This document shows, one piece after another, positions 1 through 24,384 of a stretch of 24,384 bases of DNA. Location of the stretch: the IMG/VR virus record IMGVR_UViG_3300023172_000190, positions 1-24,384 of that record; one strand, 5' to 3'. The DNA comes from a virus. Under the pieces are notes generated by a model. It was not told where the DNA came from, ran no database searches, and saw only the letters and a list, made by a program, of their open reading frames with translations. The translations under genes were made by a program, and so were the position numbers. Position 1 is the first letter of the stretch; each line of letters opens with the position of its first letter.

Positions 1-27
1 GACTATTAATGTGTCGACTATGCCCAT
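1..27 (-). CDS. Start of a gene cut by the window edge
   Basis: An ATG at 25-27 opens nine codons (MGIVDTLIV) that run off the window. The start lies six bases downstream of a late-promoter-like CATAAATA, which itself spans the stop codon of the preceding gene. That is the same arrangement seen at other gene starts here. Nine residues are too few to identify the product, and there is no Shine-Dalgarno sequence. The call rests only on the start codon, the open frame and the promoter spacing. Confidence 0.4.
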
Positions 28-33
28 AATGGT

Positions 34-41
34 TATTTATG
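34..41 (-). promoter_or_regulatory. T4-like late promoter candidate
   Basis: The minus strand reads CATAAATA, 7 of 8 matches to the T4 late -10 element TATAAATA. It overlaps the TAA stop of the 2OG-oxygenase-like gene and ends six bases before the ATG of the next gene. Confidence 0.45.
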
Positions 42-684
42 CATCCTTTAGACTTACATAACTCTCTCTGATTACTAAATTGCCTTGATCATCAAATTGT
101 CGAGTATGTAGATGTGATCTACTATGATCATGGGCCACTTCTCTTCTGTAAAACTTCTCCTCTACAGTTATTTGCCTATCTGTGGAGAGTGTGTAAGCTA
201 ATCCTACACGATATGTATCTGACTCGTTGGTTGTAGTTCTATGTATGACTTTTGAGCTTATTGATACAAAATTACCTGATGTATTTTCAATAGCATATGT
301 TTCGTCTTCTACATCATATAATGTTGTGGTTCCAGTATCTTGTAGCACCCAATATCCCGACAATTCACCCCAATGACCGTGTGAGTTGATATATTGGTCT
401 TTAGGCCAGATGTTCACCCAACATTTAGCATAATAATTTGCTGGGTCTAGATTGTGATGTTCTAATGCCTGAACAGCAAGGTCTAATATTTGTTTTGTCT
501 CTGGAACTATTTCCCATATCTGACCATTGTAATACATTCGACCTGTCCAATAGTCATAATTATTGTTCTCTTCTGCCCATGGAAAAAAATCCAATCTTTT
601 GTCTAAGATTTTATCCACTAAGCCATTAGGAACTTCTACATTTCCTTGAACATAAGATATACTTTTGTATGTTTTTAGTTCCAT
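37..684 (-). CDS. 2OG-Fe(II) oxygenase-like protein
   Basis: 215 residues, probably a double-stranded beta-helix dioxygenase of the kind common in T4-like marine phages. The C-terminal half has an SHGHW segment with His102 and His104, then a strand pattern leading to His148 (KVIHRT) and Arg159 (YRVGLAY). This matches the Fe(II)-binding His-x-His/Asp...His triad followed by an Arg that holds 2-oxoglutarate. The family hydroxylates proteins, nucleic acids or small molecules; the substrate here is unknown. The ATG at 684 is only four bases after the CCA end of the upstream tRNA, and no Shine-Dalgarno is visible. No other in-frame Met occurs before residue 50, so this start is the only reasonable one. 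An inactive cupin-like fold is the alternative. Confidence 0.6.
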   Translation of the reverse strand: MELKTYKSISYVQGNVEVPNGLVDKILDKRLDFFPWAEENNNYDYWTGRMYYNGQIWEIVPETKQILDLAVQALEHHNLDPANYYAKCWVNIWPKDQYINSHGHWGELSGYWVLQDTGTTTLYDVEDETYAIENTSGNFVSISSKVIHRTTTNESDTYRVGLAYTLSTDRQITVEEKFYRREVAHDHSRSHLHTRQFDDQGNLVIRESYVSLKDA

Positions 685-688
685 GTTC

Positions 689-764
<76 letters not shown>

Positions 765-765
765 A

Positions 766-1137
766 TTATAGTTCTCTTAGTCTTTGTGCTAGTTTTTCGT
801 CTACTTTGGTTTCAATTTTCCAATTTTCTTCTACATATCCTAGGTATAATAACATAGTCTTTATAGAGGTCCAATATTGTTGATCTTTTATTTTGAATTC
901 TAACATTCTCATACAAGCATGATAACCAAATACATTGAAAAGTGTGATAAGATGATTTAGCATTAGTCTTTCTCTCATTTCACCATTGTTATGATATCTA
1001 TGGAGAAGGCGTTTTAGATAACGAAATCTACGCAAGTCTTCTTCAAAATCTTCTATATCCTCACATTGAGGATCATCATAGTTTTGAAGTGCAAATGCGT
1101 GAAAATTCTTTTGTGTTAGTTTGTCAAATAGACCCAT
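766..1137 (-). CDS. Conserved phage protein of unknown function
   Basis: 123 residues, mostly helical and charged. The segments DLRRFRYLKRLLHRY, LNHLITLFNVFGYHA and TMLLYLGYV resemble a small family I associate with T4-like marine phages, where it has no assigned function. I see no catalytic motif, signal peptide or membrane segment. Its stop codon lies one base from the 5' end of the tRNA gene, so the two are probably on one transcript. The ATG at 1137 has no good Shine-Dalgarno; a small inverted repeat lies just upstream (1155-1174). Confidence 0.7.
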   Translation of the reverse strand: MGLFDKLTQKNFHAFALQNYDDPQCEDIEDFEEDLRRFRYLKRLLHRYHNNGEMRERLMLNHLITLFNVFGYHACMRMLEFKIKDQQYWTSIKTMLLYLGYVEENWKIETKVDEKLAQRLREL

Positions 1138-1154
1138 AATATAATAATGTTGTT

Positions 1155-1174
1155 TACACCTTTATATAGGTGTA
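1155..1174 (-). other. Small hairpin between genes
   Basis: TACACCT and AGGTGTA form a 7-bp stem around a 6-base AT loop in the 47-base gap upstream of the 766-1137 gene. No T-run follows on either strand, so it is not a convincing intrinsic terminator. It may be a processing site or a weak attenuator. Confidence 0.35.
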
Positions 1175-1184
1175 GATGAAAAGG

Positions 1185-1556
1185 TTAGTAACTTGTTAAC
1201 CCTTTCTTGTGTTTTTTTGCAAGTTGTGTTACAGTAGATAACACACCTCTAAAATCTCTTGCAGATTTTCTTTCAACCTCATTTCCAGAGTCATTATCTA
1301 TAACAGATATATCATAGGGAGGTTTACCGTTGTTGGATTTTGATCCTACAACTATGTCATTTTGTCCTTCACCACCGAAGTCCATACCACCTGTATGATA
1401 ACTAATATCACTCATGCCCATGTCAACTTTCTTGCCAACTGCTCTAGATATCACTTTTTGAATTTCAGACATTTCTTTATCATTAAAATCTGGTTCAGGT
1501 CTACCTGAATATTCTATGAGTTTTGATCGAATGTCTTCGAGTAGTTGTCTTGTCAC
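1185..1556 (-). CDS. Hypothetical protein
   Basis: 123 residues. The start is GTG, overlapping the stop of the upstream gene (TAGTG), which implies translational coupling. The N-terminal third is helical; the middle is Gly/Asp-rich (TGGMDFGGEGQNDIVVG); the C-terminus is basic (AKKHKKG). I do not recognise a family. It sits at the downstream end of a run of small virion-type genes and may be a structural or assembly accessory, but nothing in the sequence proves it. Confidence 0.65.
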   Translation of the reverse strand: MTRQLLEDIRSKLIEYSGRPEPDFNDKEMSEIQKVISRAVGKKVDMGMSDISYHTGGMDFGGEGQNDIVVGSKSNNGKPPYDISVIDNDSGNEVERKSARDFRGVLSTVTQLAKKHKKGLTSY

Positions 1557-1960
1557 TATACTAACTCGCCGTATACCTTGAATGAACCAGTTTCTAATTG
1601 TTCGAAACGAACTTTTAGATTGTAGACTCTTTCTTCATGGTCTATTTCGTCATGTGGTGTGTCTACTGATTTACCCATGATATCACCATGTAGTTTGAAA
1701 GGAATAGTCACTTCACCACTTTCATTCACTTCTAAATCTTTGACGCCTTCTGTTGATAGACCCAACTGATTTAGTTTTGCTTCCATCTGATTGATGGCAG
1801 CTTTAGGATTCATATATTCTGAACTTGCAGTGTGACCTAAGATAGCATTTACTCTAGTTCTTACTTCTGTTTCATCTAAGTCGTATGGTTTATGGAGAGA
1901 AGATAAACCTGCGCCCTCAAATCCTTTTTGTTCTGATAAAAATTCTATAAACTTTTTCAT
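1556..1960 (-). CDS. Hypothetical protein with capsid-targeting-like N-terminus
   Basis: 134 residues. The first eleven, MKKFIEFLSEQ, closely resemble the T4 capsid targeting sequence of internal head proteins (IPIII begins MKTYQEFIAE), which the prohead protease removes after Glu. The rest is mixed alpha/beta without a recognised fold; a beta-rich C-terminal half (VTIPFKLHGDI, YNLKVRFEQLETGSFKVYGEL) could form a small sheet. The start has a Shine-Dalgarno-like TAGGGA upstream. By analogy it may be packaged inside the head. That is inference from the N-terminus and from the neighbouring head-type genes. Confidence 0.65.
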   Translation of the reverse strand: MKKFIEFLSEQKGFEGAGLSSLHKPYDLDETEVRTRVNAILGHTASSEYMNPKAAINQMEAKLNQLGLSTEGVKDLEVNESGEVTIPFKLHGDIMGKSVDTPHDEIDHEERVYNLKVRFEQLETGSFKVYGELV

Positions 1961-1968
1961 AATTTTCC

Positions 1969-2199
1969 CTACGGTATAAGATTATCGTAATAATCTTTAT
2001 TTATCTCTCCTCTTACAGTGGTCTCTCCAGTCTTCCTACACTTAATATAGGTTTTCTTATCGAGACCAGTAAATGGAGAAGTGTATGTTCTAACCCCAGC
2101 AGATATTGTTCCAGGTGTATCACTATATGTGTCAGCTGCTGTTGCAGCGTTATCATATTCCCAAATACTATTGGAACCAGCTACGGTTACCCAAGCCAT
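1969..2199 (-). CDS. Small conserved phage protein, probably virion-associated
   Basis: 76 residues, beginning MAWVTVAGSNSIWEYDN and ending GEINKDYYDNLIP, with a central TYIKCRKTGETTVRGE. I recall similar short proteins opening MAWVTV or MAWQTV from marine T4-like phages, where they are unassigned. The composition (Thr, Tyr, Gly; predicted strands) suggests a small beta protein. It starts two bases after the TAA of the preceding gene, so it is cotranscribed with it. Function unknown. Confidence 0.65.
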   Translation of the reverse strand: MAWVTVAGSNSIWEYDNAATAADTYSDTPGTISAGVRTYTSPFTGLDKKTYIKCRKTGETTVRGEINKDYYDNLIP

Positions 2200-2201
2200 T
2201 C

Positions 2202-2492
2202 TTAACTGTCTGGTAAGATTGAATCGTCATCAACATCTGGTGTTCCTGAGTCTGAATCGTCATCAAAGTCAGCGACATCAGCACCCATTGAACCTGAAGA
2301 CATTGCAACCAATGTTTCCCACTGTACTCTTGAGCCAACTGCTTTTCTTAATAACCATCCTTCTGATACAACACCTGAATCAGCATTTGCAGCTTGTTCA
2401 GCAGTATCTACACCATATGTGTTTGCCTTATCAGCATCGTTTAGATATTTTGGTTTTGAAGCTTCGTCATCTAATAATCCCCAAAGTGCCAT
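2202..2492 (-). CDS. Small conserved phage protein (MALWG family-like)
   Basis: 96 residues. It begins MALWGLLDDEASKPKYLND and has a GWLLRKAVG...VQWETLVAMSS segment, a pattern I associate with small, probably structural proteins of T4-like marine phages. The C-terminal 30 residues are a highly acidic Asp/Ser tail (DFDDDSDSGTPDVDDDS). A strong Shine-Dalgarno, AGGAG, lies before the ATG. No enzymatic motif is visible. A virion role is inferred from relatives and neighbours. Confidence 0.68.
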   Translation of the reverse strand: MALWGLLDDEASKPKYLNDADKANTYGVDTAEQAANADSGVVSEGWLLRKAVGSRVQWETLVAMSSGSMGADVADFDDDSDSGTPDVDDDSILPDS

Positions 2493-2504
2493 AATTCTCT
2501 CCTG

Positions 2505-3083
2505 TTATACTTTTAGTGATGCAATTGCATCGAATGTTTTTTTGAAAGATTTATCGTCTTTCTGTAATAATCTGAGGTATTTATCCCGAATAGGTGCCCT
2601 AACTTTCATTAAAATGTCATGAACTTTGACAGCATCTGCATTCTTTACCTTTGTTTTTTTCATGTCATTGGTTTGAATGTTGCCATCTGTTTTGACATCT
2701 TTTAGTTTTTTCAACTGTATCAGAACATTTGCATCAGCTCTTGTTTGACCACCAGATGCTTTTGAATTCATTGCATCTAATGCTCTTTGAAAGACTTCAT
2801 CTTCTGAAGCTTCAGCATATTTTCCACCTGCCATTTTTGAGATTTTATCAAGTTTATCTTTCAAATCTCTCTCGTTTTTTGCCTGAGCAACAGCACGAGC
2901 AACTTTTTTATTGCCTTGATCTGACATCATGGCAAAATCTGATGATCTTTCCATGACAGCAGCTACTTTCTTAGCATCGCTTTTTACATAACCAAGTTTT
3001 CTAATCTTCTCTTTGAAGACTTTGAATCTTGCGTCTGTAGTGAGAACTTTCTCAACTTCAGCTTTTGTCAATTCTTTAGACAT
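2505..3083 (-). CDS. Hypothetical helical protein, head-region
   Basis: 192 residues, Lys-rich and almost entirely helical, with no cysteine. It shows no known domain. Its ATG overlaps the stop of the 353-residue upstream gene (TAATG), so the two are translationally coupled. The composition (many Lys, Asp, Ala; predicted amphipathic helices) resembles scaffold or core proteins of T4-like heads, but this is only an analogy. Confidence 0.65.
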   Translation of the reverse strand: MSKELTKAEVEKVLTTDARFKVFKEKIRKLGYVKSDAKKVAAVMERSSDFAMMSDQGNKKVARAVAQAKNERDLKDKLDKISKMAGGKYAEASEDEVFQRALDAMNSKASGGQTRADANVLIQLKKLKDVKTDGNIQTNDMKKTKVKNADAVKVHDILMKVRAPIRDKYLRLLQKDDKSFKKTFDAIASLKV

Positions 3084-4144
3084 TACTTTAAATCTTTAGT
3101 CAACATCTTGTCAATCTGAGGTGTTGACATGTCCTTTTCTGTTGGGTCACCGTATGATGATCTACCAACTACTGTTCTTAAGAAGTCATTGACTGCCTTT
3201 TTTGCACCTTTGATTCTAACATGTTTGCCCATCATTGATGCTTTAAGTCCAAATCTTCTTGCATTTTTTACTATTTCCAATGCATGTTTGTTTTGATCAG
3301 CAGGTTTTGATAACTTGTTTTTTGGGTCAACTGTAAGGTTTGAGACCTCTTCGTCTAACTCAACTGCATCTTCCCACATCTTTCTGTAGGAATCCATAAC
3401 TGATACTGCCTCTTCGACTTCTTCTTTGAAATTCAATCCAAGTCTTTTCGCATGTTTTTTGAGAAGTTGTGAAATCGTCATGTTTTTATTTGATGGTCTT
3501 GCGAAATCATCAGCAAGTTCGTCATCTGATAGATATTTCATATCTAACTCATCACCAATCTTTCGTCCTTCAGGTGAACCAACTTTTACATTTTGTTTAC
3601 CTTTGAGGAGTTTTTGCATTCCTGCAATTGCCTTTTTCTTTTCTGAAGGATTTCTGTCAAAGATACCAATTGCCATTGTGCCTTCATTTAATGAATCAAT
3701 AAAACCTTTGATATCTTTTCTGTATAAATCTTTTTGTTGTTTGTAGTTTGATGTATCTACTTTTGCATGAAACTTTTTAAGAATCTCTCTATCTTTTGCA
3801 CTTGCAGCCCAAACATTAGGGAAGTCTTTACGAATGATTGAGTCACCAAGTTTACCTTCTGCAACTACTTCTTCGTTTGCGAACTTAAGTGCAGTTTGAA
3901 CTTCTTTTGATTTAAGTATTTTGTCACCAAAGAACTTTGCGATTTCTTTTCTGGCGATATCATATGCACCACCAAGATCAAGTGCAACTTCTACTGCCTT
4001 TTTGACTTTTGGATCTGATACTTTATTTTTTCTAAAGTATGAAGCAACTTCTTGACCTGTAAGTTTCATCTTACCATATGGTCCAAGAGGATTTACTTTG
4101 CCGTCTTTATCTAATACTTGTTTTGCTTCGTAAAAGAGATTCAT
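3083..4144 (-). CDS. Conserved marine-phage protein, probably virion or prohead component
   Basis: 353 residues. The N-terminal 200 are basic and helical. An acidic linker (KEEVEEAVSVMDSY near 240, and ELDEEV near 262) follows. Residues about 286-353 form a compact C-terminal domain with HVRIKGAKKAVNDFLRTVVG, then SSYGDPTEKDMSTPQIDKML. I associate that ending with several proteins of T4-like marine phages, so it may be a shared module. No catalytic residues are apparent. The start overlaps the upstream stop (TAATG), with GGAGA further upstream. A role in head assembly or packaging is inferred. Confidence 0.68.
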   Translation of the reverse strand: MNLFYEAKQVLDKDGKVNPLGPYGKMKLTGQEVASYFRKNKVSDPKVKKAVEVALDLGGAYDIARKEIAKFFGDKILKSKEVQTALKFANEEVVAEGKLGDSIIRKDFPNVWAASAKDREILKKFHAKVDTSNYKQQKDLYRKDIKGFIDSLNEGTMAIGIFDRNPSEKKKAIAGMQKLLKGKQNVKVGSPEGRKIGDELDMKYLSDDELADDFARPSNKNMTISQLLKKHAKRLGLNFKEEVEEAVSVMDSYRKMWEDAVELDEEVSNLTVDPKNKLSKPADQNKHALEIVKNARRFGLKASMMGKHVRIKGAKKAVNDFLRTVVGRSSYGDPTEKDMSTPQIDKMLTKDLK

Positions 4145-4347
4145 TAGTCTGTCTCCTTTTCTCCTTTATAGTTTTTATCTATGTAGTCAAAGAATTCTTT
4201 CTTCTTCTCTTCTGAATCAAAGTCAGCAGGTGATGATACACCAAACTTCTCTAATGCCTTTTTGAAGAATTCTTGGTATTCTTTAGATTGTTCTAAAACT
4301 TTTTTGGAAGCTTCGACCAACTCTTTTGGTAAATCTTTGATGTTCAT
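4144..4347 (-). CDS. Small conserved phage protein
   Basis: 67 residues, helical and acidic. The core KVLEQSKEYQEFFKKALEKFGV followed by SPADFDSEEKKKEFFDYIDKNY is a pattern I have seen in short proteins of marine T4-like phages and as a module in larger head-region proteins. It is coupled at both ends: TAATG with the gene before, and TAATG with the gene after. No function is known; a structural or scaffold accessory is plausible. Confidence 0.65.
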   Translation of the reverse strand: MNIKDLPKELVEASKKVLEQSKEYQEFFKKALEKFGVSSPADFDSEEKKKEFFDYIDKNYKGEKETD

Positions 4348-4868
4348 TATTTGAGTTCCCCTTTTTCGAAGTAGTCAAACATCTTTTGTTTGCCTTCTTC
4401 ATTTAATTTTAATTGTTTTGCAAGACGACCTAACATGTTTCTTTCTGTTAGTTTTTCTACTGTCTTTTCAACTGATTCTTTTACTGGAGTTTCTTCGACT
4501 GCCTCTTCAACAGCTTCCATAGAAGGCAACTCACCGAGTTTCTTTGCCATTCTTTCAAAACCTTTGGGGTTTTGTTTCTGCATTCCTAGAAGAACTTTAG
4601 GGTCAGTCATACTCATAAGATGAGCAATGCCTAATGTTGCTTTTTTATCTGATATTTTGAAGAGTTTTTTGATCTTATCTTCCATTGATTCTTCATTAAT
4701 AGTATCTTCTTTAACAAAAGAATCATCAGGTTCGAATTCATGTAGAAGTTCTTCAATTTCTTCATTGATGATTTGCTCTGCTGTTTTTTCAATAGAGCCT
4801 TCTTTTCTTTGAACAAATTGCCTTACTTCGTCTAGTTTTTCTTTCCAGTTTTCTGATTTATAACTCAT
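4347..4868 (-). CDS. Hypothetical acidic helical protein with a late promoter
   Basis: 173 residues, strongly acidic, helical. It has repeated Glu-rich stretches (INEEIEELLHEFEPDD around 50, MEAVEEAVEETPVKESVEKTVEKL around 117-140) and a C-terminal RLAKQLKLNEEGKQKMFDYFEKG. Such Ile/Leu-x-Glu-rich linkers would offer sites for a T4-type prohead protease. A perfect TATAAATA lies seven bases before the ATG and there is no Shine-Dalgarno, so this gene probably heads a late transcript with almost no leader. Confidence 0.65.
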   Translation of the reverse strand: MSYKSENWKEKLDEVRQFVQRKEGSIEKTAEQIINEEIEELLHEFEPDDSFVKEDTINEESMEDKIKKLFKISDKKATLGIAHLMSMTDPKVLLGMQKQNPKGFERMAKKLGELPSMEAVEEAVEETPVKESVEKTVEKLTERNMLGRLAKQLKLNEEGKQKMFDYFEKGELK

Positions 4869-4875
4869 AGTCTAT

Positions 4876-4883
4876 TATTTATA
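4876..4883 (-). promoter_or_regulatory. T4-like late promoter
   Basis: A perfect TATAAATA on the minus strand. Its first part overlaps the stop codon of the 4879-5163 gene, and its end is seven bases before the ATG at 4868. With the usual T4 spacing the transcript would start about two bases before that ATG. Confidence 0.65.
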
Positions 4884-5163
4884 TATTCTCAATTCTTACC
4901 ACAAGATTATCCTTGCCTTTTATTAGTCTATGATACTTTCCTTTTGTGATAAAGTATTGTTTTCCTATTTCCAATTCTTTAGGCAAAGTATCATCCATTT
5001 GCAACTGCCAGTTTATTCCTTGCAATACAGTTACAGTTCTGTTTTGTTTGTCTGTATGCCAAACAAGTTCATCATCGTCTACATTGGTATCAAATGTTCT
5101 AATTATATATTTTCTGTTTGTACCTTCTTGTAGAAATAATTCTTCTGTATATGGTTTAGTCAT
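4879..5163 (-). CDS. Small cupin-like conserved phage protein
   Basis: 94 residues, predicted all-beta. The pattern WHTDKQNRTVTVLQG, then WQLQMDDTLPKELEIGKQYFI, then GKYHRLIKG is what a one-domain cupin barrel looks like, with a His/Asp pair early and a His late. Similar short proteins occur in T4-like marine phages without an assigned function. Its ATG lies inside the last codons of the upstream gene (8-base overlap), so it is coupled to it. Whether it binds a metal or only keeps the fold is unclear. Confidence 0.62.
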   Translation of the reverse strand: MTKPYTEELFLQEGTNRKYIIRTFDTNVDDDELVWHTDKQNRTVTVLQGINWQLQMDDTLPKELEIGKQYFITKGKYHRLIKGKDNLVVRIENI

Positions 5164-5428
5164 CTATTTCAGGATAATAGTTATCTGTTTTTTCGTTGAA
5201 TCCGTAATAACCAACACTGTTAGGATTTGGGTCTTCTGCATCAAAAATCTCGTCTACAAAATTTTCAGCACATGACTCAGCATAACTCTCTGAATGGTCA
5301 TGTAGTTTTCTTGTCTCTAGTACATTTTCACCTACTAGAAGATCAACTTCAAATCCTTTTTCTGTCAATCTAACAACTGATTTTCTGTCGTTTTCACGAC
5401 CCCAATACTCGTGCATCACTTCATTCAT
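5156..5428 (-). CDS. Small conserved phage protein
   Basis: 90 residues from the ATG at 5428, which has AGAGG eight bases upstream. The frame is open 49 codons further up, but that part overlaps the well-supported C-terminus of the next gene and is not used. The core VVRLTEKGFEVDLLVGEN followed by KLHDHSESYAESCAENFVDEIF resembles short proteins of T4-like marine phages. The pattern DHSESYAESCAEN is distinctive but has no known activity. Acidic overall; no membrane segment. Function unknown. Confidence 0.7.
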   Translation of the reverse strand: MNEVMHEYWGRENDRKSVVRLTEKGFEVDLLVGENVLETRKLHDHSESYAESCAENFVDEIFDAEDPNPNSVGYYGFNEKTDNYYPEIDD

Positions 5429-5453
5429 AATAATAACCTCTATCTTATATAGT

Positions 5454-5984
5454 TTACCAGAAAAAGTCGCCCCCACCAGAAAGACCCAACTGTTTGGCAT
5501 ATAGTGGAAGGCGGCACGCCCAATACCTAGCACTTGTTTTGTCTTTTGCTTGATCACATTTGTGTCTAGCGGCAAAGGATTTTCTTGCTTCTGGATTATT
5601 TAATTTTACTTTGAGACCTGTTGTGTCTCCCCAAGTAACTTTTTTGATTTTATCACCGTCTTTGACATAGACATAATACTTCTTAGGACCACCTCTTTTA
5701 GGTTTGTTCAATTCGACATCTTCTTCTTCATAGATTGCGAAAGGGCAATCCAAAGGAACAATTTCTCCTTCATAGATTTCAAATTCTCCTATATCGGTTT
5801 CAAGTATTTGTTTGTCAACTTCTGTGAGTGTGTACCGACCCTCAGATACAAGTCGGCGTGCTTCTTTGATAACTTCGAAATACATCATAGAACCTAGACG
5901 GAAAGGATTGTCTAGTATATTAGTCTTCGACTCTTGCAGTTGTGCAATAGTTTCGTCTATGGTTATTTCTTTTAGTGTCTTCAT
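5454..5984 (-). CDS. Conserved phage protein with ARHKCD/ARYWAC C-terminal motif
   Basis: 176 residues. The C-terminus carries VKLNNPEARKSFAARHKCD followed by KTSARYWACRLPL and ends in GGGDFFW. The paired signature (S-F-x-A-R-H-x-C-D and K-T-x-A-R-Y-W-A-C) recurs in head-region and other proteins of large tailed phages; its two cysteines and histidine could bind metal. The middle (KKYYVYVKDGDKIKKVTWGD) is a beta-rich module often found with it. The N-terminus MKTLKEITIDE weakly resembles a capsid-targeting peptide. Precise role unknown. Confidence 0.7.
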   Translation of the reverse strand: MKTLKEITIDETIAQLQESKTNILDNPFRLGSMMYFEVIKEARRLVSEGRYTLTEVDKQILETDIGEFEIYEGEIVPLDCPFAIYEEEDVELNKPKRGGPKKYYVYVKDGDKIKKVTWGDTTGLKVKLNNPEARKSFAARHKCDQAKDKTSARYWACRLPLYAKQLGLSGGGDFFW

Positions 5985-6003
5985 TACAAGTATGTATTGT
6001 CTA

Positions 6004-6243
6004 CTATAGTTCTTTTACCTCGAACTCCTCATTATATGGAAAACCTTTGAGAGGATTCTGAAAGACTTGAGAAAAATGTTTCTTCTTTTGTTCTTTCTGT
6101 TCGTGGAATGCCTTTTCTCTTTCTTTGATAAATTGATCAACTGCTTGACCTGGCGTATCGTTTTGATAAGCAATTCGTGTTTCGTCTGTACCGTGTTCGT
6201 GTACTCCGTTATCAGTAAAGTTGCCTTTTCCTAGTTCACTCAT
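6004..6243 (-). CDS. Hypothetical small protein
   Basis: 79 residues, highly charged. A central basic and Gln-rich helix (FIKEREKAFHEQKEQKKKHF) precedes a short ending, FPYNEEFEVKEL. The start is preceded by GGAGA and overlaps the previous stop region (TAAATG), so it is coupled to the 457-residue gene. I do not recognise a family. Likely a small accessory of the same head-type block. Confidence 0.6.
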   Translation of the reverse strand: MSELGKGNFTDNGVHEHGTDETRIAYQNDTPGQAVDQFIKEREKAFHEQKEQKKKHFSQVFQNPLKGFPYNEEFEVKEL

Positions 6244-7617
6244 TTATTTCTCCCAATATTTGACATACTTACCTTGTTGAATGAGTTTAGATTTCTCTTT
6301 CTCAATCTCTTGGTCTACTTTCATAAGTGCTTCAAGACCGTCAGGTGATTTAATTGCTTTGAGTCTTTTCTCTCCCCATTCTTTGTCTTTCTGTAGAATG
6401 AAGTCGTGTGTTTGTTGATCAATGCCTAGTTTATCATAGAATCTCTGTTGTATTCTTTCTCTAGCACCTTCAGTAAGTTCATCGCCCATTTTTAGAAACA
6501 GATAACCATCTTTCTGTGCTTTATCTGATACTTTAAAGTTCATCATACTTGCAAATGATTGTAAAAGTCTAACACCTTTTTCAGGATTTGATCTATATTC
6601 TTTAGTAAGTTTCTCTCTTACTCTGTTTAGAACTGTATCAATAATTTCATGTGTTCTGCCAACCATCATACCTTCTTCGACTTCTTCTTTCTTGCCTTGT
6701 ACTTTTCTGGCAAGGTCGGCATCTGCTTTACCCCATGTGCCTGAAGACTTAGTTACAAAAGAATTTACTCTTGCATGTCCCCACTGCTCTGGTGTGGTAC
6801 CTGGTCTATGACCAGTTCTCCAAGCTGCAACACCTCTGTTGTAAACTTGTTTGAGTATACCGAAGTCAATACCTGTTTTATCTGCCTTGTCCTTGAGTGA
6901 CTTATCAGCGGCAGATTCTTCTTCTATCTCTTCTTTCTTTGCAGGTACTTCACTATGTTTTGTCTTTGCAAAATCTTCTAAGTCTTTCTCTGACATAGAC
7001 TTTGCAAGTTCTTTGACTTTAGGTGATGCATCTTTCATTTCACCTCTTTTGTATGCAAGTGCCATACCCATAAGTTTTTGTTGTGCTTCTGACTCTGCCT
7101 TTTCTAAGATTGCATCTACATCTATATCAGGTAATGTATCTTCTGATTGTGACTGTCTTTGTTTTTCGATTGCCTCTTTTTCTTTCTCTGACTCGTCTCT
7201 TGCTTTTTGTCTTTCGTTTTCTCTATCGTGGCGATCTTTGAGTGCTTCTGCTTCTCTTTCTTGTTTTGTTTTGAGTCTTTCTAACTCGTCTGCTTGTTTT
7301 GCCTTTAGTTTGGCAGCTGCGACTGCATCTTCACTAAACATCTTTTTGAATTTCTTAGTGTGTTGAGAAGGTTTTGTTTTTGCCTGAGCATCACCTGGTG
7401 CTGGTTTGTATGCAGAAGGATCGTTATCATCTTTCTCTGCACCTTTCTCAAAGTGTCTAGCACGATCTTGTTTAGTGGACTTTGCCATATCATCGCCTTC
7501 GGCATCTTTTGCAAAATATTTTGCAGGCTGAGTGCCGTCTCGGTCTTTGATTTCTTTATCTTGCTTGACTTTCTTTTCAAGCAATCTTTCTATTTTTAGT
7601 TGATCTATTAAGTCCAT
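6244..7617 (-). CDS. Multidomain head-region protein with coiled coil and AAWRTGHRPG domain
   Basis: 457 residues in recognisable blocks. Residues 33-95 hold two related short repeats (KYFAKDAEGDD and RHFEKGAEKDD), then KPAPGD and TKPSQHTKKFKKMF. Residues about 100-160 are a highly charged coiled coil. Residues 249-287 carry the signature GILKQVYNRGVAAWRTGHRP and PEQWGHARVNSF, a domain of unknown function found in many phages (DUF5824, if I recall the number correctly). Acidic linkers (KKEEIEEE, KKEEVEEG) separate it from a helical C-terminal block. A perfect late promoter lies five bases before the ATG with no Shine-Dalgarno. A head, core or co-packaged role is inferred. Confidence 0.72.
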   Translation of the reverse strand: MDLIDQLKIERLLEKKVKQDKEIKDRDGTQPAKYFAKDAEGDDMAKSTKQDRARHFEKGAEKDDNDPSAYKPAPGDAQAKTKPSQHTKKFKKMFSEDAVAAAKLKAKQADELERLKTKQEREAEALKDRHDRENERQKARDESEKEKEAIEKQRQSQSEDTLPDIDVDAILEKAESEAQQKLMGMALAYKRGEMKDASPKVKELAKSMSEKDLEDFAKTKHSEVPAKKEEIEEESAADKSLKDKADKTGIDFGILKQVYNRGVAAWRTGHRPGTTPEQWGHARVNSFVTKSSGTWGKADADLARKVQGKKEEVEEGMMVGRTHEIIDTVLNRVREKLTKEYRSNPEKGVRLLQSFASMMNFKVSDKAQKDGYLFLKMGDELTEGARERIQQRFYDKLGIDQQTHDFILQKDKEWGEKRLKAIKSPDGLEALMKVDQEIEKEKSKLIQQGKYVKYWEK

Positions 7618-7621
7618 GGTA

Positions 7622-8920
7622 CTATTTATATGATTTTTTCATTAGTAACTCAATCTCTCTCCACTGAGTTGCAAGTTTATTAGAAGGAAATTTGGATACC
7701 CATGTCATCATATTACTGTATAATGATGATGCCTTCTTCTGTAATGCTTGAAATGAATCATCATTTTTGATCTCTATGAAGTCTTTACCAAAAACTCTTC
7801 GGAACATTTCTACATTCTTTTGTACTTTTTCGTGGTCTGATACAACCACTGCATCAGGTAATTTTCTTGCTCGTTCTGCATTTCTCTGTTTTGCAAACTC
7901 TAGTGATGTGTTTACATACACCATTTTGTATTCGTAACCAAGACCATCTAATAGTTTCTTGTAGTCTAATATCTTGCTTGCTTTTGCGGATGTGGTGTCG
8001 AAGATGAGACCAAGTCTACCTTGAATGTAACCATCTAAACCTTTTTTCATAGTTTCTTTTGCTTTACCACGAATGTTATCTCTGACATTTGCATCTAGTG
8101 TTCGTAAGTCTAACGATAGACCTGCTTTCTTTAGTCCCCTTTCAAATGCAACATCACTGTTAACTATTTTTAGTCCTAGTGTTTTTAGATTCAACTGTTT
8201 TACAACTGCAGATTTACCACTGCCTGGCCCACCCATTAGGAAAACTGCTTTGAAAGTTCCTGGATCGTATACGCCTTCTGTAATCAAGTCTTCTATCATG
8301 TAATCAGGTAGAGTATTCTCCATGATACCCATACCTTTACGAATGTCCTTGTAAAGTTTGTCCGCTATCTTTTTGCCTTGAGAAGGTACACCTTTTTTGA
8401 ATGATTCGAAATCACCTTTCTCTGCGTATTCTCTCATCTTAGATGCTGACATTCCTGAAACATCATCTGCATCTGGATCTCTTTCACCAGCAGATACTAC
8501 TTGTATATCTTCAAAATTATAAAAACCATGACGACCTTTTACTGAGTTATATTTTTTGATGATGGTGTCGAATTCTTTGACTCTATCAGAACCTACAACC
8601 ATACCTAGTCTTCTATAACCTTGATCATATAAGAACACTAAAATCTGAAATACTTGTCTTGCATCTACATCCATCACTTTGACTTTACGACCAAAGAACG
8701 CTTTGAGATACTTGATCTTATCTCTATGTGCTAATGGATTCTTCATCTTATCGTTTGAATGTGATGCAAATAAAATTGGATCACCACCAAATGATCTTGC
8801 GACACTGTTTAGTTTATCAACAAGTTTCTCATGTCCAATAGTTGGAGGGTTGAATCTACCAAATGTAAAGACTGCACTCTTTAGTTTCTGTTCTTTCAAA
8901 AAATCTTTTAAATTTTTCAT
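7622..8920 (-). CDS. Nucleotidyltransferase-kinase fusion (NadR-like layout)
   Basis: 432 residues, two catalytic domains. Residues 15-200 are a nucleotidylyltransferase of the HIGH superfamily: GRFNPPTIGH at 21-30 supplies the [HT]-x-G-H signature, and SGMSASKMR at 155-163 matches the family's second motif (ISGTxVR-like). Residues 223-400 are a P-loop kinase with Walker A GGPGSGKS at 230-237, Asp256 and an Arg-rich lid (QRNAERARK); zeta-toxin-like kinases are similar. NMN adenylyltransferase followed by ribosylnicotinamide kinase is the NadR order, so NAD salvage is one reading; another is nucleic-acid end modification with the adjacent ligase-like protein. The N-terminus MKNLKDFLKEQ resembles the T4 capsid targeting peptide. 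Its ATG overlaps the upstream stop (TAATG). Confidence 0.78.
   Translation of the reverse strand: MKNLKDFLKEQKLKSAVFTFGRFNPPTIGHEKLVDKLNSVARSFGGDPILFASHSNDKMKNPLAHRDKIKYLKAFFGRKVKVMDVDARQVFQILVFLYDQGYRRLGMVVGSDRVKEFDTIIKKYNSVKGRHGFYNFEDIQVVSAGERDPDADDVSGMSASKMREYAEKGDFESFKKGVPSQGKKIADKLYKDIRKGMGIMENTLPDYMIEDLITEGVYDPGTFKAVFLMGGPGSGKSAVVKQLNLKTLGLKIVNSDVAFERGLKKAGLSLDLRTLDANVRDNIRGKAKETMKKGLDGYIQGRLGLIFDTTSAKASKILDYKKLLDGLGYEYKMVYVNTSLEFAKQRNAERARKLPDAVVVSDHEKVQKNVEMFRRVFGKDFIEIKNDDSFQALQKKASSLYSNMMTWVSKFPSNKLATQWREIELLMKKSYK
7623..7630 (-). promoter_or_regulatory. T4-like late promoter
   Basis: A perfect TATAAATA on the minus strand, formed by the last codons and stop of the upstream gene (TCA TAT AAA TAG). 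Only GTACC separates it from the ATG at 7617, so a T4-spaced start site falls on the A of the ATG. Confidence 0.65.
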
Positions 8921-10125
8921 TACTTATCCCAATTCTTAGCTGCATTGAAGTTAGCTTGACTAAATTCCATTCTATCCACCAATTTTACGGCAGAACCTGT
9001 TCTATCGATAGCAACATAGCCCTCAGGATTTACAGTCTTCAATCCTGTATCTGTTGTTATAAAAGTTCCTATTGACTTTGCTCTGTTGAGGCCATCTATA
9101 ATTATTTGTTTTGCTATGACAATTAGTTCTTGGAATCTTGCCATGGCAGTTATCATTTTATTTATTGACCTCATTTCATTATATAATTGTTCACCTATTT
9201 CTCTTTTGATCTCTTTCGTTTTCTCTTGTTTGACAGCACCAACTACTTTGTCTCTCCAATAATTTTCAAAGTGTTTCATGTAATCATTGTAGTTAGGTTT
9301 ATATTTGCCTGCTCTGATCAGACTGTTGACATATGTTTTGTAAGTTGCACCAGCACCTTTCTTCATAATCTCATTTTGAATTTCGTTGAACTTATCTAGG
9401 TCTTTTCTTTTTATTTGATGAAATTGTTTTCCAACTTCTGATAGTACTTGTGTTAGTTTTACTGTATCTTTTGCTGTAAGTGTAGAATTACCACTAACAT
9501 CTTTATAAGTTGCATCATCCATCCAAACATCACGATTTGAACCTAGTTTAGATATGTTGGCACCAAACTGAGCAGACAGGTCTTCTATAGAACTTCCACT
9601 GTATGTAGTATGAAAAACTATACCAATTTTAGCAGATGCTATTTGTTTACCTAGTTCAGAATCCATATCTACAGCATATAGAATGGTGTTTGGTTGAAAT
9701 GTGATATAATTCTTACCATCTATCTTTTTTGTTTTTTTATCTGATTGTGTGAACATTAGATCACCTTGCATTATGGTGTTCCATGAAAGTTTAGATAGGT
9801 GTCTATATGCCTCTAAGAATTTGGTTTGAAGATCACCTTTGAGTTCAGGTGCATCTTTAATTTCTTGTTCAGATGTATAGTAGAGTGGAGTTTTATTGAA
9901 TAGAGATTTTTTTGCAACAAAAAATCTGTTGGTCATAGGTAACATGCCACATATTATGGCTGGAGCACCGTCCCATTTTACAGTCATATTGACAGATGAG
10001 TTGGAATTGCCTTTCATCATGTCTCTGAGACCTTGAAGAAAGTTTATTGCAGATCGACCACCATCGATACCGAAATTTAGAATTTCGTCTTCTAAGTGTT
10101 CTAAATGTGTGTTTTTAGCTGCCAT
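8920..10125 (-). CDS. Ligase-fold nucleotidyltransferase-like phage protein
   Basis: 401 residues, resembling a family widespread in T4-like phages that is annotated as unknown (I believe DUF6267). Motifs of the covalent nucleotidyltransferase (DNA/RNA ligase and capping enzyme) superfamily can be placed in order. They are motif I KWDG at 50-53 with Lys50 as the expected AMP acceptor; a motif Ia-like FFVAKKS near 68; motif III-like QGDLMF at 120-125; motif IV-like EGYVAID at 368-374; and motif V-like VKLVDR at 380-385. A helical insert (about 200-345) separates III and IV, much longer than in typical ligases. No OB domain follows. Cotranslated with the NadR-like gene through TAATG. The assignment is my inference from motifs. 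The start codon abuts a long hairpin. Confidence 0.68.
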   Translation of the reverse strand: MAAKNTHLEHLEDEILNFGIDGGRSAINFLQGLRDMMKGNSNSSVNMTVKWDGAPAIICGMLPMTNRFFVAKKSLFNKTPLYYTSEQEIKDAPELKGDLQTKFLEAYRHLSKLSWNTIMQGDLMFTQSDKKTKKIDGKNYITFQPNTILYAVDMDSELGKQIASAKIGIVFHTTYSGSSIEDLSAQFGANISKLGSNRDVWMDDATYKDVSGNSTLTAKDTVKLTQVLSEVGKQFHQIKRKDLDKFNEIQNEIMKKGAGATYKTYVNSLIRAGKYKPNYNDYMKHFENYWRDKVVGAVKQEKTKEIKREIGEQLYNEMRSINKMITAMARFQELIVIAKQIIIDGLNRAKSIGTFITTDTGLKTVNPEGYVAIDRTGSAVKLVDRMEFSQANFNAAKNWDK

Positions 10126-10166
10126 ATAGTAGTATTATAACACAAAAATGTGTGCAATACTACTAT
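10126..10166 (-). promoter_or_regulatory. Long hairpin flush with the ligase-like start codon
   Basis: A perfect 11-bp inverted repeat (10126-10136 with 10156-10166, ATAGTAGTATT/AATACTACTAT) encloses a second stem, ACACA/TGTGT (10140-10144 with 10149-10153), with an AAAA loop. On the minus-strand RNA the 3' arm ends directly before the ATG at 10125, and no Shine-Dalgarno exists. No T-run follows, so a translational or stability element is likelier than a terminator. Confidence 0.6.
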
Positions 10167-10171
10167 TTATG
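10164..10171 (-). promoter_or_regulatory. T4-like late promoter candidate
   Basis: CATAAATA on the minus strand (7 of 8 to TATAAATA). A T4-spaced start would place the RNA 5' end inside the first arm of the hairpin before the ligase-like gene, giving a transcript that opens with that structure. Confidence 0.45.
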
Positions 10172-10186
10172 CTATTTTATTTCTAA

Positions 10187-10549
10187 TTATTCTACAGGTG
10201 CTGTCCAAGTACCAGCTATCTTCGCTTCGTATTCAGTTTTTTTAGATTCTAAATCAGCTTTTGTAGTACTATTATTAGAAATGTTTTCGTTTAGATAAGT
10301 TAGTTGATTTTGAACAAAAGTTCTAGCTCTCTCATCTGTATCTTCACTCGTCACATAGTCGTCAATCCAGTTTGATCTAAAATCTGTTATAGAACAACTA
10401 TCAACAGCTGTTTGTAATTCGGCCATTGTCATAGTTGATGTATCAAATTGATTGAAAAAATCGTGTATAGCTTGTAGCGAAGTAGCTAAAGTGTCGCATA
10501 CTGCGATTCTAGGATTTAGTTCATCATCGATATAAGTTTGGTGTTCCAT
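10187..10549 (-). CDS. Hypothetical protein, possibly virion-associated
   Basis: 120 residues, acidic and helical, with Thr/Asn-rich stretches and an ending KIAGTWTAPVE. Two cysteines and a predicted helical pair (LATSLQAIHDFFNQF; TFVQNQLTYLNENI) suggest a small helical bundle, perhaps oligomeric. I do not recognise it. It has its own AATAAATA late-type element and a strong AGGAG Shine-Dalgarno before the ATG, unlike the leaderless-type neighbours. That fits abundant late expression and hence a structural role, as inference only. Confidence 0.65.
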   Translation of the reverse strand: MEHQTYIDDELNPRIAVCDTLATSLQAIHDFFNQFDTSTMTMAELQTAVDSCSITDFRSNWIDDYVTSEDTDERARTFVQNQLTYLNENISNNSTTKADLESKKTEYEAKIAGTWTAPVE

Positions 10550-10568
10550 TAGTTCTCCTGTTTACAGT

Positions 10569-10576
10569 TATTTATT
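10569..10576 (-). promoter_or_regulatory. T4-like late promoter candidate
   Basis: AATAAATA on the minus strand (7 of 8), followed by 19 bases containing AGGAG before the ATG at 10549. This spacing is that of a classical T4 late gene with a short leader. Confidence 0.5.
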
Positions 10577-10577
10577 T

Positions 10578-10751
10578 TTATGACTTCTGTAATGGTCTAG
10601 ATTGTAAAATTTTTTCAATCTTGTTTATTCTTTTTTGACACCTCTGTAATGATTTCTTATCATCTTTAGGAAGTGTACGAACTTCTCTCTTCAAAGCAAT
10701 CTTTTCAGAGATCAATTCTATAACATCATTATGTTTCAGTGACTTATCCAT
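10578..10751 (-). CDS. Small basic helical protein (57 aa)
   Basis: Read directly from the minus strand: ATG at 10751, TAA at 10578-10580, 57 residues. It is mostly a predicted helix rich in Lys and Glu (IELISEKIALKREVRTL, then LQRCQKRINKIEKIL), so it may be a short coiled coil or a nucleic-acid or protein-binding peptide. A CATAAATA late-type element ends ten bases before the ATG, and only a weak GGA lies in between. It fills an otherwise empty gap of about 220 bases between larger genes. No family recognised. Confidence 0.6.
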   Translation of the reverse strand: MDKSLKHNDVIELISEKIALKREVRTLPKDDKKSLQRCQKRINKIEKILQSRPLQKS

Positions 10752-10761
10752 ACTAATCCAC

Positions 10762-10769
10762 TATTTATG
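10762..10769 (-). promoter_or_regulatory. T4-like late promoter candidate
   Basis: CATAAATA on the minus strand, just after the stop of the DruA-like gene and ten bases before the ATG of the 57-residue gene. Confidence 0.45.
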
Positions 10770-12047
10770 CTATCTACCAACCTCACCTAGATATTTTTCT
10801 TTAGTTTCTTCCCAAGATAGGAAACATATATCATCATAAAATAAGGTTTCTGTTAGATTGGCTCTACCATTATTCACCAGATTTGTAATTCTTTTTCTAG
10901 CATATTTTGTTTTCCACAACTCTGTCAAAGCTTTTGTAGATGTATCAATGCTTTTTACTAGGTCTTTTTCTTCTATTTCGCCTCTAAGGAATTCTCGTGT
11001 ATTATCATATAAAGGTGCATAATAGATACCTCGTTGGTGATCACTACGAATGATATCTTTAGGTATATCTAACTTAGAGTATATGAAATGTCTCATTCTA
11101 TTTCTATGATCTCTTTTTAGGGTTTGACCATTCTCTCGTTTAGCAACATATAAAAGAAAGTATCTATCGTTGTAATGTTTCTCAGCGTACTTCAACATTT
11201 CTTTTTCTGTATCTTTGGTCAATTCGTATGACAATGAACCTGAACTAAAGCCCATTTTTTTCCAATGAGTAAGTCTATCATATTGTGATAATCCACCTGT
11301 TTTAGATTTACCATATAATGATGTGGTGGTTACAGAAACCAAAACATCACCATAGTTTTCTTTCCATTGTTTTTGAATATCATCGGACAAACACAATAAA
11401 GCCAACAATTTGCCACCTGTATAATTGAATCCTAAAGGCTGAAGAGGCACAATAGTTGAACCAATACAAGAATTGTTTAGTTTACCACTGTTAGTTTTGT
11501 ATTCTCTCTCCCAACCAATATAATCGTCTCTTGGTGTTAGATCAATAAAATCTCCTGTAATACAGATAACTCCTAGATATTTACCAGTTCCTTTGTCTCT
11601 TACTAGATAATGTAGATTACGACCTATATTAGAAGAATTTTTCATAGTAGAGGTAAATGTCCTAACACAATTCCATTTTTCAGTTAGTGTACCTGCTGAG
11701 TTATTGTCTTTCAAACTATCTGTATAAATCAGTTCAGGTTCAAGTGCTTCGAAATCCATAGGATCTTCTGGAAACCAAATGTTTGCTTTAGATTCATTGA
11801 TAAGTTTTAGATGATTTTCATTTACAAACTGTTTCTCTTCACCGAACAATGTGCCTATGTTCTGAGTTGGATACTTCATATGTATTTCCAACCACTTTTG
11901 ATAGAGAGTGTATTCTTCTACTCCCATTTTTGAGACAAAAGATAGGTCTTCTATGATTCGATCACGAAGCTCTTCTTTGGGTAAAACATCCTTCTCTACA
12001 TAATTTGCTTGATATTCATCAAATTGTTTTTTTACAAATGGTTCCAT
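10770..12047 (-). CDS. DruA-like (DUF4338) protein, copy 1
   Basis: 425 residues. The central region follows the Druantia DruA/DUF4338 pattern: LGVICITGDF (159-168), RDDYIGW (173-179), then IVPLQPLGFNYTGGKLLALL (199-218), KQWKENYG, TTTSLYGKS (240-248) and SQYDRL...MGFSSGS. Canonical relatives have R-D-x-x-I-G-W, then an IlPwV..p.LAS stretch and a TFVD...Y.AanW..lG segment in the same order. The N-terminal 120 residues and basic C-terminal half are specific to this protein. The family includes the DruA subunit of an antiphage system and transposon-associated proteins; its biochemistry is unsettled. A second, divergent copy lies at 20027-21157. It follows the gp41 helicase with only a two-base gap. 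Function in the phage unknown. Confidence 0.72.
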   Translation of the reverse strand: MEPFVKKQFDEYQANYVEKDVLPKEELRDRIIEDLSFVSKMGVEEYTLYQKWLEIHMKYPTQNIGTLFGEEKQFVNENHLKLINESKANIWFPEDPMDFEALEPELIYTDSLKDNNSAGTLTEKWNCVRTFTSTMKNSSNIGRNLHYLVRDKGTGKYLGVICITGDFIDLTPRDDYIGWEREYKTNSGKLNNSCIGSTIVPLQPLGFNYTGGKLLALLCLSDDIQKQWKENYGDVLVSVTTTSLYGKSKTGGLSQYDRLTHWKKMGFSSGSLSYELTKDTEKEMLKYAEKHYNDRYFLLYVAKRENGQTLKRDHRNRMRHFIYSKLDIPKDIIRSDHQRGIYYAPLYDNTREFLRGEIEEKDLVKSIDTSTKALTELWKTKYARKRITNLVNNGRANLTETLFYDDICFLSWEETKEKYLGEVGR

Positions 12048-12049
12048 AA

Positions 12050-13435
12050 TTATACCTTGAAGTCACTAAATTTTTCACTGCCTCTATTTCTATCAAAGAC
12101 AGGAACATCATCATTGATAGCACTGTCAATAAGTTCTTCTTGTGCTTCTTGTTCACAGTCATAGAACTTCATACGACTTCTATCAACACCAATTACAAAT
12201 CTTTTGAAGATGGTCGGATCGTTATAACGATTCTTCAACTGTTTGACCACCATTTGATCTAGTTCTTCTAGTTCATCACTAGTGATCAATGCAAACATCA
12301 AGTCAGCAGTTGCAGGTAAACCAAAAGATTCAGATGTATCTTCTAATCCAATATCTGTTGAACCAAATCCACTTCTTGTAGTCTGAGTTGCAGATACTAA
12401 TGGCACATCAAACTCTACTGCAAGACCTCTAAGTTCTTCTGCAATACTCTTCACTAGAGTGTAAGAGTTTGCACCAGCACCAGGTCTGATTCTATGTGAT
12501 GCACAAATGTTTAGATAGTCAACAAAGATAATATCAGGTCTGAAATCTTTCTTTAGTGATAACTCTTGTAGTAGATGTCTGAAATGACCAACATGAGCAG
12601 CTGCCGTTGGATATTCTTTGATGATAAGTTTGCCTTTTGTTTTCTCTTTGAGTTTATCAATCTTCTTAGAATATATCTTTTTGTTTATATCAGGCAGTTC
12701 TTTGATAGGAATGTTTAGAATGTTTGCATCTATTCTTTCTGCAATTCTTTCTTCAGCCATTTCCATGGTGATGTAAAGAACATTCTTATTCATCATCAAA
12801 GCTGAACTTGCTACATGACACATGAACAATGATTTACCAACACCAGTACCTGCAAGTACAATGTTGAGTGTCTTATTTGGTAGACCACCTTTGGTAATCT
12901 TATTGAAGTATTCTAAGTCAAATGGAATCTTCTCTTCTTCATGTGTATAGAAATCATGTCTAGCATCAGCATCTTCTAAGACATCATGGCCAATGTGTGT
13001 ATCAAATGATACTGATAGAGCACCTTTCAAGAGCTCGGGTATTTCACCTGTTGATCTCTGAGATTTCTTATCGATAACCTCAATAGAATCCATGACAGCG
13101 ATATAGATAGCACGATCTTTACACCATTGTTCAGTCTGTTCGACCAACCAATCTTGTGGTGTGTCTTCTTGCTTTCTAAATTTCTCAACAGTGGTTTTAG
13201 ACAATTTGAGTACATTATCCGTCAAAGAGGAATTGTTCTCAAGGTTTATGAGAAGTGCTTCTACTGTTGGTGGTTTTTTATATTTGTCAAAGTATGCTTG
13301 TACTTCTTCAAATACACTTCGCTCATCACTCTCGGTGAAATACTCCGATTTGAGATAAGGTGTTACTTTTCTACAAAAAGTATCACTCTGAATCAGATTC
13401 CTGAGTATCGTCTGTTCTAGTCTCACTTGATCCAT
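12050..13435 (-). CDS. 41: Replicative DNA helicase, T4 gp41 / DnaB type
   Basis: 461 residues, close to the 475 of T4 gp41. This is the hexameric 5'-3' helicase of the replisome, which pairs with the primase. The N-terminal helical domain ([12 protein letters not shown]...EYFTESDER) matches the DnaB-like lobe. The RecA-like motor follows: Walker A AGTGVGKS at 195-202, Walker [10 protein letters not shown], then [13 protein letters not shown] and DLMFALI near the DnaB motif 4 region. Acidic C-terminus. It lies directly after uvsX and its first 53 bases overlap the uvsX 3' end in another frame. This order (uvsX before 41) is that of T4, but the T4 gene 40 between them is absent. Confidence 0.93.
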
Positions 13436-14438
13436 ATTTAAAATATCCTTTTACTACTTCTTCTAATTGTTCCATTACATCATCTGTAAAGAACTTTTCG
13501 GGATTGTTATTGATAGTTTTTGCAAACTCTGTTTTGCCATTAGGCAATTCAACCCTTGTTGATGATTTTTTGAAAACACCACTTGCAAGTGCAAGATCAA
13601 GTAGACCATAATATCTGTCTAAACCTTTATCGTATGATAGTCTTACATCTACGACTCTGTTTTCTACAGTCAATCTACTCTTTGCATTCTTACAATGAAT
13701 AATGTTGCCTATGACTTCTGTTCCTTCTTTCTCTTTCTTTTTAGAAAGATATACAATAGATGAAGCGGCGTATTTCAATCCTGAACCACCACCCATTTCT
13801 TTTTGTGGGAACATTGAACCAATTACATCATATGTATGATTGGTTACAACCATTGGCACTTTTGCACGACCAAGTTTTAGAGTCAATACTCTGAATGCAC
13901 CTTTGACAACTTGTGCTCTCGTCATATCTCTTGTTTCTTTGCCGTCTGCTGTGTCTTCAATCTCTTTAGTAGTTGATAACATACCAAGTGAATCTAAAAC
14001 AAACATCATTGGAGGCCTCTTGTCTTCAGGAGTCTCCAGATACTTGTCTAAGATATTGATTGATTGAGTTCTGAATTCTTGTACAGTCACAACAGGAACA
14101 ATAACAAAGCGAGAAGAATCAACTCCTCTTTCTTCGATCATTTCTTTTGTGATTGCAGATTCAGACTCAAAGTAAATTACAGCTGCATCTGGATTGTCTG
14201 CTAGAAACTGTTTACATATTCCTAATGCAAAGAATGTTTTACCAGTTGCAGATTCACCTGCGATTGCTGTAATCTTGTTTGAAGGAAGTCCACCGTGTAG
14301 TGAACCAGATAATAATGCATTGAAGATGTACGATCCTGTATCAACAAAGGAGTCGACATCACCAGCTGCAACACCATCAGCAACGATACTAGCGTATTCG
14401 TTACCACTGGATTTTACTAAGTCTTTAATAAATGACAT
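13383..14438 (-). CDS. uvsX: UvsX recombinase (RecA family)
   Basis: 351 residues from ATG 14438. It is the phage strand-exchange protein for recombination-dependent replication and repair. Walker A GESATGKT (61-68), Walker [10 protein letters not shown], a VTNHTYD segment and [11 protein letters not shown] are the RecA/UvsX nucleotide-binding and DNA-loop features, and the acidic C-terminal tail ([13 protein letters not shown]) is typical of UvsX. A GTG two codons upstream (14444) is open, but AGAGG is correctly spaced for the ATG at 14438 (five bases), so I use that. A perfect TATAAATA lies 36 bases upstream. Its end overlaps gp41 by 53 bases. Confidence 0.93.
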
Positions 14439-14474
14439 ATGCACCTCTCATAATGTATATGATTCATTATAAGT

Positions 14475-14482
14475 TATTTATA
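14475..14482 (-). promoter_or_regulatory. T4-like late promoter before uvsX
   Basis: A perfect TATAAATA on the minus strand. Between it and the uvsX Shine-Dalgarno lies an inverted repeat, ATAATG/CATTAT (14450-14455 with 14465-14470), which would form at or near the RNA 5' end. In T4 the recombinase is mainly an early/middle gene, so a late element here suggests extra or different timing. Confidence 0.6.
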
Positions 14483-14502
14483 AGGATATGTAAAGGGGTT
14501 TT

Positions 14503-14655
14503 TTACTTCTTTTTGTGACCATTCTTCAATGGTTCTTCATAGCGAGTATGTTCTTCCATCATGGCTTTGATAGAACTGATTTGTGTTTCAATAACCAATA
14601 GAATTGCAAAGATTATACTGAATAATAATATAAAAACACAATCTAAGAGAGTCAT
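14503..14655 (-). CDS. Small single-pass membrane protein (50 aa)
   Basis: Read from the minus strand: ATG 14655, TAA 14503-14505. The N-terminal stretch LLDCVFILLFSIIFAILLVI (3-22) is a clear transmembrane helix, followed by a charged tail that ends GHKKK. The ATG overlaps the stop of the thermonuclease gene (ATGA), so it is translationally coupled to it. The size and shape resemble small phage membrane proteins such as inner-membrane effectors or spanin-like peptides. No homolog is recognised. It fills the gap between the thermonuclease and the uvsX leader. Confidence 0.65.
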   Translation of the reverse strand: MTLLDCVFILLFSIIFAILLVIETQISSIKAMMEEHTRYEEPLKNGHKKK

Positions 14656-15095
14656 ACTAAACCTTGTTCAATCAGAAACTTTCTGTTCTCCATGTGTTGT
14701 TGTTGTACTAACGCTTTATTCTCACCAGTGTATTCTACTGCATGGTGATCTTTGATCATTTGTGCATTGACACAAAACTTAGACTCATGTTCAAATACAG
14801 GATGGCCCTCATTCTCTACAGAATGAACCCATATCTCACCTAGTATTCTTCCGAACTTACCTTTGTCGTGTGAAATGAGAGAGACTTTACCTCTAGATAA
14901 AAGGTCTTTAAGATGTTTCTTGGATGCCTTACCGAACTTCTTCTCTTCTAAATCTCTTGTGCGAGATTCAGGAGTATCGATACCCATAAGTCTGACCCTT
15001 TGTTTTTTGTAGGTCATTCCGAATCCAAGGTCAATGTCGACATCGATTGTGTCACCATCAACCACTTTTGTTACTAATACATTATATTCATACAT
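14652..15095 (-). CDS. Thermonuclease-like (SNase) endonuclease
   Basis: 147 residues. Calcium-dependent staphylococcal-nuclease fold: VVDGDTIDVD (11-20), RLMGIDTPES with Arg35, Asp40 and Glu43, and GKFGRILG with Arg83. These match the catalytic Arg35-Glu43-Arg87 layout of the family. The C-terminal KALVQQQHMENRKFLIEQGL helix resembles other phage SNases. No signal peptide, so it probably acts inside the cell, for example on host DNA. The start lies five bases after a perfect TATAAATA and has no Shine-Dalgarno. An intrinsic terminator of the upstream operon precedes that promoter. Confidence 0.9.
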   Translation of the reverse strand: MYEYNVLVTKVVDGDTIDVDIDLGFGMTYKKQRVRLMGIDTPESRTRDLEEKKFGKASKKHLKDLLSRGKVSLISHDKGKFGRILGEIWVHSVENEGHPVFEHESKFCVNAQMIKDHHAVEYTGENKALVQQQHMENRKFLIEQGLV

Positions 15096-15100
15096 AGTTT

Positions 15101-15108
15101 TATTTATA
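15101..15108 (-). promoter_or_regulatory. T4-like late promoter for thermonuclease
   Basis: A perfect TATAAATA on the minus strand, directly after the T-run of a terminator and five bases (AAACT) before the ATG. A T4-spaced initiation point is the A of the start codon. Confidence 0.65.
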
Positions 15109-15135
15109 AAAAAGGGGAACTATCAGTTCCCCTTT
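15105..15135 (-). terminator. Rho-independent terminator
   Basis: A 10-bp perfect stem, AAAGGGGAAC/GTTCCCCTTT (15111-15120 with 15126-15135), with loop TGATA, is followed on the minus strand by TTT continuing the T-run and then TATAAATA. It closes the operon that ends with the lipoprotein. Its loop includes the TGA that would end a -1 frameshift product (15123-15125). Confidence 0.9.
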
Positions 15136-15226
15136 ATAGTTCTACATTTCTGTGGGAACTCTGAACAATAGAGCATCATCGCCTCAAGCAACATTGCTGT
15201 CGGAATGATATCCTCTACTTTTTTTC
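15123..15226 (-). other. Possible -1 frameshift site and extension of the lipoprotein
   Basis: The lipoprotein gene ends GAA AAA AAG TAG. The in-frame heptamer A AAA AAG (15218-15224) is the classical -1 slip sequence, as in dnaX. Slipping gives 31 more codons, beginning VEDIIPTAMLLEAMMLYCSE, ending at the TGA in the terminator loop. No obvious upstream Shine-Dalgarno stimulator is seen. A homopolymer sequencing error would give the same picture. Confidence 0.4.
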
Positions 15227-15490
15227 AGGTTGCTCATTCTGTAGTTCGTCTGTCTGTCTGTCGACTTCTTCAGCAACATTATCAACGATACCTGTTGCTG
15301 TATCAACAGCCAATGTTCCGACTGATACTACATCATTAGCAACTGCCTTGGTGATTGTTGCAGTTCCTTTGACTGCTCCATCAACAACGCCAGTTGTAAA
15401 CTCTTTACCACCTTCAATAACTGCTCCAACTGAGGCACATGAAGGAAGTAATACCACAGAAAATAGTAACATATACATTACTATTCTCAT
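15215..15490 (-). CDS. Small predicted lipoprotein
   Basis: 91 residues. MRIVMYMLLFSVVLLPSCASVG is a signal peptide with a lipobox-like LPSC (cleavage before Cys18), so the mature protein is probably an acylated outer- or inner-membrane lipoprotein. The rest is Ala/Val/Thr-rich with repeated GxV/GTxxV patterns (VVDGAVKGTATITKAVAND) and an acidic, Gln-rich end. Preceded by GGAG at the right distance. As the last gene before a terminator, after two small membrane proteins, it could belong to a lysis or envelope module (an outer spanin is one option). The A7 run at its end may mark a frameshift (15123-15226). Confidence 0.72.
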   Translation of the reverse strand: MRIVMYMLLFSVVLLPSCASVGAVIEGGKEFTTGVVDGAVKGTATITKAVANDVVSVGTLAVDTATGIVDNVAEEVDRQTDELQNEQPEKK

Positions 15491-15549
15491 AATTACTCCA
15501 ATATTGGTGTATTTCGTTAGACTGCCAACTGCAAATCTAACCCCTCATT

Positions 15550-15557
15550 TATTTATG
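15550..15557 (-). promoter_or_regulatory. T4-like late promoter candidate before lipoprotein
   Basis: CATAAATA (7 of 8) on the minus strand overlaps the stop of the 91-residue membrane gene and sits in the loop of a short CCTCA/TGAGG inverted repeat. A leader of about 50 bases follows, up to the GGAG and the lipoprotein ATG. Confidence 0.4.
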
Positions 15558-15828
15558 TGAGGTGATACCCTGTGCTTTTCAATTTAAGGTCAATCTCGTT
15601 ATGTATAATGTATGCGTTATGGTGTTCGTAGTCGTAAAATTCCATAATCTCTTCTATTTGCATTCTGAAATGTCCGTATGCTATAATAAGTGACATACAA
15701 ACAAATAATGCAAATGAATATATTACGATATTAAACATTGCAATAGGGAATAGATAGAAGAGTGCAAGTATGTGAGCAACCAACACACTGTACACATAAA
15801 ACTTGATACTAATCAGTAGATGCCACAT
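15553..15828 (-). CDS. Small two-pass membrane protein
   Basis: 91 residues. Two long hydrophobic segments, about residues 4-28 and 30-51 (FNIVIYSFALFVCMSLIIAY in the second), separated by a short turn, then a charged and His/Tyr-rich tail (EFYDYEHHNAYIIHNE). This hairpin topology is seen in holins and other small phage membrane proteins. The start overlaps the end of the 57-residue membrane gene by 20 bases. No family recognised. With the next two genes it forms a run of envelope proteins; a lysis role is possible but unproven. Confidence 0.65.
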   Translation of the reverse strand: MWHLLISIKFYVYSVLVAHILALFYLFPIAMFNIVIYSFALFVCMSLIIAYGHFRMQIEEIMEFYDYEHHNAYIIHNEIDLKLKSTGYHLT

Positions 15829-15982
15829 CTTTACCTAAAAGTAAATCTTTGAAGTCATTTGAATGCCAATAACTGTCTAGTGTAATATCCACTACCAGTG
15901 CAATCAAAACGAATGTTAAAATTATTCCGAGATATAAGTTGATGAAGGCATTGATCTTCATCCATCGTATCAAGTGTTTCAT
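15809..15982 (-). CDS. Small single-pass membrane protein (57 aa)
   Basis: Read from the minus strand: ATG 15982, TAG 15809-15811. A hydrophobic helix spans about residues 11-36 (NLYLGIILTFVLIALVVDIT), followed by a polar tail (DSYWHSNDFKDLLLGKD). The ATG overlaps the stop of the 76-residue gene (ATGA), and its own end overlaps the next membrane gene by 20 bases, so it lies in a tightly packed chain. Basic N-terminus (KHLIRWMK) suggests N-in topology. No family recognised. Confidence 0.65.
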   Translation of the reverse strand: MKHLIRWMKINAFINLYLGIILTFVLIALVVDITLDSYWHSNDFKDLLLGKDVASTD

Positions 15983-16209
15983 TTTCTATTCCTTGCAAAT
16001 TCTAATTCTTGTTGCCAGTTCTTTTTGTTTTGTTCGGCTTCACCCGATCCCTTCTGAGCCAATATAACTCGACCCCCATCCATGTCAATCCTAATAGAAT
16101 CAGTGGTAACCACCTCACCATGTCTTCCAATAAATACACCTGTCAATTCTCCTTTTGTATCTTCAGGATGAAGATTTGTTATCAATTCTATAAGTTCTTC
16201 TTTTGTCAT
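15979..16209 (-). CDS. Hypothetical protein downstream of DNA polymerase
   Basis: 76 residues. The N-terminal helix MTKEELIELITNLHPEDTKG is followed by short strands (LTGVFIGRHGEVVTTDSIRIDMDGGRVIL) and a polar C-terminus with NKKNWQQELEFARNRK. It may be a small beta protein; I see no catalytic motif. Its ATG overlaps the polymerase stop (ATGA), and its own stop overlaps the next gene (ATGA), so expression is coupled to the polymerase. Function unknown. Confidence 0.65.
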   Translation of the reverse strand: MTKEELIELITNLHPEDTKGELTGVFIGRHGEVVTTDSIRIDMDGGRVILAQKGSGEAEQNKKNWQQELEFARNRK

Positions 16210-18719
16210 GCAAAAAAATTATCTAGTGATGCGACTGGTTCTACATTCCAACCGATCAATGTTATGATTGCTTTCAGAGGTTCTATGAAAGCTTTATCAA
16301 ACTGCATATCATAATCTATAAATCTTCTCAAATCAAATTCTTTAGGAAATACATTGATAAATGAAATGACATTCTCATTTATAGGATTAGGTGTAGTTAG
16401 ATAAGTGAAATGTATCTTCTCGCCGTTCTTTATCATTTCATATCTCATGTTTAGACCTTTATCTTTCAACATATGGTTATATAACAAAGCACCTCTTACA
16501 TGAATTGGTGTACCTTTTGAATAAATTGTTGTTGAGTCTGCATATTGTTGTAGGTTATTGCAACCTCTTGGTGATGCGACATCTTCTGGTGGTAGATTTC
16601 TGAAATCTTTTCTTGCAGTTTCTACAAACTCCCAAAGTTCCTGTTCTGTACCTTGCATCACAACTTTTAGCACTTGTTCTAATTTCTTTCTGACCCATTG
16701 TGGAGTTGAAGACTTTGCAGTTTCAATACCCATCATTTTGAGTTTAGGTTCTGCAAGTCTAACGCCTTCGTTATCATGAACATTCAGAATGTATCTTTTC
16801 TTTGCAGTCCAAATACCTCTGTCTGCAATCACTTCTCTACCCATTTCCATCTTCTGTTGAAATGCGTTTGTGTATTCTGCAAGTTCATCAAAACCTTCTG
16901 CAAGAACTTTTTCAATTTGCTTTTCTGCCTTAGACAAGAAATCTACTATTTTATCTTTAGGTGCATCAGGCATAATCTGATTTACAAATTTATCCATTGT
17001 GATGTAAATAGAATCGGTGTCCATTGCAATCACATAGTCTTCATTATCAGTGTTCAATAATTCGTTTAGATATTTGTTTATAGTTTTTTCTGCCCATTGG
17101 ATTACTAATTGACCTGATAGTGTAATTGCTTCAGCAAGATCGGTAGAAAAGAAGGCAAAGTATTGATTTGCCATTGCACCATAAGCAGAGTTCAATGCAA
17201 TCTTACGAACTTGTTGATTGTTGTATGCTCTTTTGATAAGAGTATCTAGCTCTCGTTTCTTTTGTGGATCTGTACAAACTTCTCTCTCTTTTTGATAAGA
17301 GATCATCTTTTTCTTCCATTCTTTTCGTTCATCATAGAATTTTTCCATGAGTTCTGGAAACATTCCCTGTCTATCTCGTTTGAACATCACACCGTTGGGT
17401 GCAATTGTTAGATTCTTCTGTTTGGTGTAAGATAGATCACATTCTTTATCTAGTAGTCTTTTTACTGATACATCTTGTCTATTACCTTTCACTATTTTTT
17501 CAGGTGAAATATTGAACTGCATGATAAGATGTGGATACAGAGAGTTCAAATCGAAAGACATAACCCAATCGTGTTTGCCGACTAGTGGTTCTTTTACATA
17601 AGCACCTTGAATCGATTTTGTTTTATCATTTCCTGTTTTCAGTCTTTGAGGTGGTGTTTGAATGCCTTGCTCTTTCAAAAAGTTATAGATGATAGTTTCC
17701 CAATACTTCACCATGCCGAATGTGTCATCGTAATTACATTTTGCCGTGTAAGCCTGATTTAGCACCAACTCAATAAATCCAAGTTTATCTTCTAGTTCTT
17801 CTACAAGAACAACATCTTTTAGATTATACTCTAAGAACTTTGCATAGTCCTGTTTGTAAAGTGTATGAAGTGAACCATATTCAGAGTAATCTAATTTACT
17901 TTTACCTAACTCTACATTTGCAATATGATCTAGTTTGTAAGACTCTTGGTTTACAAAAGTCTTTTTACGATACATTTCCAAGTAGTCAAGCACATTGATA
18001 CCATAAAGATTATATTTCATGTTCTTTTGGTGACCGAATGATACCCATTCTCTCACATCTGATAGACCCCATGGCGAGAGTTTCTTGTGTTCATCTTCAC
18101 CGAGTATTTTATCAATACGATTACAAAGATAAGTTATATCAAATGAATCTACATTCCAACCAGTGATGATATCAAATTGTTCTGCACGCCAATACTTGAT
18201 GAACTCAACAAGTAAGTCCATTTCATTTTTACAGTTATGATATACTATATCTGTCTTGTTGTGTTCCCATGGTCCAATGCCGAAGACATGAGCATCTTTA
18301 CCGAACGGTTTCATTGTAATTGCATTCACTCTTTCGTTAGCAAGAATGGGTTCAGGAAAACCATTCTCACATTCACACTCAATGTCAAGTGTTGCAACTC
18401 TAATCAGAGATAGATCAAACTTTATATCACCTTGAAACCTGTCTGATATCCATGTGTAAACATATCGGTCATAACCATGGATTTCAAAACCTTCAACACC
18501 TGCATACTTCTCTCTGAACTTTCTTGCACCACCCATTGAGTTGAGTTCAACAACTTCAAGTGGTCTGCCGTCTAGTGATTTATAAGGTGTGTCACCTTTC
18601 TTTGAGGGAATGAAATGTTTGGGACGATAAGATATAGACAACTTTTGTTTTTTGTTGCCTTTATACCCAACTGCTAAAATTTTGTCTCGTGTGCGAGTGA
18701 CATTCGTGTAGAAATCCAT
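16206..18719 (-). CDS. 43: DNA polymerase, family B, T4 gp43 type
   Basis: 837 residues. This is the replicative polymerase with 3'-5' proofreading. Exo I is DIECE (Asp112, Glu114), Exo II GWNVDSFD (187-194) and Exo III YNLKD (298-302), so proofreading looks intact. Polymerase motif A is DLNSLYP (390-396), motif B QVRKIALNSAYGAMANQYF (503-521), and motif C MDTDS (566-570). The C-terminal SLDNFFA resembles the clamp-binding peptide of T4-type polymerases. It is shorter than T4 gp43 (898). There is no Shine-Dalgarno, and the start codon lies in the 3' arm of a hairpin (18718-18740), reminiscent of T4 gp43 autorepression. Confidence 0.96.
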   Translation of the reverse strand: MDFYTNVTRTRDKILAVGYKGNKKQKLSISYRPKHFIPSKKGDTPYKSLDGRPLEVVELNSMGGARKFREKYAGVEGFEIHGYDRYVYTWISDRFQGDIKFDLSLIRVATLDIECECENGFPEPILANERVNAITMKPFGKDAHVFGIGPWEHNKTDIVYHNCKNEMDLLVEFIKYWRAEQFDIITGWNVDSFDITYLCNRIDKILGEDEHKKLSPWGLSDVREWVSFGHQKNMKYNLYGINVLDYLEMYRKKTFVNQESYKLDHIANVELGKSKLDYSEYGSLHTLYKQDYAKFLEYNLKDVVLVEELEDKLGFIELVLNQAYTAKCNYDDTFGMVKYWETIIYNFLKEQGIQTPPQRLKTGNDKTKSIQGAYVKEPLVGKHDWVMSFDLNSLYPHLIMQFNISPEKIVKGNRQDVSVKRLLDKECDLSYTKQKNLTIAPNGVMFKRDRQGMFPELMEKFYDERKEWKKKMISYQKEREVCTDPQKKRELDTLIKRAYNNQQVRKIALNSAYGAMANQYFAFFSTDLAEAITLSGQLVIQWAEKTINKYLNELLNTDNEDYVIAMDTDSIYITMDKFVNQIMPDAPKDKIVDFLSKAEKQIEKVLAEGFDELAEYTNAFQQKMEMGREVIADRGIWTAKKRYILNVHDNEGVRLAEPKLKMMGIETAKSSTPQWVRKKLEQVLKVVMQGTEQELWEFVETARKDFRNLPPEDVASPRGCNNLQQYADSTTIYSKGTPIHVRGALLYNHMLKDKGLNMRYEMIKNGEKIHFTYLTTPNPINENVISFINVFPKEFDLRRFIDYDMQFDKAFIEPLKAIITLIGWNVEPVASLDNFFA

Positions 18720-18740
18720 ACTGTAATGATACTACAGTAT
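18718..18740 (-). promoter_or_regulatory. Hairpin containing the DNA polymerase start codon
   Basis: An 8-bp perfect inverted repeat, ATACTGTA/TACAGTAT (18718-18725 with 18733-18740), with a 7-base loop. In the minus-strand RNA the 3' arm ends with the AT of the polymerase ATG (18717-18719), and the 5' arm starts within the stop codon of the preceding gene. T4 gp43 represses its own translation through a hairpin at its ribosome-binding site; this could be a counterpart. Confidence 0.55.
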
Positions 18741-18979
18741 TAGTCTTCTGTCAAGGTAGTTTGTGCTGTAAAGTGTGGATTATTGAAGTGTTTGAGAAGA
18801 ACTTCTTTCTGATCTTCATAATGAGCAATTTGTTCTAATTCTTTTTCGATTGTCTCTAAATGATCTGAATGTTCCCCAACACCTACTGGATTTGAAAGAT
18901 GTATTTCTACATTCATCTTGTGTTTGTTGATATGCGCATCCGCGTGTGCAATTAAACTTTGTATTATTTCATTTCTCAT
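18740..18979 (-). CDS. Conserved small phage protein upstream of DNA polymerase
   Basis: 79 residues. MRNEIIQSLIAHADAHINKHKMNVEIHL and NPVGVGEHSDHLETIEKELEQIA resemble a conserved short protein of T4-like marine phages with no assigned role. Entirely helical at the C-terminus, with several His. It overlaps the previous gene by four bases (ATGA), and its TAA forms the base of the hairpin in front of the polymerase gene. Confidence 0.72.
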   Translation of the reverse strand: MRNEIIQSLIAHADAHINKHKMNVEIHLSNPVGVGEHSDHLETIEKELEQIAHYEDQKEVLLKHFNNPHFTAQTTLTED

Positions 18980-19311
18980 TTCTGACCTCTCACTTTGCCA
19001 TTTCTAAGGGCATTACTTTCTAATGTTGAATCTAAATTTCCTGTTGACACTTTATAGTTTATTTCTAACTGAGGTTTTGCATCAAAGATAGTGATCACTT
19101 TACTTTCGTGGAAAGAGAAATTGTATTCTTTTGCAAAAGGTATAAAATCTGCAAGTGAAACTTCCATTTTGCCTTCTGATATTTCACTGACACATTGTTT
19201 GCAATCGTAAAGTGTATGCATCTGAGTTTTTGCATTGAACTCATAGAATCCCATAAGTATATCACCTGAGTTTAGAATAACACACTTTACAACTGGTAAT
19301 GGATTAGCCAC
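18976..19311 (-). CDS. Small beta-barrel conserved phage protein
   Basis: 111 residues. The pattern VKCVILNSGDILMGFYEF...TLYDCKQCVSEI, MEVSLADFIPFAKEYNFSFHESKVITIF and ...PQLEINYK resembles a small SH3/Sm-like barrel conserved in T4-like marine phages. No catalytic residues; two Cys (C..C) in the centre. The 3' end overlaps the next gene by four bases and the start overlaps the lysozyme end by eight, so it sits in a coupled chain. An RNA- or protein-binding role is a guess from fold resemblance only. Confidence 0.6.
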   Translation of the reverse strand: MANPLPVVKCVILNSGDILMGFYEFNAKTQMHTLYDCKQCVSEISEGKMEVSLADFIPFAKEYNFSFHESKVITIFDAKPQLEINYKVSTGNLDSTLESNALRNGKVRGQK

Positions 19312-19762
19312 AATTTCTGACCATTTGTTGTAGTTCTACTGATCTGCGACCAACTTGACCAAACCATTTACTATCTTCCATTTCAACAGCAACTTTTTCC
19401 CAATCATTTTCAATGACACCTTTCCACATGTTGTTGAACTTGCTGAATCTCGTGCCACCTAAATTGAAAGTCATATTGACCAACACATGTTGAATGTCTT
19501 CTGGTAGACTGTAGAAGTCTTCACCACCTTTAGATTCAAATACATGTATTGTTTCTTCAACATGTTTGTCAAAGTCAATCTCATAGACCTCATCAACCCT
19601 CTCTTGTGATACAGGTGTACCTGCTGGTTGACCGAATTCTGGATCACTTTCTTTTATTAGATGTCCAACTCCAAATGTTAGATAACCTAAAGAGTCTTCG
19701 TATATTTCTAGGACTTCTCCTTCATGCCTTTTTATCTGTTCTTTCAATAGTTCTTTGTTCAT
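19304..19762 (-). CDS. T4-type lysozyme (GH24 endolysin)
   Basis: 152 residues, muramidase that cleaves the N-acetylmuramic acid to N-acetylglucosamine bond of peptidoglycan at lysis. The T4 catalytic triad Glu11-Asp20-Thr26 maps to Glu14, Asp23 and Thr29 in KRHEGEVLEIYEDSLGYLTF, followed by GVGHLI. The middle MTFNLGGTRFSKFNNMW and the C-terminal WFGQVGRRSVELQQMV match conserved parts of the family. No signal peptide, so release needs a holin. AGGA lies 11 bases before the ATG. The start overlaps the upstream gene by 41 bases. Size is close to T4 lysozyme (164). Confidence 0.93.
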   Translation of the reverse strand: MNKELLKEQIKRHEGEVLEIYEDSLGYLTFGVGHLIKESDPEFGQPAGTPVSQERVDEVYEIDFDKHVEETIHVFESKGGEDFYSLPEDIQHVLVNMTFNLGGTRFSKFNNMWKGVIENDWEKVAVEMEDSKWFGQVGRRSVELQQMVRNCG

Positions 19763-20027
19763 TTTTTATTTGTTCCTGTAATAATTCAATTAGGATATCT
19801 CCCATAATCTTATTTAGTTCACTATTATTTAGTAGTTTGTCAATCTCTTCATCTGTCTTATCTTCAACTATATCTGGCAATCTTCGTATGGTTCTTTGAA
19901 AATTTATGTTCGGTTTACCATCTTCGAATTGTACTTTGCCATATTGATACACTAGACCTTTGTAATCACCTTCTATAATTTCTATAGCGGCATCTTTTTC
20001 AAATGGATTTTCAACTATTCTATACAC
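19722..20027 (-). CDS. Conserved small phage protein
   Basis: 101 residues. MYRIVENPFEKDAAIEIIEGDYKGLVYQYGKV is a pattern I recognise from short proteins of T4-like marine phages; the rest has INFQRTIRRLPDIVED and a helical C-terminus (LNKIMGDILIELLQEQI). No activity known. The start overlaps the DruA-like stop (TAATG), and the 3' end overlaps the lysozyme start by 41 bases, so the three genes are read from one message. Confidence 0.7.
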   Translation of the reverse strand: MYRIVENPFEKDAAIEIIEGDYKGLVYQYGKVQFEDGKPNINFQRTIRRLPDIVEDKTDEEIDKLLNNSELNKIMGDILIELLQEQIKNEQRTIERTDKKA

Positions 20028-21157
20028 TATCTTATAATATCTATTTCACCTGGATTTTCATTCCAAACTTCTAATTTATTTCTAAGTCTTCCGTCTGAAA
20101 GTAATGTTTCGTATCTGTTTGAAGCTTTCTTTCTCCACCATTCTGTTAGATTTTCAATTGAATATCTATCATAGTTTGATTTAGGTATAAGTGTTTCTGT
20201 TTTTCCTAAAATAACATCTTTTGTATTTTCAAAACCTAAATCAGAAACATAGAATCTTTTCTTTTCATTTAGTCTTCTAGCATCATCAACAACTTTATCA
20301 AATTCTTTTTTATCATTCTCATTCAAAGACTTTCTGATTATAGAAATCATTTTAGATTGTGATTTCATTTTCCTAGATGATGCTTGTTCCCAAACAATCG
20401 GACCACCATTCTTTTCAACAAAGAACTTTTCTAAATCTTTGAAGTAATTATCATTCATAAGTGGTGCAAAATTACTATCAGTCAAACCATGTCCTTTTAT
20501 AAATGGTTTTAGACCATCATACTGTGACATACTTTTAGTTGAACCATAAAGTGATGTAGTTTCAAAATGACATAGATTCATATCATACTTTTCATCAACT
20601 AGTTTTTTTATTTCATGTGAACAACACATGAGTGCTAGTAGTTTGCCACCTAGATAGTTGAATCCAAAAGGTTGAGTTGGAACTATTATCATTCCCATGA
20701 TAGCATGTTTATTGAATACAGGCATTTGTTCTGCACCCAACACTTCACCAAAATACCTATTTCTAGGTGCAATGTTCATCATAGGTGAACCTAGTCTTAT
20801 AAAACCCACAATCTTATTTGTGTTTGTTTCATAAACCATAAGAATGAGTTTACGACCAGGATTTGATGCTTCTATAGCATGTGATGTTATGATTTCTAAG
20901 TAGTTATGAAAGACCTCATGATCTGCAATACCAACTCTAAAGTTCATGTCTCTTGGATGTATAGTGAAGTCTGAAAAGAAATCATCTGATAGATTGAAAC
21001 CAAAAAGAGGAGTTGGCATTTCTGAAACTCTTTCTAATTTTATTTTTCTTAGATAGTCTGCCATATTACCGAAGTTTTGGTAATACTCTGTGATTCTACC
21101 AGAGGCAAACTTTGCGTCTGCCTCTGATAGGACTAAATCACATTTGAAATCTGGCAT
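20027..21157 (-). CDS. DruA-like (DUF4338) protein, copy 2
   Basis: 376 residues. It shares the central module of the protein at 10770-12047: IVGFIRLGSP, RNRYFGE (132-138), IIVPTQPFGFNYLGGKLLAL (157-176), a VDEKYD stretch, FETTSLYGST (198-207) and SQYDGL...KGHGLTDSN. Outside this core the two are very different, so this is an old duplication or two independent gains. The core follows the DruA/DUF4338 family, known from Druantia antiphage defence and transposons. It is coupled to peroxiredoxin by a TAATG overlap, a context with no obvious DNA-transaction partner. Phage role unknown. Confidence 0.72.
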   Translation of the reverse strand: MPDFKCDLVLSEADAKFASGRITEYYQNFGNMADYLRKIKLERVSEMPTPLFGFNLSDDFFSDFTIHPRDMNFRVGIADHEVFHNYLEIITSHAIEASNPGRKLILMVYETNTNKIVGFIRLGSPMMNIAPRNRYFGEVLGAEQMPVFNKHAIMGMIIVPTQPFGFNYLGGKLLALMCCSHEIKKLVDEKYDMNLCHFETTSLYGSTKSMSQYDGLKPFIKGHGLTDSNFAPLMNDNYFKDLEKFFVEKNGGPIVWEQASSRKMKSQSKMISIIRKSLNENDKKEFDKVVDDARRLNEKKRFYVSDLGFENTKDVILGKTETLIPKSNYDRYSIENLTEWWRKKASNRYETLLSDGRLRNKLEVWNENPGEIDIIR

Positions 21158-21654
21158 TAGATATTATCTAAGAGATTTTCTGGTGAAGATACTTCATAAG
21201 GATCAGTTTCAATGTTGTCACCAAATCCTTCTTCTGCAAAGATTGATTCAATTACATTATCATTGACGACCATTGCATATCTCCATGATCTGATACCGAA
21301 ACCTAAGTTTGCTTTCTTTACAGATGCACCCATAAGCTCGGTGAATTCACCGTTACCGTCTGGTAATGGTCTGACATTTTGAACGCCTTGTGCCTCAAAC
21401 CATGAGTTCATAACGAATGAGTCATTCACTGAGAGACAATAGATGTTATCAATACCTTTTTCCTGAAACTGTGAAAACATTGTTTCAAAACCAGGTAATT
21501 GAAAAGACGAACAAGTTGGTGTAAAAGCACCAGGCAGTGCAAAGATGATCACTCTTTTTTCTGCAAATTGTTCGTGGGTGTTCAAATGTACCCAATCGCC
21601 ATCAGCCCTTACTGGCATAACGACATTAGGAATTTTATCACCTACATTCAACAT
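21157..21654 (-). CDS. Peroxiredoxin (Prx5-like)
   Basis: 165 residues. It reduces hydrogen peroxide or organic hydroperoxides with a peroxidatic cysteine. PGAFTPTCS (41-49) gives Thr45 and Cys48, and RSWRYAMV (122-129) supplies the active-site Arg. SVNDSFVMNSW and the Gly-rich LGFGIRS also match Prx5-type proteins. Cys73 might act as a resolving residue or a glutathione system might serve. No signal peptide, so cytoplasmic. It has a strong AGGAG Shine-Dalgarno. Its position between hsp20 and the DruA-like gene suggests a stress-response pair. Peroxiredoxins are infrequent in phages. Confidence 0.92.
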   Translation of the reverse strand: MLNVGDKIPNVVMPVRADGDWVHLNTHEQFAEKRVIIFALPGAFTPTCSSFQLPGFETMFSQFQEKGIDNIYCLSVNDSFVMNSWFEAQGVQNVRPLPDGNGEFTELMGASVKKANLGFGIRSWRYAMVVNDNVIESIFAEEGFGDNIETDPYEVSSPENLLDNI

Positions 21655-21674
21655 AATATACTCCTATAATATTA

Positions 21675-21708
21675 TAGTAGCACCACTATATCACAAGTGG
21701 TGCTACTA
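21675..21708 (-). other. 13-bp perfect hairpin between hsp20 and peroxiredoxin
   Basis: TAGTAGCACCACT pairs perfectly with AGTGGTGCTACTA (21675-21687 with 21696-21708) around an 8-base loop. No T-run follows on the minus strand, where ATAATATTATAGGAG leads into the peroxiredoxin start. It may be a processing or stability element, or an attenuator with partial readthrough. Confidence 0.65.
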
Positions 21709-21720
21709 GTCAATAGAGTT

Positions 21721-22137
21721 TTACTTGATTTTGATAAGTTGTGGTTTATCTTCTTCTGGCACTACTCTCTCTAGGTTGATAATCAAAACACCATTCTTTA
21801 GATCACCGCCAACGACTAGTACATCATCAGCAAGTGTGAATGATCTTTTGAAAGACCTAGAGGCTAGTCCCTTATGAAGATAAGACTCATCTTCACCACT
21901 TTCTTTTTTGCCTTCAATTGTTAGAACATTTTTCTCTTTTGAGACTTTAAGTTCTTTTTTATCAAACCCAGCAACAGCAAGTTCAATGCGAAAATGTTCG
22001 TCATCGTCCTTGATAATGTTGTAAGGTGGATAATTAATAGAAGGTGCCTCTGCGGCTCTTTCTAGTAGTGAAAAGGTTCTGTCGAACCCTATGGCAAACG
22101 GAAATGTTCGCCCAAAGATATCGTCATAAATAGACAT
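21721..22137 (-). CDS. Small heat-shock protein (Hsp20, IbpA-like)
   Basis: 138 residues, ATP-independent chaperone that holds unfolding proteins. The alpha-crystallin domain (about 38-126) is complete: YNIIKDDDEHFRIELAVAGF, LTIEGKKE, FKRSFTLADDV and the conserved GVLIINLERVVPEE. The C-terminal LIKIK provides the I-x-I-like tail for oligomers. Hsp20 genes are frequent in T4-like cyanophages and relatives. AAGGAG precedes the ATG. A perfect TATAAATA lies about 60 bases upstream, and a strong hairpin follows the stop, ahead of peroxiredoxin. Confidence 0.94.
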   Translation of the reverse strand: MSIYDDIFGRTFPFAIGFDRTFSLLERAAEAPSINYPPYNIIKDDDEHFRIELAVAGFDKKELKVSKEKNVLTIEGKKESGEDESYLHKGLASRSFKRSFTLADDVLVVGGDLKNGVLIINLERVVPEEDKPQLIKIK

Positions 22138-22198
22138 AGTTTTCTCCTTTTATAAGCAAGTTAGTTTTAGTAGACCTCACCATGAGCATCTACACTTA

Positions 22199-22206
22199 TA
22201 TTTATA
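22199..22206 (-). promoter_or_regulatory. T4-like late promoter before hsp20
   Basis: A perfect TATAAATA on the minus strand inside an AT-rich stretch that could also hold a sigma70-like -10 (TATAAT). A leader of about 60 bases with AAGGAG follows. It lies in the 94-base gap after the small gene at 22232-22615. Confidence 0.55.
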
Positions 22207-22231
22207 TTATATAATGACTAATCTGGTTTTT

Positions 22232-22615
22232 TCAACCCATTTTTTTACAATTTTTTCGCTTTTTTACTCTTTCTAAAACTAAAAGATTATTGAACACCAC
22301 TGCAATCATCATTCGATTACCTGGTCTGAATACATCTTGTTTCTCTTCATCTGTCAATGTTGTGTTATTCTGTAATACTACTGGCACCCATGCTAACCAT
22401 TTTGTTTTGTGAGTAAGTAGATCATTCAAATCAGGTTTTCTAGGTAAAAGAGGATTAGTTTCATAGACACATTCGTATTTCATACCCTCATAGGTAGTCC
22501 AAATGTCTAAGACTTGTAGTGTCCAAAAAAGTTCTTGTGGTGATAAGAGAGAAGGCTCTTTAAATTGTATAGACGGTAATAGATTCTGACTTTCCTTTAA
22601 CTTGGATAGAATCAA
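22232..22615 (-). CDS. Hypothetical protein downstream of the cyclase (start uncertain)
   Basis: The part beyond the cyclase stop codes about 109 residues, with hydrophobic patches ELFWTLQVLDIWTTYEGMKYE, KWLAWVPVVL and MMIAVVFNNLL. DxWTTY followed by ETNPLLPRKP resembles small membrane proteins of unknown function (DUF5658-like). No ATG lies near the cyclase stop. I chose TTG at 22615, with AGAGGAG twelve bases upstream and a 56-base overlap. The frame stays open to an ATG at 22858 whose product would begin with a good signal peptide (YLALMSVLVSTQAHA), but that overlaps the catalytic part of the cyclase by about 300 bases. Confidence 0.5.
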   Translation of the reverse strand: MILSKLKESQNLLPSIQFKEPSLLSPQELFWTLQVLDIWTTYEGMKYECVYETNPLLPRKPDLNDLLTHKTKWLAWVPVVLQNNTTLTDEEKQDVFRPGNRMMIAVVFNNLLVLERVKKRKNCKKMG

Positions 22616-24384
22616 CTCGTTTGAAATCTCCTCTTTTACACTGTTGATGAGTGAACTCCGATAACAACACTCGAACCCCATTGTAATTGCGAGTCTGGCC
22701 TTCGAGTCGAGAGGCAAGGTTGACTGCATCTCCAATGACTGAATAGTCGAATCGAAGTTCTGAACCCATGTTTCCGACAATGCATGTGCCTGTGTTGATA
22801 CCAATACCGACATCAATGCGAGGTAAACCTTGTTCTTCAAGTTCTTGTATAAGTTCATCGGCTTTCTTTGATATCTCTATTGCAGCCTCTACTGCTTTGT
22901 CGGCATGGTCTTCACAATCGAGTGGTGCATTCCAGAATGCCATGATGCAATCACCCATATATTTATCGATTGTACCATTGTATTGTAATACGATTTTGGT
23001 CATTGTGTCAAGGTACTTATTGATAAGGTTTACAAGTCCCTCTGGATCATTATTGTTCTTATAGTATTCTGAGACTGGTGTGAACCCACAAATGTCCATA
23101 AACATGAATGTCATCTCTTTACGATCACCACCAAGTCTGAGTTTACTTGGATCTTTCTGCAGTTCTTCAACCATATCAGGAGATAAATATTTTTGGAACT
23201 GCTTCTTAATTTGTTCCTTGAGTTGATAAGTCACATAGTATTTGTTGAAAGAAGCATGACCAAAAACCAATAAGGAACTAATTGATGAATAAAAAGTATC
23301 AAAAAGAATTAGATGCTCATTCCAAATATAGTAACCCAATCCCACCTGACCTGCAACAACACCTAGACTCCCTATCGCCGATACAGTTGTGGGAGTTTTG
23401 TAGACCACAAGAAGTATACCTAAAAGAACTACCACAAGAAGAACAACTTCAAGTAATTCAAGATAGTAGGATTGTTGTATTTGAACTTCTTGTAAAACGG
23501 TTTGGAGAATTGAGGCTTGCACTTCGTGGGGATACATTACACCCATTGGGGTTGAAACTGGATTATTCAGACCCTCTGCCGTTAGACCCCATATCAGAAT
23601 CTTATTATTGATATCTGAGTCTGCAAGTTCAGAGGCGGAAATAGAGTCGAATTCATTCCAATAAGAGATCATTATATCACTTGTTGGTGTTGTGTTGATG
23701 GGTGGTTGTCTACCCATTCTTATCCATTCTATGCCTAATTCAGGCACAACTCTTGTCTGATAACTAGGTTGATCAAAGTATGCTCTCAATGTCTCTAATG
23801 CGATTGACGGATACACTTGATCATTTGCCATCACAAGTAATGGTGCAGAACGAACTGTACCATCAAAGTTTGCAGTACCCTTTTGTGCAGGTGTAGAAAC
23901 AGTTACCCCTACACCATATGTGTTGTCTCTGAGTATGGGTATGGGTGATGAAATGCCTGGAAACTTCCAAATAGAATCTTCAATTGAACCACCACCAAAT
24001 ACAGATGTGGGTACATAAGGTGCTGAACCTGTATCAAGTTGTGTTGTGGGTGCAGAACCTATGATCGTTAGACGATTGATAAGTCCTTCTGCAAATGCTA
24101 AGTCACCACCAAATCTATCTGGTTCACTAAACACAATATTGAATACATGTGTGTTTGTTGGATCTGTTTGTAAGAGTATGTCTCTATAGATGTTTCTCGG
24201 CCATGGATACTGACCATACTTCTGTAATGACTTTTCATCTATGTCTACAAGAACAATATCTTGTACATGAACTTTTTCTTTTTGTTGATGAAGAAAGTCA
24301 AACCATGACCACTGTATATTTTCAACAATGTATGGTGACCATATTTTGAGACCGACTAGAAGACCAATGGTTACTAAGACTGTT
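22560..24384 (-). CDS. CHASE2 domain adenylate cyclase, class III (5' end outside window)
   Basis: The frame stays open through the window edge, so the N-terminus is missing; 607 residues are visible. The first visible stretch (TVLVTIGLLVGL) looks like a membrane helix. A CHASE2 sensor domain follows (VLVDIDEKSLQKYGQYPWPR, later YPHEVQAS), then three membrane helices (about 227-290, counting from the GTG at 24134) and the cyclase. Metal-binding Asp347 (MFMDICGFT) and Asp395 (KYMGDC), adenine-selecting Lys391 and Asp463 (RFDYS), and Asn472/Arg476 (NLASR) are all present, so an active ATP cyclase making cAMP is expected. The topology puts the sensor outside the inner membrane. Such receptors are bacterial; one in a phage is unusual. 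Confidence 0.92.
   Translation of the reverse strand, partial: TVLVTIGLLVGLKIWSPYIVENIQWSWFDFLHQQKEKVHVQDIVLVDIDEKSLQKYGQYPWPRNIYRDILLQTDPTNTHVFNIVFSEPDRFGGDLAFAEGLINRLTIIGSAPTTQLDTGSAPYVPTSVFGGGSIEDSIWKFPGISSPIPILRDNTYGVGVTVSTPAQKGTANFDGTVRSAPLLVMANDQVYPSIALETLRAYFDQPSYQTRVVPELGIEWIRMGRQPPINTTPTSDIMISYWNEFDSISASELADSDINNKILIWGLTAEGLNNPVSTPMGVMYPHEVQASILQTVLQEVQIQQSYYLELLEVVLLVVVLLGILLVVYKTPTTVSAIGSLGVVAGQVGLGYYIWNEHLILFDTFYSSISSLLVFGHASFNKYYVTYQLKEQIKKQFQKYLSPDMVEELQKDPSKLRLGGDRKEMTFMFMDICGFTPVSEYYKNNNDPEGLVNLINKYLDTMTKIVLQYNGTIDKYMGDCIMAFWNAPLDCEDHADKAVEAAIEISKKADELIQELEEQGLPRIDVGIGINTGTCIVGNMGSELRFDYSVIGDAVNLASRLEGQTRNYNGVRVLLSEFTHQQCKRGDFKRVDSIQVKGKSESITVYTI

Follow-up and report, generated by a model that had tools for sequence, protein, structure and literature searches.

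What would a T4-like marine phage do with a membrane receptor adenylate cyclase? The window analysed here, a stretch of 24,384 bases that is the entire IMG/VR virus record, ends in a minus-strand gene that runs off its edge, and which a first-pass annotation took for a CHASE2 receptor joined to a class III nucleotide cyclase. The locus raises the question of whether such a gene belongs to the phage at all and, if so, what its product would sense and where its cyclic nucleotide would act. The open reading frame (22560-24383, minus strand) is open at the 5′ window edge and encodes 607 amino acids. Its closest full-length relative, on contig L003, begins MYSWKTVLV, and ~5 N-terminal residues are therefore absent from the window copy. 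The gene and the parts of its product are:

22560-24384, minus strand: predicted CHASE2 receptor adenylate cyclase gene, 5′ end lost at the contig edge, last gene of the window
23409-24359, minus strand: CHASE2 sensor region with N-terminal transmembrane helix (residues 9-325; PF05226, 3e-34; model helices 2-33, alpha/beta 38-298)
23196-23468, minus strand: three long helices (residues 306-329, 332-357 and 363-396; AlphaFold2 model)
22566-23126, minus strand: class III cyclase catalytic domain (residues 420-606; PF00211, PDB alignment, residue table and fold match)

The full receptor-cyclase layout proposed by the first-pass annotation was borne out by two routes. Pfam placed CHASE2 over residues 9-325 (3e-34; 119 bits against a cut-off of 26) and Guanylate_cyc over residues 422-604 (9e-22), while an AlphaFold2 model built from 47 relatives (mean pLDDT 88.6) comprised an N-terminal helix (2-33), a periplasmic alpha/beta domain (~38-298), three long helices and a cyclase fold (420-606). 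Both Pfam and model topology thus place the protein among CHASE2 receptors, with the extracytoplasmic PF05226 domain lying between an N-terminal helix and C-terminal membrane helices. In the model, the three-helix region reads as two or three membrane helices plus a signalling helix that leads to the catalytic part. From end to end, the protein matches PHROG 35576 (1e-178), a phage family whose function is not annotated. The catalytic domain matched the folds of Pseudomonas aeruginosa CyaB (3r5g, TM 0.87) and Spirulina CyaC (1wc1, TM up to 0.87), which share its class IIIb catalytic fold and adenine site of Lys with Thr/Ser, and differ from it in their regulatory domains.

The residues expected of a working class III enzyme, two metal-binding aspartates and a transition-state Asn and Arg, were identified in the residue table and by fold match, together with the two positions that recognise the base:

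23094-23096, minus strand: Asp430, metal, catalytic domain
22962-22964, minus strand: Lys474, adenine recognition, catalytic domain
22950-22952, minus strand: Asp478, metal, catalytic domain
22740-22742, minus strand: Ser548, second adenine-recognition position, catalytic domain
22719-22721, minus strand: Asn555, transition-state, catalytic domain
22707-22709, minus strand: Arg559, transition-state, catalytic domain

Asp430, Asp478, Lys474, Asn555 and Arg559 were invariant across the lineage of the window (76/76) and that of Pelagibacter phage HTVC008M (75/75), so the active site is as intact as first annotated. The Lys/Asp adenine pair of that annotation survives in its first member only, as the second residue is Ser548, which aligns with a Thr of P. 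aeruginosa CyaB and of OaPAC in an alignment with PDB sequences. A Lys paired with Thr/Ser at the purine-recognising positions is the class IIIb pattern, and Lys474/Ser548 conforms to it. The six-residue signature of the window cyclase is common to 72 of 80 bacterial CHASE2 cyclases, and guanylate cyclases differ at the Lys position, which is Glu in the Cya2 alignment. The adenylate reading, and with it the adenine-type selectivity originally proposed, is therefore good as far as sequence can tell, and the window protein should make cAMP from ATP. Activity may not be universal among its relatives: in the third viral lineage, that of the OM43 phage Melnitz (Melnitz-type cyclases, L254-L333), 76 of 77 sequences carry Asp at the 548 position and Ser in place of the transition-state Asn, so activity or substrate may differ there.

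A cyclase gene that is cut by a contig end and resembles bacterial CHASE2 cyclases could derive from the host, or from chimeric assembly at that end. We consider this vanishingly improbable, since 242 viral relatives in three lineages, chosen by similarity, were recovered, two of them in isolate genomes, and since the gene on L003, 96% identical to that of the window, lies on a 56-kb contig with T4-type genes on both sides. There, a clamp, a clamp loader and regA precede the cassette described below, and Hsp20, peroxiredoxin and DNA polymerase genes follow the cyclase. Host or chimeric origin is refuted by such intact relatives, and the placement in a T4-like genome made by the first-pass annotation holds once the missing upstream sequence is supplied from L003. 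An unrooted tree, its sequences sampled by best match, separated the three viral lineages from the bacterial cyclases included by a branch with full support. The dN/dS ratio of 0.06-0.14 indicates that the gene is under purifying selection. The cyclase is a genuine phage gene.

Neighbouring genes of the window are recorded here as observations in their own right. Peroxiredoxin and Hsp20 genes (21157-21654 and 21721-22137, both minus strand) come directly after the cyclase and its cassette and are kept in most relatives within the lineage. The phage also carries two DruA-like genes (DUF4338, Druantia) at 20027-21157 and 10770-12047, both minus strand.

The company kept by the cyclase lies just off the window, which is why the first-pass annotation missed it. 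In L003, between the T4-type genes and the cyclase, stands a curli (type VIII secretion) cassette whose usual order is csgF-csgG-curlin-FecR-curlin-cyclase, with the cyclase last, and the same order is found in the isolates HTVC008M, which infects SAR11, and Melnitz, which infects OM43. Genes for CsgF, CsgG and FecR occurred within 9.5 kb of the cyclase in 120 of 120 viral loci with at least 5.6 kb of upstream sequence, spanning all three lineages, and, from the other direction, all 13 loci anchored on CsgG that extend far enough downstream carried a cyclase; because loci were picked by similarity, these counts are conditional frequencies within these lineages and not among all phages. Three of the 120, L271-L273, have the cassette in the opposite orientation to the cyclase but still adjoining it; L271 and L273 were examined at the level of single genes. 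L003 and all 120 relatives thus carry the curli module known from pelagiphages, the window's own upstream sequence lying beyond its edge.

An adenylate cyclase in pelagiphage curli modules has been reported by Wittmers et al. 2022 (PMC9599517), and the cyclase itself is therefore not new; in the portion of that report available to us, podophage modules are sometimes without it. HTVC008M (AGE60353.1) shares with the window lineage the cassette order and the protein family (43% identity, with an alphaproteobacterial-type cyclase), whereas the window falls in a T4-like lineage of its own (67-77% identity within it) of which SAR11 may not be the host. The Melnitz cyclase (QZI94833.1; PMC9004378) has the same CHASE2-cyclase layout and curli/FecR context at 34% identity to the window, and differs by the two active-site substitutions given above. 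The Melnitz paper proposes a pore that times lysis, and mentions neither cyclase nor FecR in the text accessible to us. Two proteins of ~95 amino acids precede csgF (L003 5316-5612 and 5609-5896) and hold the same place in most relatives; each has one hydrophobic stretch and belongs to PHROG 18771, with weak similarity to holins. They take the slot of the one or two short 'histidine kinases' listed for the published module (PMC9599517, available portion), and no kinase domain was found in them.

Among the cassette genes, that of the FecR-domain protein offers the most direct clue to what the receptor would read. The phage protein consists of a hydrophobic leader, followed at once by the FecR domain and then by a C-terminal beta region, and its fold matched that of the anti-sigma factor PupR, specifically the periplasmic signalling domain (6ovk, E 5e-5). 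Pfam found no anti-sigma domain in it, and a further transmembrane-like segment was present in only 8 of 154 phage proteins. We reject an iron-dependent anti-sigma factor for a protein that lacks the usual arrangement of a cytoplasmic anti-sigma region at the N-terminus ahead of a membrane helix; without that region, 'iron regulator', as FecR is called in PMC9599517, is a poor label. At its C-terminus, 152 of 154 phage FecR proteins carry a curlin-like [IVLF]x[IVLF]xQ motif, against 6% expected in random internal windows and 1 of 34 bacterial FecR proteins; this is a short sequence motif alone, the fold search having returned no curlin fold there. FecR is probably the partner of the CHASE2 receptor, to judge from where the two are found. 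That link appears in neither PMC9599517 nor PMC9004378, as far as their available text goes, and the former mentions neither the CHASE2 domain nor FecR as a partner.

The same partnership recurs outside phages. Of 76 bacterial CHASE2 cyclase loci, at least 32 have a FecR-domain gene upstream, usually no more than 300 bp away; the count is a lower bound, as the locus edge truncates some of the large genes on that side. Several of these FecR proteins head large Bap/LapA-like adhesins with cadherin/Ig and RTX repeats. Published examples include a CHASE2 cyclase with a FecR neighbour in Campylobacterota (PMC9239204) and the Burkholderia BiofilmReg operon, in which a CHASE2 kinase accompanies a FecR-LysM protein (PMC5192318). 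Such operons set the same receptor beside an exported FecR-domain protein, but they have adhesins, phosphodiesterases or response regulators where the phages have curli export, and HMMs of phage CsgG, CsgF and curlin matched nothing near bacterial CHASE2 cyclases. In SAR11, a CHASE2 protein was present in 21 of 117 genomes, and at 17 of these 21 loci a FecR gene lay on the same strand, no more than 3 kb away; of the remaining four loci, three run into a contig end close to the gene. Here the same sensor pair has a different output, a SpoIIE-type (PP2C-type) phosphatase and not a cyclase, in both loci checked by Pfam. The SAR11 CHASE2/FecR loci are:

L354: 5969-7969 and 9363-11987
L355: 5109-6422 and 6477-8531
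L356-L373: further loci of this kind

FecR-CHASE2 is thus a recurring, portable sensor pair in which only the output varies: a cyclase in phages and Alphaproteobacteria, a phosphatase in SAR11 and a kinase in the published Burkholderia operons.

On balance we favour, with modest confidence, a reading of the cyclase as an inner-membrane receptor that forms the output arm of a phage-borne curli module. An infecting phage would make CsgG and CsgF together with a pair of curlin-repeat proteins and a FecR-domain protein that is secreted. The periplasm-facing CHASE2 domain would then read the state of FecR, whether free, in transit or attached to a growing fibre by the curlin-like strand at its C-terminus; from there the signal would pass along the three-helix linker to the class III domain, which would turn ATP into cAMP. 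The analysis shows the gene order, the domain content, an active site that is intact and constrained, and the recurrence of FecR with CHASE2 under differing outputs; we infer FecR as the ligand, the direction of regulation, and cAMP as the product. In the simplest model, FecR would carry fibre or export information to CHASE2.

The first-pass annotation had also raised interference with cyclic-nucleotide defences such as Pycsar, by the cyclase or its product. PADLOC models of the Pycsar cyclase PycC do match the catalytic domain (2e-25), but they match ordinary bacterial CHASE2 cyclases equally well or better, which marks the similarity as generic to class III. No Pycsar effector was found among the conserved neighbours of the cassette, and the protein thus has neither the specific match nor the linked effector of a PycC. 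Its adenine-type residues also speak against this role, and a receptor that sits in the membrane and is encoded among curli genes would make a poor decoy. An anti-defence function is therefore very unlikely, and the earlier suggestion finds no support.

A harder matter for the curli-module reading is who would respond to the cAMP. A SAR11 set was defined from genome G222, fixed by three 16S probe sites (probing of 385 genomes gave two candidates, and two more probe sites confirmed one), by taking 117 genomes of its order; the isolate relative HTVC008M infects a host of this order, which may not be that of the window phage's host. Neither class III (PF00211) nor class I (PF01295) cyclases were found in any of the 117, and seven genomes carried one divergent PF00027 cNMP-like domain each, fused to an acyltransferase in the one examined. 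A RecA control was found in 103 of 117, and the genomes are therefore mostly searchable. With cyclases absent and cNMP-like domains nearly so, there is no known cAMP reader in SAR11; nor was a phage-encoded cNMP receptor (PF00027) found in ten phage records, several of them incomplete. Clues to the host of the window phage itself come from single genes. In a near-complete relative, the capsid gene is closest to Melnitz and HTVC008M (65-67%) and the terminase to Phage C48C1; the window DNA polymerase is nearest cyanophages (49%), and a tRNA-Thr has at most 90% identity to SAR11, over part of the gene, which does not decide the host.

These counts are a difficulty for the first-pass proposal that the phage sets host cAMP, with the proviso that SAR11 may not be the host concerned. 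In its strongest form, a flood of cAMP would act through a CRP-type receptor to reprogramme transcription in the host, with no part for curli. The intact adenylate cyclase signature would allow this, and cNMP-binding domains were found in 10 of 10 marine and other bacterial genomes searched, which matters if the window phage infects something other than SAR11. Such rewiring leaves unexplained, however, why the cyclase always travels with the curli/FecR cassette in the loci of both surveys, and it has little to act on in SAR11; we regard it as unlikely. The cyclase might instead be a structural or regulatory passenger, kept for its CHASE2 part or for co-expression, with cAMP incidental or lost. 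The loss of the transition-state Asn in the Melnitz lineage and the want of a known receptor in SAR11 would fit that explanation, and both also count against the mechanism we propose, but invariant catalytic residues and low dN/dS in the window and HTVC008M lineages point the other way, and we think a passenger role improbable too.

Returning to the curli-module reading, cAMP may act directly on export machinery and not on transcription. In marine Alphaproteobacteria, a protein fusing a cNMP-binding domain to HlyD is encoded directly upstream of a CHASE2 cyclase:

L146: 5225-6940, cNMP-binding/HlyD fusion
L162: 2753-4477, cNMP-binding/HlyD fusion
L163: 5232-6956, cNMP-binding/HlyD fusion

This arrangement suggests direct cAMP control of type I secretion in those bacteria, and provides one precedent for an export machine as the target of cAMP. 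We offer more tentatively a wider proposal, possible though rather doubtful as it stands: that marine T4-like phages possess an autonomous trans-envelope signalling module in which fibre-linked FecR is sensed by the CHASE2 cyclase and cAMP works through a receptor not of the CRP type, in hosts otherwise without cAMP signalling.

The 3′ end of the cyclase gene holds a further feature of the window lineage, a predicted gene in the +1 frame:

22232-22858, minus strand: next gene, 208 amino acids, its first ~99 codons overlapping the cyclase 3′ end (22560-22858) in the +1 frame

Its product has a signal-peptide-like N-terminus and a weak DUF5658 match in the C-terminal half. The +1 frame was free of stops over the last ~96 cyclase codons in 76 of 76 members of the window lineage (39 groups differing by >8%), and open over the cyclase tail in none of 77 HTVC-type and none of 77 Melnitz-type sequences. 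When the tail was recoded synonymously, the frame stayed open in 0.04% of trials, and the other 96-codon stretches tested, in both alternate frames, were open in 0 of 76 window-lineage cyclases. Synonymous differences fell to 0.22-0.27 at codons 545-589, compared with 0.41-0.50 over most of the cyclase gene; the membrane region also had a low value (0.30), and the final 18 codons showed no such dip. From these sequence patterns, the overlapping gene is probably real.

In conclusion, what is new here is the FecR-CHASE2 reading, the overlapping gene and the finding that SAR11 has no known reader of cAMP. The strong conservation of the cyclase, though SAR11 hosts are without a recognisable cAMP receptor, poses a sharp question about the role of phage cAMP there. 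These phages have coupled a portable FecR-CHASE2 sensor pair to curli export.
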